Origin: an uncultured Poribacteria bacterium | Lineage (GTDB): Bacteria > Poribacteria > WGA-4E > WGA-3G | Length of the DNA stretch: 64,000 nucleotides | Reading direction: 5' to 3' | Assembly: GCA_951828515.1 (NCBI GenBank) | Contig: OX639992.1 | Coordinates: 3,822,217 to 3,886,216, forward strand | In this document: one piece after another, positions 1 through 64,000 of the stretch | How positions within the stretch are numbered: position 1 is the stretch's first letter | Layout of the letters: each line of letters opens with the position of its first letter | The notes under the pieces: generated by a model | What the model was told of the DNA's origin: nothing | The model's database searches: none | What the model saw: only the letters and a program-made list of their open reading frames with translations | Translations under genes and position numbers: made by a program

Positions 1-2
1 GA

Positions 3-266
3 GACGCTACGGGCAAATTGGTACAGGCATTTCTGAACCCCTATGTTCTCAGTGGAATTGCGATATATGGCTTCACAACGCTCGTCTGGTTGATTATCCT
101 GTCGCGCGTTAAACTGAGCGTTGCGTATCCGATGTTAAGTTCTGGGTATGTCCTGTCAATCCTGTTTTCCTGGATGTTGTTCAAGGAGTCTGTCCCTAAG
201 ATTCGTATAATAGGTGCTCTGGTCATCTGTATCGGGGTCTACCTGGTCGCACAAGGAGAGTCGTAA
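3..266 (+). CDS. SMR/EamA-type small membrane transporter, 3' part only
   Basis: The reading frame is open from the left edge of the window, so the true start lies outside; the TTG at 18 is probably internal. The visible ~87 residues hold three hydrophobic helices with short polar turns, ending in a fourth-helix-like segment (IIGALVICIGVYLVAQ). This layout fits the C-terminal part of a drug/metabolite transporter superfamily protein of the EmrE/EamA type, which exports small cationic or lipophilic molecules by proton exchange. The substrate cannot be read from this fragment. A strong AGGAGA just before its stop serves the next gene, so the two are probably co-transcribed. Confidence 0.6.
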   Translation, partial: DATGKLVQAFLNPYVLSGIAIYGFTTLVWLIILSRVKLSVAYPMLSSGYVLSILFSWMLFKESVPKIRIIGALVICIGVYLVAQGES

Positions 267-269
267 TCA

Positions 270-725
270 ATGGTAGAGCCCGCAAACCTGCGCGCTGCCT
301 CCAGCAATTCTGGGGGTGCGGAAGATAAACCTGCTCGTTCTTTCGTTGCGATGGTCCTGTCCGCAATTCTTCCAGGACTCGGTCAACTGTACCTCGGACA
401 ATCTCCAAAAGCAATTGTCCTTTTTGCCATTTTTGTTTCTGCAATCGGTATTTTCTACCTGAATTCGCTGCCAGTAACAGGGTGGGATGATTTAATGCGG
501 TTTAAACCTGCAACGCAGAATAACATATCAACAGACACAGCAGAGGACTCTGAAGCACAGGAGCCTTATTCATTTCACATCTGGACGTTCGACGACGGCG
601 AAAAGCTGATGTACCGTCCCTCTTGGAAACTGAAAATCAGTGCGTCTGTCCAAGGTATTTTATGTTGGCTCTACGCAGTTGGTGATGGATGGCGGGGCAG
701 ACGTAGAACCAGAAGACACCCGTGA
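270..725 (+). CDS. Small membrane protein of unknown function (DUF5683/TM2-like N-terminus)
   Basis: A 151-residue protein with AGGAGA about 10 bases before the ATG, starting 3 bases after the preceding stop. Residues ~25-65 form two hydrophobic segments with the motif SAILPGLGQLYLGQSPKAI, which resembles the start of TM2/DUF5683-type membrane proteins. A polar central part follows (acidic, ~70-110), then a third short hydrophobic patch (ILCWLYAVGDGW). The last residues (RGRRRTRRHP) are odd, and the stop lies a few bases from the first hairpin of a putative IS200/IS605 remnant, so the C-terminus may have been cut or rewritten by that insertion. Function unknown. Confidence 0.6.
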   Translation: MVEPANLRAASSNSGGAEDKPARSFVAMVLSAILPGLGQLYLGQSPKAIVLFAIFVSAIGIFYLNSLPVTGWDDLMRFKPATQNNISTDTAEDSEAQEPYSFHIWTFDDGEKLMYRPSWKLKISASVQGILCWLYAVGDGWRGRRRTRRHP

Positions 726-728
726 TAG

Positions 729-1140
729 AACACCCTGCTAAAGCATGGGTGCTTCTGAAGAAAGTCATCAGAAGTTTCGTGCGATCAACGACCACTGCTT
801 GCGATATGCAAGACTTCTGTAGCCTCCGGCAACAGACACTATCCTGACTGCGTGCTAAAAAGCACCTTACGAAAAGTTTTGAGTCGTCTGTTTCAAACGG
901 GATTCAGCATGACCTGTCTTTCCCTATTAACGACTGTAAGCTACGACTTTCAGGATTTTAGATATTAGAGCTTTACACTATAGGAATCTAACCTTAGAGG
1001 TGCGTAACAACCCTCTATAGCAACCTTACACTCTAAGAGTATTGTGGCATTTTTGACAGGATTTGTCAAGGAAAAACCTTGTCTAATTCACGAAAGCGAG
1101 ACTGTATCCCCGCACGAAAGCACGGGGTTTTAGTCTCGGA
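729..1140. mobile_element. Possible IS200/IS605-type remnant or non-autonomous derivative
   Basis: This gene-free stretch is bounded by strong hairpins. On the left, CACCC (731-735) pairs with GGGTG (747-751) around TGCT/AGCA, followed at once by CTTCTGA (752-758) pairing with TCAGAAG (768-774). On the right there is a nested stem, CGAGACT (1097-1103) with AGTCTCG (1132-1138), enclosing CCCCG (1108-1112) with CGGGG (1123-1127). Subterminal imperfect palindromes of this look are typical of IS200/IS605 ends. I find no tnpA or tnpB frame in the ~410 bp, so if it is such an element it is internally deleted or decayed. Alternatively it is a structured RNA or a terminator cluster. Confidence 0.35.
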
Positions 1141-1196
1141 AGGTTTGATAATTAATTTTCTGTAGGGAACTCCGATTCCCGATTAAACCCAAAAAC

Positions 1197-1342
1197 ACAG
1201 CCTGCAACACTGGCGCAGGTGACTCTACGGAAAAGAACATGAAATTATCAGCCTACCTGACCGAACCGCAAGGAATAATTAAAAACGGAAAAGAACGTGA
1301 AACTATTAACCTACCTGACCGAACCGCAAAGAATAATTAAAA
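1197..1342 (+). repeat. Repeat A copy with duplicated 3' half
   Basis: Begins with the CCTGCAAC...GCGCAGG hairpin arm and ends with two successive copies of the CTGACCGAACCGCAA half followed by an A-rich tail (about 1251-1282 and 1309-1342). The spacer between them carries GGAAAAGAAC before an ATG (1239) and a GTG (1297). The ATG opens a 33-codon reading frame ending at the TAA at 1338-1340. The GTG opens the downstream lipoprotein gene in another frame, so the repeat supplies both a leader ORF and the real start. Confidence 0.75.
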
Positions 1343-2661
1343 TATGTAGCATCCTTCTCGTTATTTTGGTGACCGGGTGTCAAGATGATACGGCAGTTCT
1401 CAAAAAGAGTGAGGAACTCTTGAACGCTGGAACGCCACAAGCGGCAGTGGAAGAACTGCAGGCTTTTATCGAAACAGCACCTGAGGATCCGAAGGCGCGG
1501 ATGTTGTTGGGGAAAGCCTACAATGACTTGGGGCATTACAACGACGCTGTTATGGAGCTGCAAAAGGCTTCACAACTTTATGCCGCACAACCCGAAGAAC
1601 GAATTACCGCACGCATTGAATTGGCACGTACCTATCTGAGATTCGGTGATAGAAGTTCCGCCTTTCGTGTGCTCCGGCTCATTCAGCGGAGTACTCTGGA
1701 TCCTGAGGTCTTGCGCGCAATCATCGAACTTGTCGGAGACAGTTATCACACGAAGCGGTTGACCCGTGGCGATTCAGATAACTATTCACCCACCTTCTCA
1801 CCCGATGGCACGCAAATTGCCTTTGCTTCATTTCGACTCGATAACGGCGAAATCTATTTAATGGACTTAAATGGACGTATCCAGCGGCGTGTAACCTTCA
1901 CAACAGATTTCAACGATAGTTCACCAGCGTTCCTCAAGACCCCAAACTATCTGTTTTATAGCAGTGAACCGAAGTCATCTCGCGAAGTTAAAGTTGTCAT
2001 CCAAAGCAGCGGCTCCACTCCGATTTACGCCGGATTCCATGTAACACATATTCATAGCAAAATAACGCGAACCGTTTTACCTGTGAGTTTCGGGGCCCGC
2101 GTGCCTCGGACATCGCCTGTTAAAGATCAAGTTGTTTATGAATCCAATGTAGATGGAAATTTGGAATTATATCTCCTCAATTTGGCTGGGCTTGATCTCG
2201 CACAACTCACACCAGAAGACATTGAGCCGAAACGTATCACCTTTAACGAAACCGATGACGGAAGCCCCGCCTTCTTCCCTGACGGAAAGCGTATTATATT
2301 TGTTTCCTCTCGAAACGAGTTAAACCAACTTTATACCATGGAAATTGACGGAAAAAACGAGAAACATTTCAATCCAAATCGCTATGGTTGTTACAATCCC
2401 ACGGTGTCGCCTGACGGAAAAACGGTTGCGTATGTCTCCGCAAGAGAAGGCGACTGGGAGATTTATCTCATTGATGCAGATGGGAAAAATGAACGACGGA
2501 TCACCAGCGATATCGGCAGGTCTATTCAACCCGCCTTTTCGCCTGATGGACGCTACCTCGCGTATGTTTCCGACAGGAGCGATACTTTCCACATCTATCT
2601 GATGTCTCTTGACAAACCTGTCACTCGTCAGGATTTAGCCAAACGCTTACAAGATTTTTAA
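1297..2661 (+). CDS. TPR plus TolB-like beta-propeller lipoprotein
   Basis: 454 residues. The N-terminus is a lipoprotein signal whose basic part (LTEPQRIIK) is encoded by repeat A; the hydrophobic core and lipobox LVTGC follow, predicting lipidation at Cys28. Residues ~30-110 are TPR-like helices (NAGTPQAAVEELQAFIE and the next repeat). From ~155 to the end come repeated PD40/WD40-like blades with the signature FSPDGTQIAFASF, VSPDGKTVAYVSA and FSPDGRYLAYVSD, as in TolB and related periplasmic propellers. It probably acts as an envelope protein-interaction scaffold; the partner is unknown. The GTG start is chosen because no other start gives a complete signal peptide and GGAAAAG lies just before it. 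Confidence 0.85.
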   Translation: MKLLTYLTEPQRIIKICSILLVILVTGCQDDTAVLKKSEELLNAGTPQAAVEELQAFIETAPEDPKARMLLGKAYNDLGHYNDAVMELQKASQLYAAQPEERITARIELARTYLRFGDRSSAFRVLRLIQRSTLDPEVLRAIIELVGDSYHTKRLTRGDSDNYSPTFSPDGTQIAFASFRLDNGEIYLMDLNGRIQRRVTFTTDFNDSSPAFLKTPNYLFYSSEPKSSREVKVVIQSSGSTPIYAGFHVTHIHSKITRTVLPVSFGARVPRTSPVKDQVVYESNVDGNLELYLLNLAGLDLAQLTPEDIEPKRITFNETDDGSPAFFPDGKRIIFVSSRNELNQLYTMEIDGKNEKHFNPNRYGCYNPTVSPDGKTVAYVSAREGDWEIYLIDADGKNERRITSDIGRSIQPAFSPDGRYLAYVSDRSDTFHIYLMSLDKPVTRQDLAKRLQDF

Positions 2662-2702
2662 TTGTTGGCTTTTCGCTTGGGCGTTTCCCCTATATCTTCG
2701 AA

Positions 2703-2756
2703 AAGGCGTGTTAATACCTAAACTCACGTCATTTAACCGTAAGGAAAATTAAAAAG
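2703..2756 (+). repeat. Repeat A, 3' part, supplying the RBS of the next gene
   Basis: CGTCATTTAACCGTAAGG followed by AAAATTAAAAAG runs directly into the ATG at 2757. AAGGAAAA is the only Shine-Dalgarno candidate for that gene. The 5' half of the repeat is degraded. Confidence 0.6.
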
Positions 2757-3719
2757 ATGATTCGAGTAACCAAACCAGAAGGCTTCGGCAACATCCAATT
2801 AGAAGAAGTACCGATGCCCGAAATCAATGCGCAACAGGTTCGAGTGCAGACGGACACGACGTTAATCAGTCGGGGTTCTGAACTGTTTCGCCGATATATC
2901 CGAGAAGAGGCTGTTTCACCCTCGATTATGGGGTACTCCCTCACTGGCACTGTAGAGGCGGTTGGGGCAGAGGTAGAAGATTATAAGGTCGGTGAGCGGG
3001 TCATGGTTGTAGCACCACATGCGGAATATGTCGTTGCTGAACCGAACGCAACTGAGGGACGTATCGTCCCGCTCCTTGAAGGTGTCAGTTTTGAAGAGGG
3101 AACGTTCCTCCCGCTTGCAACCAGTGCTGTCGCTTGGTCAGACTCGTCTGGTGTTAAAGCTGAAGATACCATCGTTGTTCTGGGACAAGGTTTGGTGGGA
3201 AGCCTTATGATGCAAGTGCTGCAAGGCTACGATCCGGAACGAATTATAACTGTGGACGCGTTACCACTGCGATGCGAATTGTCGACAAAACTCGGTGCCA
3301 ATGCCGTAATCAATGCAGAGGAAGTAGATCCAGTCGAAGCTGTCTTCGGTCTCACCGACGGCAAAGGGGCAGATCTCGTGATAGATTGTGTCGGCGGGTA
3401 TGCTGGTGTCAAATCGTTTGAGCAGGCGCAAGATATGACACGTCGGTTCGGCACTATCCAACTCATCGCTCTCTACCAACAGGCACCTTTACCTTTACAT
3501 TCCTCAAAGATGATGAGCAAACGTCTCGTGGCAGGTATCTTAACGGACGAACCCCGTTCGCAGATTGCGGCGCGGGCTTTGCAAAAGATACAAAACAACG
3601 AAATCCGCGCATCTGAAATGGTTACCCATCGCTTCCACTACACGGAGGCGAAAGATGCGTTCGACCTTCTCTGGAATACTCCCGGTGATGCCCTTGGAGT
3701 CCTCATAAAATGGCAGTAG
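2757..3719 (+). CDS. Zinc-type alcohol dehydrogenase-like (MDR) oxidoreductase
   Basis: 320 residues. The N-terminal GroES-like fold (~1-110) contains the MDR-type stretch GYSLTGTVEAVGAEVEDYKVGER, and the Rossmann domain carries the dinucleotide motif VLGQGLVGS (~141-148) followed by the acidic end of beta-2 (TVDAL). The usual catalytic Cys/His zinc ligands are not evident near the N-terminus, and the structural-zinc four-cysteine lobe is absent, so it resembles the zinc-independent or sugar-dehydrogenase-like branch. The substrate is unknown. It overlaps the next gene by 10 bases, which suggests translational coupling with the methyltransferase. Confidence 0.85.
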   Translation: MIRVTKPEGFGNIQLEEVPMPEINAQQVRVQTDTTLISRGSELFRRYIREEAVSPSIMGYSLTGTVEAVGAEVEDYKVGERVMVVAPHAEYVVAEPNATEGRIVPLLEGVSFEEGTFLPLATSAVAWSDSSGVKAEDTIVVLGQGLVGSLMMQVLQGYDPERIITVDALPLRCELSTKLGANAVINAEEVDPVEAVFGLTDGKGADLVIDCVGGYAGVKSFEQAQDMTRRFGTIQLIALYQQAPLPLHSSKMMSKRLVAGILTDEPRSQIAARALQKIQNNEIRASEMVTHRFHYTEAKDAFDLLWNTPGDALGVLIKWQ

Positions 3720-4285
3720 ATTCCTTTCCACGAGAAGTTGATTTCCGAGTAGAATTGCGCGGTGTGTCCCTTGCATTTTCTGCAACATGGGGGCTTTTCT
3801 CACCAAAAGCAATTGATGCAGGAACACACCTATTGATTGAGCATCTGAACATACGAGAAGGTGATATCTGCCTCGATCTCGGATGTGGATATGGTGCTGT
3901 CGGTATCACGCTTGCCAAATGCACACAAACGGCGACTGTCTATATGGTGGACAAGGATTTCGTAGCAGTTGATTACGCCCGTAAAAACGTGAAACAGAAT
4001 CAACTTCAGAATTGTCATGTCCTTCTGAGCAACGGTTTTAGCCATCTCCCCGATATTCAATTCGATCTCATCGCCTCTAACCTACCCGCCAACGTCGGTA
4101 AGGAACTCCTACAGATTTTTTTGGCTGATGCGAAGCGGTATCTCAAACCGAATGGACGAATTTACGTTGTTACCATTTCAGGACTCCGAAAGTTTATCAA
4201 GCGTAACTTTCTGACCGTATTTGGAAACTATCAGAAGGTCAAACAACGCCACACCCACACAGTCGCTATGGCAGCTCGCGTATGA
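3710..4285 (+). CDS. Class I SAM-dependent methyltransferase (small MTS/RsmC-like)
   Basis: 191 residues. The SAM motif I LDLGCGYGAVG sits at ~55-65, an acidic residue ends beta-2 (MVDKD), and the motif IV position reads SNLPANVGKEL (~122), close to the NPPF/NLPA motif of base- and amino-group methyltransferases of the RsmC/PrmA type. The target (rRNA, protein or small molecule) cannot be told. The ATG lies inside the 3' end of the preceding dehydrogenase gene. Confidence 0.8.
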   Translation: MAVDSFPREVDFRVELRGVSLAFSATWGLFSPKAIDAGTHLLIEHLNIREGDICLDLGCGYGAVGITLAKCTQTATVYMVDKDFVAVDYARKNVKQNQLQNCHVLLSNGFSHLPDIQFDLIASNLPANVGKELLQIFLADAKRYLKPNGRIYVVTISGLRKFIKRNFLTVFGNYQKVKQRHTHTVAMAARV

Positions 4286-4384
4286 GGTAATCGAAAGGCT
4301 ATACCCGCCTACCAGAGCAGTTCAATTTTCCATTGAATCTTGATTCCGACACATGAATGTCTCCGCACTGCTTTCCCAGTGAAC

Positions 4385-4413
4385 TTGACATAAGCACACC
4401 CATCAGGTATAAT
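4385..4413 (+). promoter_or_regulatory. Consensus sigma-70-type promoter
   Basis: TTGACA (4385-4390), a 17-base spacer and TATAAT (4408-4413): a full match to the canonical sequence. It lies in the 313-base gap before the transglutaminase-like gene and implies a leader of ~180 bases. The gap holds no other gene; the AACCAGGTTTCCTG stretch at ~4480 recurs near 8735. Confidence 0.75.
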
Positions 4414-4598
4414 TAATATTACAAATAGAATTTTGTGGCTGTTGACACCGCGCGTAAAAATGTGAATTCGTAGTATCAAAAACCAGGTTTCCTGTAATGA
4501 AATTAGGGACTCCTTAAATGGCATAATTTTGCTTCGCATTGTCCCGAAAGCCTCCATAGGAGACCTGCGCAGAATGCTTTACATTTGGAAGGCGGTTC

Positions 4599-6170
4599 TT
4601 GAGTAAAAACTTTTTAGTAATATATCCCTTCACTTACCCGCAAGGAATAATTAAAAATTTGAAGCCTTATCATCTTTGCCGCTTTGCGTTCGCATGTCTG
4701 GCAGCGATATTTTTTAGTATTAGTTTGCAAGCTGCTACACCGGTGGACGCTGCGAACGAAGGACAACGCATATTCGAGAACATGCTAAACCATCCCCAAG
4801 AGCATTGGTATAACCTTACCTTGATGAGCACCAAGATCGGCTATATGCACACGTCTACTGAAAAAACCGAATATCGAGGTGAACTGGTAGCTCGCAACAA
4901 AACCGATATAGTTATGAACTTTAAGGCACTTGGGACTGACATAACTGTTGAAATTACTCGCGTTGAATACATAGGTCCCAACCTAATGCCACTTCATTTC
5001 CTTTCGACCTCCAATGAATCTGGCTTAAAGCAGATCGAAGGACGGATTGTAGATGAAATTGCCCACGTTAAAACAACACTCAACGGTGAAACCACCGAGT
5101 CAGAAATTCCGGTACCATCCGACACTGTTTCTGAGTATACAGGCGTAGCATCACTCTTAACCCAGAAGGAGCTTAAAACAGGCGATAAACGGACTTTTCA
5201 CATGTTCGTCTTCGATCTTTTGAAACCTGTGAGAACGGAGGTTGAGATTTTAGGGGAAGAGACTTTAACCTATCAGTCGGAGGAGAAGCAGGTCTATGTT
5301 CTGAAACAGACAATGGATATGATGAATGGCATTACCGCAAAGTTGTGGATTGACACCGATGGTGTAAATTATCGAACAGAGATGCCGTTGATGGGGTTTT
5401 CCATGGTAACCATGAAAACTGACAAGGAAACTGCTCTTGGTGGTATCGAAGAAGTTGACGTTGTTTTAAGAACCCGTATCCTCCCCTCCGGCACACACCC
5501 GAAACCAAGATCTGAACACCTTGAGGCGGAAGTGAAACTCTTAACAGGGAATATTGCTGAGGTTGTTATGTCTACGCCTCGACAGAAGCTTGAGGCAAGC
5601 ACTGCACATGTTGGTAAACTTTCTACTCAGGTTCCATCAGTTGTTGCCCAGGATTGCCCTAATCTCCCTATTCGGAACGCAGAAGGTGAATTCCTTACCG
5701 CAAGTGCCTATATTCAAGCCGATCACCCTGACATTCAGACGCAGGCTGAAGATATCTTGGAGAACGAAGTTAATTCATGGCGTGCCGCGGAAAAATTATG
5801 TCGATGGGTTTATGCCTCTATTAACGACAAAAAGATGAGTGGAGGCTTTGCTTCGTCATTAACAGCGTTACAGTCGCGCTCCGGAGATTGCACGGAACAC
5901 ACAGTGTTATTTATTGCTCTGGCGCGTGCCGCTGGCATCCCAGCACGCATCTGCTCTGGTCTCGTGTTTGCAAAGGATGCCTTCTATTACCATTTCTGGC
6001 CCGAAGTCTACGTCGGTAAATGGGTACAAATGGACCCAACGTTGGACCAGGTTATCGCTGATGCGAACCACATTCAGCTCGGTGGAAGCACTCTGGAGAC
6101 GGACAATCTTATGGAGTATGCAGAAGATGTTTTCCATACACTCAATCAACTTGAAATTACCATCTATTAG
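4599..6170 (+). CDS. Exported transglutaminase-like (papain-fold) protein
   Basis: 523 residues. The N-terminus YPQGIIKNLK is translated from repeat A and is followed by a hydrophobic core (FAFACLAAIFFSISLQAATP), a Sec signal with likely cleavage near 46. The C-terminal third is the transglutaminase-like core with Cys431 (SGDCTEHT), His465 (YYHFWPEVYV) and Asp479 (MDPTLD), the expected Cys-His-Asp triad and spacing. The long central beta-rich region is unassigned. Such proteins act on peptides or proteins in the periplasm, by hydrolysis or cross-linking. The start is a TTG; a strong promoter lies ~200 bases upstream. Next is a BatA/VWA gene, a neighbour often seen with transglutaminase-like proteins. 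Confidence 0.85.
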   Translation: MSKNFLVIYPFTYPQGIIKNLKPYHLCRFAFACLAAIFFSISLQAATPVDAANEGQRIFENMLNHPQEHWYNLTLMSTKIGYMHTSTEKTEYRGELVARNKTDIVMNFKALGTDITVEITRVEYIGPNLMPLHFLSTSNESGLKQIEGRIVDEIAHVKTTLNGETTESEIPVPSDTVSEYTGVASLLTQKELKTGDKRTFHMFVFDLLKPVRTEVEILGEETLTYQSEEKQVYVLKQTMDMMNGITAKLWIDTDGVNYRTEMPLMGFSMVTMKTDKETALGGIEEVDVVLRTRILPSGTHPKPRSEHLEAEVKLLTGNIAEVVMSTPRQKLEASTAHVGKLSTQVPSVVAQDCPNLPIRNAEGEFLTASAYIQADHPDIQTQAEDILENEVNSWRAAEKLCRWVYASINDKKMSGGFASSLTALQSRSGDCTEHTVLFIALARAAGIPARICSGLVFAKDAFYYHFWPEVYVGKWVQMDPTLDQVIADANHIQLGGSTLETDNLMEYAEDVFHTLNQLEITIY

Positions 6171-6338
6171 TTATCAGTTGTCGGTGCGGTTTTTCTGCGA
6201 AAAACCTTTCAGTCTTCGGTTTTCAGATAAGAGCAACTCGTGGCGGTAACTGATAGCACAAGTCTATAGAGGAAACCTATGGGACAATACCACAGTAAAC
6301 CTATTACCCGACGACTGACGACTGACGACTGACAACCA
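6168..6338 (+). repeat. Repeat B (GTCAG-rich hairpin), composite copy
   Basis: TTATCAGTTGTCGGT with a nested palindrome (GCGGTTTTTCTGCGAAAAACC) at the left, and ACTGACGACTGACGACTGAC at the right. It fills the gap between the transglutaminase-like and BatA-like genes and abuts the latter's ATG at 6341. Confidence 0.65.
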
Positions 6339-6340
6339 TT

Positions 6341-8590
6341 ATGGCATTTCTCAACCCATTTTTTCTCTTCGGACTTCTTGCCACTGGCATTCCCTTAGTC
6401 ATTCATCTCTGGAACCGGCGTCGTGTTGTGACAATTGATTTTAGCAGCCTGATATTCATCACAGCAGCACACCGCGAAAACGCACGTCGATTCCAACTCC
6501 GTCAGTTCCTCATTTTGCTCCTACGTATGGCAATTATAGCACTCATTGCCCTCGCCTTGGCACGTCCCTTTTTAACACTCGGACTCCCAGTCGCGTCCGT
6601 GCGGGCAAAGACAGATGTGATTATTGTATTGGACAACTCTTACAGTATGGCGTATCAAGACATCAATGGCATAAGACTCGATAAAGCGAAAACGCTGGCA
6701 ACCGACATCATTGACACCCTGCGGCACGGTGACAGAGCCTCCCTTATATTAATGTCAGACATCCCGAAACCTGTTTTTCGGCAACTCACACCCGACATCG
6801 AGAGCGTTATCACAGCGATTAACGATACAGAAACTTCCTACCGTACCACGAATGTTCGACCCAGCCTTGAACTCGCCCACGAAATCCTTATTGAATCGGA
6901 ACAATTGAACAAAGAAATCTATTTAATTTCAGATTTCGCTCAAAACGGATGGGAAAACTGGAATAGGCTTCCAAATCGTTCTGGTGCTCGCATCTCTCTG
7001 ATTCCGGTTGCAGAAGGTGACGCACATAACATAAGTATTAAAGAAATTCGTCCGTCTAATCAACTAATAGGCGTAGATTTACCGTTTCAATTGAATGTGA
7101 CAACGGTGAATCATTCAGTAGCACCTTTGGATCAAAATATACTGACCCTATTTATTGGAGGCGAAAAACAAAAAACAATGAGTTTTTCTGTGGCAGCGAA
7201 CGAATCGCTGAGCACGACCCTAACATACAACTTTTCTACACCCGGCACGCATATCGGTCACTTCACACTGACAGACGATCGCCTTAATATTGACAACCAG
7301 CGTTATTTCGCCTTGAGGGCTCTTGGTGAAGTGCGTGTGCTATGTGTAGGCGAACAAACGGAATATCTAACATTGGCGTTAAATCCACATATACATAGCG
7401 GTCAGCGGTCAGCGGTCAGCCGTCAGAAAGAGAGTCTTGTGGAAGCCGGTGCAAACGATAGCAACCGCGACACGGATCTACTGATTGCTGATAGCCGATT
7501 GCTGACAGCCAATGTAATGATTCTACCAACGCAATGCACACCTGCTGAATTTCTAACCTTTCCCTTGGAAGACTATGATGTTATTGTACTTGCGGACGTG
7601 CTGACGATGTCGCGCCAGATGAGTGTGAAACTCCAAGAATTCACTCGCCGCGGCAAAAGTATCATTGTCTTCGTGAGCAACCGCAGTGACGCAACAAGCT
7701 ACAACGAATCGGATAATGTGTGGTGGTTTCCTGCCCGACTTGGCAGCCCGCTGGAATGGACACCCCCACAGCGAGTGCAGGCGTATGAGGAAACACATCC
7801 TATCTTTGACATCTTTTCAAGCGAAGGGTTCTCTATGCAATACGCGCCGCAGTTTTACAACGGTATAGCATTACAACCTTCGTCGGGATCCGACGTTATT
7901 GCACGCTTCGGCGACGATACCCCCTTTCTCGTTGAACGAAGTCAGGGAGCAAGTACTGTGCTGCTTTATAACTGTGGTCTACTCGCTCGCACGGCGACTT
8001 ACACAAACGACTTACTTGTTAATCCGTATTTCCTTCCGATGCTCCAACAGAGTGTGCTTTACGCAACAATAGCCAGCAATCACCTTTTAACATGGGGCGG
8101 GCATGTCGGTGACACCTATACGACGCATTATCCTCGGAGTGCGGGTCGGAAAGCGTCTATTCGTTTAATGGCGGTCAGCCAGGAGCAGGTAACAGTAGAA
8201 GGTCGTGCGCAACCGACGCAAACGCCAGAAGTTGGGAGCCATTCCACAGACGCACCGATCACCGAGGACGGCATCCTGCGATTTCAGGACACAGAACGTC
8301 CGGGTATCTATCAGGTCGAAGTGCAGACACAAGACGGCATCCAGCGCGACTTTTTTGCGGTTAATGTTGATACGACTGAAGCTGACTTAACGGAGATTCT
8401 GCTGGCACAGGCAGCGGCACGAGTTGGGGCGCAAACAACAGTAGGTCCGGAAATTGACGGAACAACGGTAGCAGCTGATGCATACAACGTTAAGCGACAC
8501 GGCAGGGAAATTTGGGGTGAACTGCTCATTTTAGTAGTCTGTCTTATGCTTTTGGAAAGTTTTCTCTCAAACCGTCTTTCTAACTATTAA
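6341..8590 (+). CDS. BatA-domain / von Willebrand factor A membrane protein
   Basis: 749 residues. It opens with the aerotolerance-regulator (BatA) N-terminal signature: a hydrophobic helix FLNPFFLFGLLATGIPL, then HLWNRRR, then a second helix ~60-85. A VWA domain follows with the MIDAS residues D98-x-S100-x-S102 (DNSYSM). The central part is beta-rich and a C-terminal TM helix ends the protein (LLILVVCLMLLESFL). Residues ~354-390 (SGQRSAVSRQKE ... IADSRLLTAN) are encoded by an in-frame repeat B and have no counterpart in the family; the frame is intact on both sides. Likely a membrane-anchored metal-binding scaffold; target unknown. Confidence 0.85.
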   Translation: MAFLNPFFLFGLLATGIPLVIHLWNRRRVVTIDFSSLIFITAAHRENARRFQLRQFLILLLRMAIIALIALALARPFLTLGLPVASVRAKTDVIIVLDNSYSMAYQDINGIRLDKAKTLATDIIDTLRHGDRASLILMSDIPKPVFRQLTPDIESVITAINDTETSYRTTNVRPSLELAHEILIESEQLNKEIYLISDFAQNGWENWNRLPNRSGARISLIPVAEGDAHNISIKEIRPSNQLIGVDLPFQLNVTTVNHSVAPLDQNILTLFIGGEKQKTMSFSVAANESLSTTLTYNFSTPGTHIGHFTLTDDRLNIDNQRYFALRALGEVRVLCVGEQTEYLTLALNPHIHSGQRSAVSRQKESLVEAGANDSNRDTDLLIADSRLLTANVMILPTQCTPAEFLTFPLEDYDVIVLADVLTMSRQMSVKLQEFTRRGKSIIVFVSNRSDATSYNESDNVWWFPARLGSPLEWTPPQRVQAYEETHPIFDIFSSEGFSMQYAPQFYNGIALQPSSGSDVIARFGDDTPFLVERSQGASTVLLYNCGLLARTATYTNDLLVNPYFLPMLQQSVLYATIASNHLLTWGGHVGDTYTTHYPRSAGRKASIRLMAVSQEQVTVEGRAQPTQTPEVGSHSTDAPITEDGILRFQDTERPGIYQVEVQTQDGIQRDFFAVNVDTTEADLTEILLAQAAARVGAQTTVGPEIDGTTVAADAYNVKRHGREIWGELLILVVCLMLLESFLSNRLSNY
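7400..7512 (+). repeat. Repeat B inside the BatA/VWA coding region
   Basis: GGTCAGCGGTCAGCGGTCAG at the left and GATTGCTGATAGCCGATTGC at the right, with AAAGAGAGTC in between, the same arms as intergenic copies. It is read through in frame and adds a low-complexity linker. Confidence 0.7.
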
Positions 8591-8764
8591 GTTTTTGTCC
8601 TGCTTTCCGCTACGCTTACGAGCAGGCTTTTAATTTATCGCCGCCTGGATCGCTCTCCATTTCATTACGAGGGGTTTCTGGTGATGTCGCGACTGAAATA
8701 AGGAAATGTACGGAAACCTATCATCAGAACCCAGGTTTCCTGCAACAACGGTGCAGAGAAAGAC

Positions 8765-10831
8765 ATGTCAAATTTGGAACCCGCGTTATTCATCCGCAAG
8801 GTAAAATTAAAAATGTGCTTAATCGTTTTACTGGCTATCAGCAATGTAGTTATAGGTAGTCAGCCGTCGGAAACTGTCAGCGAGAGGGTTTTGTCAGACG
8901 AGAACCTCTTAACCGAAAACCGAGAGCCGAAAGCCGGGAACCGCTCTTCAGAAACGGTAAGCATTACACAGAATGAAAAAGCGGGTTTAGAAGATGAACC
9001 GAGCATTGTACGCAGTCTCGTGATTGATGGAAACGAATCATTCTCTGAGCAGCAAATTCGCGCGTTGATGCGAACAGATGTATGGAGTGTTTACGATGAG
9101 ACCGTCCTGAAGGCAGACCTTGAAGCGGTTACACGTTTTTATCGGGAGAACGGATACCGTTTTGCGCAGGTGGATGAGGAGCAACTCTCTGTGAAGAAAT
9201 TCGCAGATGGTGTGTATCTCGGCATTGAGATTGATGAAGGTCGTGTCGGCAACATCACCGTCACTGGCAATATACAGACAAAAGAAGACGTTATCCGTCG
9301 CGAACTCCTATTTATGAAGGGTGAGGTCTACACAGAAGCAGATAGAGAGGAAAGCGAACAGATTCTCCGGCGTAAGACTTATATTGGTGCCGCAAAGGTT
9401 GACGCGCAATGGGATGAGCGGTCGAAATCAGTTACGATTCACGTGACTATCAGGGAGCTCCTATCCTTTCCACTGGGTGGGGATCTGAACCTAAATAATC
9501 AAAAGAGGTATTGGTTGCTACAGTATCGAGATCCGAACATGTTCGGATCGGGGCAGGGTACCCTGTGGCGTTACGAAAGAATTAGCGAAATAGGTGAAAA
9601 GACACGGAGCCTTGTAAGAGGACGGTATAATAACCCGCGACTGTTTAAGTCGCACTGGCGCTTTGATGGTGAATATATTCAGAAGCGGGAAGGCGATTCC
9701 TTAGTTGTATTGTTAGAGCGTCCTCAATATACACTAAAGAGTCGATGGAGTGCCAGTGTGCGTTTTTCCGAATCGGTTAATCCGATATTCTGGTATGAAA
9801 ACGCAGAGAAAACTGATATATTTGAACAAAATTTACAGGGAACCTATGCGAACGTTCGACGGTATTTCGGGGACAGATACCAACAAAATTATATAGGATT
9901 GTGGACAGCCTCACGGCGTTTGAAATACGTGCCACTTGAAAAATTAAGTACATCCGATGCAATGTTAGAGAACCGAGACATAAAACGGATCGGCTTCACC
10001 TTAGGGAGACAGCGAATTGCCTACCACAAAGCCCGATTCCTCCGACGGATGGGGCAGGAGGAAAATTTTCTCGTCGGTTCTCAATACGCGCTCTCTCTTG
10101 GATACGCTTCACCTTTATACGCCTCAGACCGTTCAGAATCTTATGCAGAATTGGCTTTGGGATCAGGATGGATGAACGGGAATAGGTTCTTCAACCTCAC
10201 AACATTCGCATTTAGCACAAACTTCAGGACTCGGATTGAACGCTCTATCCTCCAAGCACAAACCGCCTGGTTTTATATCGATGTATTCAACACGGGTGAT
10301 ATTTATACACTTGAAACCGGTTTTAGAGAGAACGGTCTCTTCGATTTTCATCAGACGTTTGTCGCTCAGTTTAAAACAGAGATGCAGTTTGGATGGAGTG
10401 GACGCAGTCAGGTTCTCTTGGGGGCATTCGACGGGTTACGCGGCTACGCCTATAGGCAGTTTAGTGGTGAAAAAATGATGTTGTTGAGTCTCGAAAGTCG
10501 AACCATATTCGGTGGAACGGTGTTTCGTAAGGTAGACGAGGCTCTTGCAGCAGTCGCGACGGCTGTGGCGCGTCCATTTAGCGACAGGCGAGTTCATCTC
10601 GGAGTTATGTTGAGTGGCGTTGTATTTGCAGATATTGGATACATCTGGAACGGCAAACACACCTTCAATTTAGCAAGTCCCAAGCGCAGCGTTGGATTTG
10701 GGTTGCGCGGTAGTCTCTCTCAGTTTAGTGGCACAGGCATTCTACGGGTAGAATTCGCTTTCCCACTTGATCCGCCCTTTTCACCATCGTTGAAGCCGCG
10801 GATCTTCTACGGTCAGGAGCGAACCTTTTAA
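8765..10831 (+). CDS. Omp85 (BamA/TamA-like) outer-membrane protein with POTRA domains
   Basis: 688 residues. The signal region IRKVKLKMCLIVLLAISN is partly encoded by repeat A. Residues ~78-240 hold two POTRA-like modules (SLVIDGNESFSEQQIRALMR and NITVTGNIQTKEDVIRREL, each ending in the I/V-x-GN turn). Residues ~245-688 are the beta-barrel, with alternating strands and the C-terminal aromatic Phe expected for outer-membrane insertion (GQERTF). An alternative start is the ATG at 8813, which has AAGG of the repeat as its RBS. Residues ~31-64 come from an in-frame repeat B between signal and first POTRA. Likely role: insertion or secretion of outer-membrane or surface proteins. Confidence 0.88.
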   Translation: MSNLEPALFIRKVKLKMCLIVLLAISNVVIGSQPSETVSERVLSDENLLTENREPKAGNRSSETVSITQNEKAGLEDEPSIVRSLVIDGNESFSEQQIRALMRTDVWSVYDETVLKADLEAVTRFYRENGYRFAQVDEEQLSVKKFADGVYLGIEIDEGRVGNITVTGNIQTKEDVIRRELLFMKGEVYTEADREESEQILRRKTYIGAAKVDAQWDERSKSVTIHVTIRELLSFPLGGDLNLNNQKRYWLLQYRDPNMFGSGQGTLWRYERISEIGEKTRSLVRGRYNNPRLFKSHWRFDGEYIQKREGDSLVVLLERPQYTLKSRWSASVRFSESVNPIFWYENAEKTDIFEQNLQGTYANVRRYFGDRYQQNYIGLWTASRRLKYVPLEKLSTSDAMLENRDIKRIGFTLGRQRIAYHKARFLRRMGQEENFLVGSQYALSLGYASPLYASDRSESYAELALGSGWMNGNRFFNLTTFAFSTNFRTRIERSILQAQTAWFYIDVFNTGDIYTLETGFRENGLFDFHQTFVAQFKTEMQFGWSGRSQVLLGAFDGLRGYAYRQFSGEKMMLLSLESRTIFGGTVFRKVDEALAAVATAVARPFSDRRVHLGVMLSGVVFADIGYIWNGKHTFNLASPKRSVGFGLRGSLSQFSGTGILRVEFAFPLDPPFSPSLKPRIFYGQERTF
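8857..8955 (+). repeat. Repeat B inside the Omp85 coding region
   Basis: AGTCAGCCGTCGGAAACTGTC and its complementary arm CCGAAAGCCGGGAACCG with the central GAGAGG / CCTCTT pair. It encodes a polar linker just after the signal peptide and preserves the frame. Confidence 0.6.
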
Positions 10832-10868
10832 TTTATCTTTCGCGTCGTTTTTAAAGAAAAGTCTAAGC

Positions 10869-11018
10869 GAGTAGTCCGTAATGAAATGGAGGACGGATAT
10901 ACGGAGAGGCACTCCATGTATCAAACCCACCTGACCGAACCGCAAGGTATAATTAAAAAACGGAAAAGAACGTGAAACCATCAACCCATCTGACCGAACC
11001 GCAAGGTATAATTAAAAA
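10869..11018 (+). repeat. Repeat A, full copy with duplicated 3' half
   Basis: Starts GTAGTCCGTAATGAAATGG, continues through GGATATACGGAGAGGCAC and two copies of CTGACCGAACCGCAAGG plus A-rich tails. The ATG at 10916 opens a 19-residue leader whose TGA (10973-10975) overlaps the GTG (10972) of the next gene as GTGA. Confidence 0.8.
10916..10975 (+). CDS. Putative 19-residue leader peptide encoded by repeat A
   Basis: GGAGAGG lies 7 bases upstream of the ATG. The peptide contains the repeat-coded core THLTEPQGIIKKRKRT and ends at a TGA sharing two bases with the GTG start of the DUF6785-like gene. This geometry is typical of translational coupling. Whether the peptide has any role of its own cannot be told. 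Confidence 0.4.
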   Translation: MYQTHLTEPQGIIKKRKRT

Positions 11019-12903
11019 AACGGAAAATATCACATGGCGTGCCATCCTGTTAGGGGTGTTATCGCTTCCACTTAATATCTATCTTGTTGTTCAAACGGAA
11101 ACGGTATGGACAACACAATATCCCACCACGATGGCGATTTTCTTCAACGCTGTCTTTACCCTCTTCCTCCTTGCAATATTCAATCTATTCTTAACACGCC
11201 ATCTCCCGAAATGGCAACTCACACAAGCGGAAATGCTGACGGTGTATCTCATGGTAACGCTTGCATGCGTCGTCTGTGGGCATGACCTTTTGCAGGCGAC
11301 AATGTGTGTTTTGGGGCACGCGGCGTGGTTCGCTACACCAGAGAATGAATGGCAAACGCTCTTCTTCCGCTACATCCCGGATTGGATTGCTGTAATGAAT
11401 CGGCGTGCCTTAACCGGCTACTATGAAGGCACCTCAAATCTATTTGAGATAGAACATATTCAGGCATGGCTCACACCGGTATTCGTGTGGCTTGTGTTCT
11501 TCTCTGCGCTGGCGTTCTCTATGATGATGCTCAGTGTTATCCTCCGTAAACAGTGGATTGAACACGAAAAACTGAGTTACCCGATCATTCTACTCCCTTA
11601 TGAAATGACGAAAGATGCGGGTTTCTACCGAAACCGACTCCTCTGGATAGGGTTTGCTATCGGATGCGGGATCGATTTGCTCAATGGAATTAGTTTTCTT
11701 TATCCTTACGTGCCGAGCATCCCCATCCGCCACGATATTGGGATCTTGTTCACAGAAAAACCGCTGAATGCTATTGGTTCAACCCCTATTCATCTAAATC
11801 CCTATGCCATCGGAATCGGTTTCTTAATGCCGCTGGATTTGTCGCTCTCTTGCTGGCTGTTCTACCTTTTCTGGAAGGTACAACTCGTCTTCGGGGCGAT
11901 GACAGGGATGAATCAGACACCGGGTTATCCGCATATTGATATGCAGTCGACGGGTGCGTATTTTGGTCTCTGTTTCTTTGCACTTTGGATAACACACAAG
12001 CACCTCTGGCAGGTTACACGCAATATCTTAGGTTTGAAAACGAACCTTGATACAACAAACGAACCGATGGGATACCGCGGTGCGTTTATTGGGTTCCTGC
12101 TGGGTATCGCAGTTGTGTTTGGGTTTTGTCTGAAGGCAGGGATGTCGTGGTGGGGCGTACTTGGGTTCTTCAGCATACAATTTATACTTGTTTTAGCGTT
12201 CACCCGGATGCGTGCCGAACTCGGGACACCGACGATGGACTTCTATCGTGCCGGCCCTGGACTTTTTCTCACCTCGCTCTTTGGGTCCAGAAAGATTGGT
12301 GCTCCAACACTAACGGGGTTCGCTTTCCTCTACGGATTTACCCGTAATTATCGTTCGCAACCGATGCCGAATCAATTGGAAGGATTTAAACTCGCTGACA
12401 GAGGTGGAATCAACGTTCATCAGATTCTTTGGGTGATGTGGGGTGCGACGGTTATTGGACTGATGATTGGGTTCGTTGCGTTCCTTCATGCGGGTTACCT
12501 ACATGGTAATCTCGGAACATGGCGTGGACAAGAGGCTTTCAGTGATCTACAACGCTGGCTAACGCTCCCGAACGACACAGACTGGGGACGCATGGGATTT
12601 TTTGGCTTCGGTATCACCCTGACGCTCACGACGCTCTTTATGCGCCTGCGATTTATTTGGTGGCAGCTGCATCCGCTTGCCTATCCGCTTGCGGGCAATT
12701 GGAACTTCGGTCGGCTTTGGTTTCCTGTATTCTTGGCGTGGGTTCTAAAATCTATACTGATTCGTCACGGTGGGATCGGCGCGTATCGCCGAACACTGCC
12801 CCTGTTTTTAGGGACAATGCTCGGCGAATTCGTGATGGGGAGTATATGGGCAATTTTAGGACTGTTTCTTGATCAGCGGATGTATTCGTTCAAACACTGG
12901 TAA
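10972..12903 (+). CDS. Polytopic membrane protein, DUF6785/DUF6784-like
   Basis: 643 residues with about 12-14 hydrophobic helices spread over the whole length. Features such as LTQAEMLTVYLMVTLACVV, HEKLSYPIILLPYEMT and the C-terminal FLGTMLGEFVMGSIW match, from memory, the large DUF6785 family found in Planctomycetes and Poribacteria, whose overall layout recalls oligopeptide-type transporters. No function is established. The N-terminus (THLTEPQGIIKK) is encoded by repeat A and precedes the first helix (AILLGVLSLPLNIYLV). GTG start with GGAAAAG upstream, coupled to a leader ORF. Confidence 0.8.
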   Translation: MKPSTHLTEPQGIIKKTENITWRAILLGVLSLPLNIYLVVQTETVWTTQYPTTMAIFFNAVFTLFLLAIFNLFLTRHLPKWQLTQAEMLTVYLMVTLACVVCGHDLLQATMCVLGHAAWFATPENEWQTLFFRYIPDWIAVMNRRALTGYYEGTSNLFEIEHIQAWLTPVFVWLVFFSALAFSMMMLSVILRKQWIEHEKLSYPIILLPYEMTKDAGFYRNRLLWIGFAIGCGIDLLNGISFLYPYVPSIPIRHDIGILFTEKPLNAIGSTPIHLNPYAIGIGFLMPLDLSLSCWLFYLFWKVQLVFGAMTGMNQTPGYPHIDMQSTGAYFGLCFFALWITHKHLWQVTRNILGLKTNLDTTNEPMGYRGAFIGFLLGIAVVFGFCLKAGMSWWGVLGFFSIQFILVLAFTRMRAELGTPTMDFYRAGPGLFLTSLFGSRKIGAPTLTGFAFLYGFTRNYRSQPMPNQLEGFKLADRGGINVHQILWVMWGATVIGLMIGFVAFLHAGYLHGNLGTWRGQEAFSDLQRWLTLPNDTDWGRMGFFGFGITLTLTTLFMRLRFIWWQLHPLAYPLAGNWNFGRLWFPVFLAWVLKSILIRHGGIGAYRRTLPLFLGTMLGEFVMGSIWAILGLFLDQRMYSFKHW

Positions 12904-12905
12904 AA

Positions 12906-13015
12906 TGGTTATCAGTTGTCGATTGTCAGTTTGCCTCGCAGTGAGAGTTAAAGAGGTATCTGATTTAACCAAATTCTCTCTTAACCGACTACCGGTAACC
13001 GAAGACCGATAACCC
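12906..13015. repeat. Repeat B, intergenic
   Basis: GGTTATCAGTTGTCGATTGTC and the complementary arm CCGGTAACCGAAGACCGATAACC around AAAGAGGT / CTCTCTTAA. It sits between two convergent genes and could form a long hairpin acting as a bidirectional terminator. Confidence 0.6.
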
Positions 13016-13017
13016 TT

Positions 13018-13605
13018 CTACAGTTCTTTGTTCTGCTCAATCTGTTGTGACCGGATTTCTTGGAGTATCTCGACAACCGTCTCCATTTGCCCTTCAAGCT
13101 TAGCGATACGTTGTTCGACAGATGTCACGGTCACGTCCTCATCTTCGTCTGAAGTGACCTCAACGGTTTCAGCGACATCGGTATCGCTGTCTTGGGCTTG
13201 TCCACTCCATATATCTTTGAGGAAGGAAGGCATGGATTGCCGCACAACTTCACTGACATCTTTCAACTCATTGCCAATCGTTTTCTTGACTTGTTCAAAG
13301 TCAACAAAATCATCGGCGCAACTTTCTTTTACGTAGGCAGCGACTTGATGGCAGGCAAAGCAAATATCGCCAAAAGATGCATCCTCCTCCAAAGGTTCAA
13401 ACAGACCCTCGGGCACTGCACTGAGATCGGTTAAGAGCTCAAGTGCGTTGTTAAATTGCCGAGCGCATCGCTCCTCACTCCCTGAAAATTGGTCTGTAAT
13501 CGCTGAAGTTTCTATGATACGTGCGGTCATTTCCAAGAGTCGCAGAATCCGACGTACTTCCTTCATTCGACGTATTTCCTTCTGGGCTTCACGTTCGTTA
13601 GACAT
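13018..13605 (-). CDS. Hypothetical protein with C-terminal coiled coil
   Basis: 195 residues, ATG preceded by AGGAGA at 6 bases. The N-terminal half is helical with a CFACH motif (~82-86) that could bind metal or be redox-active. Residues ~135-160 are an acidic low-complexity stretch (SDTDVAETVEVTSDEDED), followed by a coiled coil (VEQRIAKLEGQMETVVEIL). I recognise no family. It stands alone between repeat B copies. Confidence 0.6.
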   Translation of the reverse strand: MSNEREAQKEIRRMKEVRRILRLLEMTARIIETSAITDQFSGSEERCARQFNNALELLTDLSAVPEGLFEPLEEDASFGDICFACHQVAAYVKESCADDFVDFEQVKKTIGNELKDVSEVVRQSMPSFLKDIWSGQAQDSDTDVAETVEVTSDEDEDVTVTSVEQRIAKLEGQMETVVEILQEIRSQQIEQNKEL

Positions 13606-13627
13606 GATTTTCTCCTATTAAGTGGAT

Positions 13628-13783
13628 TTGCCTATATAGAGTCCCTTAAGATTAGAAAAGATAGTAAAAAAATCAAAGCAGTTATCAGTTTTCAGTTAAA
13701 GAGGGGCTTTGTTTAATCAAGAGTCTCTTTTAACCGACAACTGATAACTGACGACTCTTATCTATTAGGTTGCCTATATAGAG
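13628..13783. repeat. Direct repeat TTGCCTATATAGAGTC flanking a repeat B copy
   Basis: The same 16 bases occur at 13628-13643 and 13768-13783. Between them is a complete repeat B (TTATCAGTTTTCAGTTAAAG ... CGACAACTGATAACTGACG). The rest of the 273-base gap (13606-13878) shows no gene. Confidence 0.6.
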
Positions 13784-13878
13784 TCAACTCAGACCAAAAG
13801 GATAGCAGAATAGTTTTCAGAGGAAGGGTTGTGAGTTCGGATTTTTTTGAAAAAACCTTAAAACTGACAACTGTCTCA

Positions 13879-15093
13879 CTACGAAGTTTCCGACTTTAAC
13901 TCAGCGACGTTCCGGCGGATTTTAATCGCCGCCTTAACAATATCCTCTATATCCTCTTCGCTCGCCATCAACACACTTTGACTTAGAGAAAGACCTGTTT
14001 GACATATCTTTTCAGTTTCAGGGCACTGCACACCCTCATAATTGAGATTCTGACCGAAAAGATTAGAGGCGAGAAAGTCGGCTCGATACATAGGAGTAGT
14101 ATACCAATATCCCATCGGTATCCCTTCGGCGCGCATCGCACGGAGAAACGTCTCACGTGAGATGCCTTCAAACTCCTCAGAATCAAAGATCGCCTTATAG
14201 CCGTGACAGCCGCCACGCGTGGCACGCGGGTCAAGCGGTGTAACGATAATTCCCGGAATCTCACCGAGCCAACCATCTAACCATCGCATGTTCTTATGTC
14301 GGTAGTTGGTTTCAGCTTCAAGTCGTGTCAAACGAGAAAGGAGTAATCCAGCCTGCCATTCCGTCATTCGGAAGTTGCCACCGAAAGGTTCTGCCTCTCC
14401 AAACTCAGCATCTGGTAAGGTACGACCGCAGTTGTGCAAGGCGTAAGCACGTTCGTAGAGTTCTCGGTCGTTCATGAGGACAATACCGCCTTCGCCAGCA
14501 CAAAGGTTTTTGGACGACTGGAAACTGAAGCATCCGAAATGCCCCCAGCTGCCGACCCCGCGTCCGCGCCATTCCGCACCGTGTGCTTGCGCGCAATCTT
14601 CAACAATCTTCAGGTTATGCCGATTCGCGATGTCAACAAGGGCGTCCATATCTGCTGGATACCCTGCGATATGAACCGGCAAAATCGCCTTCGTTTTTTC
14701 CGTTATCGCGGCTTCGACCTTGGAGGGGTCCAACAGAAAACTGTCTGGGGCAGTATCCACAAAGACCGGAGCGGCGTGTGTCATCAGGATCGCGACGACT
14801 GTTGCCTGAAAGGTATAGGGTGTGGTAATTACCTCATCACCCGGACAAACTCCCGCTGCCTTCAAGGCAATGTAAAGTGCTGAGGTACCGCTATTGACGC
14901 AAACGCCATAGTTCGCGCCTTGGAATTCGGCGAACTGTTGTGCAAATTCTGGAACCTTCGGTCCGCCAACACCCCATTGTCCACTTTTGTAAATAGCTTC
15001 AAATGCTTCGATATCGGCAGGATCCTGCGTGGGCCATGCTGGGAATCCAGCGGTTCGGACAGGTTCGCCTCCGTTTATTGCCAATGTTGCCAT
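13879..15093 (-). CDS. DegT/DnrJ/EryC1/StrS family aminotransferase
   Basis: 404 residues, the usual length of this PLP-dependent fold-type I family. Seen: GVCVNSGTSALYIALKAAGV (cofactor-phosphate region, ~60-80), the aspartate motif IVEDCAQAHGA (~158-168), and SFQSSKNLCAGEGG (~190-203), whose Lys should form the Schiff base. Family members transaminate keto-sugars or are regulators/dehydratases in sugar and amino-shikimate pathways; the substrate is unknown here. The start ATG lies immediately after the A-rich end of repeat A, with AAGGAAAA as RBS. Confidence 0.9.
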   Translation of the reverse strand: MATLAINGGEPVRTAGFPAWPTQDPADIEAFEAIYKSGQWGVGGPKVPEFAQQFAEFQGANYGVCVNSGTSALYIALKAAGVCPGDEVITTPYTFQATVVAILMTHAAPVFVDTAPDSFLLDPSKVEAAITEKTKAILPVHIAGYPADMDALVDIANRHNLKIVEDCAQAHGAEWRGRGVGSWGHFGCFSFQSSKNLCAGEGGIVLMNDRELYERAYALHNCGRTLPDAEFGEAEPFGGNFRMTEWQAGLLLSRLTRLEAETNYRHKNMRWLDGWLGEIPGIIVTPLDPRATRGGCHGYKAIFDSEEFEGISRETFLRAMRAEGIPMGYWYTTPMYRADFLASNLFGQNLNYEGVQCPETEKICQTGLSLSQSVLMASEEDIEDIVKAAIKIRRNVAELKSETS

Positions 15094-15183
15094 ATTTTTA
15101 ATTTTCCTTGCGGTTCGGTGAGGCGAGTTGAATGAACTACGTGCCTCTCCGTATATCCGCCTGCGCCGTTGTTGCAGGCTATC
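15094..15183 (-). repeat. Repeat A (hairpin subtype) at the aminotransferase start
   Basis: On the minus strand: TAGCCTGCAACAACGGCGCAGG, then GGATATACGGAGAGGCACG, then CCGAACCGCAAGGAAAATT and the ATG. It uses the CCTGC/GCAGG hairpin instead of the GTAATGAAATGG version. Confidence 0.8.
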
Positions 15184-15193
15184 GTTTTCGCGT

Positions 15194-15751
15194 TCAAGAC
15201 GATAAGGTCTCTACATAATTCTGCAGATCTGGAAACCCCGCTCTACGCATTACTTCTTGTAAACGACTCTCCAAATGACCAGATTCAACTTCAGCGATTA
15301 ATGCTTTTAGGACCTCCAATGCTTTTCTTTCCAATTCAGCGTTAATCGCGCTATTCTGAACTGCCTCTTCAAATTCGTCTTCATCCTGAATCTCGTAGGT
15401 GCCATCTGGATTTATCCAAAGGTCTAAGAACAGATCCGTTATTTCAAAACGATTCAGTTTCCCATTTACATCCACGCTCCGTTTAACCGGTTTCATAACA
15501 TCACAGTAATAGCCGGTCCATTCGTTCTCCAGATTATAAACCTTGCCGACATCATACCACGATCCTGTAAATACAAACCAGACCGCGGCGAAGTTTTCCG
15601 ACAAAACCGTCTCACCGTTTTGAACTATAGGTGAGGACGGCTTAACCCGTTGGGACGTAACAATGACCGTATCATCAAGATAAAGTAATTCCTGTTGAAA
15701 GTGATTGACTCGATTGGGAGGTCTTTTATAGGTAAGTGTTACCGTTTCCAT
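15194..15751 (-). CDS. DUF402 family protein
   Basis: 185 residues. The central region matches the DUF402 barrel: WYDVGKVYNLENEWTGYYCD, then FEITDLFLDLWINPDGTYEI and QDEDEFEEAV, with the conserved acidic residues that bind divalent metal in FomD and the nucleoside di/triphosphatase Ntdp. Phosphohydrolase activity is possible but not proven by sequence. The last ~60 residues are helical. RBS AAGGAAAA from a repeat A copy. Confidence 0.8.
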   Translation of the reverse strand: METVTLTYKRPPNRVNHFQQELLYLDDTVIVTSQRVKPSSPIVQNGETVLSENFAAVWFVFTGSWYDVGKVYNLENEWTGYYCDVMKPVKRSVDVNGKLNRFEITDLFLDLWINPDGTYEIQDEDEFEEAVQNSAINAELERKALEVLKALIAEVESGHLESRLQEVMRRAGFPDLQNYVETLSS

Positions 15752-15843
15752 TTTTCCAATTTTCCTTGCGGGAGAACAACGTGCGTTTCAACTCTGATGT
15801 GCGTTCCTCAACCCTCCTTCCGCTACGCTTACGGGCTACGGGT
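15752..15843 (-). repeat. Repeat A variant before the DUF402 gene
   Basis: Minus strand: GTAGCCCGTAAGCGTAGCGG, AAGGAGGG, then CCCGCAAGGAAAATTGG and the ATG. The loop of the 5' hairpin differs from other copies; the arms are the same. A half repeat B (CTTTACTGACTGCTGACAAC) follows at ~15860-15886. Confidence 0.65.
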
Positions 15844-15887
15844 TTGGGCTAACGAAAACCTCTTTACTGACTGCTGACAACTGATTG

Positions 15888-16898
15888 CTACGCAAGCCGC
15901 GTGTGGGAAACCTGCGGGACAATGCTAAACGACGCGATTGCCTCACGAAAGGCTTTAATATGTGCTGGCGTTGTTCCACAACAGCCACCTATTAAGTAAG
16001 CCCCTGCTTCTATGAGTGCCGGAACATGATTTGCCATCTCTGTTGGGGTCTGCGTATAGACGGTTTGATGGTTTTCGTCAAGTTTCGGCATACCAGCGTT
16101 AGGATACGCCATCATCCGCTTATCATTAATTCCTGCTTCAGTGAGTGCCGAGTGCAACTGCTGAGTTCCAGCAATCGCATAAGGCATCCCAGTATGTTCA
16201 TCACGTCTGGATTCGGCACCGCAGTTCACGCCGACGATACTAACAGACTCCAACAGCGAATCACCTCCGGGAAACTCGTTGTTCATGAGAATATCGAGCA
16301 GATCTACCGGAGAATTTCCCCAGTCCGTCCGATAGATGATTTTACCAGTGCGCCGTTCCTTTGTCCATTTGTAAGTCAAGTTCACCGCGATAGGGATTCC
16401 TGTCTCACGCGCAACATCTACAGCGAGTGCCGCCTCTTTCGCAGAAAACATCGTCTCAAGGCAGAGAAAATCCACGTCTTCTTCTGCGAGGGTGTGGATA
16501 ACCAGTTTATGTGCCTCTCTCGCATCCGCATTTGGGATGCCGAAGGTGGTATCACCGCTATCGGCTTCAATCGCGCCGGGAGAGGGTCCCACAGAGCCAG
16601 CGATGTAGACATCTTTTCCGCTCTCCGCAACAGCCATTTTCGCGTGTTGAACGGCGAGTCGTATAAGCCGTTTCGCATCGGATACGTTCTGTCCCGCCAT
16701 CTCAAGATGAAGTGGAGATGCCACGAAGGTGTTTGTCCCGATCGCCTCAGCACCTGCCCTGATATAATCCGAATGAATGTCAGTAACAGCGGTAGGGTGT
16801 AGCTCGTTGGCGAGGGCACTGTTAACGAGTTCTATATCCCGCGCGAATAGTTGCGAACCGAATCCACCGTCGTATAAAATCGGCTCCTCAGACTTCAA
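15888..16898 (-). CDS. Homocysteine S-methyltransferase family protein
   Basis: 336 residues, a single TIM-barrel methyltransferase. It opens with the family signature ILYDGGFGSQL and has the three zinc-binding cysteines Cys226 (VGVNCGAE) and Cys306-Cys307 (IGGCCGTTP). It should transfer a methyl group to homocysteine or a related thiol. With a corrinoid protein and a RACo-like reactivase next upstream, it may use methyl-corrinoid as donor. The annotated TTG is weakly supported: FQERL upstream is in frame and resembles the family N-terminus, and an ATC sits exactly where other repeat A copies place ATG, so the real start may be a few codons upstream. Confidence 0.88.
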   Translation of the reverse strand: MKSEEPILYDGGFGSQLFARDIELVNSALANELHPTAVTDIHSDYIRAGAEAIGTNTFVASPLHLEMAGQNVSDAKRLIRLAVQHAKMAVAESGKDVYIAGSVGPSPGAIEADSGDTTFGIPNADAREAHKLVIHTLAEEDVDFLCLETMFSAKEAALAVDVARETGIPIAVNLTYKWTKERRTGKIIYRTDWGNSPVDLLDILMNNEFPGGDSLLESVSIVGVNCGAESRRDEHTGMPYAIAGTQQLHSALTEAGINDKRMMAYPNAGMPKLDENHQTVYTQTPTEMANHVPALIEAGAYLIGGCCGTTPAHIKAFREAIASFSIVPQVSHTRLA

Positions 16899-16910
16899 GC
16901 GTTCTTGAAA

Positions 16911-16998
16911 GATTTTAATTTTACCTTGCGGAGGAACGACGAGCGTCAGAATTTTGACGTGCGTTCCTTAAATCCGCCCTCCATTTCATTACGGGCTA
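16911..16998 (-). repeat. Repeat A before the homocysteine methyltransferase gene
   Basis: Minus strand: TAGCCCGTAATGAAATGGAG, GGCGGATTTAAGGAACGCAC, a variable middle, then CCGCAAGGTAAAATTAAAATC. The tail ends in ATC rather than ATG. Confidence 0.75.
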
Positions 16999-17115
16999 AC
17001 TGTTTAGTTTTATTTTTTTTCGCTATAACTGTAGATGGTGGTCTCCTGCAACATCGGCGCAGGGTTTTTGCTGGGTGTTTCTTCAGATATAAGAAAAGAC
17101 CTTCAATGAACATAA

Positions 17116-17252
17116 GACTGTTAGGACTTACGCACTGTAGCATAAACTTTTAGTTTGTGCCATATCATGAGTGTCTGCGAGTTGACGCTTCCGTACAGCT
17201 CCTACCAAAGTTATAGGCAGAATGTCCTCTTTTTGCGTAAGTCCTGACTGTA
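17116..17252. mobile_element. MITE-like element with 12 bp terminal inverted repeats
   Basis: AGGACTTACGCA (17123-17134) and TGCGTAAGTCCT (17234-17245) are perfect inverted repeats bounding 123 bp with no reading frame. Immediate flanks are GACTGTT (17116-17122) and GACTGTA (17246-17252), a likely 6-7 bp target duplication. Size, ends and duplication fit a non-autonomous DNA transposon derivative. The rest of the 16899-17282 gap holds a repeat A copy and a CCTGC/GCAGG hairpin with a T run (~17047-17071). Confidence 0.65.
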
Positions 17253-17282
17253 TTTAACGCCTTGCGAACAATTAAAAATACC

Positions 17283-19193
17283 TTACAATGTTACGGGCAT
17301 CGGTTTGAATTGGCAGCCTTCCACGAACACATCAAAGAAATCTGGGGTTGTTTCCAACTCAATATGCTCAATATTGTTGACAAATGCTTCAATATCAGCG
17401 CGTTTTTTGTCAGAAAGCAGGACTGCTGTTGCACCTGCTATTGCAGCGTTGCCAATCTTGACGACGTTCGCTTCTGGAACGGGTGCGAGAAATCCGATTT
17501 CAATAGCGTCCTGTAGGTTAACATAATTGGCAAAACCACCTGCCAAAAAGAGTTTCGAAATGTCTTTTGGAACGCAGCCGAAGTGTCGCAGAACAATATA
17601 TTGTCCACAGTAATTTGCTGCCTTTGCTTGTGCCAAATTGCTCGCATCCTCACGTGAGAAGGTGATACCGTGTTCCGGCAAGAGGGACATAACGCGTTGC
17701 TTTCTGTCTGCAAAAACACCTTTCGGACTCATCTGATCATTTCGACGTAGTTCAGCGAGGAGCGAAATCAACCCGGAACCGCATAACCCTTGTGGTGTTT
17801 CTCCCTCTGGTGTTTCACCACCAATCGTTTCATAATTGAGCTGACCCTCGTTCCATTTCACAGACTCGATAGCACCGGGGTAAGCGGGCATTCCGTATTC
17901 AATACCGCCCCCCTCAAATGCGGGACCCGCCGGACAGGACGCGGCGACCATCCGCTTCGCATTTCCGACAACCACCTCTGTATTCGTCCCGACATCAACC
18001 AGCATGATGACCTCATCCTGCGAAGGTATATCAATTGAGACTAAATCCGCCGCAACGTCTGCTCCGACATGGCTTGCAATCAACGGCAAACTGTAGACCA
18101 TTGCCTTCGGATTCGCACGGATACCCAAACGACGTACCTTTTCAGTGAGAGAAGTGGTTGAACGCGTCCCCTCCCGATACGCATGCTCGATCAGCGATTT
18201 ATACGGCTTTTGTCCAATGCTTTGAACATTGTGCTTGAAGAAGATATCGCGCATCGTTGTGTTACCAGCGACGACGATTTCATAAATCTCTTGACGGACG
18301 AAGTTGTAGCGTTCACACATCTCCATGATTTCGCTGTTGAGTGCGGCAATCAACGAGCGGCGCAGTTCACCCTCAAATTCGCCGTCGTAGGAGATACGAT
18401 TCATGATGTCGCTTCCACCAAAACGCTGTGGGTTTTCAAATGAACTGACAGAAACCGTTTTCCCGTTCTCTAAATCGACCAGATTCGCCACCACTGTCGT
18501 TGTTCCGATGTCCAAAGCGAGTCCATAGAGGTGTCCTCGGTAACGGTCAATAGGCTCATTATTGTAAGAGACAACCCCATCGCGATGGGTAACGCGTGGG
18601 TTTAGTTCCGATGTGCCGCCAGTCGTCGTGATAGCATGCGTCAAGATTCTGGGTGTGCGTCGAAGTGGTGTGAATTCGATGTCCTCGTCAATATCAAGCA
18701 CAACGGCTTGGCAGGCGAGACGGTAGTTATCCCCGAGGAAGGCTTCTGTTTCATTTGGAGGTTGGAGACTGTCCATACCACGCTTAATCTCAACGATACA
18801 TTCGTGGCACTGTCCGGTTCGGAAACAGGAGGTGGGGACTTGGACGGTTAAATCGTCTGCATAATCAAAAATAGTTTTTCCGGGGGTGAGTTGATGTGCC
18901 TGTCCGTCGCATGTGATTGTGCCAGTGTTGTGTTTTTCTGCTGTCGAGTCAGGGGCATCAGTCTCCCATGCGCTGCGATAATCTAACTTATCGTCTCCAG
19001 CGCACAAAAGTCCGGTGCCTTCATCAATCTTTCGCTGATTTCGGCAACCGAACTTCGCGGTACAGTGATCAAACCGATTTTTGTAGGGACACCGATACGT
19101 CGCTTGTTCATCGGCATGCACAACCAACTCTTCAAAAATTTGTGTAATTTTACTGAGGCGTTTTTCGTATTCGGCTTTCTCTATTTTTTTCAT
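17283..19193 (-). CDS. RACo-like corrinoid reactivating ferredoxin/ASKHA protein (DUF4445)
   Basis: 636 residues. Residues ~90-180 are a 2Fe-2S ferredoxin domain with Cys123, Cys129, Cys132 and Cys161 (CX5CX2CX28C). From ~215 on there is an ASKHA-type fold with GLALDIGTTTVVANLVDL (phosphate 1), VVAGNTTMRDIF, LVDVGTNTEVVVG (phosphate 2) and LFLAGGFANYV. This is the architecture of reductive activators of corrinoid proteins, which reduce inactive Co(II) to Co(I) using ATP. An unusual N-terminal part adds four cysteines (35, 44, 50, 64) that might hold another cluster. It lies between the corrinoid protein and the methyltransferase genes, which fits a shared cycle. Confidence 0.88.
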   Translation of the reverse strand: MKKIEKAEYEKRLSKITQIFEELVVHADEQATYRCPYKNRFDHCTAKFGCRNQRKIDEGTGLLCAGDDKLDYRSAWETDAPDSTAEKHNTGTITCDGQAHQLTPGKTIFDYADDLTVQVPTSCFRTGQCHECIVEIKRGMDSLQPPNETEAFLGDNYRLACQAVVLDIDEDIEFTPLRRTPRILTHAITTTGGTSELNPRVTHRDGVVSYNNEPIDRYRGHLYGLALDIGTTTVVANLVDLENGKTVSVSSFENPQRFGGSDIMNRISYDGEFEGELRRSLIAALNSEIMEMCERYNFVRQEIYEIVVAGNTTMRDIFFKHNVQSIGQKPYKSLIEHAYREGTRSTTSLTEKVRRLGIRANPKAMVYSLPLIASHVGADVAADLVSIDIPSQDEVIMLVDVGTNTEVVVGNAKRMVAASCPAGPAFEGGGIEYGMPAYPGAIESVKWNEGQLNYETIGGETPEGETPQGLCGSGLISLLAELRRNDQMSPKGVFADRKQRVMSLLPEHGITFSREDASNLAQAKAANYCGQYIVLRHFGCVPKDISKLFLAGGFANYVNLQDAIEIGFLAPVPEANVVKIGNAAIAGATAVLLSDKKRADIEAFVNNIEHIELETTPDFFDVFVEGCQFKPMPVTL

Positions 19194-19207
19194 ATTTTTA
19201 ACTTTAG

Positions 19208-19323
19208 AGCCGTCGGCTATCGGCTATCGGTAGTCAGTGAAGAGTATTTTGATTAATTCAAACGTCTCTTTGCTGATGGCTGACAGGGTTGCGTTAGCAA
19301 TCCGCCCTGACAACTGATGGCTA
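19208..19323. repeat. Repeat B with nested palindrome
   Basis: GGCTATCGGCTATCGGTAGTC, then GAAGAGT / ACGTCTCTTT, then GCTGATGGCTGACA, a nested GGGTTGCGTTAGCAATCC, and CCTGACAACTGATGGC. It separates the reactivase and corrinoid protein genes. Confidence 0.6.
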
Positions 19324-19327
19324 TTCC

Positions 19328-20086
19328 CTACCATTCTTCGTCCGGTTCCTCAAGAAATTGTTTAGCCAAAGCGACACATTCCAATGCATCTTTACCGTAT
19401 CCATCAGCCCCCATATCATCGGCAAAGGTCTGTGTAACTGGAGCACCCCCTACCATAATCTTGACTTCTTCCCGCAAGTCTTCGTCAATAAAAGCATCAA
19501 TTGTTTTTCCCATGTTCGGCATTGTTGTCGTCAGGAGTGCCGACATTCCCAAGATCGGGGCTTCATATTCCTCAACGGCTTCAATGAACTCATCCTCAGA
19601 GGTGTCAACACCGAGATCGTGAACCACAAAACCTGCTCCACGCAACATCATGATGCACAAATTCTTGCCAATATCGTGCAAATCACCCTTGACGGTTCCC
19701 ATGATCACAGTCCCGATCGGTTCTATACCCGAATCTGAAAGAATCGGTTCAATATACGCCATTCCGGCTTTCATTGCACGTGCACACGCCAAGACTTCTG
19801 GCACAAAAATGAAGTTTTCTCGAAATTTGATGCCGACGATCCCCATTCCAGCGATGAGTCCGTCATCCATAATCTCCAATGCTTCTGTGCCTTCTTCAAG
19901 AGCAGTTTCGGTCAATTCATCAACGGTGTGATGATCGCCATCAATAAGTGCAGCGGAGATGTCCTGCATAGCAGGCGTCGCTTGCGCAAACATCTCAATG
20001 GTACGTGCTATCTCATCGGGTTTTTCCAGGAACTCTTCGATCTCTTCCCGGATAAATTCGTTTGCGATGTCATTAATAGATGCCAC
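19328..20086 (-). CDS. Corrinoid (B12-binding) methyl-carrier protein
   Basis: 252 residues, GTG start with GGAGG 12 bases upstream. The N-terminal ~40 residues are extra; then a helical cap (ALIDGDHHTVDELTETALEEG) and the B12-binding Rossmann domain with Asp135-x-His137-x-x-Gly (GTVKGDLHDIGKNL), whose His is the lower cobalt ligand, plus GMSALLTTTMPNMGKTI and the nucleotide-loop MVGGAPVT. It should shuttle a methyl group from a methylated substrate, as in the MtaC/MtbC/MtgC group, to the methyltransferase encoded downstream. The substrate-specific first methyltransferase is not in the window. Confidence 0.92.
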   Translation of the reverse strand: MASINDIANEFIREEIEEFLEKPDEIARTIEMFAQATPAMQDISAALIDGDHHTVDELTETALEEGTEALEIMDDGLIAGMGIVGIKFRENFIFVPEVLACARAMKAGMAYIEPILSDSGIEPIGTVIMGTVKGDLHDIGKNLCIMMLRGAGFVVHDLGVDTSEDEFIEAVEEYEAPILGMSALLTTTMPNMGKTIDAFIDEDLREEVKIMVGGAPVTQTFADDMGADGYGKDALECVALAKQFLEEPDEEW

Positions 20087-20113
20087 GAGTTTTGAAGCCT
20101 CCTCAAAGATACA

Positions 20114-20142
20114 ATAATACCACGCCCGCGAGAAAATAGCAA
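20114..20142 (-). promoter_or_regulatory. Putative promoter of the corrinoid operon
   Basis: On the minus strand, TTGCTA (20142-20137), 17 bases and TATTAT (20119-20114), ~25 bases before the SD and GTG of the corrinoid gene. I see no B12-box or cobalamin-riboswitch fold in this 170-base gap. Confidence 0.45.
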
Positions 20143-20165
20143 ATAAATTTTAGATTCCGTATCAT

Positions 20166-20204
20166 CAAGAAAGCCACTGACTTCATCAGCCAATGGCTTT
20201 CTTG
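20166..20204. terminator. Stem-loop between divergent-function minus genes
   Basis: CAAGAAAGCCA (20166-20176) and TGGCTTTCTTG (20194-20204) form a perfect 11 bp stem with a 17-base loop. It lies after the small membrane protein gene and before the corrinoid gene. No long T run follows, so it may be a Rho-assisted terminator. Confidence 0.5.
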
Positions 20205-20256
20205 TATTCCGATTGCGATGTGTTTAAATTTGTTACCACACTATACTACAAAGATA

Positions 20257-20571
20257 CTATTTTGGGGATTGTTCTGGTGGTATCGGAGGTGGCTCATTAA
20301 AGGGTTGATTTCGGGCTTCAGCCTCTAATCTACGAGTATTCCACTCAGATACCTCACGATAAACTTCAGCTCTACCTTCAACTTTGCCTTCAGCTTTGCC
20401 TTCAGCACGGATTCTGTCTCTAAACAACTTTGCATACCCTAACATAATAATCTCCCATATATGTGATAGTACGAAAAACCAGCCTACTATTAAGGTCATT
20501 AGAACTGCCATTCGTGCTAATGTCGTTTCACCTAAGCCTTTCCAAGCCCAATCCGTCAAGAGTTCAGCCAA
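20257..20571 (-). CDS. Small membrane protein with AEGK-type repeats
   Basis: About 104 residues. One strong TM helix (LARMAVLMTLIVGWFFVLSH, ~18-38), then a basic helix and charged repeats AEGKAEGKVEGRAEVYREV, and a proline-rich tail (NEPPPIPPEQSPK). The TTG start has no clear Shine-Dalgarno, and the frame remains open for only a few codons upstream, so the N-terminus may be cut. Function unknown. Confidence 0.45.
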   Translation of the reverse strand: MAELLTDWAWKGLGETTLARMAVLMTLIVGWFFVLSHIWEIIMLGYAKLFRDRIRAEGKAEGKVEGRAEVYREVSEWNTRRLEAEARNQPFNEPPPIPPEQSPK

Positions 20572-20758
20572 GGTATTAGCAACGATTAGACCTGAAAAAG
20601 TCTAAACGAATATGTTAAACCACTTACGTGGGATTCTTACTAACGATACATAATCATTTTCGTTTTGATTCATAGCAAAAACTTGGTTCAAATAAAGCAC
20701 TCTCGCAGGGACGTATTGACTGGTGTTTATTTTTATTGACTGCCCACCTTTAATAAGA

Positions 20759-20787
20759 ATTTTACCCTCTTTTCACGCATTTGTCAA
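20759..20787 (-). promoter_or_regulatory. Putative sigma-70-type promoter
   Basis: Minus strand TTGACA (20787-20782), 17 bases, TAAAAT (20764-20759). It would read toward the small membrane protein gene with a ~180-base leader. The remaining 20572-20914 gap shows no gene. Confidence 0.6.
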
Positions 20788-20914
20788 GTTAACAAATTTT
20801 TATTCCTATTTTTAGGCGGGCACTGACGAGGGTTTCTCACACCTACACCTAACCCTATACCTCCAGACTTATATTTCATAAAAAAATGGGGTAAGTGTTT
20901 GTAGAAAACGTCTA

Positions 20915-23900
20915 TCAACTACCAGAATCAGAAGTAGGTTTCCACCACGGTGCAATTCGAGGAGTCGAACCTGCTGGAAGTTTCTCACCTCGGCAATATT
21001 CACGAAGTTTTCTCCCAAAAACTTCAATATTGCGTTTCGCTTGTGTGGAGTCTCCCCATCGATACCAAAACCGATAGACTAAAGCAAGAAGTTTGGGATC
21101 AACTTCCTGCGACTCCGCATACAGTCCTTCTTGCTTTTCGATTTGCTCATGCCACCATAGAGCAATCGGTGACAGTGCGGGCTTTATTTGCTCAAAAACA
21201 GCGGAAATTCGGAACGGATCGCGCGTCTGTAAGGCTTTCCGATAGACTTCCTGGCAACTCTGTTCCTGTTGTGCCACTTCATAAGCCCAAGTAGCGTGTT
21301 CGCGCACCCATCGACTTTGATCATCTGATTTCAATCGTTTTAGTTCGTTTATAGCATCGCATGACCCAAACCACGGCAAAATCGAAACCCCCAGATTGCG
21401 TTCCTTTGCGTAATGGCTTTCCAAATATTCGTCTTTTACTAAACTCCATAATTCATCCCGACCGCCCTCAGCTAAAGCGGCAAGTGTCATGAACATAATT
21501 TCTTCATCGTTTAGGCATTCCTCGAAAAGTTCACGTCTGAATTGACGATGTTCAGGCGCGTTACAATACTCAACTTTCCAGAGTTGAGCGAGAGAAGTTT
21601 CTACGCCGTAGTATGTTCGATAAACTATTTTGAAACTTTCAGAGTTCCATTGGTGATAGTGTCGTTTCGCTTTATCAGGTTGGAAGCGTAACAACAAACA
21701 ACGGATATCATCTGTGAAGTGCGACAATTCTTGACTGTACCGTGGAAACTTGGAAAGTTCGTTGAGATATTCTTCCGCTAATTGCAAGAAATCGGTAGTG
21801 TTCTGTTCTGCCCAAATCCGAAGAACTTCTCGGTTAACCTCGAACCGTCTCTTTTCAACGGAATTAGAATCTTCCGCAGTACCTTGAAGAATCGAACACA
21901 TCCGAGTGATAAGTTCTCTGCTCCACCTCGACAGATCATCACTTCGATCTGGTGAGCAGAGAAAGGATCCCACAATTTCTGGTGGTACCAATGGGACGAG
22001 TGTCTCATAGGACGGAACATCTTTACCTTCATAAATAGGAACTATCGACCTTCTGCTATTCTCGTGAAAAAGATGTTTTCTTATTTCCTTACTATTCAGA
22101 ATTTCATCCAAGAACCGTTTGGGATCTGATAATGCTGACAACATCAATACGAACGTTCCAGTAGTCAAATCAGACTTCCTCAGCTTTAACTCTTTCAACA
22201 CCCATGTTACTAACTCCTCATCAGTTTGAGTTCCAAAGGCATAAAGGACCCTCCAATACTCTTGCTCTGGCAATTTTTCCGACCCTTCGTTAGACATAGA
22301 CTGATCGTCAGCTGTCCCGAGGTCAAGTGTTTCCAACTTTTGTCGTGCCAACTCTACAATTGATTTCGGTAACAACTGCTCAAGCAAATATGGTAGCGAC
22401 TCATAACAAATTGACCCTCTAAGCAGTTCATATAATGCCAGAAATTCAAACCAGTCCGTCAATACTTCTTCAGAGGCAAAAAAAAGAAGGGTTTCTGTCA
22501 GTAAGGAAGTCAAATAAACAGCATCAGATGATGAATTGTCTGTTTGAATATCTTGAACGAGACGCTGTTTCATTCCCAAAATTGCTTCCGTAATCTTTTC
22601 ACAGTCTTCGGGTTGAAAAATGAGTCCATGAATTGACGACAACTTGAATTGTGCCCATTTTTGATTCAGTGTGTTGAGTTTAAGACTACAAGCAAGTTCA
22701 GCGTAACTTTTCGGATCATACTTAGCAACCCACGGCAGTAGATTTTCTATACGAAAATCCTCACGTGTCGCACCCACACTCCAACCTAACTTAGCATCCA
22801 CTGATACATCTTGCAAAATCTTCTTGATTTCAACGTGATCCTCATGGTGCAAGTCAGGCAAGTCAGTCCGAACTGCTAAATAGTCGAGTCCGTGGTAATT
22901 ACCATTCGCTATTGGTGAATCACCTATTAGTAAGCGTTCCTGATTACGAATGCGCTCGATAGGTGGCTTAGAACGACGGTTATGTTGCTCAACAAGGGCA
23001 TATGTTTTCTGCTCTTGTTCTGAAAGCGGACGCTGCAACAGTTGTGGTAAATGTTCTTTTTTAAGGCACTCCGCGAGTCCATAAACGCCTCTTAACAAAA
23101 ATGCATCGGTTTGGGCTAATTCTGCTAACCAATGCAGATCACCTAAAACTTCCTTAGTGTATCCCCATCTCATCAACTTGCCAATTTCCTCAAAAAATCG
23201 TGTTCGTCTATTAAGGTTATCGTCAACACTTGCATTACTGTGCAGGATTGCATAACAACGTGCAAGTGTTTTTAGAAATTGACGCTCTGGTCTTTGGGAT
23301 AAAATTGAAAGGGCAGCATTTAACAACCGAAGTTGTATATCATATTTTTTGACAGGAAATTGATGTCCTTCACGCTCAATATAAACGATCTCTTTCAGTG
23401 CACTATCACCGTGTGCTGGAAGAAGCCACTTGATAAGACGTGATGCCAAACGATTAAGATCACCTTTTTTGTTTAACCAAGTTTTCGCCAACGGTGTAAT
23501 GAGGGCATCTTCATAATTTGAGGAATTGTGACGTCTAAATTCCAATTCAACAACTTGTGCATAAGCATCAGAATCTTTCCCTGCCCAAAAGGAGAGTCGA
23601 TCTCTCACTTTCTGCGCATTGTGACTATTGAACCACGCAAGCATCAAACCTGCTCGTTTTTGTGAAAGTTGGTCTTGTGAAATATCAGAATTAGGAGAGA
23701 TTGCTGTGACTTGTAGTGCAACAAATAGTGCCTCACTCCTCATATCTTCTGAAGGGATTGGCTCAAGTTCCTGCTGGAAACGTTCAAATAAATTTTCAAT
23801 ATCACTGAACTTTGTAGAGTCAAAAATATTGGAAAGGTGAACTGCCCAACCGAGTAGGATATGCTCTTTACTCAACCTGGCTTGCCTTTTATGTGCCTTG

Positions 23901-25660
23901 AGTGCAATGCGTTGTTCTTCAAGATCTCTACGAATCTCATGATAATTAGGAAAGCAATCTATAAGTAGTTCCACAGAGGCTTGCGGGGCATCACCAACAT
24001 TGGTCCACTTCGCTTCCTGTGCAAGTTTTGCCAGATCTTCCTGAGCCTCTTCAATATCTTGCCAATCAAATTTTTTCCGGACTTGTGGGTCGGTATGTTT
24101 GATTTTGTAAAGTAAATCTGTCCACAGTACTGTTTCCACAGTCACGTTATCAAATGAATCAAACAACTCGCGTAATCGAATGCACGTTTGAAAATAGCGA
24201 GGAATTTTTGCAATGTCCTTCAACGAATTCGGTAAATTATCAAGTTGTAACCCTTCCTTGTTTAGTGCCTCCTGCAATTCGGTGTTGTTGAAAGTTCCGG
24301 TTGAGACTTTATTGCAGGCATCCCACAAATTGTGTTCAAAATTCTGGTACGCGTCCAGAGGTCTGGTGGTTAAGAAAAAATGGATTCTGTTCTCCAATTG
24401 GTCCCTATGTGTAAAGTATTCATCAAGAATTCGCTTTGCTGCTTCAATTGCCTCCACCTCATTAACACCGTCAAGGACAATGAGGGTTGGATGCCACCAA
24501 ATATTGCGCATTTTAAGTTTCAGTCGTGCGATTTTTCTTTCATCTTGATAACCGGGGATAGTTTCAAGGCAAGCCTGAAGTAAATCATCTAAGGATCTAC
24601 AACCATTCCAACGATTGCTATCCAACCAAAATGTGACAATGTGTTTATCACAGCAGATTGAATTCACGCACTTGGCGGCAAGCCACGATTTTCCCGTGCC
24701 CTCCTCACCTTCAAGATAGCAAACAGGATTTCCCTTAGCACACCACCATTCTTTGATTTTTGATTCTAAGAATTTCCGCTCTGTTGCTTGAGACAAATCA
24801 ATAGAATAATTGAAACGCAGGCTGTGATCTGAATCATAACCAAAACGCTTGAGAAGATACTTTTCAGGGTCTTTTTGAACCCAATTTCGGCTCTGTTGAC
24901 CTTGTTTCAATCGACTCTTAAGTTCCTCTATTTTCTTGGATGTTTGCGGTTTAGCCTTTTCAACCCAATCTGAGAATTCCCGATCAGTGTTTGAAGAGCC
25001 AAAGAATCCACGGATGTCCTTCCAGAAGGTAACACACAACGCTCCGAGGTTTGACAGTTTATCCGTCAGTTCAAGAGTAACAATATCCAAGCCAGTTTTC
25101 TTTTCAACGTCACCTAATCTATTACGTAGCCGATTATTAATAGTACGAGAAGCGGCTAACACGTAGACTTGAAGATTAGGTAATTCTAATTCTGCTTCCT
25201 CAATGTCTCCCAGGATTTCTTTTCGATCAAGAGGTGTTTCGTCGTTGTAGTTCTTGGTTTGAAGCACTATAGTGCGTTCTTCATTTATAGCATCGCCAAT
25301 TGGCTGGTAACCAGATTTTGCAGTCTCAAAACGGGTTTCAAGTAGCAATCCCAGTAATTCAGAAACGAGTTCTTCAAAAGGCTCGCCTTTTTTGCGTCCT
25401 TTGTGGTGTTCGTCCAACGACTGAATGAGTTCTTTTAGTTTTCGCCAACCTTGCTCTACCAAAAGTGCGTCTCTCTGATTAACTGCGTCAGTTTCGTCTG
25501 ACAACAGATCCTGGCGTGATTTGAGATTAACCTGAACTTCTACCTCATGGGTTTCGTCCCAATAATCAGCAAGGCTATGTGTATCCCAAAATTCGCCTAT
25601 CTCCTCTGGTGTTGCATCGGGAGGTGGCATTGGATCTCGTTTTTTATCTTTGTCTGCCAT
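20915..25660 (-). CDS. CopG-antitoxin / PD-(D/E)XK nuclease / STAND NTPase fusion with helical repeats
   Basis: 1581 residues. Residues ~10-48 match a CopG-type antitoxin of type II systems (TPEEIGEFWDTHSLADYWDE and EVEVQVNLKSR). Residues ~90-200 look like a Mrr-type nuclease: FEELVSELLGLLLE, a short D-containing strand, and VLQTKNYN with the Q-x-K of the PD-(D/E)XK core (Lys near 136). The STAND module has Walker A GEEGTGKS (~317-325), Walker B LIVLDGVNEV (~394-402) and HFFLTTRP. Residues ~520-1581 are all-helical, TPR/HEAT-like. Nuclease-STAND-repeats is the Avs plan of phage sensors; an N-terminal antitoxin domain is, to my knowledge, not described there. The ATG (AAGGA upstream) overlaps the end of the toxin frame. 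Confidence 0.85.
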   Translation of the reverse strand: MADKDKKRDPMPPPDATPEEIGEFWDTHSLADYWDETHEVEVQVNLKSRQDLLSDETDAVNQRDALLVEQGWRKLKELIQSLDEHHKGRKKGEPFEELVSELLGLLLETRFETAKSGYQPIGDAINEERTIVLQTKNYNDETPLDRKEILGDIEEAELELPNLQVYVLAASRTINNRLRNRLGDVEKKTGLDIVTLELTDKLSNLGALCVTFWKDIRGFFGSSNTDREFSDWVEKAKPQTSKKIEELKSRLKQGQQSRNWVQKDPEKYLLKRFGYDSDHSLRFNYSIDLSQATERKFLESKIKEWWCAKGNPVCYLEGEEGTGKSWLAAKCVNSICCDKHIVTFWLDSNRWNGCRSLDDLLQACLETIPGYQDERKIARLKLKMRNIWWHPTLIVLDGVNEVEAIEAAKRILDEYFTHRDQLENRIHFFLTTRPLDAYQNFEHNLWDACNKVSTGTFNNTELQEALNKEGLQLDNLPNSLKDIAKIPRYFQTCIRLRELFDSFDNVTVETVLWTDLLYKIKHTDPQVRKKFDWQDIEEAQEDLAKLAQEAKWTNVGDAPQASVELLIDCFPNYHEIRRDLEEQRIALKAHKRQARLSKEHILLGWAVHLSNIFDSTKFSDIENLFERFQQELEPIPSEDMRSEALFVALQVTAISPNSDISQDQLSQKRAGLMLAWFNSHNAQKVRDRLSFWAGKDSDAYAQVVELEFRRHNSSNYEDALITPLAKTWLNKKGDLNRLASRLIKWLLPAHGDSALKEIVYIEREGHQFPVKKYDIQLRLLNAALSILSQRPERQFLKTLARCYAILHSNASVDDNLNRRTRFFEEIGKLMRWGYTKEVLGDLHWLAELAQTDAFLLRGVYGLAECLKKEHLPQLLQRPLSEQEQKTYALVEQHNRRSKPPIERIRNQERLLIGDSPIANGNYHGLDYLAVRTDLPDLHHEDHVEIKKILQDVSVDAKLGWSVGATREDFRIENLLPWVAKYDPKSYAELACSLKLNTLNQKWAQFKLSSIHGLIFQPEDCEKITEAILGMKQRLVQDIQTDNSSSDAVYLTSLLTETLLFFASEEVLTDWFEFLALYELLRGSICYESLPYLLEQLLPKSIVELARQKLETLDLGTADDQSMSNEGSEKLPEQEYWRVLYAFGTQTDEELVTWVLKELKLRKSDLTTGTFVLMLSALSDPKRFLDEILNSKEIRKHLFHENSRRSIVPIYEGKDVPSYETLVPLVPPEIVGSFLCSPDRSDDLSRWSRELITRMCSILQGTAEDSNSVEKRRFEVNREVLRIWAEQNTTDFLQLAEEYLNELSKFPRYSQELSHFTDDIRCLLLRFQPDKAKRHYHQWNSESFKIVYRTYYGVETSLAQLWKVEYCNAPEHRQFRRELFEECLNDEEIMFMTLAALAEGGRDELWSLVKDEYLESHYAKERNLGVSILPWFGSCDAINELKRLKSDDQSRWVREHATWAYEVAQQEQSCQEVYRKALQTRDPFRISAVFEQIKPALSPIALWWHEQIEKQEGLYAESQEVDPKLLALVYRFWYRWGDSTQAKRNIEVFGRKLREYCRGEKLPAGSTPRIAPWWKPTSDSGS

Positions 25661-25930
25661 AATTCCTTCGCTCCGTTTGGGTCATATCCCTCGCGCTGAT
25701 AATCAACGTCCGGCGATTTGGTTTTTGAATAAAAAAACAATGAGATAGCGTCCCGCGTCCGTTTGTCCCATAGCGGAGTAAACATCTTCACCAGGCCGAT
25801 TGCCTTTAGAGACGAAACGAAAACGAGGGCGATTGGTTAAGACTTCTTCTACTTCTGTTTTTTCTACACCATGCTTCGTCGCTAATTTTTCAACAAATTG
25901 TTGCTGCCATATAATCTCATCAATCAGCAA
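25644..25930 (-). pseudogene. BrnT-like toxin gene with a -1/+1 frame break in a 7-A run
   Basis: The first frame (TTG at 25930, SD AGGA) encodes IIWQQQFVEKLATKHGVEK ... RPGEDVYSAMGQTDAGRYLIVF and would stop after FKNQIAGR. A different frame continues with RTLIISARDMTQTERRNYGR and stops at 25644. Together they spell a complete ~95-residue BrnT-like (RelE/ParE-superfamily) RNase toxin. The switch falls at seven A (25731-25737, plus strand); one extra base there restores the full protein. The end overlaps the antitoxin-STAND ATG by 17 bases, as in coupled toxin-antitoxin pairs. The break may be a real mutation, programmed slippage or an assembly error. Confidence 0.7.
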
Positions 25931-26055
25931 ATTCCTGCTCCGGACCTGTGTTGGCGTTCTGGCGACTAGCTTGGTGCTTGTAGGGATAAGTTTTGAAATT
26001 AAAATGCAGGGTCAGGTGAGTGCCACACACTTTCCCGATTCTCTTTTCTTACAGC

Positions 26056-26085
26056 ATTATATCACATTGTCTAACGTCTTTGCAA
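26056..26085 (-). promoter_or_regulatory. Putative promoter of the toxin/STAND operon
   Basis: Minus strand TTGCAA (26085-26080), 18 bases, TATAAT (26061-26056), with a ~120-base leader to the toxin. The promoter before the type ISP gene has the same hexamers and spacing. Confidence 0.55.
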
Positions 26086-26119
26086 CACTTTGCTGACGTG
26101 ATCTGTCTACGAACATGCG

Positions 26120-26183
26120 GCCCCTACGGGGCTAAAGAAATGAAGTTCCCCTCGCTCCTACATATATTTCGCCCTTACAGGGC
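26120..26183. repeat. Paired GCCCYTACRGGGC hairpins
   Basis: GCCCCTACGGGGC (26120-26132) followed by TAAAG, and GCCCTTACAGGGC (26171-26183) followed by TGAAG: two copies of one short hairpin motif 51 bases apart, within the 485-base gap 25931-26415. Confidence 0.55.
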
Positions 26184-26239
26184 TGAAGAAGAACGAAAAT
26201 CTTAGAAAGAAGAGGAAACCTTAACAGGCCTTACGCAAT

Positions 26240-26255
26240 GCGCAATAAATTGCGC
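26240..26255. repeat. Near-palindrome GCGCAATAAATTGCGC followed by TACTAC
   Basis: A 7 bp stem with a short loop. The same trailing (C)TACTAC follows the hairpin at 26398-26412, suggesting a common short hairpin family. Confidence 0.45.
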
Positions 26256-26397
26256 TACTACGAACAGTGCTGCTTTTGAGAAACCGATGTATTTCTAAGG
26301 TTGTTGGTAGTAAGGTGATTTATCGCTTATCTGCGTCAGTCCTCAGAAAAAGAAAGTCCCAATTGGCTGGGAAAATTGTTTCAACAATAAGGGTATA

Positions 26398-26412
26398 GCA
26401 CATGAGATGTGC
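26398..26412 (-). terminator. Possible terminator of the type ISP gene
   Basis: GCACATGAGATGTGC lies 3 bases beyond the stop of the type ISP gene (minus strand). The stem is 6 bp; no clear U run follows. Confidence 0.4.
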
Positions 26413-26415
26413 CTA

Positions 26416-29400
26416 CTACAATGCCGGCAGTTTGTTAACAATATTCACTGTCTCTAAACTGACGGTAATCACTTGTCCAATCAAACGAAGGATATACTCT
26501 GGATCTTCCTCACGATTCGGATCGTTGACGATGCCGCTCCGTTTGTCTACCTTGACGCGATACTGATCCACCACCCACTCCAACGCAGAATGGTTGCCTA
26601 ACCGATAATCAAATACCTCAGCGGGGATGCCCTCTAACGTCAGAAAGTCGTTGTATTTTAGACGCGTCTTGTCTTTGGAGAATTTCATCCGCTCTACAGC
26701 CAAATCCACTTGCATCCCCGGGGTCTCAATCGGATTGAGTTTATCGTATTCGGACTGCGATTCGTAGTTGATGTGGAGATCTGTTAACCGCGCACCTGCC
26801 TTCGCAAATCCCCAGAAGTCTTTGGTAAAAGGAATATGCGGCAAATCGCGCTTGAGGTTCTCCTGATACCGCTCGCGATAATCGGGATGATGCAGGATTC
26901 CGTAGGTATAATGGAAAATATCCCACTTGCTGATAGTGTTATCCGTGTAATGCGTTTGAAACTGTGTCAACGTCCAATCAGTGATGTTTTCGCGGCGATT
27001 TGTGCCGTCTTCATGGTAGGTATAAAAAGGGAAGCATTGTGTTGGTGATCCAAAACCACCTGTCATGACATTCACAGGAATGCAATCACTCATCAAAGAG
27101 GCAAAAGGCCTTTCTGGAGTCATATTGGCACAAATGATCCGGTTCTCCTTTTCCGTTTCTGGTATTGGGAAAATGGAGGGAAATACATAAACACGCTCAT
27201 TCAGCACTCTGTCAAAAAACAGATTTGTTTTTGTAAATGGTCGGTAAAGAGATTCGCGTAGTTTTGATTCAGCAAATTCTGCGAGTTGTCCGCTTCTCAC
27301 TTTGCGTTTTAAACCTTCGCTCCAACTGATTTTCTGCGGATCCGAGTCCACGAAATCATCAAGATTCACTCCTGGTTTGTTTTTTGTTCCCATCCATTCA
27401 AGTGCCTGAGTATTGTAAGATTTTATCATCCGTTGAACATTTTCAGTGAGAGAAATTCGGTTAAAGTTGTAGACCCAGGCATCCCGATTTGTTGATACAC
27501 CGAGGCTGTAGGTTTTGAAAAGAGTTCCCTCCACATCACCCTCACTCGCCTTTACAATCTTATTCCCCATCGGAATGAAGGTGTCAAAGTCAACGTGAAG
27601 TCCCTCCGTGAGCCATGTATGCCGTTTATCAGGTGTTAACTCTTGCCATTCCAGATTCCCGACGTGCTGCTTTTCTTCCAGAAACGCAAAGGTCCGTGTC
27701 TTATTCAAATCCGCAACCTCGTCGTTATAGCGGATTCGCGCAGGAAAACTCCTACCCTCCCGTTTTGATTTCACAAGGATGTTGATGCTCACACCGACCT
27801 GGATGCCGAACACATTGGAATCCCCGGGCTGTCCTTTTCGTACATTCCCTCCCAAGTCAAAAATATAGAGCGTGTCAAACTCCTCGGAAAGATGTTTCCG
27901 CATACCGTCAAACATTTGTCCATCAATAAAACCGTTGTTCGTTATGAATGCTACAATACCCTCGTCGCCAATTTTATCCATTGCCCATCGGAATGCCTTA
28001 ACGTACGGATCATAGAGTTTGTTTTTTGACTGTGCATTAGAGTCCGCAGCAAATGTGTCTCGGATGTGGGCATCAACGCCCGCATGCGGCTTATTTTTGT
28101 TGTTATCGTTCTCGTTACCCTGTCTGGCATTGTAGGGTGGATTTCCGATAACAACGAACATTGGGACCTCTTTCTGTTCCTCAACCCGCAGCGTATTCTC
28201 AGGTGTGAAATAGGTGAACTCTCCGGTTTGGTGGGGCGCGTCCATCAGACCGAATGTATCAAATGTATCCACGAAACAGATATGTGAGAAAGGTTCATAA
28301 TTCCCAGTCTTCTCAAAATAGGCGTGTTCAATGTTCAGACTGGCGATGTAATAAGGGAGTAGCATTACTTCGTTGCAGTGGAGCTCTTCACGGTATTTTT
28401 GCGGCAACCGCCGTCCCTGAATCTCCTGTATGAGTCGGACGATGAAGTTGCCGGTGCCAACAAATGGATCGATAATGTGAACACCCATATTCGACAGTGA
28501 TCGTCCGAATTCGGTCACGAGAACGTGCTCAACGCTTTTCACCATGAAATCGACTATCGGTTGTGGTGTGTAGACGATACCGTGTGTATCGGCAATGTCG
28601 ACAGAGAAGCCTTGAAAGAACTGTTCGTAGACGGTATTTAGAAAAGCCTGTTTCTGTGAGAAATCGGTGATGGTGGCAGCGGTTTTCTCAATCGCAACGT
28701 AGAACGGGTCCAGGGGACGGAGGAACTCGGAACGGCTCGGAGAACGGCGGGTGAGAATCTGGATCACCTTCTCAATTTCTTGGGCGATGATGTTCCTGTT
28801 CGTGAAATCGGGGTTGTCGAAGACGGTGCGGAAGATACGCTCGGTGAGGAGGTGTTGGATAAGCATCTCTTCGATCTGTGCCTCGGTGAGGTTTGAGTCA
28901 ATAGAGGCTCGGCATTGTTGATGGAAATTCCTGAAGGCTTGTTGGAACTGAGGGTTGTCCTGCATTTCGGTCTCAATGCGCTTTGCGACACCGCTCCCTA
29001 ACACCGGAACCTTTTCTTTGAATTCTTCAACGGCAGCATACCAATCAACGATATTTTCTTCCCGATACGCAAAGAAGGTGTTCAACAGATTGATAAGATT
29101 GCTCGGATCTGTGAGGTCTACATCAAGTCGGAGGTGTCCGTTTTGATAGAGATGTGCCTGGGTCGGCGACTGAACGATGATATTTTTAAACGGGTAGCCC
29201 GCCTCCAATTTCTTCCGTGCTTCTGTTGGAAGGTCGTCGTGTGTATCTTTTGCTTCCCAGTGTCCGTGTGGCAGGTCAAATGCGTCAACGATTTCACCAT
29301 CTATCCGGATCCGCCTTTTCTGTGGGGTGTAGCGTGTCTTTTCACAGACAAGAATGAGGTTTGCTTGTCGGCAGTAGTGTTGGAGTAGGTTTTGGAATGC

Positions 29401-29508
29401 GGTTCGGACTGCGCCTTCGTGTTCTGCACCGACTTTTGCGTATTCCGCAAGTTCAGTGTAGTAGTTTTTGATGGGTTTATGTGTTGGCTTGATATTGAGT
29501 GGTGGCAC
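26416..29508 (-). CDS. Type ISP-like single-chain restriction-modification enzyme
   Basis: About 1030 residues. Order: an N-terminal PD-(D/E)XK nuclease-like region with IRIDGEIVDAFDLPHGHWEAKD (Asp70, Glu85, Lys87), helical connector, then an N6-adenine methyltransferase with motif I IIDPFVGTGNF (~346) and motif IV VIGNPPYN (~453), and a long C-terminal part that should recognise DNA. This matches the short form of LlaBIII-type (type ISP) enzymes, which lack the helicase. It would methylate one strand of its site and cleave unmodified DNA. The GTG at 29508 has GGAG 8 bases upstream; a TTG at 29535 is the longer alternative. It stands next to the STAND/toxin genes as a defence island. Confidence 0.88.
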   Translation of the reverse strand: MPPLNIKPTHKPIKNYYTELAEYAKVGAEHEGAVRTAFQNLLQHYCRQANLILVCEKTRYTPQKRRIRIDGEIVDAFDLPHGHWEAKDTHDDLPTEARKKLEAGYPFKNIIVQSPTQAHLYQNGHLRLDVDLTDPSNLINLLNTFFAYREENIVDWYAAVEEFKEKVPVLGSGVAKRIETEMQDNPQFQQAFRNFHQQCRASIDSNLTEAQIEEMLIQHLLTERIFRTVFDNPDFTNRNIIAQEIEKVIQILTRRSPSRSEFLRPLDPFYVAIEKTAATITDFSQKQAFLNTVYEQFFQGFSVDIADTHGIVYTPQPIVDFMVKSVEHVLVTEFGRSLSNMGVHIIDPFVGTGNFIVRLIQEIQGRRLPQKYREELHCNEVMLLPYYIASLNIEHAYFEKTGNYEPFSHICFVDTFDTFGLMDAPHQTGEFTYFTPENTLRVEEQKEVPMFVVIGNPPYNARQGNENDNNKNKPHAGVDAHIRDTFAADSNAQSKNKLYDPYVKAFRWAMDKIGDEGIVAFITNNGFIDGQMFDGMRKHLSEEFDTLYIFDLGGNVRKGQPGDSNVFGIQVGVSINILVKSKREGRSFPARIRYNDEVADLNKTRTFAFLEEKQHVGNLEWQELTPDKRHTWLTEGLHVDFDTFIPMGNKIVKASEGDVEGTLFKTYSLGVSTNRDAWVYNFNRISLTENVQRMIKSYNTQALEWMGTKNKPGVNLDDFVDSDPQKISWSEGLKRKVRSGQLAEFAESKLRESLYRPFTKTNLFFDRVLNERVYVFPSIFPIPETEKENRIICANMTPERPFASLMSDCIPVNVMTGGFGSPTQCFPFYTYHEDGTNRRENITDWTLTQFQTHYTDNTISKWDIFHYTYGILHHPDYRERYQENLKRDLPHIPFTKDFWGFAKAGARLTDLHINYESQSEYDKLNPIETPGMQVDLAVERMKFSKDKTRLKYNDFLTLEGIPAEVFDYRLGNHSALEWVVDQYRVKVDKRSGIVNDPNREEDPEYILRLIGQVITVSLETVNIVNKLPAL

Positions 29509-29555
29509 GACGTTTTCTCCGTGTAGTTTTGTCAATTGAATTGAGGATAATGCTA

Positions 29556-29585
29556 ATTATACACAGATGTGAAGGACAATTGCAA
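29556..29585 (-). promoter_or_regulatory. Putative promoter of the type ISP gene
   Basis: Minus strand TTGCAA (29585-29580), 18 bases, TATAAT (29561-29556). This predicts a start of transcription ~40 bases before the preferred GTG. Confidence 0.6.
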
Positions 29586-29628
29586 GGGGAATTACCGGGG
29601 GTGGATGAACAGAACTGGCAGAAATTTA

Positions 29629-29655
29629 ATAGGCGCGCTGTCAAAGCGCGCCTAT
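29629..29655 (-). terminator. Strong hairpin after dctP
   Basis: ATAGGCGCGCT (29629-29639) and AGCGCGCCTAT (29645-29655) form an 11 bp perfect stem with a 5-base loop, 37 bases beyond the DctP stop on the minus strand and followed by TAAATTTC. Confidence 0.65.
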
Positions 29656-29691
29656 CAACGAAAGCGTACTGATGGAGCGTGTCAACCCCAT

Positions 29692-30735
29692 CTAATTCTT
29701 TTCACGGTACTCTTGCAAAAGGGCGTTAATCTTGTCAAGAAACGCTTGTGAGTAGATCTCACCAACGAGTGCTTTGTGGGTTTCTGCGGCGATGACATCC
29801 CATGCTTCCCGAGAATCGTCCTCGAATTCAACCACTTCAATGCCTGCTTTCTTTTGCAGTGCCTCAAGAGCCCTTTCATTATCCTTGCGAATATTCTCAA
29901 TTAAATCTGCCTGATACGCGTCCGCGGTCTCGCTCACGACTTTCTGCATCTCGGGAGAAAGTTCATCAAACTTTTCCTTTGTTATAACTGTTGCACCAAC
30001 GCCAACACTAACAGGAAGGTTCGTCATATATTTGAACTTATCGTGCCATTGCAGTGCAATAGTGACATAAGGTGACGCAGTTAGGGTGTTGATGTGCCCT
30101 GAGTAGAGCGAAGATAGGACCTGTGTAACCTCTCTCGGCACAGTTGCGATATCAGCGTTTTTGTAAAACGTAAGTCCAATTCTGTCGGTTGTACGCGCCC
30201 ACATCTTGACGTTTGGGGATTGAAGGTCGGCAATAGTGCGGATAGGTTGGTTACTGAATATATAATAAAAGCCGAGGTCTCCCATACCGAGTAGGACATA
30301 CCCTGCATCCATAAAGGCTTTGTCGAGATCTGTGCGGAGGTAGTCTCGGACATAGTCAAGTTCTTCGTAATTTCTGAACATTCGAGGCAATTGAAAGATC
30401 AGGACCTCTTCTTGTATCTCGCCAAGACCCGTAGCGGTCATAGCACCGGCGTGGATCAATCCTGCTCGCATCTTGCGGATAACGTCAAGTTCATCTCCTT
30501 GTACGCCATTCGGATAGATACGGAGTCGGAGATCCCCATCTGTTTTGGCGCGAATTTCTTTTCCCATCGCCTCAAAATTGTTCATCCATGTGGAACCCTT
30601 TGGCGCGAGTGTTGCGAATTTAATAGATTCAGCACCGAGATACGCTATGGGTAGGTAAAACATTCCGAAAATCAATAGAAACACGCCTGCTAATTTAGCA
30701 GCGTGTGCGTTATAGTCTGTTTTCTTGTTCTTCAT
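29692..30735 (-). CDS. dctP: TRAP transporter solute-binding protein (DctP family)
   Basis: 347 residues. A signal segment (LAGVFLLIFGMFYLPIAYLGA) is followed by the DctP fold: IKFATLAPKGSTWMNNFEAMGKE, LRLRIYPNGVQGDELDVIRKMRAG, and the carboxylate-ligand region SPNVKMWARTTDRI with the conserved Arg that binds organic acids. It captures a ligand, probably a carboxylate, in the periplasm and hands it to a DctQM permease. Its ATG overlaps the stop of the upstream tatT-like gene (TAATG), so the two are translationally coupled. No permease gene lies in the window. Confidence 0.9.
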   Translation of the reverse strand: MKNKKTDYNAHAAKLAGVFLLIFGMFYLPIAYLGAESIKFATLAPKGSTWMNNFEAMGKEIRAKTDGDLRLRIYPNGVQGDELDVIRKMRAGLIHAGAMTATGLGEIQEEVLIFQLPRMFRNYEELDYVRDYLRTDLDKAFMDAGYVLLGMGDLGFYYIFSNQPIRTIADLQSPNVKMWARTTDRIGLTFYKNADIATVPREVTQVLSSLYSGHINTLTASPYVTIALQWHDKFKYMTNLPVSVGVGATVITKEKFDELSPEMQKVVSETADAYQADLIENIRKDNERALEALQKKAGIEVVEFEDDSREAWDVIAAETHKALVGEIYSQAFLDKINALLQEYREKN

Positions 30736-31643
30736 TACTCAGTTTCTCCTTCCTCCATTTCTGGATCAAAAAGGTCATCAACCTGGTCGAGCAAGCGTTT
30801 CGCACGCGATTTCGCCAACGAAGTCGCGGCTTCCTCTCCAGGATAAATGTCCGAGGGTGCGTTAAGGACTTCTTGTAACGACTGTTTGAAAAGTGTCACA
30901 TCCTGTTTCGGATAAGCATAGTAACGTGCGAGATAGAGTTTGCTCATCAAAAATTTGTCCTTATTGATTCGATCTACATGCGCAACGTGTTCCTTTGCCT
31001 TCTCCGGATCTCCACCGATTGACGGGGCGCGGTCGCCGTAATAGACAGTATAGAACAGATGTGCGCTACCGAAGTAGAAGGTTTCATCCAATTCCAGCAC
31101 ACGACGCATCATCAATTCCACCCGAGCGAGGTCAATTACCTGCATCGGATCATCTTTCTGGAGACTAATACCGCGTGCAATCGAATAAGCCGTCCAAAAT
31201 AGCGGTTCAACATCTTTCTTTTTTAGCTTCTGAAGTGCCTTTTCAAACGCAGCCATATCAACGGTTCGTGTCTCACTGAAAGTTTTATCGGACTTCGCTA
31301 AAGCTTTGAGTGCGTATCCCTCAGAACGGATATAGAGGTCAATTGCACGTGTGCGCATGTCCTCTGCAGTCTCATAGTCGCCTGCTATTTCGGCTTCCTC
31401 CATCTTATCCTCAATAAAGCCGGCATAAGACGAGTACGCGCGAGCCGTCTTAACGATGAGATTCTTGCTCCCAATTTTAGATAGGTTTTCAAGCGTGCCG
31501 ATGTTCCCCTCAAGAGTGGCTTCAACGACAGCGAGGTTGCCTTCCCCTTGAATCCTTGACAGTTTGGCAAGACCACATCCACCTAAGAGTATCGGGAGAA
31601 ACAGTAGCAGCGATATACGAAAACAGAGTTTGCTGTGTATCAT
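30735..31643 (-). CDS. TatT-type TRAP-associated lipoprotein
   Basis: 302 residues, AGGAGGT ahead of the ATG. The lipoprotein signal (LLLFLPILLGGC, Cys23) is followed by an all-helical body with cryptic TPR-like pairs: ARAYSSYAGFIEDKMEEAE, PLFWTAYSIARGISL and FGSAHLFYTVYYGDRAP. This matches the T component of TPAT (TPR-protein-associated TRAP) systems, a periplasmic trimer that contacts DctP. Directly upstream of dctP with a 1-base overlap, which supports the call. Confidence 0.88.
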   Translation of the reverse strand: MIHSKLCFRISLLLFLPILLGGCGLAKLSRIQGEGNLAVVEATLEGNIGTLENLSKIGSKNLIVKTARAYSSYAGFIEDKMEEAEIAGDYETAEDMRTRAIDLYIRSEGYALKALAKSDKTFSETRTVDMAAFEKALQKLKKKDVEPLFWTAYSIARGISLQKDDPMQVIDLARVELMMRRVLELDETFYFGSAHLFYTVYYGDRAPSIGGDPEKAKEHVAHVDRINKDKFLMSKLYLARYYAYPKQDVTLFKQSLQEVLNAPSDIYPGEEAATSLAKSRAKRLLDQVDDLFDPEMEEGETE

Positions 31644-31669
31644 CGGTTTAAATTTACCTCCTTGTATTG

Positions 31670-31772
31670 GTTGTCAGTCATCAGCCATCAGTTATCAGTT
31701 AAGAGGTGTTTTTGTTTGGGTGTTTCCCCTTGTCTAACAGGAATCTCTTTGCTGATTGCTGACTGCTGACCG
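31670..31772. repeat. Repeat B before tatT
   Basis: GTTGTCAGTCATCAGCCATC and GCTGATTGCTGACTGCTGAC around TTAAGAGG / AATCTCTTT. It fills the gap between uspA and tatT. Confidence 0.6.
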
Positions 31773-31778
31773 CTATTT

Positions 31779-32618
31779 TCAATGGTAAAGGAAAAGTGGA
31801 ATCGTCGTCTCCTGGATCAAGTGCTGTGTTACGGTACCCACGAAAAACTCACGGACGCTTTTTCTACCGTAAGCCCCCATCACCAACATATCAACTTCGT
31901 TCTCAGCGATATAGGATTTCACAGCAGTATCAGGATGTCCATTTCGCGTAGCGAGATTCGGTTTAATCCCGTGACTCTCAAAGAATTTTCCAAGGCTGTC
32001 TAATAATCTCTGTGTGGCTTCAGCATCATCATTAACAGTAAGAAGCGTTACATCACAGGTGTTCCATATACCGAGCAGAAGAAACATGTGTGCCGCCTTA
32101 GAAGCCGGAATACTATTGTCGTATGCGACGAGGACCTTTTTAATTTCTCGCACTGAATCCGGCACAGCCAGCACAGGGATAAGTCCATTCCTTAAGACAC
32201 GTTGAAGTGTCCCATAGGTTTCATTGGAATTGTATTCAAAAGAGGTCTGTTTTCCGATGACCATGAAATCGTGAAATTTGGATTCCTCAATAAGTTCGGA
32301 GACAGGGCTACCAGTATCAGCGTGTAAAACAGTATTCACCTGTCGTTCCTCACAGATACGCGCGAAATCTTCAAGAATTGATTTTGCCTCTTCTTCTGTT
32401 TCCTTTAACTGTTGCTCTTCACGTTGTATATCATAACGCGTTGCACCGATTGGCACGGGTCCACTTGAAGATTGGATGCCGGGTTCATCAATGATAGCGA
32501 CGCCTGTGATTGTTGCATTGTGGCCGCGAGCGAGCTGACAAGCGTATTCAATCGCCGCTTGGGCATAGGCGGAGCCATCTAAACCGAGTAGAATTTTAGA
32601 AAATCTTGAATGTTCCAT
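31779..32618 (-). CDS. Two-domain universal stress protein (UspA family)
   Basis: 279 residues made of two Usp folds. The first begins ILLGLDGSAYAQAAIEYACQL, with a degenerate ATP site; the second (from ~160, VLVAYDNSIPASKAAH) ends with VMGAYGRKSVREFFVGTVTQ, the G-2x-G-9x-G-(S/T) ATP-binding signature. It probably binds ATP as a stress or metabolic-state regulator. GAGGAGGG precedes the ATG. It stands alone between the YgfZ-like and TRAP genes. Confidence 0.92.
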   Translation of the reverse strand: MEHSRFSKILLGLDGSAYAQAAIEYACQLARGHNATITGVAIIDEPGIQSSSGPVPIGATRYDIQREEQQLKETEEEAKSILEDFARICEERQVNTVLHADTGSPVSELIEESKFHDFMVIGKQTSFEYNSNETYGTLQRVLRNGLIPVLAVPDSVREIKKVLVAYDNSIPASKAAHMFLLLGIWNTCDVTLLTVNDDAEATQRLLDSLGKFFESHGIKPNLATRNGHPDTAVKSYIAENEVDMLVMGAYGRKSVREFFVGTVTQHLIQETTIPLFLYH

Positions 32619-32646
32619 TTAAAATCCCTCCTCTACAGTTTTATTT

Positions 32647-32719
32647 GCGCGCTTGTAGAGCAAAACCTGAAAACAGCGCGCGGATAGAAATCTTATTGTG
32701 AGACTTTACATAGAAGTCT
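32647..32719 (-). terminator. Two stem-loops after the YgfZ-like gene
   Basis: GCGCGCT (32647-32653) with AGCGCGC (32675-32681), and AGACTT (32701-32706) with AAGTCT (32714-32719), lie between the YgfZ/GcvT gene and uspA on the minus strand. Confidence 0.4.
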
Positions 32720-32731
32720 CTGGATTGTAGA

Positions 32732-33844
32732 CTACGCTGAAAAGGGCAGAAGCGCGATTGTTCCATCAACGGATCCTTCAGGGGTCTCAATTTGGACACG
32801 GCTGCCTGCTTCAGTAACTTCCATCCGAACGTAACCGAGAGCAATCGATTTTTCGAGCGTCGGGGCAAAGGTAGCACTCGTAACCCAACCCACTTCTTTA
32901 TCCCCTTTGAAAACCGGCGCGCCTCCACGAAGGATACAGCACTCCTGTGACGTTGAATCAGAATCAACTTCAATACCGCGTAAGAGGCGATTTGGGTGAC
33001 CTCGATACTTCATACGTGCGACAATTTCTTGTCCAATATAACATCCCTTCTCAAAATCGATAGCGTGTTCTAATTCAGCCTCAAGCGGGATAACAGCATC
33101 TGTCAACTCTGCTCCGTATCTCGGCACGCCTGCTTCAATACGGAGCGACTCAAGGGCATTCCAACCGATCGGTTGAATGTCAAAGCGTGCCCCTTCAGTC
33201 ATTAATATCTCCCAAAGCGAAACTAATTCCTCAGCAGCGGTATAAAGCGTCCAGCCCATCTCGCCGGTGTCATCTGTTCTGACACAGACAATTGTGTGTT
33301 TAAAAAGTGAATCTGCTGCACGGGAGCAGTTATACCGCTTTGGCAGTGCGGCAAGTTCATTTATGCCGAGCACAGATTGAACAAGATCCGTCGACTTTGG
33401 ACCGTGGACAGCAATCGCCCCAGTTTCAGCGGTCACATCAGAAAGTTCAACATCGTCAGCGATGATGTACTTATCCAATTCGTTGAAAAGGCTTTCTGTG
33501 ACCTCAGGCGCGGTGTCGATACTGATTGCCTCTTCAAGAACAGAGATGCTCATGTCGGCTATAATTTTACCGCGATGCGTTAAGATCGTGGCGTAAGTGC
33601 CTTGTCCCGTTGAGAGGCTTTCAACATCGTTGGAGATGATACGATGTAAAAATTTTGCCCGATCCTCGCCGATTAACTGATGCCGACCGCGATAGGACAC
33701 GTCAGAAATACCGACGTTGTTTCTGACAGCATGATGTTCAGAAACGGCATCGGTGAACTCGGTAGCAATGTTCCAATCCAAATGCTTTTTCTCGAATGCT
33801 GCCCCGAGTTGTTCATGGATACAATAGAGTGGTGTTGTCTTCAT
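32732..33844 (-). CDS. YgfZ/GcvT-type folate-binding protein
   Basis: 370 residues. N-terminal GcvT-like fold with NNVGISDVSYRGRHQLIGED and ILTHRGKIIADMSI, and the diagnostic YgfZ motif KGCYIGQEIVAR (~262-273) whose Cys is conserved. YgfZ proteins bind tetrahydrofolate and help assemble or repair Fe-S clusters; related aminomethyltransferases cleave one-carbon units. The motif favours the YgfZ branch although many close relatives are annotated as glycine-cleavage T protein. AAGGG lies 13 bases before the ATG. Confidence 0.87.
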   Translation of the reverse strand: MKTTPLYCIHEQLGAAFEKKHLDWNIATEFTDAVSEHHAVRNNVGISDVSYRGRHQLIGEDRAKFLHRIISNDVESLSTGQGTYATILTHRGKIIADMSISVLEEAISIDTAPEVTESLFNELDKYIIADDVELSDVTAETGAIAVHGPKSTDLVQSVLGINELAALPKRYNCSRAADSLFKHTIVCVRTDDTGEMGWTLYTAAEELVSLWEILMTEGARFDIQPIGWNALESLRIEAGVPRYGAELTDAVIPLEAELEHAIDFEKGCYIGQEIVARMKYRGHPNRLLRGIEVDSDSTSQECCILRGGAPVFKGDKEVGWVTSATFAPTLEKSIALGYVRMEVTEAGSRVQIETPEGSVDGTIALLPFSA

Positions 33845-33856
33845 TATTTTTTATAC

Positions 33857-34020
33857 CCTTCGGCAGTCAGCATAGTGACTGTCAGTTATCGGTTGTCGGC
33901 AAGAATAGCTATCGGCAGTCAGCGAAGAGGGTTATCTTAAACGATTGTCTCTTTACCGACGGAGACTGAAAGGGTTTTCGTAGAAAACCCGACCTGATGA
34001 CTGACTGCTATAATGCTGAT
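33857..34020. repeat. Repeat B, tandem/nested copy
   Basis: CGGCAGTCAGCATAGTGACTG, two sets of arms, GCGAAGAGGG / GTCTCTTTAC, and a nested GGGTTTTCGTAGAAAACCC within CTGA...CTGA. It occupies the gap between the Omp85 fusion and the YgfZ-like gene. Confidence 0.6.
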
Positions 34021-34025
34021 AGCCC

Positions 34026-37000
34026 TTAAAACATGCGATCCAAACGCAAAATGATACTCGGATTTCGTAAGGAGAAAGATGAATTCAGGGGTTCTGCCAC
34101 CTCAAGCGCAAGACTCCACGGTGAGGGATTCCCGAACGGATCCCAAAAAACGGAGCATCCAATCCCGACAGACGTCTTCAACCGTGTCATAAAGTTTTCA
34201 AAATCAGAAAAGGGGGTATCATCATACCACCATATACTACCTGCATCCAAGAAACAACTGAGTGTCCACCCGAGCACACCATCTTGTTCGTTGGGAATTG
34301 TTTCTTTGATGAGCCGATACTCGAGGTTAAGTAGGAGCCGATTATCCCCGGCGAATACATTAGAATCGTGACCACGCAAGGTATTACCACCCCCAAGGTG
34401 AAGGAGCCGTTGCCTTGGCAAGGGAGCATCAGAAAAATCACCCGCAATCCGAACGTTCAGATGGTGTGAACCGGATATAGGCGTGTAGCGTACCAACTCA
34501 AACCGATAGAAATTGAAGGCGTGGTCCCCACCGAAACCTTGTCCTGCTATCTCAACGGCGAATTGTCCGCGCCATCCACGTCGGGTCCGCTCATTTGCGG
34601 AAAACAGCGTGTGGAAATGTCGTGTGGTAGTCGATCTGTGGTCCCGTGTATCGAACGCATAAACCAGGGAAAGACTTCTCAATTCTCCACGATTAATCCG
34701 TGAGTTTCCCGGCTTGATCAGATTCCGGTTTAAGTAACTCCAATCCGTAGATTTGGAAAGGTTGTCGTGCCTTTCGCCCGTAAATTCCAGTCTAAGATAC
34801 GTCCAATCTGATGGCGCATAGGTTATCCATCCCTGAGACCCCTGACGTTGATAATAATCTTGAAGTGCTGAACCATAATAGGTGGCACTCAGGCTGGCAT
34901 CACCTTGATGTAGATAGAGATTAGAACTGACATCGGTGAGCTTATAGAAACCCCCTCCAAATCTGAGCATCTGCCTCTTAAAAAAACCCTTCTCAATACC
35001 GGCATGGTAGTTCCATATTTTACTCGAAAATCCACGACTTATTGAACCGAAAACCTGTTCTTTACCCGTGAGGTGCGTCGCGAGTGTCCCACCCGCGCCA
35101 AGCATGAGTCCGTGAACACGATTGAATTGAAGGATCGGGAAACCACCGGGTCTCGCGAACGGCTGCTCTTCAATGTCAACAATCATGACATTTTTTCCGC
35201 CTTCACGTTGGACCCGCCAATCCCGAACCGATTTGAAATGCTCACTGTTTTCGCTGAGCACTTTGCGCATACTGTTTATCTTCGATTGACCAAGGGAATG
35301 ATGGTAAATATCCGAGGCTTGTGAATCTTGGTTTCCATCACTGTCCTCGGTCTTTAGATTAAGTGCCGACAACAGTTCCGCCCGCGGGATTCGACTGTTC
35401 CCAGTGAAACGAATTTCGTGCAATGTTCCCTCGTTAATATTAAATTCAAGTACATCATTGACAGATTGATGTGTAACTGTAGCGAATTCATATCCACGAT
35501 TTGAATAAAAATCAGCAATTAATTGTTGCTTCAGTCTAACAGCCGTGGCAGTAAGATAGCCGGATTCTAACTGAAACCATTCCTTGATGAATCGTGAAGG
35601 AAAACTTCTGTTCCCTTCGATCTTAATTTGCTGGGCAAAAAGCACAGGTGCTTCCGTAACTCGGATATGCAAACTGACACTTGGAAGGGAATCGGTTGGA
35701 AGGTTGGAAGAAGGGCGGGTTGGGTGCCCTTCCCCGTCTTCCAGTCTTCCACCCTTCCGCTCTTCCATTCCAGTCTCTTGCTGACCGCTGCCTGCTTCTT
35801 CACCGCCAACATCGACCTGTTGTGTTTCCAAACGCACATCTTGAAACCAACCCTGTTCCTGCAGTTCCGTGATTAGCCAAGAAAGTTGTGGACTGGTGAT
35901 AATGTCTTCAGGCTGAATCGGAAGGGATCGTTGAACGACTTCTGTTGGAATTTTAGTATTACCTTTAATTTCAATAGTCGCAACCCGAACCTTAGTTTCA
36001 GGTGCGAAGCCTTCAGAAGCGGGCGGTGTCGTAACGAATTCCAAAACCCCCATCGCCGGACCATAACGTCCCGAAAGCGCGCCTACATACTCATGTGGCG
36101 AATGGGGCCACCAAGGATACTCGTTATCATAAGTCGGCAGCCAATAACTATATTCCCTGGACTTAGCAGGAATAAGGCTTTTCATATTGCTACTATACAT
36201 TTTACGATGGATGTTAAAAAGCCATCTGCTTTCAACGGGGGATGTCGACTGCGAATCCATCTTAGGAGAAGGTTCCAACATTTTACGCGGGAGCGCGACT
36301 TCAAGACTCCAAAAACTGGTGTTAATTCGGCTGGCAACTTTTGCTTCTGAGTTCCATTTGCTATCCGTTTTGAACGCTGTTTGCATCGTTTTTCGGTTCA
36401 AAGTAACTTGGACATCATGGGGGGCAAACCGGAAACTTGGTTCTCCGGGTGTATTAACACGCTGATCAAAGTACGCGCTAATTGGGTTGATAACGAGATG
36501 GTAGTAAATATCAGTTTTTGGGTCAGGGTCAATCAGAATTTCAATACACTCGTCCTCCCAAATTGGTGAATCATGCTGCGTCTGTGAAACATACGGAAGA
36601 AACGAATCAGATATATAAGCCTTTACACCGACATAGAAATTCTCGGCATCCCACATTAAAAAAGTATCAGTTGAATTGCTTGGGACATCCGTGCCATCTG
36701 GATTTTGGAGCGGAGAGAGCAGAGCAGCTGCTTGCCACACGATTTCAGATAAATTGCCATCAATAGTGGGTGCTTTTGCTATGTGCGGAACAGGTTGCAC
36801 TGAATCCACAAATGGATCCGTTTCAGCGTTTTCGGATGCCTTTCCGCCGGCCGGTGAACTCGGTAGAAGTGAAATTGTATCGGTGGCTTTCAAGCGAAAC
36901 AGCGGTCCGCCATCATTAATAATGGTGAATCCGGTTTCCTCGTCGAGTTGTACGGGTAAATTGACAACAATTTGCTGTTTCTGACTCTCAAGTTCAACAT

Positions 37001-37820
37001 CTGCGCCATAATTTTCAGGGAGTCGTAAACGGATGCTACCGCCTTGTGCGGTTATGTCCATCGGTGCCGCAACTGAGTCAAGTAACACCAATCCAATTGA
37101 ACCGCTTTGGGTCTTTAACTTGTTTTGTCCTTGGGTTAGCAAGATTTGTCCGTCGATGTTGCCGTTGGTCACACTGATGTTATAATTGCCTGAGGTTTCA
37201 CCTAAGTGGATGTTCCCGGTCTCTGTCGAGGCTTCTATCTTTCCACGGATGCGTTGAAGAGATATATCCCCGGTTTTGGTATGAAGTTTGACAGAGACAT
37301 CTGGTGGCGTTTTGATTGTACATTTCAATTGGAATCCATCATACGGGACTGATTGTAACTCTTCCGTATTGGAAGGTGGACTCGGTTTTGTTTCAGAAGA
37401 ATTACTCGGTAGTCGTACCCTCAACTGGAGTGTATCACCGCTTTGTGTCCCTGTGAAGCTGATGTTATCGAGATAGTCGCGAATCAGATCGTCCTGTTCT
37501 GTGTTTGTGGTTTTCCGTGCCTGCTTCTCAAGCGTCACGGTGATAATATCGCCTTCTGTGGCGATCAGTTCGATGTTACCCGATATATTTAGGCTGAGTT
37601 CTATATGATAAACATCTGTGAAACGGAAGGTTTCTGTTGAGGGTGTCCCTAATATCAGTGTCTGCGCTTCGCGCATCGAGTCGTTGGCGGTTGGAAGTGG
37701 TGTACTTCCTTCGCCTTCATGATCCGCTGCGTTTATATGCTGGACAGGTAGATTCAGCGTAAGCATGAAAAAATAAAATAGATATGAATAAGAGAAAATC
37801 GCACGAGATATGGGTAACAT
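34026..37820 (-). CDS. Large envelope protein: adhesin-like, CBM9-like, POTRA and Omp85 barrel fusion
   Basis: About 1264 residues from the ATG at 37820 (AAGGA 11 bases upstream; a TTG at 37874 gives a longer form). After a signal (YLFYFFMLTLNLPVQHINAA), residues ~80-320 are a beta-solenoid of DUF4097 type (ISLQRIRGKIEASTETGNIH). Residues ~343-587 look like a CBM9-type sandwich (APTIDGNLSEIVWQAAALL, FLMWDAENFYVGVKAYISD). From ~605 come three POTRA-like units, then the barrel (DTRDHRSTTTRHFHTLFSA) ending in aromatic Phe. Residues ~675-708 derive from an in-frame repeat C in a POTRA loop. Probably a secretion or surface-anchoring pore with its own sugar-binding passenger; this domain combination is unusual. 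Confidence 0.85.
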   Translation of the reverse strand: MLPISRAIFSYSYLFYFFMLTLNLPVQHINAADHEGEGSTPLPTANDSMREAQTLILGTPSTETFRFTDVYHIELSLNISGNIELIATEGDIITVTLEKQARKTTNTEQDDLIRDYLDNISFTGTQSGDTLQLRVRLPSNSSETKPSPPSNTEELQSVPYDGFQLKCTIKTPPDVSVKLHTKTGDISLQRIRGKIEASTETGNIHLGETSGNYNISVTNGNIDGQILLTQGQNKLKTQSGSIGLVLLDSVAAPMDITAQGGSIRLRLPENYGADVELESQKQQIVVNLPVQLDEETGFTIINDGGPLFRLKATDTISLLPSSPAGGKASENAETDPFVDSVQPVPHIAKAPTIDGNLSEIVWQAAALLSPLQNPDGTDVPSNSTDTFLMWDAENFYVGVKAYISDSFLPYVSQTQHDSPIWEDECIEILIDPDPKTDIYYHLVINPISAYFDQRVNTPGEPSFRFAPHDVQVTLNRKTMQTAFKTDSKWNSEAKVASRINTSFWSLEVALPRKMLEPSPKMDSQSTSPVESRWLFNIHRKMYSSNMKSLIPAKSREYSYWLPTYDNEYPWWPHSPHEYVGALSGRYGPAMGVLEFVTTPPASEGFAPETKVRVATIEIKGNTKIPTEVVQRSLPIQPEDIITSPQLSWLITELQEQGWFQDVRLETQQVDVGGEEAGSGQQETGMEERKGGRLEDGEGHPTRPSSNLPTDSLPSVSLHIRVTEAPVLFAQQIKIEGNRSFPSRFIKEWFQLESGYLTATAVRLKQQLIADFYSNRGYEFATVTHQSVNDVLEFNINEGTLHEIRFTGNSRIPRAELLSALNLKTEDSDGNQDSQASDIYHHSLGQSKINSMRKVLSENSEHFKSVRDWRVQREGGKNVMIVDIEEQPFARPGGFPILQFNRVHGLMLGAGGTLATHLTGKEQVFGSISRGFSSKIWNYHAGIEKGFFKRQMLRFGGGFYKLTDVSSNLYLHQGDASLSATYYGSALQDYYQRQGSQGWITYAPSDWTYLRLEFTGERHDNLSKSTDWSYLNRNLIKPGNSRINRGELRSLSLVYAFDTRDHRSTTTRHFHTLFSANERTRRGWRGQFAVEIAGQGFGGDHAFNFYRFELVRYTPISGSHHLNVRIAGDFSDAPLPRQRLLHLGGGNTLRGHDSNVFAGDNRLLLNLEYRLIKETIPNEQDGVLGWTLSCFLDAGSIWWYDDTPFSDFENFMTRLKTSVGIGCSVFWDPFGNPSPWSLALEVAEPLNSSFSLRNPSIILRLDRMF
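35695..35795 (-). repeat. Repeat C inside the Omp85 fusion gene
   Basis: GGTTGGAAGGTTGGAAGAAGG on the plus strand and CTTCCAGTCTTCCACCCTTCC as the other arm. Read in frame it gives a charged loop (MEERKGGRLEDGEGHPTRP) within the first POTRA. Confidence 0.65.
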
Positions 37821-37893
37821 TCTGGGAAGGTTCCTTTTAATCCAGCATATCTGATTTGCAATATCGGTTTGCAAACCCTAACTACAGAATTGC

Positions 37894-37922
37894 TTGACAC
37901 ATTTTAAATAATACTTTATACT
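37894..37922 (+). promoter_or_regulatory. Sigma-70-type promoter of the xylose-isomerase-like gene
   Basis: TTGACA (37894-37899), 17 bases, TATACT (37917-37922), with a ~115-base leader to the ATG at 38044. Confidence 0.7.
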
Positions 37923-38043
37923 TATTAGAAAAGTCAAGCAGTTTTTTCGTACCCTTTATCGCCAACGTAACGTTTCTAAAACAAAGCGATCAAAGGCAAT
38001 TTTTGTAACGAAATGGCAGAAAAAACGTTGCGTACAGGAGAAG

Positions 38044-39099
38044 ATGATGAGCGAACCCTCTAAAGGAACAACAGAATATTGTTTCTCTTTCGGACCATGG
38101 AATATACACGAAGGAACAGACCCTTTTGGACCCCCTGTTCGGGAGACGTTCAGTTTCGATGAAAAGGTGGGATTTTATCGCGATCTCGGTTTTGTTGGAA
38201 TTCAGTTTCATGACGATGACATTGTGCCGGATATTGACGAGAAAACACACGCACAACTGATAGCGCGAACAAAAACCGTCAAAAAACAACTCGACGATCA
38301 TGGGTTGACAGCAGAGGTCGTGGCACCGCGGTTGTGGGAATCTCCACAGACTATTGATGGGGCTTACACTTCTAATTCCGCAAAAGAAAGACACTATGCC
38401 CTGGAACGTTCAAAACGGTGTGTGGATATCGCTAACGAGATTGGGTGCAGGAATCTCGTGTTGTGGCTTGCCCGTGAAGGTACCTACATCCGAGAAACGA
38501 AAGATTCAGCTGGGGCAGTTTCGCAAATTTTGGACGCAATTAACGCTTTGCTTGAATACGATCCAGAAGTCCGAATCCTGATAGAACCGAAACCGAATGA
38601 ACCGATGGACATCGCTTACATTCCAACTATCGGACACGCTATTGGTTTAGCCTATGCCAGCGATGCACCAACGCGCGTTGGGGGATTAATCGAAAGTGCG
38701 CACGCGATTCTCGCAGGTTTGGAACCGTCCGACGAGATGGGATATGCGCTGTATCATAAGAAACTTTGGAGCGTCCATCTCAACGACCAGAATGGGTTAA
38801 AATTCGACCAAGATAAGGCGTTCGGTTCCGTCAATTTGCGGCGTGCATTTAATCAGGTACGGGTACTGGAAGAAAACGGATACGGTAGAAACGGCGAATT
38901 TATTGGATTAGATGTGAAAGTAATGCGAACCCAACCCCGTGACATCTCAACAAAACACTTATTGAGTAGTCGTAGGACCTTTCTTAACCTACTTGAGAAG
39001 GTCCGAACGTTTGACAAAAAGGTCGAACAGGAATTTATCACAGCCAGAGATTATGAAGGATTGGACTTCTACATTCTTGAACACCTTCTTGGCGCGTAA
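38044..39099 (+). CDS. Xylose-isomerase-like TIM-barrel sugar isomerase
   Basis: 351 residues, AGGAG 6 bases before the ATG. The sequence follows the XylA-like TIM barrel: FGPWNIHEGTDPFG at the start, NLVLWLAREGTY, ILIEPKPNEP (metal-binding Glu), an HAIG segment, and WSVHLNDQNGLKFDQDKAFG near the end with the His-x-Asn-Asp metal/base residues. It should isomerise an aldose/ketose with two divalent metals; the actual sugar (xylose, rhamnose-like or other) cannot be fixed. The FGGY kinase at 62.3 kb is a possible but distant partner. Confidence 0.85.
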   Translation: MMSEPSKGTTEYCFSFGPWNIHEGTDPFGPPVRETFSFDEKVGFYRDLGFVGIQFHDDDIVPDIDEKTHAQLIARTKTVKKQLDDHGLTAEVVAPRLWESPQTIDGAYTSNSAKERHYALERSKRCVDIANEIGCRNLVLWLAREGTYIRETKDSAGAVSQILDAINALLEYDPEVRILIEPKPNEPMDIAYIPTIGHAIGLAYASDAPTRVGGLIESAHAILAGLEPSDEMGYALYHKKLWSVHLNDQNGLKFDQDKAFGSVNLRRAFNQVRVLEENGYGRNGEFIGLDVKVMRTQPRDISTKHLLSSRRTFLNLLEKVRTFDKKVEQEFITARDYEGLDFYILEHLLGA

Positions 39100-39175
39100 G
39101 GTTTATTATAGATGTGCGTATGAAACGCACGAACTCAACACAGAGGAATAAAGGCGGCAGAGGACAAAAACAGAC

Positions 39176-39826
39176 ATGACAACGGATAAGAGCCCTCTAC
39201 ATGAGGCAGATGGACCGTGTTATAAAGCAATGATGCTTGTGGGTCCCCCTGGTGTTGGCAAGGGAACACAGGGGAGAATGCTGGCACAAATCCCTGGCAT
39301 TTTCCATGTCTCCAGTGGAGATATGTTCCGCGAACTTGATGTCAATTCCAAATGCGGACAGATTTTCCAACAATACGCTGGAATCGGTAAATTAGTCCCA
39401 GATCACATTACAGTCGGAATCTGGCAAGACTACATGGCGGCAAAAGTTCGTGAGCAGGTCTACTCGCCAGACAACGATCTGCTCATCCTTGATGGGATCC
39501 CACGGAACATTGCACAAGCAGGTCTCATAGCACCTCATATAAAACTCTTTAAGGTCATCTACATGGTCTGTGAAGACCGGGAAGTGATGTTTAAACGGAT
39601 TCGTGGGCGGGCACTCAAAGAGAATCGAATTGATGATACCGAAGAAATGGTAGTGCGTTATCGGTGGGACGTTTACAAACGGGAAACTGAACCGTTGATT
39701 GATTACTATCCCCAAGACCTGATTCGGATTATTGATGCCGACGCGATTGCCGCGGATGTGCTTCATCAGATCCTATCAACGATTGTGCCTATTCAAAAGG
39801 ATCATTTCAAGAATCCATTGATGTAA
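39176..39826 (+). CDS. Adenylate kinase-like nucleoside monophosphate kinase
   Basis: 216 residues. P-loop LVGPPGVGKGTQ (~21-32), NMP-binding SSGDMFREL, LDGIPRN in place of the usual DGFPRT, and a short LID region RGRALKENRIDDTEE with its arginines. It transfers phosphate between ATP and AMP or another NMP. The ~14-residue N-terminal extension and the divergent DGIPRN suggest a second copy or specialised enzyme rather than the housekeeping adk; I therefore give no symbol. Confidence 0.88.
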   Translation: MTTDKSPLHEADGPCYKAMMLVGPPGVGKGTQGRMLAQIPGIFHVSSGDMFRELDVNSKCGQIFQQYAGIGKLVPDHITVGIWQDYMAAKVREQVYSPDNDLLILDGIPRNIAQAGLIAPHIKLFKVIYMVCEDREVMFKRIRGRALKENRIDDTEEMVVRYRWDVYKRETEPLIDYYPQDLIRIIDADAIAADVLHQILSTIVPIQKDHFKNPLM

Positions 39827-39899
39827 TGACCGCACGGGGTCTTCCATGAGAAGGTCTTATTGGAAAGTACACGCAAACTATTTATGGGATCCGCTGTAT

Positions 39900-41747
39900 T
39901 CAATTGAGATACCGATAGATGCGGAGTTCTGGATGTGCAAGTGCCCGCATTGGAAACGGGGCACCGCTATCGGATATCATTTCGATACCTAAGAACTTCG
40001 GCGTACACCGGAATGTTTTGTGCAATTCATACGGACTTCCTTCCCCTAAAACTCGCTCGTAAAACGCAAGCGTTTCCTTGAACCCAATTTCGCTGAGAGG
40101 GTACCAATCCTCGTTTTGATAACGTTGAGGAGCCTTTTGGTATTTTTGGAACACTTCAAGGTCCGGTACAAGGATAAGAACCCATTCCACGTTTTCATCT
40201 GTTACTACGAAATCTAACTCAGGGAGAAGCCAATCGAATAGCGGTTCTGGTGCAATAGCAATAGAGTCCTCTTGAGGGATGTGTGTTGCTATCCAATTGG
40301 ATGCCGCAATCTTAGTGGGTTGCGAGAACAGAATAGAGGCGAAGGAAAGGGTATAAATTAACGAATAAAGCACAACACCACCACCCAAGACGCTACTGAA
40401 CCACTTCCTAAATGTATTAAGCCCTTCAGTGACAGACAAAGCGTTCACAGTCTCGCGTGGACGGAGCGACTGTAATAACGTTTCCACGATGTTCGGGAAG
40501 CGTATGAAGGCAGTAGCGGCGAGCACACTGAGTGCCGGATAGAGTATGAGGAGATGACGGGCAAACTTAACTTTATGTATCCCGATAAATAATAGATACG
40601 GAATAACGAAAGCCAGCAGGAGCACTTCGGCGTATTGGAAACCGTTAACATTTGGATGGAAGATTGGAAGACTGGAAGATTCTTGGTTGGAAGGTTGGAA
40701 GATTGGAGGGTTGGGGACCCCATCCTTCCCTTCTTCCGTTCTTCCATTTCCTTGCTGACTGTTATTCTTTCCCACTGCCGACTGCCGACTGCCGACTGCC
40801 GATTGCCGATTGCCGACCGCTTTAAGCGACACAAGCGCACACAAGACCCCGAAACTGGCGAGGAATGCGAGTGGCAACCCCATGCCCCATTTAAGGAGTG
40901 TCCACAGATAGATAAACCGGTGGAGCACTCCGGATTCCGCCGCAGCGATGAGACCGAAGTGTCCGCGATGATAATGTGTAGCTTCATACCAGAAATCCTC
41001 AAAAAAGAGATTCCATTCCGGTGAAGTCAGATCAATGAGCCAATAAGGGCAGAGGAACGTAAAGGTTAGTGCGGAAACACCCATGATTGTTGCTAATTTC
41101 CTGTAGAAACCTTCACTTCTAATGAAGATCAGTAGGGAGAAACCTACAAAGGCAGTTGTAAATTTGACGGCGAAACCAACTCCTGCGATAATGCCGAGCC
41201 ATACCGCAGTCTGAAATGTCGGCGAGACTGAAGAAGACCGCGCACGTATCGCGAGCCAGAGAAACAACGTCACACAGAAAGTCGCGGGGATGTCAACGAG
41301 TGCAAAACGCGATTCATTCGTGGCATGTAACATCGCAACAGCGAGCAATCCTGCTGCAATCTGACCTATACGTTTACTGTAGCAGTGAACACCGACGCGA
41401 TAGGTGAACCAAAGTGTTGCCGTAGACAACAGAACGTTGATGCCGCGTGCCAATAAGATGACATTGGCTTCCGTTAGCTGCCAACCGGTAAGCGACAGCA
41501 ATTTGCCTACTCCAGCAATGATATAAAACCATGCAGTTCCGGGCCAGTTATAGATTTGGGGCGGTGCTGTGAGGTGGATGAGGTTCAGAACATCTCGTGC
41601 GATTAATACTTCACGGGGGTCGGGAGAATCAGGCAAGCCGATGTTTATGCCGATGAGTCGGAAACTGAAGCCGCTGATGAGGATCGCGGGTATAACAAAG
41701 TTATTCGATAAACGAAAACAGTTGCTTACCACGAGAGGGACTCTCAT
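39900..41747 (-). CDS. GT39/ArnT-like membrane glycosyltransferase
   Basis: About 615 residues from the ATG at 41747; the frame remains open to 41939 but that part is read through repeat A and is unlikely to be coding. About 10-11 TM helices, with a PDPREVLIARD loop after the first (the acidic motif of GT-C enzymes) and WPGTAWFYIIAG. The C-terminal ~200 residues are a soluble periplasmic domain. Such enzymes move a sugar from a lipid-phosphate donor to protein or lipid. Residues ~310-364 are encoded by a repeat B plus repeat C pair inserted in frame between helices. The start lacks a clear Shine-Dalgarno. Confidence 0.8.
   Translation of the reverse strand: MRVPLVVSNCFRLSNNFVIPAILISGFSFRLIGINIGLPDSPDPREVLIARDVLNLIHLTAPPQIYNWPGTAWFYIIAGVGKLLSLTGWQLTEANVILLARGINVLLSTATLWFTYRVGVHCYSKRIGQIAAGLLAVAMLHATNESRFALVDIPATFCVTLFLWLAIRARSSSVSPTFQTAVWLGIIAGVGFAVKFTTAFVGFSLLIFIRSEGFYRKLATIMGVSALTFTFLCPYWLIDLTSPEWNLFFEDFWYEATHYHRGHFGLIAAAESGVLHRFIYLWTLLKWGMGLPLAFLASFGVLCALVSLKAVGNRQSAVGSRQSAVGKNNSQQGNGRTEEGKDGVPNPPIFQPSNQESSSLPIFHPNVNGFQYAEVLLLAFVIPYLLFIGIHKVKFARHLLILYPALSVLAATAFIRFPNIVETLLQSLRPRETVNALSVTEGLNTFRKWFSSVLGGGVVLYSLIYTLSFASILFSQPTKIAASNWIATHIPQEDSIAIAPEPLFDWLLPELDFVVTDENVEWVLILVPDLEVFQKYQKAPQRYQNEDWYPLSEIGFKETLAFYERVLGEGSPYELHKTFRCTPKFLGIEMISDSGAPFPMRALAHPELRIYRYLN
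40655..40822 (-). repeat. Repeat C plus repeat B inserted inside the glycosyltransferase gene
   Basis: Plus strand 40655-40760 carries GATTGGAAGACTGGAAGATTC and its complementary arm (repeat C); 40780-40822 carries CGACTGCCGACTGCCGACTG (repeat B). In frame they give QSAVGSRQSAVGKNNSQQGN and a charged tract in an inter-helix loop. Confidence 0.7.
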
Positions 41748-41751
41748 TTTT

Positions 41752-41874
41752 AAAAAGGAAAAATTAAAAATAGTACAAAACCTGTAGCCCGTAACATAGT
41801 GGAGGGCGGATTTAAGAACACGGATGCTAAAGTTCAAACCTACGTCATTTAACCGCAAGGAAAAATTAAAAAAT
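41752..41874 (+). repeat. Repeat A oriented against both neighbouring genes
   Basis: AAAAAGGAAAAATTAAAAATAG (a free 3' end) then a full copy: TAGCCCGTAACATAGTGG, AGGGCGGATTTAAGAAC and AACCGCAAGGAAAAATTAAA. Both flanking genes are on the minus strand, so here the repeat does not serve a start; its tail supplies the TAA of the GNAT gene. Confidence 0.75.
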
Positions 41875-42393
41875 GTCCAGCTTTTTAAAGATGCTTTGCC
41901 AACGTAGCAGGTGGTTTTCACCAGCATAAACAGGAACAAACCCTAAGTTGAGATAGTTTTTGATTGCGGGGAGTCGAAAATCGTCTGTGTCTAACATTAC
42001 GGATGCCACACGTTGCCCTTTGAAATAGTGTAGGAGAAACACCGTTAACCATTTGCCGAGTTTATGTCCAGTATGTTCTGGAAGCACCGCGAGCATGTCA
42101 ATGTAGCCAATCGGTTTACCACGAAGAGATTCCTTCCACGCGCACGCTGTCCCGATAGGAACCTCTTTGTGAATGGCGAAACAGAAGCCATCTGGATCAA
42201 AATTCGGTTGGCTAATAACGTTAGCGTAGGTATCTTGAGTGGTTCTTCCCTGGTCTACGAAGACTCTGTCCATGATTCGCGCCCAGTGTGCTTCATCTCC
42301 TTGTTGATAGGTGCGGATATGATACCCCTCAGGACACTGGAGCATCGGCAAATTTTCTAAACTGTGACGAACCATTTTGAGTTGATCTTCCAT
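41866..42393 (-). CDS. GNAT-family N-acetyltransferase (copy 2)
   Basis: 175 residues. The GNAT core includes PIGTACAWKESL (beta-4), DMLAVLPEHTGHKLGKWLT with the acetyl-CoA pyrophosphate loop (Q/R-x-x-G-x-G/A equivalent HTGHKLG) and a C-terminal YLNLGFVPVY. It transfers acetyl from acetyl-CoA to an amine; the substrate is unknown. It is clearly a tandem paralogue of the gene 6 bases upstream. Its stop codon lies within the tail of an opposing repeat A. Confidence 0.88.
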   Translation of the reverse strand: MEDQLKMVRHSLENLPMLQCPEGYHIRTYQQGDEAHWARIMDRVFVDQGRTTQDTYANVISQPNFDPDGFCFAIHKEVPIGTACAWKESLRGKPIGYIDMLAVLPEHTGHKLGKWLTVFLLHYFKGQRVASVMLDTDDFRLPAIKNYLNLGFVPVYAGENHLLRWQSIFKKLDIF

Positions 42394-42399
42394 TCGCTT

Positions 42400-42996
42400 T
42401 TAACTTGAGACTTTCGCCCACAAATCCTTCGGGAGTGTTTCTCTAACGTTCTCGATTTGCGTGGACATAGAGGGCAATCCCAATTTCTCAAAAATCTTCT
42501 GCCATCGTTCTATCTGTCCCTCTTCAACGTAAACAGGTATAAACCCTAAATTCAGGTAGGTCTTGACAGCAGGAACACGGAAATCGTCGGTATCCAGCAT
42601 TGCACTTATGAATCCGTTGTCGCGGAAATAGATGAGAACGGCGAGCGAGACCCATTTTCCGAGTTTATGTCCGGTGTGTTCACCGACAACGCCTACCATG
42701 TGCACATATCCGGTGTCCGTCTCATCCACAGATTGCCGCCATGCACAAGCAGTTCCAACAGGAATATCCTGATGTGTTGCGAAATAGAGTCCATCAGGAA
42801 GGAATACATCTCTGCTGGTAATCTCGTTCCTTGTATCTTGAGCAGTACGTTTCCTGCCCCCAAACGAGTCGCTGATGATATGTGCCCAATGCACCTCATC
42901 TCCCTCACAGTAGGTTCGCATGCCGTAGCCTGGCGGGAGTTCCAGTTCCGGTAAATTTTCTAAATTGGGGCGAACCATTCTGAGTTGTCGTGCCAT
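42400..42996 (-). CDS. GNAT-family N-acetyltransferase (copy 1)
   Basis: 198 residues, the same fold as its neighbour: PVGTACAWRQSV, VVGEHTGHKLGKWVS and TYLNLGFIPVYVEE, with a ~25-residue C-terminal extension. Roughly half of positions are identical between the two copies, which suggests an old tandem duplication. The ATG follows repeat A (AAGGTATAATT) by an extended A-rich spacer. A divergent promoter lies at 43147-43175. Confidence 0.88.
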   Translation of the reverse strand: MARQLRMVRPNLENLPELELPPGYGMRTYCEGDEVHWAHIISDSFGGRKRTAQDTRNEITSRDVFLPDGLYFATHQDIPVGTACAWRQSVDETDTGYVHMVGVVGEHTGHKLGKWVSLAVLIYFRDNGFISAMLDTDDFRVPAVKTYLNLGFIPVYVEEGQIERWQKIFEKLGLPSMSTQIENVRETLPKDLWAKVSS

Positions 42997-42998
42997 TT

Positions 42999-43094
42999 TT
43001 TAATTTTTTAATTATACCTTGCGGTTCGGTCAGGTGGGTTTTGAAAAATAACGTGCCTTTCCGTATATCCACCTGCGCCGTTGTTGCAGGCTAC
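42999..43094 (-). repeat. Repeat A (hairpin subtype) at the GNAT start
   Basis: Minus strand: TAGCCTGCAACAACGGCGCAGG, TGGATATACGGAAAGGCACG, and ACCTGACCGAACCGCAAGG with an extended A/T tail. Confidence 0.78.
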
Positions 43095-43146
43095 GTTTTT
43101 TTGTGTGATATTTCCAGGAGAAAAGAAGCGTCTTATCACTTCGGTA

Positions 43147-43175
43147 ATTATACCATACCTCAAAAATTGGTGCAA
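43147..43175 (-). promoter_or_regulatory. Putative promoter of the GNAT/glycosyltransferase genes
   Basis: Minus strand TTGCAC (43175-43170), 17 bases, TATAAT (43152-43147). It is back to back with the aroK promoter. Confidence 0.55.
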
Positions 43176-43180
43176 AACCT

Positions 43181-43208
43181 TTGCAATATTTTTTAAAGGT
43201 GTTATAAT
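43181..43208 (+). promoter_or_regulatory. Putative promoter of aroK-aroB
   Basis: TTGCAA (43181-43186), 16 bases, TATAAT (43203-43208). The leader of ~160 bases to the GTG is almost entirely repeat B. Confidence 0.55.
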
Positions 43209-43358
43209 GGTTACCAGGTATCGGTTGTCAGAGGAATAGCAGTCAGCAATCAGCGGTCAGCAATCAGCAAAGAGGGCATAATTTCACCAGATACCTCTTT
43301 ACTGACTGCTGAAAGGATTTTTTTTGGGAAAAATCCGACCTGACCGCTGATTGCTAAT
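43209..43358 (+). repeat. Repeat B with nested palindrome in the aroK leader
   Basis: GGTATCGGTTGTCAG, CAGCAATCAGCGGTCAGCAA, AAAGAGGG / ACCTCTTTAC, GACTGCTGA, a nested GGATTTTTTTTGGGAAAAATCC, and CTGACCGCTGATTGC. Confidence 0.65.
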
Positions 43359-43374
43359 AAAAGGTGGAAATCAG

Positions 43375-43917
43375 GTGCAGCGACACGTCAAAAAACGCCC
43401 CAATATTGTGCTTATCGGTTTTATGGGCACAGGAAAAACTTCGATCGGAAGACGGATTTCTTCACAACTTCGGATGCGCTACGTGGATACAGACGAGATT
43501 GTTGAACGGGACAGTAGGCGGCGCATCAGCGACATCTTCGCGGAGGATGGGGAACCTGCTTTTCGGGAACTTGAGAGTGAAGCCGTTCGCAAGGTATCGA
43601 AACTGCACAACCACGTTATTTCCACCGGCGGCGGTGTCGTCCTGAAAGAAGCCAATATGACAGAACTGAAGCGAAATGGCATTATCTTCTGTCTTACAGC
43701 AACGGCAGAGGAGATATATAAGCGGGTTGGGCACCAGACACACCGCCCACTACTCCAGGATCCTGACCCACTCGCGAAGATCCAGTCGATGCTGACGGAA
43801 CGACAGTCCTACTACGCGAAAGCCGATCACATGATAAGCACAACGGGACGCTCATTTGGTGAAATCATCACTCACATCAAACGGATGTTTAGGAAAAACA
43901 TTGGGAACCCGAAATGA
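43375..43917 (+). CDS. aroK: Shikimate kinase
   Basis: 180 residues from the GTG at 43375 (AGGTGG 8 bases upstream; the TTG at 43351 lies in repeat B). P-loop IGFMGTGKTSIGRRIS, then DTDEIVERDSRRRISDIF (shikimate-binding Asp and Arg), the STGGGVV substrate loop and the LID arginine in HQTHRPLLQ. It phosphorylates shikimate with ATP in the chorismate pathway. Its TGA overlaps the ATG of aroB as ATGA. Confidence 0.95.
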   Translation: MQRHVKKRPNIVLIGFMGTGKTSIGRRISSQLRMRYVDTDEIVERDSRRRISDIFAEDGEPAFRELESEAVRKVSKLHNHVISTGGGVVLKEANMTELKRNGIIFCLTATAEEIYKRVGHQTHRPLLQDPDPLAKIQSMLTERQSYYAKADHMISTTGRSFGEIITHIKRMFRKNIGNPK

Positions 43918-45005
43918 CGAAAACCTTACATGTGGAACTCGGCGATAATAGCTACCCACTTGTTGTGGGGACAGGACTCCTCAACAGTGTTGGCGAACTG
44001 CTCACACCACATACAAAATCAAATAAGGTGCTCATCGTTTCGGATACTTACGTCAAAACTTGCTATTTGCCCGTTGTTCTGAAGAGCCTCAAAGATGCCG
44101 GGATTGATGTCCGCACGATTGAAGTCCCCGGTGGCGAAGAGAGCAAATCGTTGGCGCAGTTCTCCCAGATACAGGATAGTTTGGTGGAACATCACCTCGA
44201 TCGGGGTTCAATGATTATCGCTCTCGGTGGTGGAGTCATCGGCGATTTGGCTGGATTCGCCGCCGCTGTGTACATGCGCGGTATTCCTTACGTTCAGATT
44301 CCAACGACGCTACAAGCACAAGTTGATGCCAGTGTCGGCGGCAAGACAGCGATTAATCACCCAAAAGGCAAAAACCTCATCGGTGCGTTTCATCAACCAA
44401 AGTTAGTCGTCATTGACGTGGACACGCTCAAAACCTTACCGCAACGCGACATTCGCGCAGGACTTATCGAAGTTATTAAAATGGGTGTTATCCGCGATGA
44501 ACCGCTGTTTGAAAGGGTTGAAGAAAATTTGGACGCTATCTTAAACTTAGAAAACATGACGCTTATTGAGATAATTTCACAGGCGTGCGTCAACAAGGCA
44601 GAAATTGTTGCTAAAGATGAAAAGGAAAGCGGACTGCGGATGGTGCTGAATTACGGACACACCTTTGGGCACGCGCTGGAAGCACTGACACACTACAACA
44701 GGTATCGACACGGCGAAGCGGTCTCTATCGGTATGAATTGTGCGGCGCAGTTAGCTACCAATTTACGGATGTTCTCTGAGACCGATTTTCAACGGCAACA
44801 GACGCTCCTAAAGCGTGCGAAATTACCCATCACCTTTCCTTCTGACCTTACCCCAGAAGCATTATGTGACACCATGTATTTAGACAAAAAGACGTTAGGC
44901 GGTAAACTTCGCCTCATCCTGCCGACGCGTATCGGAGAAGTCGTTATCCGCGACGATATAGACGATCGGCATGTTCTACAAGCTATCTCGCAATGTTTTT
45001 GTTAA
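43914..45005 (+). CDS. aroB: 3-dehydroquinate synthase
   Basis: 363 residues, the standard length. NAD-binding PGGEESKSLAQF and ALGGGVIGDLAGFAAA, the substrate-lysine tract QVDASVGGKTAINHP KGKN, and the zinc site with GHTFGHALE and HGEAVSIG. It converts DAHP to dehydroquinate, the second shikimate step. The aroK-aroB order and the 4-base overlap are the common bacterial arrangement. Confidence 0.96.
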   Translation: MTKTLHVELGDNSYPLVVGTGLLNSVGELLTPHTKSNKVLIVSDTYVKTCYLPVVLKSLKDAGIDVRTIEVPGGEESKSLAQFSQIQDSLVEHHLDRGSMIIALGGGVIGDLAGFAAAVYMRGIPYVQIPTTLQAQVDASVGGKTAINHPKGKNLIGAFHQPKLVVIDVDTLKTLPQRDIRAGLIEVIKMGVIRDEPLFERVEENLDAILNLENMTLIEIISQACVNKAEIVAKDEKESGLRMVLNYGHTFGHALEALTHYNRYRHGEAVSIGMNCAAQLATNLRMFSETDFQRQQTLLKRAKLPITFPSDLTPEALCDTMYLDKKTLGGKLRLILPTRIGEVVIRDDIDDRHVLQAISQCFC

Positions 45006-45087
45006 TGGCGGTCAGCGGTCAGCAGTCAGCAGTCAGAAAGAGATTGTTTCTGCTGATAGCCAACTATTGAAAGTTGATAGCCATAAA
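45006..45087 (+). repeat. Repeat B after aroB
   Basis: GCGGTCAGCGGTCAGCAGTC, AAAGAGATTG / TTTCTGCTGATAGCC. It lies between aroB and the FnIII/DUF6754-like gene. Confidence 0.6.
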
Positions 45088-45100
45088 TGAGGAATAATTT

Positions 45101-46246
45101 ATGATAAAAATAACTCAATGGATAGTCGTCTGCTTGGTTTTATGCGTTAGCGTTGGCATTGCCTTCAGTCAAGGACTTAGCCCACCGTCAAATGTCACGG
45201 CAGTGGACACCCCAAACGATGATGGCAGCAGCGTCACGATTAAGTGGGATGCCGCACCAGAGGATAGCGGTATCAGCGGATATCAAATCCTACGTCGAAT
45301 TGCAGGTGGTGGTCTCGAAGAAATTGGTGAGATGTTACCTGCTGGAACGACGACTTATGTTGACGCCACTATCGAGAAAGGGAACGTTTATGCCTACATC
45401 GTGCGTGCCGTTACCGAAACAGAGGCAACCGTAGATTCTAACGAAACTGCCCCAACTACAGGGACAGATGAATGGTTTCATACCGGTAGGATCCCGCTAT
45501 TTGTCGCCATGCTTCTTTTTGGTGCCGCAATTGTTTGGAACATCTATGATGCGAGAAGTGGTAAAGAGATATTTGTCCGCCGTATTCCTGGGCTCGAGGC
45601 AGTCGACGAAGCCATCGGCAGAGCTACGGAGATGGGACGCTCGATCCTCTACGTACTCGGATTAGGAGGCGTGAGCGGTCCCGCCACTATTGCGAGTATG
45701 ACGATTCTCGGGCAGGTAGCACGGCGAACAGCGGATTATGAAACGCCACTGCGTGTACCGTGCCGAGACCCGATTGTGATGAGTGTGGTGCGTGAGATGG
45801 TGAAAGCCTCTTATCTTGATGAAGGGCGTCCAGATGCCTACAATGAAGAAAATATTTTCTATCTCACTTCTGGCCAGTTCGCTTACGCTGCAGGCGTAGA
45901 CGGAATGATGATACGCGAGAAGCCCGCAGCAGTATTTCTACAAGGCACGTTTTACGCAGAATCGCTCATTCTTGCCGAGACTGGTAATTCCATCGGCGCG
46001 ATTCAGATTGCAGGAACAGATTCTGAGCATCAACTTCCGTTCCTAATCACAGCATGTGATTATACCTTGATCGGCGAAGAACTCTACGCCGCAAGTACTT
46101 ATTTGTCGAGGGAACCGATGCTACTCGGAAGCCTGAAGGGTCAAGACTGGGGAAAAGTCCTTATTTTCGCCAGTCTTGTGCTGGGCGTGCTTCTTGAACT
46201 ATCTGGTGTCAACTGGATCACAACACTCTTACAGCGGGTGGGTTAG
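45101..46246 (+). CDS. Exported fibronectin type III / DUF6754-like membrane protein
   Basis: 381 residues, AGGAA before the ATG. Signal peptide (WIVVCLVLCVSVGIAFSQG), one FnIII domain (~27-115, PSNVTAVDTPNDDGSSVTI and GYQILRRI), a TM helix (FVAMLLFGAAIVWNIYDA), then a mostly cytoplasmic-looking domain rich in small residues (GVSGPATIASMTILGQVARR) resembling DUF6754, and a second TM at the end. First gene of a tight four-gene operon. Function unknown. Confidence 0.75.
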   Translation: MIKITQWIVVCLVLCVSVGIAFSQGLSPPSNVTAVDTPNDDGSSVTIKWDAAPEDSGISGYQILRRIAGGGLEEIGEMLPAGTTTYVDATIEKGNVYAYIVRAVTETEATVDSNETAPTTGTDEWFHTGRIPLFVAMLLFGAAIVWNIYDARSGKEIFVRRIPGLEAVDEAIGRATEMGRSILYVLGLGGVSGPATIASMTILGQVARRTADYETPLRVPCRDPIVMSVVREMVKASYLDEGRPDAYNEENIFYLTSGQFAYAAGVDGMMIREKPAAVFLQGTFYAESLILAETGNSIGAIQIAGTDSEHQLPFLITACDYTLIGEELYAASTYLSREPMLLGSLKGQDWGKVLIFASLVLGVLLELSGVNWITTLLQRVG

Positions 46247-46254
46247 GAGGTATT

Positions 46255-46905
46255 ATGCGACGACAAGTTCCCTTAATTCTCTGCTTTGTTTTTGGGGTCG
46301 TGATGATGCTGACCCAGTTTAGTCCGCATTCCTTCTCGCAAGGCATCTACGAAGAAGTGCTCAGTTGGGCACTAATTATCTCCCCTTTTATGCTGGTATT
46401 AGGCACCGTGACGCTCATCCAAACCCACGTCGCGCGTATTCGCCGCCGGACTGAACATTGGCAGTATAGTTTTATTATATTTGCCGGGATTCTCCTGATG
46501 GTAGTCATCGGGATTCCCTTTGGACCACAACACCCGATCTTCGTATGGTTATTCAATAACGTCCAAGTCCCTATGGATGCGACAATGTTTTCCCTCCTTG
46601 CTTTCTTCATTGCCTCAGCGGCGTACCGCGCTTTCCGCGCTCGCACGTTTGAAGCCAGTTTACTTCTTGTCACAGCACTGATTGTAATGTTGGGAAATGT
46701 GCCAATCGGAGATCTCTTTTGGAACACCGTGCTATCAGGGTTACCTTGGGACAACGGTCTATCAGATACGAAACAGTGGATTTTAGATAACCCGAATCTA
46801 TCTGCGAGGCGGGGAATCATCCTCGGTGTCAGCTTGGGCGCCATATCGCAATCTATACGAATTCTTTTGGGAATTGAGCGCTCCTATCTGGGTGGAGGAG
46901 ATTAG
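46255..46905 (+). CDS. Polytopic membrane protein, second gene of the four-gene operon
   Basis: 216 residues with about six TM helices (LILCFVFGVVMMLTQF, WALIISPFMLVLGTVTLI, FIIFAGILLMVVIGI, and three more). AGGAGG stands 4 bases before the ATG, 8 bases after the previous stop. I recognise no family. The tight spacing makes it a likely partner of the FnIII/DUF6754-like protein. Confidence 0.75.
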   Translation: MRRQVPLILCFVFGVVMMLTQFSPHSFSQGIYEEVLSWALIISPFMLVLGTVTLIQTHVARIRRRTEHWQYSFIIFAGILLMVVIGIPFGPQHPIFVWLFNNVQVPMDATMFSLLAFFIASAAYRAFRARTFEASLLLVTALIVMLGNVPIGDLFWNTVLSGLPWDNGLSDTKQWILDNPNLSARRGIILGVSLGAISQSIRILLGIERSYLGGGD

Positions 46906-46907
46906 AA

Positions 46908-47723
46908 ATGCTTGAAAAACTTATGGACATCGACCGGCGAATTATCTTCATTTTGGTCGTATTGGCAGTCATTATTCCGACTTTGTTACCCATCAATTTG
47001 CCCATCTCGGTATCTGCACCGACGCGACAACTCCACGATTATATCAACGCGCTCCCCGCAGGATCGACTATCATGCTTGCATTTGACTATGGCCCCGCCT
47101 CTTTAGCGGAGCTCAACCCTATGGCAAAGGCACTCCTGAAACAGTGCTTTGATAAAGATGTCCGCGTCATCGGGATCACACTCGCACCAGAAGGCACGGC
47201 GATGGGAAGCACGCTAATACAGGAGATAGCTGATGAAACTGGGGCGATAGATGGCGAAGATTATGTGTTTCTGGGTTACCGTCCCGGTGAGGAACTGGTT
47301 ATCCTCGGTATGGGATCAGACATCGCCAGTGTGTTTGAGACTGACTACAATGGAAAACCCCTGGCAGATATTCCGATGATGACGAACGTCACCAACTACG
47401 ACCAAATTAGTCTCCTTATTGACTTAGCTTCTGGAAGTTCAACTGAGATATGGATTACTTATGCTAATGTGCGCTACAATCTACAAATTGCTGCTGGCGT
47501 CACTGGAGTCATTATCTCACAGATGTATCCGTACCTGCAAACCGGGCAATTGATCGGTCTGATTTCCGGGATCGCAGGTGCGGCTGAATATGAAACCCTG
47601 CTTGATGCACCGGCAAAAGGGATACTGTGGATCAATATTGAATCCTTTGTGCATCTGCTGATTGCTGGTTTAGTGGTAATCGGGAATATCGCTTTCTTTG
47701 TCCAACGGCGGAAAGAGGAGTAA
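46908..47723 (+). CDS. Membrane-anchored protein with periplasmic domain, third gene of the operon
   Basis: 271 residues: an N-terminal TM (IIFILVVLAVIIPTLLPI), an alpha/beta soluble domain (~35-235) with MLAFDYGPASLAELNPMAK and DVRVIGITLAPEGTAMG, and a C-terminal TM (LLIAGLVVIGNIAFFV). GGAGGAG precedes the ATG; 2 bases separate it from the previous gene. I do not recognise the soluble domain; it has a Rossmann-like strand order by eye. Confidence 0.75.
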   Translation: MLEKLMDIDRRIIFILVVLAVIIPTLLPINLPISVSAPTRQLHDYINALPAGSTIMLAFDYGPASLAELNPMAKALLKQCFDKDVRVIGITLAPEGTAMGSTLIQEIADETGAIDGEDYVFLGYRPGEELVILGMGSDIASVFETDYNGKPLADIPMMTNVTNYDQISLLIDLASGSSTEIWITYANVRYNLQIAAGVTGVIISQMYPYLQTGQLIGLISGIAGAAEYETLLDAPAKGILWINIESFVHLLIAGLVVIGNIAFFVQRRKEE

Positions 47724-47727
47724 ATTG

Positions 47728-48378
47728 ATGGAAGTTTTTGGCATTTGGGTTGCAGCGTTTTTGACGCTTTGTATCTATAGTTTTCTGTATCGTGATAACC
47801 CATTTTATCGGTTTGCGGAATACCTCTTCGTAGGTGTATCCGTTGGGTACGTATTCGTACTCACGACGCATCAAGGTTTTATTCCGTTGGCATGGAAACC
47901 TTTTTGGGCAGCTATAACCGGGGAATCGCTCATCGGTTTAATCAAACTGATTCCGATCTGCATCGGGTTACTCTTCTTTACGCGCTTTTCCACACAACAT
48001 CAGTGGCTGGTTCGTTATCCTATAGCTATTCTCATCGGTGCGGGTTCAGGACTCGCAATTCCGAATGTGTTGCGCGCAAATATTTTTGAGCAAACACGCG
48101 GAACCATTGAACCCTTCGCAGCGATTCATGCGGGCACACTCTCTGCTGGTGAAATTTTTGGTGCAATCCTCATGGTCATTGGAGTCGTTTGCACGCTTAC
48201 CTATTTTTTCTTCTCCATAGAACACCGAGGTCCTATCAAATGGGTTTCAAAAGTTGGTATCGCTTTCCTCATGATAGGGTTCGGTTCGGCATTCGGAAAC
48301 ACTGTTATGGGACGTGTCGCCCTGCTCATTCAACGTGTCGATTTCCTACTAAACGATTGGGGCGGCACAATCTTTTGA
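47728..48378 (+). CDS. Polytopic membrane protein, last gene of the operon
   Basis: 216 residues from the ATG at 47728 (GAGGAG 8 bases upstream; the frame extends to 47698 within the previous gene). About seven TM helices (WVAAFLTLCIYSFLY, LIGLIKLIPICIGLLFF, GEIFGAILMVIGVVCTL and others). No recognised family. The four genes 45101-48378 probably form one membrane complex. Confidence 0.72.
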   Translation: MEVFGIWVAAFLTLCIYSFLYRDNPFYRFAEYLFVGVSVGYVFVLTTHQGFIPLAWKPFWAAITGESLIGLIKLIPICIGLLFFTRFSTQHQWLVRYPIAILIGAGSGLAIPNVLRANIFEQTRGTIEPFAAIHAGTLSAGEIFGAILMVIGVVCTLTYFFFSIEHRGPIKWVSKVGIAFLMIGFGSAFGNTVMGRVALLIQRVDFLLNDWGGTIF

Positions 48379-48452
48379 CGTTTTTTAACTATTAAAGCGC
48401 AAGTTGCTAGTGTTCCGTCAACATTATCTTGACAGGTATTATTTCCTCGTAG

Positions 48453-48471
48453 GGGCGAGGTTACCTCGCCC
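48453..48471 (+). terminator. GGGCGAGG hairpin after the membrane operon
   Basis: GGGCGAGGT (48453-48461) pairs with ACCTCGCCC (48463-48471). It lies 75 bases after the operon stop and is preceded by GTAG. No T run follows, so it may be a repeat rather than a true terminator. Confidence 0.4.
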
Positions 48472-48573
48472 GATACAAAATCGGATATCTTTCATTTTAC
48501 AGTTGACTGAAAGTTTACGCTACAAAACTCTACGGATAATCAATCATCTGTGAAACTTTCTTCAGCGTACAAA

Positions 48574-48664
48574 ACTTGTAGCCCGTGATGAAATGGAGGG
48601 CGGATTTAAGAGAAAAGCCCTTAAGTCTAAATCCATGACGTTTAACCGCAAGGAAAATCAAAAA
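48574..48664 (+). repeat. Repeat A before the sugar epimerase gene
   Basis: TAGCCCGTGATGAAATGGAG, GGCGGATTTAAGAGAAAAGC, then GACGTTTAACCGCAAGGAAA and ATCAAAAAATG. AAGGAAAA is the RBS of the downstream ATG at 48665. Confidence 0.78.
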
Positions 48665-49507
48665 ATGAAAATCGGATATAGTACATGGGGGATGCCCACT
48701 GTCCCGATAGATACTGCCCTCTCCCATCTCGCCAATCTCGGATATGATGGCGTTGAACTCACCATCATCCCCCGTTTTACGACCGAACTCAGCACGCTTG
48801 ACGCTGCAGAACGGAAACGGATCGCATCCCTGTTCCAACAGCATAACTTGGCACTGCCGGCAATCGCGGCGCATTCCAGTCTGTTGGAAATAGATCCAGA
48901 AGCCCATGCGAAAAACATGTGGCGATTGAAAGGCGGTGTTGATTTGGCAGTTGAACTCGCGCAGGGAGACGAACCACCCGCTGTCAATACGACACCCGGT
49001 GGAAAGCCAGAGGAGTGGGAATCCAAGAAAGATTTCCTCGCAGAACGGGTCGGAGAACTCGTCGATTACGGGGCATCCCGCGGGGTCACTATCGCTATGG
49101 AACCCCATATCGGTGCGATCATTGATACGCCTGCGAAGGTGCTTGAACTCCTCGAAATTGTCAATTCACCGTATCTCAAAGTTAACTTCGACATCAGCCA
49201 TTTCGATATTGTCGGTATGACAACAGAAGAGACGGTATCAGCATTGGCACCCGTATCGGCACATACGCACGTCAAGGACCAGCGCGGCACTGCGCCCGAC
49301 CACGAATTCCTCATCCCCGGCGAAGGCCCTTTTGATTATGTCGATTACCTCAAGCGGATGCAAGCACACGGCTATGACGGATTTATCACTGCCGAAGTGA
49401 GTTTCATGGTGCAGGCACGAGAAGACTACGATCCACTCGCTGCCGCGACACTCTCCTACGAAACACTGGCGAACGCTTTTAAAGAAGCCGGAATCGAACG
49501 AGGATAG
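48665..49507 (+). CDS. Sugar phosphate isomerase/epimerase (AP-endonuclease-2 fold)
   Basis: 280 residues from the ATG at 48665, directly after the repeat A Shine-Dalgarno; the frame is open 24 codons further up through the repeat. TIM barrel: LANLGYDGVELTI near the start, VTIAMEPHIGAI (metal-binding Glu), VNFDISHFDIVG and HTHVKDQRG, and the C-terminal FDYVDYLKRMQAHGYDGF. It isomerises a sugar or polyol phosphate using a divalent metal; the substrate is unknown. The sulfatase gene starts 2 bases after its stop. Confidence 0.9.
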   Translation: MKIGYSTWGMPTVPIDTALSHLANLGYDGVELTIIPRFTTELSTLDAAERKRIASLFQQHNLALPAIAAHSSLLEIDPEAHAKNMWRLKGGVDLAVELAQGDEPPAVNTTPGGKPEEWESKKDFLAERVGELVDYGASRGVTIAMEPHIGAIIDTPAKVLELLEIVNSPYLKVNFDISHFDIVGMTTEETVSALAPVSAHTHVKDQRGTAPDHEFLIPGEGPFDYVDYLKRMQAHGYDGFITAEVSFMVQAREDYDPLAAATLSYETLANAFKEAGIERG

Positions 49508-49509
49508 CG

Positions 49510-50892
49510 ATGGAGACCACCCCGAACATCCTTTTTCTCATGACAGACCAACAGCGTTGGGACGCGATGGGTTGTAGTGGCGATTGGGTGCAGACCCCAT
49601 ACTTGGATCGAGTTGCCAGTGAAGGTACCCGATTCACAAACTGCGTCACCACATCACCCGTCTGTATCCCGACGCGACTCAGTCTGGCGACAGGTTTGTA
49701 TCCGCACAATACTCACGTCTGGAACAACATGAATCACCAGATGCCTGCCGAAACGCCGACATGGATGCAAGCCGTGCGTGATGCTGGGTATCGGACGAGT
49801 CTTTTCGGAAAAACGCACCTCCATCCACACAACGGTGATCTGCGCGAACGCGAAGGCTTAATGAATGCATACGGATTGGATGATGTGAACGAAATCGGTG
49901 GACCGCGGGCAAGTGCGAATGTGCTGTCCCACATGACGGCGATGTGGGAAGGAAAGGGTGTATGGGAGGCTTACCGCGCCGATTATCGCGAGCGGTTTAG
50001 CACAAAACCGCATCTCGTCCGCTCCTCGACGCTTGGACTTGAAGACTACGCCGATGTCTACGTCGGACAACAAGCGAAGCAATACCTCCAGAACTATGAA
50101 CGCGACGAACCTTGGTGCTGTTGGGTGAGCTTCGGTGGACCGCATGAACCGTGGGATACCCCGGAACCTTATGCCAGCATGTACGATCCTGAAGATATGC
50201 CGCCAGCGATCCCGCGTCCACCCGCAGGAGAACGCCCCAAAGGACATTTAGATAGACTCATGCAGCGCGTGAACCCGACGTTTGAACCCGGCGAAATAGG
50301 GAGACTTCGAGCGAATTACGCAGGCAATGTCACACTCATCGATGCCCAGATCGGAGAGATCCTTGGTGCCATTGAGGCACGCGGCGAACTCGAAAACACA
50401 ATCATTGTCCACACCTCCGACCACGGCGAAATGAACGGCGACTATGGACTCATCTATAAGAGTAACTTTCTTAACGGTGCCGTTCGGATCCCCCTACTCG
50501 TGCGAACCCCTGACAGCACAAACGCCCGGAGCGTTTGTGAGAGTCCAGTGGAATGGATTGACATCGGTCCGACGCTCGTTGAATTGGCAGGTGGCGAATT
50601 GGAGCATCGTCAATTCGGAAAATCGTTGTGTCCAGTGCTAACACAACCTGAAGCGACACACCGCGACTTTGCGATTTCGGAGGTAGAGGGTGAGATTATG
50701 CTCCTAAATCAGGAGTGGAAGGCTGCTCTCAACGCAGATGGCGAAGTTTACCTCTTGTTTGATGTGCGAAACGATCCCAACGAGATACAGAACCTCGCCG
50801 GTAGACCTGAAGTTGTGGATATTGAAAGGGTGTTGCGCCTGCAAATTTTAGAGAGACTTATGCAGACGCAACTGAATGAACCGTTTCGATAG
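49510..50892 (+). CDS. Sulfatase (formylglycine-dependent)
   Basis: 460 residues. PNILFLMTDQQRWDAMGC at the start holds the metal-binding Asp residues; SPVCIPTRLSLATG contains the C-x-P-x-R signature with Cys52 as the formylglycine site; GKTHLH and HTSDHGEMNG give the remaining active-site and metal residues. No signal peptide is visible, so it is either cytoplasmic or exported differently. It cleaves sulfate esters, probably from a glycan or other sulfated organic; adjacent to the sugar epimerase in one operon. A formylglycine-generating enzyme is not in the window. Confidence 0.94.
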   Translation: METTPNILFLMTDQQRWDAMGCSGDWVQTPYLDRVASEGTRFTNCVTTSPVCIPTRLSLATGLYPHNTHVWNNMNHQMPAETPTWMQAVRDAGYRTSLFGKTHLHPHNGDLREREGLMNAYGLDDVNEIGGPRASANVLSHMTAMWEGKGVWEAYRADYRERFSTKPHLVRSSTLGLEDYADVYVGQQAKQYLQNYERDEPWCCWVSFGGPHEPWDTPEPYASMYDPEDMPPAIPRPPAGERPKGHLDRLMQRVNPTFEPGEIGRLRANYAGNVTLIDAQIGEILGAIEARGELENTIIVHTSDHGEMNGDYGLIYKSNFLNGAVRIPLLVRTPDSTNARSVCESPVEWIDIGPTLVELAGGELEHRQFGKSLCPVLTQPEATHRDFAISEVEGEIMLLNQEWKAALNADGEVYLLFDVRNDPNEIQNLAGRPEVVDIERVLRLQILERLMQTQLNEPFR

Positions 50893-50893
50893 C

Positions 50894-51607
50894 TTAGGCT
50901 CTGCCGTAAACAGGGATAGCGGCACCGTTGATGACGGCGGCATCATCGGAAGTCAGGAAACATATTACCTTGGCGACATCAGCAGGGGCTACCCACCGGT
51001 CATGTTCCTCATCCGGCATGGCTTCCCGATTCGCGGGTGTGTCCATGATGCTCGGCATAATCGCATTGACGTTTACCCCCGAATCCATCACCTCAGCCGC
51101 CAACGACTCGGTCAAGGTGCGGACACCGCCTTTGGAGACACAATAGGCACTTAATCCAGCCTCACCTTTTAACCCAGCGCGTGCGGAAACGTTAATAATC
51201 TTGCCGGAGCCACGTTCGGTCATGTGTGGGATTACCGTTTTGCAACACAGGAAAACCGATTTGAGGTTAAGGTTCATCATAAAATCCCATCTGTCTTCTG
51301 CGAGTTCCGCAGTTGGGATCCCACCGACAAACCCACCAACGATGTTCACCAAGACATCCAGCGAACCGAATTTGGATAAGAATTCCTCGATGGTTTTCTG
51401 GACTTCGGCTTCCTCGGTGACGTTCGCAAAGAGGAATGTCACGTCTTCACTGAGTTCAGGATTGTATTCTTTGAAACTTTCGACTTCGTTCTCAAACAGA
51501 TAGGTAACACCGACAGTGTCGCCTTGTGCGAGATAGGCTTTGGTGACGGCACTCCCTAATATACCGGTGCCGCCGGTGATGAGTACGTTGCGGTTCTGTT
51601 TTGTCAT
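50894..51607 (-). CDS. Short-chain dehydrogenase/reductase
   Basis: 237 residues from the ATG at 51607 (GGAGAA 9 bases upstream; the longer frame to 51667 overlaps the next gene). LITGGTGILGSAVTK (NAD(P) binding), NIVGG, INVSARAG (catalytic Ser) and AYCVSKGG (Tyr-x-x-x-Lys). A classical SDR, closest in look to 3-oxoacyl-ACP/sugar reductases. Substrate unknown. It is convergent with the sulfatase gene, whose stop is 1 base away. Confidence 0.92.
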   Translation of the reverse strand: MTKQNRNVLITGGTGILGSAVTKAYLAQGDTVGVTYLFENEVESFKEYNPELSEDVTFLFANVTEEAEVQKTIEEFLSKFGSLDVLVNIVGGFVGGIPTAELAEDRWDFMMNLNLKSVFLCCKTVIPHMTERGSGKIINVSARAGLKGEAGLSAYCVSKGGVRTLTESLAAEVMDSGVNVNAIMPSIMDTPANREAMPDEEHDRWVAPADVAKVICFLTSDDAAVINGAAIPVYGRA

Positions 51608-51663
51608 TTTTAAAGTTCTCCATTTATTTAGTAGTTGTGTATATAACTTTGCCTGAAAATGTT

Positions 51664-52653
51664 TCACATAACCCCGATACCGGGGCGGTTTGGTAGTATC
51701 AATTTGCCCTTATCAAGGGTTACACCGGTGTACGGATCGTTTGCAATGAGCAGATGACCATCGAGATCGGCATAGTCTACGAGAGGTGTCAGGTGTGCGG
51801 CGGCGGTGATACCGAGCGAACTCTCTATCATACAGCCCACCATAACAGACAAGCCGTGTGCGCGAGCAACACTTATCATGCGGTATGCCTCAAGCAATCC
51901 GCCACACTTGACGAGTTTGATATTGATACCGTCGACACATTCAGCGAGAACCGGAATATCACTTGCGCGTTTGACGCTTTCATCGGCAATAATCGGTAAT
52001 TCTGAGTGTTCACGAACAAACTTGAGTCCCGCCAGATCACTGGGTTTTGTCGGTTGCTCCACCAATTCGACACCATACCGAGCGAGGTCGCGAATTTTGC
52101 GAACAGCCTCCTTCGGGGTCCATGCTGTATTCGCATCGACGTAAATGGGTTTATCTGTGACCTCGCGAAGTTTCTGGATTATCTCAATATCCTGCGGTGT
52201 ACCGAGTTTGACTTTCAGAATCGGATATGTTTCAGCACGCTGGGTTTTCTCTGCCATCACCTCAGGCGCATCCAGTCCAATGGTAAACGCTGTACAAGGG
52301 GTCTTATGAGGGTTGAGTCCCCAGAGTTGATAAAGAGGAACGCCGAGCTTTTTACCGAGTCGATCGTGCAGTGCCATATCAATAGCGGATTTTGCGGCGT
52401 AATTGCCGCCGAGCGTTCCCTCGACAACCTCCATCACATCGTGGATTGCATCGAGGTCTTTGGGAAGTACTGATCCAATAGTTTCCAACGCTACGCTCAC
52501 CGTCTGAACAGTTTCACCGTAAAACCGAGCCGGCGCAGTTTCACCGATACCACCATCGAGTGCTACAGAGATTACCTGTCGGAACGCATCTGTCGCGCGA
52601 CGCGCAATCTTGAACGGATGCTCGAGCTGTAAATCTGTAATCTGAGTTTTCAT
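51664..52653 (-). CDS. Enolase-superfamily protein, dipeptide-epimerase-like
   Basis: 329 residues. Muconate-lactonizing subgroup with the K-x-K pair Lys147/Lys149 (LKVKLG), metal ligands Asp173 (YVDAN), Glu199 (ELVEQ) and Asp224 (IADES), the second base Lys246 (INIKLVK), and the D-x-D of dipeptide epimerases (Asp296/Asp298, ADLDGH). Probably epimerises L-Ala-D/L-Glu or another dipeptide in cell-wall recycling, consistent with the amidase gene next upstream. RBS from repeat A. Confidence 0.88.
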   Translation of the reverse strand: MKTQITDLQLEHPFKIARRATDAFRQVISVALDGGIGETAPARFYGETVQTVSVALETIGSVLPKDLDAIHDVMEVVEGTLGGNYAAKSAIDMALHDRLGKKLGVPLYQLWGLNPHKTPCTAFTIGLDAPEVMAEKTQRAETYPILKVKLGTPQDIEIIQKLREVTDKPIYVDANTAWTPKEAVRKIRDLARYGVELVEQPTKPSDLAGLKFVREHSELPIIADESVKRASDIPVLAECVDGINIKLVKCGGLLEAYRMISVARAHGLSVMVGCMIESSLGITAAAHLTPLVDYADLDGHLLIANDPYTGVTLDKGKLILPNRPGIGVM

Positions 52654-52776
52654 TATACCTCGCGGTTTTTCAATTTTTCCTCGCGGTTCGGTCAGGTGAA
52701 TTTAGGGTATGCCGTTCTCTGACGTATATCTGAAGAAATACCCAAGCAAAACCCTTCCATTTCATTACGGGCTACA
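52654..52776 (-). repeat. Repeat A, full copy with interrupted 5' half
   Basis: Minus strand: TAGCCCGTAATGAAATGGAAG, an inserted GGTTTTGCTTGGGTATTTC piece, ATATACGTCAGAGAACGGC, and two tails (CCGCGAGGAAAAATTG, CCGCGAGGTATAATG). Confidence 0.7.
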
Positions 52777-52785
52777 CGCTTCCGT

Positions 52786-55050
52786 CTAATTAGAAGAAGA
52801 TGCTTGCATCCCTTTTAGGTACGCCATAAACCGCTTCTGTCTTTCTACCGCGATCTCTCCATCGTCCTTCAGGAATGCCCACGCGCCGAGAAAGATCGCA
52901 TGAGCCTCCTGCGCAGCAGAAACATTCGGGCGATTTAAAGATTGAATTTGGAGTGTCATCGCCATCTTGTTCGTCTGCTGGATTTCAGGGGTCGTTTTAT
53001 CTTGAACAGTGACAATCGGGGTCTCATAAAGTGTGCTGTTGAACTGTTCAAGGATCCGTTTTAGAAAAGTTTCCGTTCCCTGATTGCCTCGGTAGTGTGC
53101 CGCAACCACAGCAGATTGCCCCTTACGCCATTCCGTGTGATTGATTTGCAGATAGTACCCTCTATCCTTGATAGTGTTAACCTTCTCTATCCGCTCCTCC
53201 ACGGACATTTTTAGCCCAGCGGTATGAATATTATATACCTTTGCACCGGCGAGTTTCAACATCCTTTCTAACGTTGTGATGAGTTCCTGTGTCTCAGGGA
53301 TATCCGTTTGTGAATCGAGAACAATGGTGGTCGATGCAAACGCACCATTCGCAATCGGGTGAAGTCCAACATCGACAACCGTTGCTTGATTCGATTGAAT
53401 CTGGATCTTGCGTTTGTTTGGATAGTACCCTTGCTTAGAAATGTGAAGTGTCGTTTCGCTGAAATCTTTCGATTCAGGACCGGTTGTGATGAAAAAGTGT
53501 CCCTCAGCGTCCGTAGATGCTGTCAATCCGGAATCGGTTTGTAATTGTGCGTCTTGAAGCGGTTTTTTAATTTTTCCTTGCGGTTCGATGAGGTGGGTTT
53601 TGGCATCTGACGTGCCTTTCCGTATATCCGCCCTCCATTTCATTACGGGCTGCGCATTTTGGATTTTGGGAAGAATATGGGAAACTTGACCTTGCACAAT
53701 CGCACCGTTGATGTTCGCGAAGTGAATTGTCAAGGACTGATGCGTTTGTCCGTAGGAGGCTTCCACCGTCGCTGTGCCCGGCGCATCAGGGGCATATAGA
53801 TAAAACTGTGCCGAGCCATTCTTTGAGAGTCGGCGCGTCTCTGCGAGGGTACCACTCGACGAATGTACGTAGATCGGTTCATCATCAGCAATTGGCATTC
53901 CCTCAGCGTCTTGTGCAATTACAGAGACACCGACGTAACTTTTTCCATCAGCCGGGAGTGTATCTGTCCACGCGCTGAGTTCCAACGCCGCCGCAGGCGG
54001 TGCCACTTTAAACCACTGCGGCACCGGTAGACTGTGATTACCGTAATAATTCACCAAGTCAGTTTCGACAAGATGCACGCCGTTCGATAATGGTTTCTTA
54101 AGCGAGACAGTAATTTGATCTGTCCCGCGATCATAGTGATAGGGGACATCTACATTATCAATCTTGACTCGGATGGAGTCGGTGAAGATCTGCTGGCGTT
54201 TGAGCATCCACGCGCCCCGTTCATGGAGTCCATCCATAACTTGAATCTGGAGGCGTGGCGTTTTCGTTTGGATGACAGAGGCGTTTTCAGGTGCTACCAG
54301 AACACCTTTCGGGAACCCGCCTTCAACATAACGGGCAATGCCAAGAAAATAACCGTACGCCTCCTTTATCAGGTAGTCGTTTTCTTTCAGCCTTGCTTCT
54401 TCTTCTGGGTTCGAGAGGAAAGATGCCTCACACAAAACTGCTGGACATTCGGTCAATCGCAGGACCCCGAAACCGGAAGCCGTTATGAGTTTATCTGAAT
54501 AGAGTCCCGATGCAGGAGAGGTAGGCAATTGTAATGCGTCTGAGACTCCCTGCTGGACATACCGCGCAAGGTCAAGACTTTGACGTGAGTCGTCTGCATC
54601 ACCGTGATACCAAGTAGAGGTATAGTTAACTTTTGGGTTATCAATTCCATTATGATGCAGCGAGATAAAGAAATTAGCCCCATTTTCGCTGGCAATTTGA
54701 CTGCGCATCGGCAGACTCACGTAAGCATCATCAACACGCGTCATAATAACGGTAGCCCCGACCTGCTGTAACATCTCGCGTAAGTAAAAAGCGACCCGTA
54801 GATTAACTTCAGCCTCGCGAACGCCTGTGGGTCCCCGTTTGTAATCTGGTACATGACCTTGTCCGCCGTGTCCGGGATCCAGGCAAATTGTGAATCCTTT
54901 GAGATGCCGAGTGTAAGGTGGAAATTCAAAGGGAAAAGAGGCTTGCTGCTTCATAAGTCCTTGGTGTTGAGAGCAACCCGCGAACAGCAGAAGCATCAAA
55001 AGCGGAATTTTTAATTTTTCCTTGCGGTTCGATGAGGTGGGATTTGGCAT
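52786..55050 (-). CDS. N-acetylmuramoyl-L-alanine amidase, exported lipoprotein with repeat-derived insert
   Basis: 754 residues. The N-terminus TSSNRKEKLK is encoded by repeat A; the lipobox LFAGC gives Cys26. The Amidase_3 domain (~50-245) has zinc ligands His61 (DPGHGG), Glu79 (REAEVNL) and His132 or His133 (SLHHNG) and catalytic Glu208 (CEASFLSN). Then come two beta-sandwich segments and a carboxypeptidase-regulatory-like segment. The last ~200 residues look like a second amidase fold (TIVLDSQTDIPETQELITTL, YYLQINHTEW) without the ligands. Residues ~466-496 are an in-frame repeat A. It cleaves the peptide stem from peptidoglycan at the outer membrane's inner face. Confidence 0.92.
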   Translation of the reverse strand: MPNPTSSNRKEKLKIPLLMLLLFAGCSQHQGLMKQQASFPFEFPPYTRHLKGFTICLDPGHGGQGHVPDYKRGPTGVREAEVNLRVAFYLREMLQQVGATVIMTRVDDAYVSLPMRSQIASENGANFFISLHHNGIDNPKVNYTSTWYHGDADDSRQSLDLARYVQQGVSDALQLPTSPASGLYSDKLITASGFGVLRLTECPAVLCEASFLSNPEEEARLKENDYLIKEAYGYFLGIARYVEGGFPKGVLVAPENASVIQTKTPRLQIQVMDGLHERGAWMLKRQQIFTDSIRVKIDNVDVPYHYDRGTDQITVSLKKPLSNGVHLVETDLVNYYGNHSLPVPQWFKVAPPAAALELSAWTDTLPADGKSYVGVSVIAQDAEGMPIADDEPIYVHSSSGTLAETRRLSKNGSAQFYLYAPDAPGTATVEASYGQTHQSLTIHFANINGAIVQGQVSHILPKIQNAQPVMKWRADIRKGTSDAKTHLIEPQGKIKKPLQDAQLQTDSGLTASTDAEGHFFITTGPESKDFSETTLHISKQGYYPNKRKIQIQSNQATVVDVGLHPIANGAFASTTIVLDSQTDIPETQELITTLERMLKLAGAKVYNIHTAGLKMSVEERIEKVNTIKDRGYYLQINHTEWRKGQSAVVAAHYRGNQGTETFLKRILEQFNSTLYETPIVTVQDKTTPEIQQTNKMAMTLQIQSLNRPNVSAAQEAHAIFLGAWAFLKDDGEIAVERQKRFMAYLKGMQASSSN
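53564..53655 (-). repeat. Repeat A inserted in frame inside the amidase gene
   Basis: Minus strand: CAGCCCGTAATGAAATGGAGG, GCGGATATACGGAAAGGCACG, CAAAACCCACCTCATCGAAC, CGCAAGGAAAAATTAAAAAA. It encodes MKWRADIRKGTSDAKTHLIE followed by PQGKIKK; upstream and downstream frames are kept. Confidence 0.85.
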
Positions 55051-55195
55051 TTGGCGTGCCTTTCCGTATATCCGCTCTCCATTTCATTACGAGCTACGCG
55101 TTTTGGATTTTGAAAAGAATTTTTAATTTTTCCTTGCGGTTCAATGCGGTGGGATTTGGCATTTGACGCGCCTTTCCGTATATCTGAAGAAATTG
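55008..55195 (-). repeat. Two tandem repeat A copies at the amidase start
   Basis: Copies at about 55008-55098 and 55120-55195 on the minus strand. The nearer one supplies GGAAAGG, the ATG at 55050 and the first coding residues; the farther one is nearly identical (CCGCATTGAACCGCAAGG). The 55051-55277 gap holds nothing else. Confidence 0.8.
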
Positions 55196-55277
55196 AAAAA
55201 ACGTTAAGCAAGGGGAACATCCAAGCAAAAACACCTACGTCATATATTTATTCTCGAACTCACGTTAAAATCCTTCT

Positions 55278-55739
55278 TCACTGATCCCTGGTAGTTGAAC
55301 GCCAACGACTACGTGATCTGGGACGACCGAGGATCTCTGAAAGAATGATGCCTTGACGAAAAGTTTGCGGCGACAAATCCAGTAGTGATGTCGCGGGGAC
55401 AGCCCGCCTTCCGGTTGGAGAGTCCACAGGCACTGGAGGCGGCTGTGGTTGCGAGGTTTCAACGACCGAATCAGATTTCTCTGGTTCAAGGGGAACGGGT
55501 TCTTCAGCAACCGGTGTCACATCCGCCTCGTCCTGTTGCAGAATCATCTGCTCCAGTTGCGTCTCAAACGGGAAATCTTCCATGAACGGAGGGGGTGTCT
55601 CTTCGCGCTCTGGTGTCACACGCTCACCCGCTTTTCTTTCCGCATCCCGTTGTTGCGCTTTCCGCCGGCGCGAGCTGCTCAAGATGGATATCAGAAGCAC
55701 GATAATCAGCGGTGCCAGCATCTGGATGATATTTTCCAT
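55278..55739 (-). CDS. Small membrane-anchored protein of the FloA operon
   Basis: 153 residues. One N-terminal TM helix (IIQMLAPLIIVLLISILSS) is followed by a basic stretch, a proline- and glutamate-rich linker, and a C-terminal motif LLDLSPQTFRQGIILSEILG. Unknown function; genes of this layout often follow floA in such genomes, by my recollection. GGAGAA precedes the ATG. Last gene of the nfeD-floA run. Confidence 0.65.
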   Translation of the reverse strand: MENIIQMLAPLIIVLLISILSSSRRRKAQQRDAERKAGERVTPEREETPPPFMEDFPFETQLEQMILQQDEADVTPVAEEPVPLEPEKSDSVVETSQPQPPPVPVDSPTGRRAVPATSLLDLSPQTFRQGIILSEILGRPRSRSRWRSTTRDQ

Positions 55740-55751
55740 CGTTTTCTCCTT

Positions 55752-55866
55752 TATTGGCTATCAGGCTTCGGCTATCAGCCGTCAGCAAGAGAAACTTATG
55801 GCAGATGAAATGATAGCAACTGCCACATGCTCTACCGATTGCTGATTGCTGACGGCTGATGGCTAT
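55752..55866. repeat. Repeat B downstream of floA
   Basis: GGCTATCAGGCTTCGGCTATC, GCAAGAGAAAC, and GATTGCTGATTGCTGACGGC around it. Confidence 0.55.
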
Positions 55867-55870
55867 TCTA

Positions 55871-56902
55871 CTATGAAAGTCCGAGAGAGTGTGCAGACCG
55901 TGTTGTGTCTATCTCTTGCGTTCCGCCGGGTGAAGCGATTGATTGACGCATCTCTGTATCCGCAAGGATATTACGGAGTTCATAATAAGTCATCACACTC
56001 ATTCGCTGGGAATCAAAGGTATCCGAGATAGCAAGCGGCACCTCCGCCTCTGCTTCAATCAGTTTGACTGTCATCTCTTCGACTAACGCTTTATTCTCTT
56101 CCTCTTCGGCTTCTGCGCGTGCGCGACGTTCTTCCGCTTTCGCACGGGCTATCTTGAGCTCAGCCTGTGCTTGGTCAGTCTGTAATTTCGCACCGACGTT
56201 CTCACCAACGTTTATATCGGCGATGTCAATGGACAGAATTTCAAAGGCAGTTCCGGCAGCTAAACCCTTTGAGAGCACTGTTTCTGAGATGCGAACTGGG
56301 TTCTCTAAGACTTGCTTATGACTCCCCGATGAGCCGATGGTCGTGATGATCCCCTCACCGACTCTCGCACGGATGGTGTCCTCAGTAGCACCGCCGACGA
56401 GTCTATCGATGTCGGCTCTCACCGTAACGCGCGCCTTCACGATTAACTGAATACCATCGCGGGCAACGGCAGTGATACCAACACTGGCGTCTTCTCTACT
56501 CGGGATGTCTATAATCTCAGGCGTAACGCTGACCTGCACGGCTTGCAAGACATCGCGACCTGCGAGATCAATTGCGGCAGCCTGCGCGAAACCGAGATCA
56601 ATGTTGGCTTTATCCGCAGCAATCAGTGCCGATACAACACTCGATACACGTCCGTCAGCAAGGAAGTGTGCCTCGAGATCGTCCAGGGATAGATTTAAAC
56701 CTGCCTTCGTTGCGTTGATCTGAGGGTCTACGATCGCAGTCGGGGGGACACGCCGTAAACGCATCGCAACGAGATCAAAAATCCCGACCTTCACACCTGC
56801 CGCAATCGCGGTGATCCATAGACCGATCGGAACGAGCCAACTAATAATAATTATGAACAGTATAAGCAGAACAGCAATAATCGCGATCATTGTTGGTGCC
56901 AT
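55871..56902 (-). CDS. floA: Flotillin-like protein FloA, copy 2
   Basis: 343 residues from the ATG at 56902 (GGAGAA 9 bases upstream). An N-terminal membrane hairpin ([19 protein letters not shown] and [14 protein letters not shown]), then the SPFH domain with [50 protein letters not shown], and a coiled coil rich in [18 protein letters not shown]. FloA organises membrane microdomains together with NfeD. A second copy lies just upstream; the two share the layout but diverge in the C-terminus. Confidence 0.92.
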
Positions 56903-56925
56903 GTTTACTTTTCTCCATTTTAATG

Positions 56926-57024
56926 GCAATCAGCGATTAGCAATCAGCAATCAGTGAAGAGGTTTTTTGGTGAAGATGCGGTATCCTCTTGCTGACTGCT
57001 GACTGCCGACAACTGACAGCCCTT
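56926..57024. repeat. Repeat B between the two floA genes
   Basis: GGCAATCAGCGATTAGCAATC and CTGACTGCTGACTGCCGACAAC around GAAGAGGTTT / ATCCTCTTG. Confidence 0.6.
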
Positions 57025-57027
57025 CTA

Positions 57028-57930
57028 TTATTGCTCCGTATTAGTGTCCAAGTTACCTTCACGGAACGCACCTGCCAAGGAGCGAGGCACTTGCGCTTCT
57101 GCTTCAACGACTTTCGCACGCATTTCTTGGACACCTGCCGTCATTTCCTGTTTCCGAGCGACTGCCATCGCACGACGCTCTTCCGCCTTCGCTTGCGCTA
57201 CAACCAAATCTGCCTCGGCTTGCTCCGCTTGGAGTTCCGCACCGATGTTTTTGCCGACGTTGACATCCGCAATGTCAATAGAAAGGATTTCAAAAGCGGT
57301 TCCGGCATCAAGTCCGCGATCGAGCACCGTTTTCGAGATAATATCTGGGTTTTCCAGTACGTCTTCGTAGGTTTCGGAGGCACCGATTGCGCTGATAATA
57401 CCTTCACCGACACGCGCAATGATCGTCTCTTCACCCGCACCACCGACGAGCCGATTGATGTTCGTGCGCACCGTAATACGGACGGTGGCTATTAACTCAA
57501 CACCATCTAAAGCAAGCGCACTGATTTTTGGGGTCGTAATCACGCGCGGATTGACGCTGACCTGAACCGCTTCAAAGACATCACGTCCAGCCAAGTCTAT
57601 AGCAGCAGAGCGTTGAAAATTCAACTCAATTCTCGCTTTATCTGCGGCAATGAGCGCACTGACAACATTGAGTACATTACCACCTGCAAGGTAATGCGCC
57701 TCTAATTCGGCAGTCACTGCCTTCAATCCAGCCTTGTGGGCACTGATTAAACCCTTCACAATAACATTTGGGTTCACCCGTCTGAGGCGCATCCCAACGA
57801 GGTCAAAAATTCGGAGAGGAACCCCCGCTGCAACAGCGGCAATCCACAGTCCAATGGGGACGAACCAGAAGAACGCGATGACAAGAATTAGGACAACAAG
57901 GGCGATTCCCCCCGTAAATAGATCTATCAT
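57028..57930 (-). CDS. floA: Flotillin-like protein FloA, copy 1
   Basis: 300 residues from the ATG at 57930 (GGAGGC 6 bases upstream; a GTG/ATG further up gives 308). Membrane hairpin ([31 protein letters not shown]), SPFH domain with [20 protein letters not shown] and [20 protein letters not shown], and the [20 protein letters not shown] coiled coil. Same family as the next gene. It follows the two nfeD genes, the usual nfeD-floA order (yqeZ-yqfA in Bacillus). Confidence 0.92.
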
Positions 57931-57951
57931 TATCTGCCTCCATGAATTAGC

Positions 57952-58064
57952 CATCGGCAGTCAGGTCGGTTTTTTTCAAAATCCTTTCAGCAGTCAGTGG
58001 AAGAGGGTATCGTTTACAAAGGTATCCTCTTTGCTGATTGCTGATTGCTGATTGCTGAGTGCTA
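57952..58064. repeat. Repeat B with nested palindrome between nfeD and floA
   Basis: GGCAGTCAGGTCGGTTTTTTTC and AAAATCCTTTCAGCAGTC (nested part), GAAGAGGG / ATCCTCTTTGC, and TGATTGCTGATTGCTGATTG. Confidence 0.6.
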
Positions 58065-58547
58065 TTGTAAACTACGAACGACGACGCGACTGCCCTCTAC
58101 AAAAATTACTTCGACTTCGGTATCTGCAGGAACGTATTCACCCTGTGTGACAATATCAACACGGTGTCCATTGATAAGCGCAGCCCCTGCCGGACGTAGC
58201 GGTGTCAATGCTTTACCGGATTTCCCGACGAAACTCGCCAATTCCGACGGAGGCGCATGGAAACCCTCCGCCTTATCTTGCGTTGTCCCCAGGATAAAGG
58301 CTTTACCAACGGGTGTTGTACGCACTACCGATAATCCTATAAGTGCCAATGGAATGACACCTACCAGGGTTGCTCCTGTATAAGTCAGAGTTGTCTGGAA
58401 GCCGAATTTCCACCAAGCGACCCCGATACCTATTAATATAAGGAGACATCCCGGCACACCTGCTGCTCCAAAGCCTGGGAGAATGAGCAACTCAATAAAT
58501 ACTAACAGAATTCCAATCCCTATCAGGAAGGTTAGAAACCATATCAT
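58062..58547 (-). CDS. Short NfeD-family protein (membrane plus OB-fold)
   Basis: 161 residues: TM helices IGILLVFIELLILPGFG, CLLILIGIGVAWW and LIGLSVV, then the NfeD OB domain (KSGKALTPLRPAGAALINGH, VIFVEGSRVVVRSL). No protease domain, so it is the short NfeD form that partners SPFH proteins. The ATG follows a short repeat A tail (AAGGAAAATTAAAA). Confidence 0.88.
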   Translation of the reverse strand: MIWFLTFLIGIGILLVFIELLILPGFGAAGVPGCLLILIGIGVAWWKFGFQTTLTYTGATLVGVIPLALIGLSVVRTTPVGKAFILGTTQDKAEGFHAPPSELASFVGKSGKALTPLRPAGAALINGHRVDIVTQGEYVPADTEVEVIFVEGSRVVVRSLQ

Positions 58548-58566
58548 ATTTTTAATTTTCCTTGCA
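58548..58566 (-). repeat. Repeat A tail giving the RBS of the short nfeD
   Basis: Minus strand GCAAGGAAAATTAAAAAT directly before the ATG at 58547; the rest of the repeat is missing. Confidence 0.5.
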
Positions 58567-58609
58567 AAGCAACTTTAAGTATTAAAGTTCAAGTTTTGCA
58601 TCCGCAATT

Positions 58610-58690
58610 GGGTTGGAAAGTTGGAAGATCGGAAGGTTGGAAGATCGGGGATACGGTGTTTCTTGTAGTCTTCCTATGCTTCCACCCTTC
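58610..58690. repeat. Repeat C, intergenic copy
   Basis: GGTTGGAAAGTTGGAAGATC repeated, and TCTTCCTATGCTTCCACCC as the complementary arm. It is the only copy of repeat C outside coding regions in this window. Confidence 0.6.
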
Positions 58691-58729
58691 CTCAAAACCT
58701 GATATTGCTTTCTTAATATTGCTAAAACA

Positions 58730-60253
58730 TTAATCATCCTCAACCGCTTCTACGAAAACCTTAGGACCTTCAACACTTACGACTTTGACTGTGCTATCTT
58801 GTGGGATAAAGTCACCGACAGTGACGACATCCACCCTATTATTAGCGATTCGAGCTGTTCCTGCCGGACGCAATGGCGTCAGGGCTGTCCCAGATTTTCC
58901 GAGATATGCCTGAAAATCCTCGGAACTCGACGAGTGGTATCCCATTTCAGTATCCATCACTGTTGACAAAGCGAGCCTCCGGAAAAGCTGGGTCTCAGGC
59001 AGGTAAAAAGCGGCGAGAATAACCAGTACCGCGCTCATAATCACAGAGATTGAGAGCCACATAACCGCGGTACGGAACTCGTAAGCCTTGTCGAACACGA
59101 AGAAGATGCTCCCCAGCATGAATGTAATACCGAGAATTCCAGCAACACCGAAGCCGGGGATTACAAAGACCTCCAAGGCGATGAGTCCAAGCCCGATAAG
59201 GAAAAGCAGGAATGCCCATTCCGCACCGATTTTCGTCAGCATGTGTCCGCCGAAGAAAAGTCCTACACAAAGTAAACCGAGGAATCCGGGGATACCGAAA
59301 CCGGGTGTGCGAATCTCTATAAAGATACCGAGAATGCCCAATGAAAGGAGAAGCGAACTGATAAGCGGATTCGTGAGAAAGAAAACAATCCTATCCGCAA
59401 GTGTTGCTTCGACCTCATTAATACGTGCTCCAGATAACGTTTTCAGACGGTTGATTTCTGAAACCCCAAAATCCTGTTCTCGTCGCGCGATGCCCTCTTC
59501 TGTTAGGGGTAGTTTGGTTCCATCAACCTCAACAATCTCGTATTGTGCCAATAGTTCTGTGAGAGTTTCGGCTTGTGCGTCTGCGAATCCGTATGCTAAT
59601 GCTTGTTGGGTGGATAAGGTGAGCAGTTTTCCTTGGGCACAAAGGATTTCCATCTCTTCGCCTTCTTCTTCACGTGCAGCATATTCTTCGGGCAGGAGTT
59701 TGATAATCTGACCGTCTGCAAGTTTTACGAGGACGAGTTCTTTGTCTACCATCGCTTCGGCAATATCAGGGTTTCGGTTCTCCCGTTCTGCCGTCGCACG
59801 AATAGTGCCCTGAATATAAGAGATTGCCTTTTCCCCTACCTCTTGCCCTTGAATATTAACAGGCGCGGAATCACCGATCGTCCCTCCTGAAGTCATAACA
59901 ATCTGATTGCAGGAGATAGAAATCATCGCGCCCGCAGAGATAGCCTGTCGATTGACAAAAGCGATTGTGGGAATTTGTGTATCCTGAATGGATCGGATGA
60001 TATTTATGGCGGAATCTACCCTACCGCCTGGTGTATCCACATCAAAGACAATGGCATCAGCACCAGCCTCTTCCGCTGTTTGAATACTATCACTGATGTA
60101 GGTGCCAAGTCCGCTCCCGATCTCATTACGAATGTCAATCACGTAGACCAGTGCTTCGTCCTGAGCGGACAGGTCGCCACTCATAAAGAGACACCCGATC
60201 AAAAGGAACACGTTTTTTAATTTTACCTTGCGGAGAAATGAAATGGGTTTCAT
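58730..60253 (-). CDS. nfeD: NfeD-family protein with ClpP-like serine protease domain
   Basis: 507 residues. Signal peptide whose basic part (FLRKVKLK) is encoded by repeat A, core NVFLLIGCLFMSGDLSA. A ClpP-class protease domain (~35-240) has IVFDVDTPGGRVDSAI and the nucleophile Ser106 (NRQAISAGAM), with a probable Lys142 partner. Then four TM helices and a C-terminal OB domain (GKSGTALTPLRPAGTARIAN). Long NfeD proteins are thought to cut stomatin/flotillin C-termini. First gene of the nfeD-nfeD-floA-floA operon; a promoter lies at 60554-60583. Confidence 0.93.
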   Translation of the reverse strand: MKPISFLRKVKLKNVFLLIGCLFMSGDLSAQDEALVYVIDIRNEIGSGLGTYISDSIQTAEEAGADAIVFDVDTPGGRVDSAINIIRSIQDTQIPTIAFVNRQAISAGAMISISCNQIVMTSGGTIGDSAPVNIQGQEVGEKAISYIQGTIRATAERENRNPDIAEAMVDKELVLVKLADGQIIKLLPEEYAAREEEGEEMEILCAQGKLLTLSTQQALAYGFADAQAETLTELLAQYEIVEVDGTKLPLTEEGIARREQDFGVSEINRLKTLSGARINEVEATLADRIVFFLTNPLISSLLLSLGILGIFIEIRTPGFGIPGFLGLLCVGLFFGGHMLTKIGAEWAFLLFLIGLGLIALEVFVIPGFGVAGILGITFMLGSIFFVFDKAYEFRTAVMWLSISVIMSAVLVILAAFYLPETQLFRRLALSTVMDTEMGYHSSSSEDFQAYLGKSGTALTPLRPAGTARIANNRVDVVTVGDFIPQDSTVKVVSVEGPKVFVEAVEDD

Positions 60254-60394
60254 GTTGAATTGCCTTTCTTAAATCCGCCTTCCACTTCGTTTTTTAATTT
60301 TACCTTGCGGAGAAATGACGATATTTGTAACTTCAGGGTTTTTCGCGTGCGAGTCGCCTGCGCCGTTGTTGCAGGCTGCGTTTTTTGTTGTTAA
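60215..60394 (-). repeat. Two repeat A copies before nfeD
   Basis: One (60215-60290) provides GAAAGG, the ATG at 60253 and codons for FLRKVKLK; the second (60293-60394) is of the CCTGCAACAACGGCGCAGG subtype. Both have the CCGCAAGGTAAAATTAAAAA tail on the minus strand. The rest of the 60254-60597 gap shows no gene. Confidence 0.78.
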
Positions 60395-60553
60395 TTTTAC
60401 ATTGGGGATAGACCCCGATATTTGTAACTGGACGAATTTTCTCTTTTATTCGGACCACCTCCACAGCATCCGACCTACACGCCTTCCGAAACGGTTTCAT
60501 AGTGCTACAAAAGAATGCTCTGCGTCCATCCTAAATAATTGATAACCAATTCA

Positions 60554-60583
60554 ATTATACCCGAAGGCAACGGTAAACGTCAA
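60554..60583 (-). promoter_or_regulatory. Putative promoter of the nfeD-floA operon
   Basis: Minus strand TTGACG (60583-60578), 18 bases, TATAAT (60559-60554), ~300 bases before nfeD with both repeat A copies in the leader. Confidence 0.5.
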
Positions 60584-60597
60584 GACCGATTTGTAAT

Positions 60598-61161
60598 TCA
60601 ACTCGATGTGAACTCTTCTTGGATCCATGCATGCAAGACATGGTTCAGGATAAGGTGGACATCCTCAACGGGACCGTAGCGATCACTATCCACAACGACG
60701 TTCACGTCACAGATCGTTGCCAAGGCACCGCCACCAAAGCCACTCCACCCAATTGTTTGACATCCCACTTCTTTGGCGTGGCGCATTGCTCGGAGTACAT
60801 TTTCTGAATTGCCGCTTGCACTGATACCGATAGCGACATCTCCGGGGTTCACAAGATTTTTCAACTGCTCAACGAAAACATCTTCGTAAGATACATCGTT
60901 CGACCACGCCGTCATTGTTGCGACATTATCTGTTAAACTAATAACACGAAAACGGGGTTTGCCGGGAACGCTTGTGCCTTTGCCTAAATCACAGGCAATA
61001 TGCGATGCAGTAGAAGCACTGCCACCGTTACCAATCACAAAAATTTGCTTTTCGGTGTGATACGCTTCCATGATTACATCTATAGAACGCCGTACGTCTG
61101 CCACTGTCAGTCGTTCTAAAACACCTTGTAGATGTGAAATATAACTCTGAATTCTTTCCAT
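60598..61161 (-). CDS. SIS-domain sugar isomerase, GmhA-like
   Basis: 187 residues, typical of single-domain phosphoheptose isomerases. IFVIGNGGSASTASHIACDL (phosphate-binding loop), the WSNDVSYEDVFVEQL segment, IGISASGNSENVLRAM and the C-terminal VEDVHLILNHVLHAWI with the Glu-His pair seen in GmhA. It probably isomerises sedoheptulose 7-phosphate or a similar sugar phosphate, for example in LPS heptose synthesis. The following ROK and FGGY kinases suggest a sugar-phosphate cluster. Confidence 0.9.
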   Translation of the reverse strand: MERIQSYISHLQGVLERLTVADVRRSIDVIMEAYHTEKQIFVIGNGGSASTASHIACDLGKGTSVPGKPRFRVISLTDNVATMTAWSNDVSYEDVFVEQLKNLVNPGDVAIGISASGNSENVLRAMRHAKEVGCQTIGWSGFGGGALATICDVNVVVDSDRYGPVEDVHLILNHVLHAWIQEEFTSS

Positions 61162-61220
61162 CTTGGTTTTTCAATTCCCTTTCTGTAATTTAATTTTCTA
61201 CAGCACATAACAAATGATTT

Positions 61221-62189
61221 TCAGACGACTAATGCGACGGCGGCAAGGTCACCCAACGCATCGCCTAATTGGGCAGGCGAGATATTAACCGCTTCTGCAG
61301 GGCGGGTCATAGCGAACTTCAAGACCGTCTCCCGAATCGGGTCAAGCAGGAGATCGCCAGCGGCAACCGCGATAGTTCCGAGTAAAACGATGTCGGGGTT
61401 CAAAATGTTGACTAAGTTTGCGATGCCCCACCCCATGTAATATGCTGTTTCCTGAACAAGTTCCAAAGCTAAAGCGTCACCCGTGCGCGCCGCCGCGAGT
61501 ACATGCTCCGACTTGACATCTTCAATACGTCCATCGGCAAGAGTTAACATGGCCGTTACTGTCTCTTCATCCTCAAGTTGCTTTTGTATTGCGGCTTGTG
61601 CGCGGCATGCGATAGCAGGACCGGAGCAGAGTGCCTCAAGGCATCCCTGTTTTCCGCAGCCACAGCGGGGACCGTTCGGCAGAAGTATCTGATGACCTAC
61701 CTCGCCGGCACTGTCGTTGGCTCCGTGGTAAACCTCCCCGTTAATAACAATACCACCCCCGATGCCTGTACTCATCGTCATATAGAGGACGGCATTGTAG
61801 CCGCGTCCGCCGCCGAACCTGAACTCTGCGAGCGCACTGGCATTCGCGTCGTTTTCGATGATCACCGGCACCTGAAATTCGGATTCCAGTCTTGCCTTAA
61901 GCGGTAGCGCGTCCCATCCGGGTAAATTCGGAGGCGAATAGACAACCCCAGTCTTTGTATCCAATGGACCCCCACAACTCACGCCTATCGCTGAAATAGC
62001 CTCCTGTTTCAAGCCGACTTGACTGACAGCCTCACGAACCATATCAAACAGCAAGCCAATCGCATATTCCGGTCCCTTTTTTGAGAGTGTCGGTTTACGC
62101 ACCTTGCTGAGGATATGTCCAGTCTTATCAGCGACAACAGTAGCGAGTTTCGTCCCACCGATGTCGATGCCTACAACGTGCTTTTTCAT
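61221..62189 (-). CDS. ROK-family sugar kinase
   Basis: 322 residues. ATP-binding VVGIDIGGTKLATVVAD, the catalytic Asp in IIENDANASALAEFRFG, MSTGIGGGIVINGEVYHG, the HxxGxxxxxxCxCGxxGCLE motif (GHQILLPNGPRCGCGKQGCL) binding zinc, and ILNPDIVLLGT. It phosphorylates glucose, N-acetylmannosamine or a similar hexose. No DNA-binding domain, so it is a kinase not a repressor. Confidence 0.93.
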   Translation of the reverse strand: MKKHVVGIDIGGTKLATVVADKTGHILSKVRKPTLSKKGPEYAIGLLFDMVREAVSQVGLKQEAISAIGVSCGGPLDTKTGVVYSPPNLPGWDALPLKARLESEFQVPVIIENDANASALAEFRFGGGRGYNAVLYMTMSTGIGGGIVINGEVYHGANDSAGEVGHQILLPNGPRCGCGKQGCLEALCSGPAIACRAQAAIQKQLEDEETVTAMLTLADGRIEDVKSEHVLAAARTGDALALELVQETAYYMGWGIANLVNILNPDIVLLGTIAVAAGDLLLDPIRETVLKFAMTRPAEAVNISPAQLGDALGDLAAVALVV

Positions 62190-62264
62190 ACACTTGTCTC
62201 TCTAAAAAAATATAATAAAACCGAAAAACAAGGCGACTCTTTAGGGAACAGCAAATGAATTACA

Positions 62265-63770
62265 TTACAATTCATAGTTTAAGGCGCGCAGGGCGGGATA
62301 AATCTGTGCGTATGCTTTCAATTTCTCGTCGTAACGCTGCGCGTGTTCGTCACGTGGATAATACACATTGCGTGGTGTGACCAACTGATCGACCGCCGTT
62401 TCGATGGAATCATACTTGCCTATTGCTGTGCCAGAAAGGATAGCTGTGCCGAGACAGACCCCCTCCGATATATCAAGGGCAATCACCTTTTTCCCAAACA
62501 TATCCGCTTTGAGTTGCAACCATTTTTCAGATTTCGCGCCGCCGCCGATGGCACGCACTTCGTTTATCACGACCCCTGCGTCTTGAAGCATAGCGAGATT
62601 CTGTTTGATTTCGTAGCTAATACCTTCCAGAATCCCTTTGATGAGTTCGCCTTTTGTCGTCGAAAGCGTCAATCCGACAATGGCTCCCTTCGATTCCAAA
62701 TCGAGATAAGGGGTGCCCGAACCGGTGAAGTGTGGCAGCACCATGGCTGTTCCTGGGGCATCAGGGAGTTCCTCCATCAGTAAATCATAGACATCGCGTC
62801 CTTCTGCTTCTGCTTGAGCGACCTCTGCTTGCGCGAGCGTATCTCTAAACCATCGCAACACAACGCCACCACTCGATACAAACCCCAGTGTGACATACAA
62901 CCCATCGACAACGTGTGGATAACAGGCGAAATTCCCGTCTATCATGTCTTCGTTGATGACGGGTTTTGTGAAAGCGGGCGCGATACATTCAACAGTGCCG
63001 GTTGCGTCCATCACCTCACCACTCCGAATAATCCCCGCACCTAAAGCACCACACGGCTGATCATGTCCACCCGTGACGCATACCACACCCTGTGGGAGAC
63101 CGAGTTCATCAGCGATCTTCGCGCGAACTTCACCGATCGGCGTACCCGATGGTGCAGTGTCTGGAAAGAGTGCCGCATCTACATCTGCCAAACCGAGCAT
63201 TTTTTCTGACCAAACCTTGTTGATAATATCAAATGCCATCGTGCGCGCAGCGAGAGAATAGTCCACTACAGGCGAAACACCGAGTTTGAAATAGACAAAA
63301 TCTTCAAAACCGAGAAATTTCCATACCTGTCGATAGAGGTCGGGTTGACGCTGCTGCATCCAGATGAGTTTCGCCAAGGTATGAATATCACTCATTGGCA
63401 TCCCGGTGATTTCCATTACCTCTAAAGGCGTTATCTGTTGCTTTAGTCTATCACAGATGCCGGTTGTCCGAGCATCGAAAGTAGTAATCGCATTCGCCAA
63501 AATCTGCCCATCGGCGGACACCGGTGTTACCGCTTCACCTTGTGAAGCGACACTGATTGCCTCAATTGGATCGGATTTCGTTTGTGATGCAACCTGTTGA
63601 ATACCAGCCGCTATGTTTTCCCAGACGACATTCGCGTCCAGTTCCGACCAGCCGGGTTGCGGATGGATCAACGGATACTCGCTGTATGCTTGTGCGAGCG
63701 TCGTCCCATCTTCGCGAAAGGCGATAACCTTACATCCTGTTGTTCCAACATCAATACCCAAAAGACTCAT
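62265..63770 (-). CDS. FGGY-family carbohydrate kinase, xylulokinase-like
   Basis: 501 residues from the ATG at 63770 (AAGGAAGGAAG upstream; the frame reaches 63812). SLLGIDVGTTGCKVIAF (phosphate 1), NAITTFDARTTG, VTGGHDQPCGALGAG (catalytic Asp and adenosine region), and the C-terminal FGGY signature region VRAIGGGAKSEKWLQLKAD. It phosphorylates a pentulose or related polyol with ATP; D-xylulose is the most common substrate in this branch but is unproven. Confidence 0.92.
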   Translation of the reverse strand: MSLLGIDVGTTGCKVIAFREDGTTLAQAYSEYPLIHPQPGWSELDANVVWENIAAGIQQVASQTKSDPIEAISVASQGEAVTPVSADGQILANAITTFDARTTGICDRLKQQITPLEVMEITGMPMSDIHTLAKLIWMQQRQPDLYRQVWKFLGFEDFVYFKLGVSPVVDYSLAARTMAFDIINKVWSEKMLGLADVDAALFPDTAPSGTPIGEVRAKIADELGLPQGVVCVTGGHDQPCGALGAGIIRSGEVMDATGTVECIAPAFTKPVINEDMIDGNFACYPHVVDGLYVTLGFVSSGGVVLRWFRDTLAQAEVAQAEAEGRDVYDLLMEELPDAPGTAMVLPHFTGSGTPYLDLESKGAIVGLTLSTTKGELIKGILEGISYEIKQNLAMLQDAGVVINEVRAIGGGAKSEKWLQLKADMFGKKVIALDISEGVCLGTAILSGTAIGKYDSIETAVDQLVTPRNVYYPRDEHAQRYDEKLKAYAQIYPALRALNYEL

Positions 63771-63807
63771 GGCTTCCTTCCTTTTCTCCTTGATACGGGA
63801 TGCGATT

Positions 63808-63836
63808 ATCATACAATAGATTACACATTAAATCAA
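63808..63836 (-). promoter_or_regulatory. Putative promoter of the FGGY kinase gene
   Basis: Minus strand TTGATT (63836-63831), 17 bases, TATGAT (63813-63808), ~30 bases before the Shine-Dalgarno. The last ~160 bases of the window hold only the short hairpin GGGATCTCCGAATCCC (63885-63900), similar to GGGAACTCCGATTCCC at ~1165. Confidence 0.5.
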
Positions 63837-64000
63837 GAATTTGTTTTCGGTACGTCAACGTCATTCAGTTTCCTTGTAGGAGGGATCTCCGAATCCCGAC
63901 CTATTTCGTAGAAGCGACAGAAAGAGGAAATAACGAAGGCGCAGGAAACTGACCGTCTCATAGGCCGCGGTGGCACAGGTTAACAACCTATGCTACAAAA

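Follow-up and report, generated by a model that had tools for sequence, protein, structure and literature searches.

The window (the whole stretch of DNA analysed, 64,000 nucleotides) encodes a 1264-amino-acid protein that joins a DUF4097/Toastrack beta-solenoid, a CBM9 beta-sandwich, three POTRA domains and an Omp85 beta-barrel in a single chain, and this chain is nearly phylum-wide in the Poribacteria. The protein is an Omp85 protein by definition but falls outside the definitions of BamA, TpsB and PlpD. We propose, with slightly less than even confidence, that it is a dedicated non-BamA Omp85 protein that serves as a glycan-responsive tether or sensor of the outer-membrane state, with its N-terminal domains in the periplasm.

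Domain layout and distribution

The features of the gene and its product are as follows.

34026-37874, minus strand: reading frame, open throughout
34026..37820, minus strand: whole coding sequence, 1264 amino acids, ATG at 37820, no internal stops
37725..37820, minus strand: plausible Sec signal peptide, residues ~1-32, cleavage at about HINA/AD (read from the sequence)
36846..37628, minus strand: DUF4097/Toastrack beta-solenoid, residues ~65-325 (Pfam, fold match)
36003..36800, minus strand: CBM9 beta-sandwich, residues ~341-606 (Pfam, profile against PDB, fold match)
36558..36560, minus strand: W421 (SPIWEDE), aligned with clamp Trp71 of TmXyn10A CBM9-2 (alignments)
36108..36110, minus strand: W571 (PWWPH), aligned with clamp Trp175 of CBM9-2 (alignments)
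35805..35987, minus strand: POTRA 1, residues ~612-672 (Pfam POTRA_1 below cut-off; beta-alpha-alpha-beta in the model)
35460..35678, minus strand: POTRA 2, residues ~715-787 (Pfam POTRA at 731-798; model)
35202..35453, minus strand: POTRA 3, residues ~790-873 (second Pfam POTRA stretch; model)
34029..35195, minus strand: Omp85 beta-barrel of ~16 strands, residues ~876-1264, with a C-terminal Phe (Pfam, model, fold)
34641..34655, minus strand: FDTRD barrel motif, residues 1056-1060 (column conservation)
34368..34379, minus strand: loop-6 LRG(H/Y/F) motif, residues 1148-1151 (column conservation)

No lipobox was read in the sequence of the protein, and the N terminus is hydrophobic in its relatives too. 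The FDTRD and loop-6 motifs characteristic of the Omp85/TpsB superfamily were mostly conserved among 32 relatives. The loop-6 motif is LRGH in the 1264-amino-acid protein, and its Arg is replaced by His in 3 of the 32.

Pfam matches over the curated cut-offs were obtained for POTRA (7.6e-19, two stretches), Omp85 (2.8e-8, residues 1031-1221), DUF4097/Toastrack (3.5e-6, residues 73-280; PF13349, 27 bits against a cut-off of 22.9) and CBM9_1 (4.5e-6, residues 353-441; PF06452, 27.1 bits against 23.4). A further POTRA_1 match at residues 612-665 (3.2e-4) fell just under the cut-off, and a POTRA, the periplasmic domain of the Omp85/TpsB superfamily, was matched in all 32 relatives. The NCBIfam LiaG model matched the Toastrack region weakly (1.4e-8), far below its own cut-off. 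A CBM9 profile built from 21 relatives matched the CBM9-2 structure 1i82 at 4.7e-11, a match that required the profile, as the single sequence gave only a weak one. The Toastrack profile found no convincing match among PDB sequences, and for this domain a PDB match came from the fold search alone.

The protein was modelled with AlphaFold in two overlapping halves, residues 65-690 (32 relatives; pLDDT 77.9) and residues 612-1264 (39 relatives; pLDDT 83.8). In the N-terminal model, CBM9 matched 4jpq (Z 19.0), 7nwn (18.7) and 1i82 (17.8) with an rmsd of 2.8-3.1 over 179-198 residues, and the Toastrack matched the DUF4097 structures 3pet (Z 12.5), 4ygu (12.2) and 4qrk (12.0). The CBM9 model also matched 2ivf and 7b04, indicating that CBM9 folds can serve in haem proteins too. 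In the C-terminal model, three POTRAs precede a barrel with about 16 strands, the strand number of the superfamily, and this barrel matched Sam50, BamA and TamA at Z 20-24; for the Sam50 and BamA barrels Z was about 24, with an rmsd of 3.5-4.0 over about 310 residues. An earlier note, made from the sequence, had described adhesin-like, CBM9-like, POTRA and Omp85 domains in one chain, with about 580 residues of solenoid and CBM9 ahead of the POTRAs. Pfam, the PDB profile searches and the two models bear out each domain and the layout, including both folds whose absence would have spoken against the description. The label "adhesin-like" is no more than an old database name of DUF4097, for which Toastrack is now used.

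The source genome is a single contig of 5.85 Mb, and the nearest named records are from Candidatus Poribacteria (64-94% identity), supporting the phylum label. A full-length profile search with a hand count found the full chain in 73 of 84 Poribacteria genomes, so that the architecture recurs in other members of the phylum as the note had suggested checking. The chain was cut by contig ends in three further genomes (G012, G037 and G073), was present as a short form in three (family f3) and was missing from five, mostly incomplete assemblies (G035, G042, G044, G045 and G055). In two families outside the class, the proteins of G040 (residues 168-1264, 29% identity) and G041 (residues 78-1224, 25% identity) were collinear with it. 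Nearly all of the 73 chains lack internal stops, the G043 row having one at a contig end. The recurrence of the uninterrupted chain across the phylum rules out two genes read as one through a missed stop. Outside the phylum, the N-terminal half joined to the barrel was found in none of 302 genomes (E <= 1e-30), and barrel-only matches dominated.

Relation to BamA and other known systems

The genome encodes a separate BamA with five POTRAs (L056), and the three-POTRA protein scored 78.6 bits with the BamA equivalog model TIGR03303, whose cut-off is 297.15. These results rule out that the protein is the sole BamA of the organism. Its ShlB score (20.1 bits against 22.7) was also below the cut-off and POTRA_2 was not listed by Pfam, so TpsB does not apply; the neighbouring genes that were inspected include none that resembles TpsA. 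A patatin domain, which defines the PlpD-like type Vd proteins, gave no match in the protein.

The statement of the note that Omp85 proteins normally carry only POTRAs before the barrel was too strong. In the available part of their survey, Heinz and Lithgow (2014, PMC4104836) divide Omp85/TpsB into ten subfamilies, including WD40, patatin, metallo, lipo, BamA-like and no-N-terminus forms, and no architecture with a Toastrack or a CBM9 is described there. The BamA-like subfamily resembles the present protein in having one to three POTRAs and an Omp85 barrel beside a true BamA, but the ~580 extra N-terminal residues seen here are not described in that part of the survey. PlpD (PMC11116518) likewise has an additional globular domain ahead of its POTRA and barrel, all in a single chain, and raises the same question of location; however, that domain is a phospholipase followed by one POTRA, whereas here a non-catalytic solenoid and a lectin-like sandwich precede three. 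WD40-Omp85 and DUF5686/CarboxypepD_reg-Omp85 proteins also join the barrel to a non-POTRA N-terminal domain, but of other folds. The PD40 and DUF5686 forms are separate in the tree, and the DUF5686 profile matched the barrel clade of the present protein weakly.

The N-terminal domains have relatives of their own. The LiaG/LiaF/DUF4097 proteins (PMC11237479) share the Toastrack fold, in line with the weak LiaG match, but are fused to inner-membrane segments and not to an outer-membrane barrel. The xylanase modules TmXyn10A CBM9-2 and CkXyn10C CBM9.3 share the CBM9 fold and the aligned clamp aromatics, and in CBM9-DUF5916 proteins CBM9 is also joined to a large C-terminal region; in contrast to these, the present protein has no catalytic module, and POTRAs and Omp85 follow the CBM9. 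In the collection of papers searched, none treated Omp85 together with either CBM9 or Poribacteria.

The gene is flanked in family f1 by GcvT/YgfZ-like, Usp, TRAP, sugar-isomerase-like and ADK genes. This set is conserved within f1 only, the GcvT/YgfZ-like neighbour being found in f2 also, and the neighbours differ in f4; no fixed operon partner was thus found in Poribacteria. Within the phylum the gene adjoins neither a sigma factor gene nor a stress-response operon.

The CBM9 clamp, related barrels and family f3

The sugar clamp of TmXyn10A CBM9-2 is formed by Trp71 and Trp175 (PMC8280721). The corresponding positions, W421 and W571, hold tryptophan in most relatives (28 of 32 in each case), so by sequence the ligand residues that the note asked about are kept and the clamp is apparently intact. 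The W571/Trp175 pairing had a low posterior in the profile-PDB alignment, and the same pairing was obtained in the hhalign comparison. The two tryptophans are not kept together in the CBM9-DUF5916 paralogues of the same genome.

In the nearest barrels outside the Poribacteria, the N-terminal part is often just a short bactofilin-like solenoid or includes no large domain at all, and POTRAs are usually absent. One Toastrack-barrel fusion was found outside the phylum (L091, 934 amino acids), and it is without CBM9. In 24 genomes, 8 of 31 related barrel genes had a Toastrack/DUF4097 gene within 5 kb or fused to them, against 0.26 expected from the ~61 Toastrack genes of these genomes (Poisson P 4e-10); the eight are partly non-independent, as G156 and G297 belong to the same genus and G227 is the fusion, and in G217 the Toastrack is several genes away from the barrel. 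LiaF-type Toastracks adjoin related barrels at further loci. Toastrack and barrel are separate genes elsewhere and fused in Poribacteria, which by Rosetta-stone reasoning speaks for a functional connection between them.

Glycan modules other than CBM9 also precede related barrels. CBM48/AMPK1_CBM was found in three copies in L119 and in one copy each in L104, L115 and L123, with a weak match in L118. Its presence in several relatives indicates that CBM48 was acquired independently and that glycan modules were recruited repeatedly to this barrel clade. Both kinds of module, CBM9 and CBM48, suggest that a glycan is involved.

At one locus outside the phylum (L124), an ECF sigma factor gene is followed by a gene in which zf-HC2 is joined to HEAT repeats, then by a pair of DUF4097 genes and a bactofilin-like+Omp85 gene, and after the barrel come Toast_rack_N/LiaF-type, DUF4097 and CBM9-DUF5916 genes in a row. 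This is a single example of an ECF-sigma/Toastrack/barrel operon. The CBM9 gene at this locus is a weak association, DUF5916-CBM9 proteins being common in these genomes.

In the f3 proteins (651-695 amino acids), the Toastrack runs directly into the barrel, and Pfam found no POTRA and no CBM9. In the maximum-likelihood barrel tree f3 is nested in an order-level clade of tripartite proteins with support of 98/96, and monophyly of the tripartite rows without f3 was rejected by the AU test (p-AU 0.007). This nesting is most simply read as secondary loss of CBM9 and the POTRAs in f3; Toastrack and barrel are accordingly the conserved minimum, and CBM9 and the POTRAs can be dispensed with.

Proposed role and alternatives

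To our knowledge, POTRAs face the periplasm in all Omp85 proteins studied. Because the Toastrack and CBM9 lie N-terminal to the POTRAs, we infer that both are periplasmic, with PlpD as the one close precedent. The patatin domain of PlpD was once thought to be secreted, and protease, disulfide and lipidomic evidence places it in the periplasm (Hanson et al. 2024, PMC11116518). The Toastrack-CBM9-POTRA region is probably a periplasmic glycan-sensing or tethering arm and not a secreted passenger. With the barrel in the outer membrane, the POTRAs, CBM9 and Toastrack would reach into the periplasm. CBM9 would most probably bind glycan, clamping the end of a peptidoglycan strand or of an envelope or capsular polysaccharide, and the Toastrack would offer a docking surface for envelope partners, as has been proposed at the membrane for cytoplasmic Toastrack forms (PMC11237479). 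The whole protein could in this way act as a tether or sensor that responds to glycan. Several observations count against this reading: the PSP paper, in which Omp85 is unmentioned, places Toastrack in the cytoplasm, so that a secreted role in Gram-negative bacteria is tentative (PMC11237479); CBM9 folds also serve in haem proteins; and in Poribacteria the gene has no stress-response neighbours, the ECF-sigma operon being a single case elsewhere. Of the two roles that the note had offered, a periplasmic glycan-binding anchor is the better, given the retained tryptophans of the clamp and the CBM48 modules on related barrels. Several constructs follow for experiments, namely CBM9 alone, clamp mutants and the natural deletion in f3.

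Most studied Omp85 proteins are insertases or translocases. A specialised BamA/TamA-like insertase or translocase, whose POTRAs take a dedicated outer-membrane or exported substrate while CBM9 and Toastrack assist as chaperone or positioning domains, is a possible though less probable account. The three POTRAs, the FDxRD and LRG motifs and the barrel fold all suit such a protein, in which POTRAs and Omp85 motifs are equally expected. In the available part of the survey, a BamA-like protein is always accompanied by a BamA (PMC4104836), as in this genome. However, f3 keeps Toastrack and barrel after losing all POTRAs, which argues against insertion or translocation as the common function; the related barrels outside the phylum are mostly without POTRAs, and the low TIGR03303 score and the His in place of the loop-6 Arg in three relatives also speak against it.

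The other role in the note, a built-in passenger sent outwards, would have Toastrack and CBM9 threaded through their own barrel as a surface lectin, in a type Vd-like or single-chain two-partner manner. The order passenger-POTRA-barrel fits, beta-solenoid genes next to related barrels resemble a TpsA/TpsB pair, and the CBM9 clamp would suit the extracellular glycans met by a sponge symbiont. We nevertheless consider this very unlikely: the domains precede periplasm-facing POTRAs, no TPS domain was found by Pfam, the Toastrack-adjoining related barrels are mostly without POTRAs, and f3 is without the POTRA that would capture a passenger. The outward translocation originally claimed for type Vd was disproved for its prototype PlpD, whose N-terminal domain stays periplasmic (PMC11116518).

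A polysaccharide exit or retention device, in which CBM9 captures a glycan that the barrel helps to anchor or pass, has a similarly slight chance, as the repeated recruitment of CBM9 and CBM48 and the kept clamp tryptophans are set against the lack of conserved polysaccharide-synthesis genes among the neighbours and the loss of CBM9 in f3, and we know of no Omp85 protein that exports glycan.

The general assumption about Omp85 proteins is that they insert or transport proteins. A tether or sensor would put the scaffold to another use, of which PlpD is an earlier case, and the near-universal lectin-clamp/Toastrack form, the POTRA-less forms and the CBM48 fusions suggest a glycan-handling branch of the superfamily. 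The tether or sensor reading may be extended to the whole clade, as the outer-membrane half of a diderm Lia/Psp-type stress system, but this extension is speculative and we regard it as unlikely. The Toastracks, which are linked to Lia/Psp envelope stress (PMC11237479) and are separate genes in most phyla but fused in Poribacteria, would read the glycan or membrane state, with CBM9 and CBM48 as sensors, and some lineages would report to an ECF-sigma/anti-sigma pair. The Toastrack, known mainly from inner-membrane Lia/Psp systems, would thereby gain a link to the outer membrane.

The linker and a second Omp85-like protein

Window 35679-35804 (-): low-complexity linker between POTRA 1 and POTRA 2 of the 1264-aa main protein, residues ~673-714
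Window 8765-10831 (+): second Omp85-like protein, 688 aa, with POTRAs and a weak barrel

The linker was short or missing in several relatives, and its confidence in the predicted model was low. The second Omp85-like protein scored 90 bits with the BamA equivalog model TIGR03303, below the cut-off. Its gene has a BatA/VWA gene on one side and a DUF6785/DUF6784 gene on the other.

NACHT and restriction-modification genes

Window 20915-25660 (-): NACHT/NPHP3-type ATPase, 1581 aa
Window 26416-29535 (-): Type ISP/IIG restriction-modification enzyme, 1039 aa

The two genes are adjacent. The NACHT protein had no match among the PADLOC models; the pair is possibly a defence island.

Other Omp85 architectures and neighborhoods

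L047 6978-11999 (-) and L048 2-4759 (+): convergent arrangement of the short Toastrack-Omp85 gene and a cadherin-like gene in Poribacteria family f3
L119 2891-5689 (+): bactofilin-like domain, three CBM48 modules and Omp85 barrel in a single chain, 933 aa
L124 955-10144 (+): ECF sigma/zf-HC2-HEAT/Toastrack/Omp85/LiaF-type operon

The convergent partner in family f3 encodes a cadherin-like surface protein that is repetitive and very large. Poribacteria also have Omp85 barrels with an N-terminal DUF4252 domain, which was clear in L003, L050 and L051; in L002, grouped with these proteins, the domain itself was unmatched. All four barrels formed a clade of their own. Two further Omp85 proteins (L059 and L130) carry PD40, a WD40-like propeller, and that of L130 additionally contains Peptidase_MA_2. 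The CBM48-Omp85 chain of L119 comes from a phylum other than Poribacteria, and similar chains were found in L104, L115 and L123. The L124 operon is apparently a Lia-type stress system in outer-membrane form.
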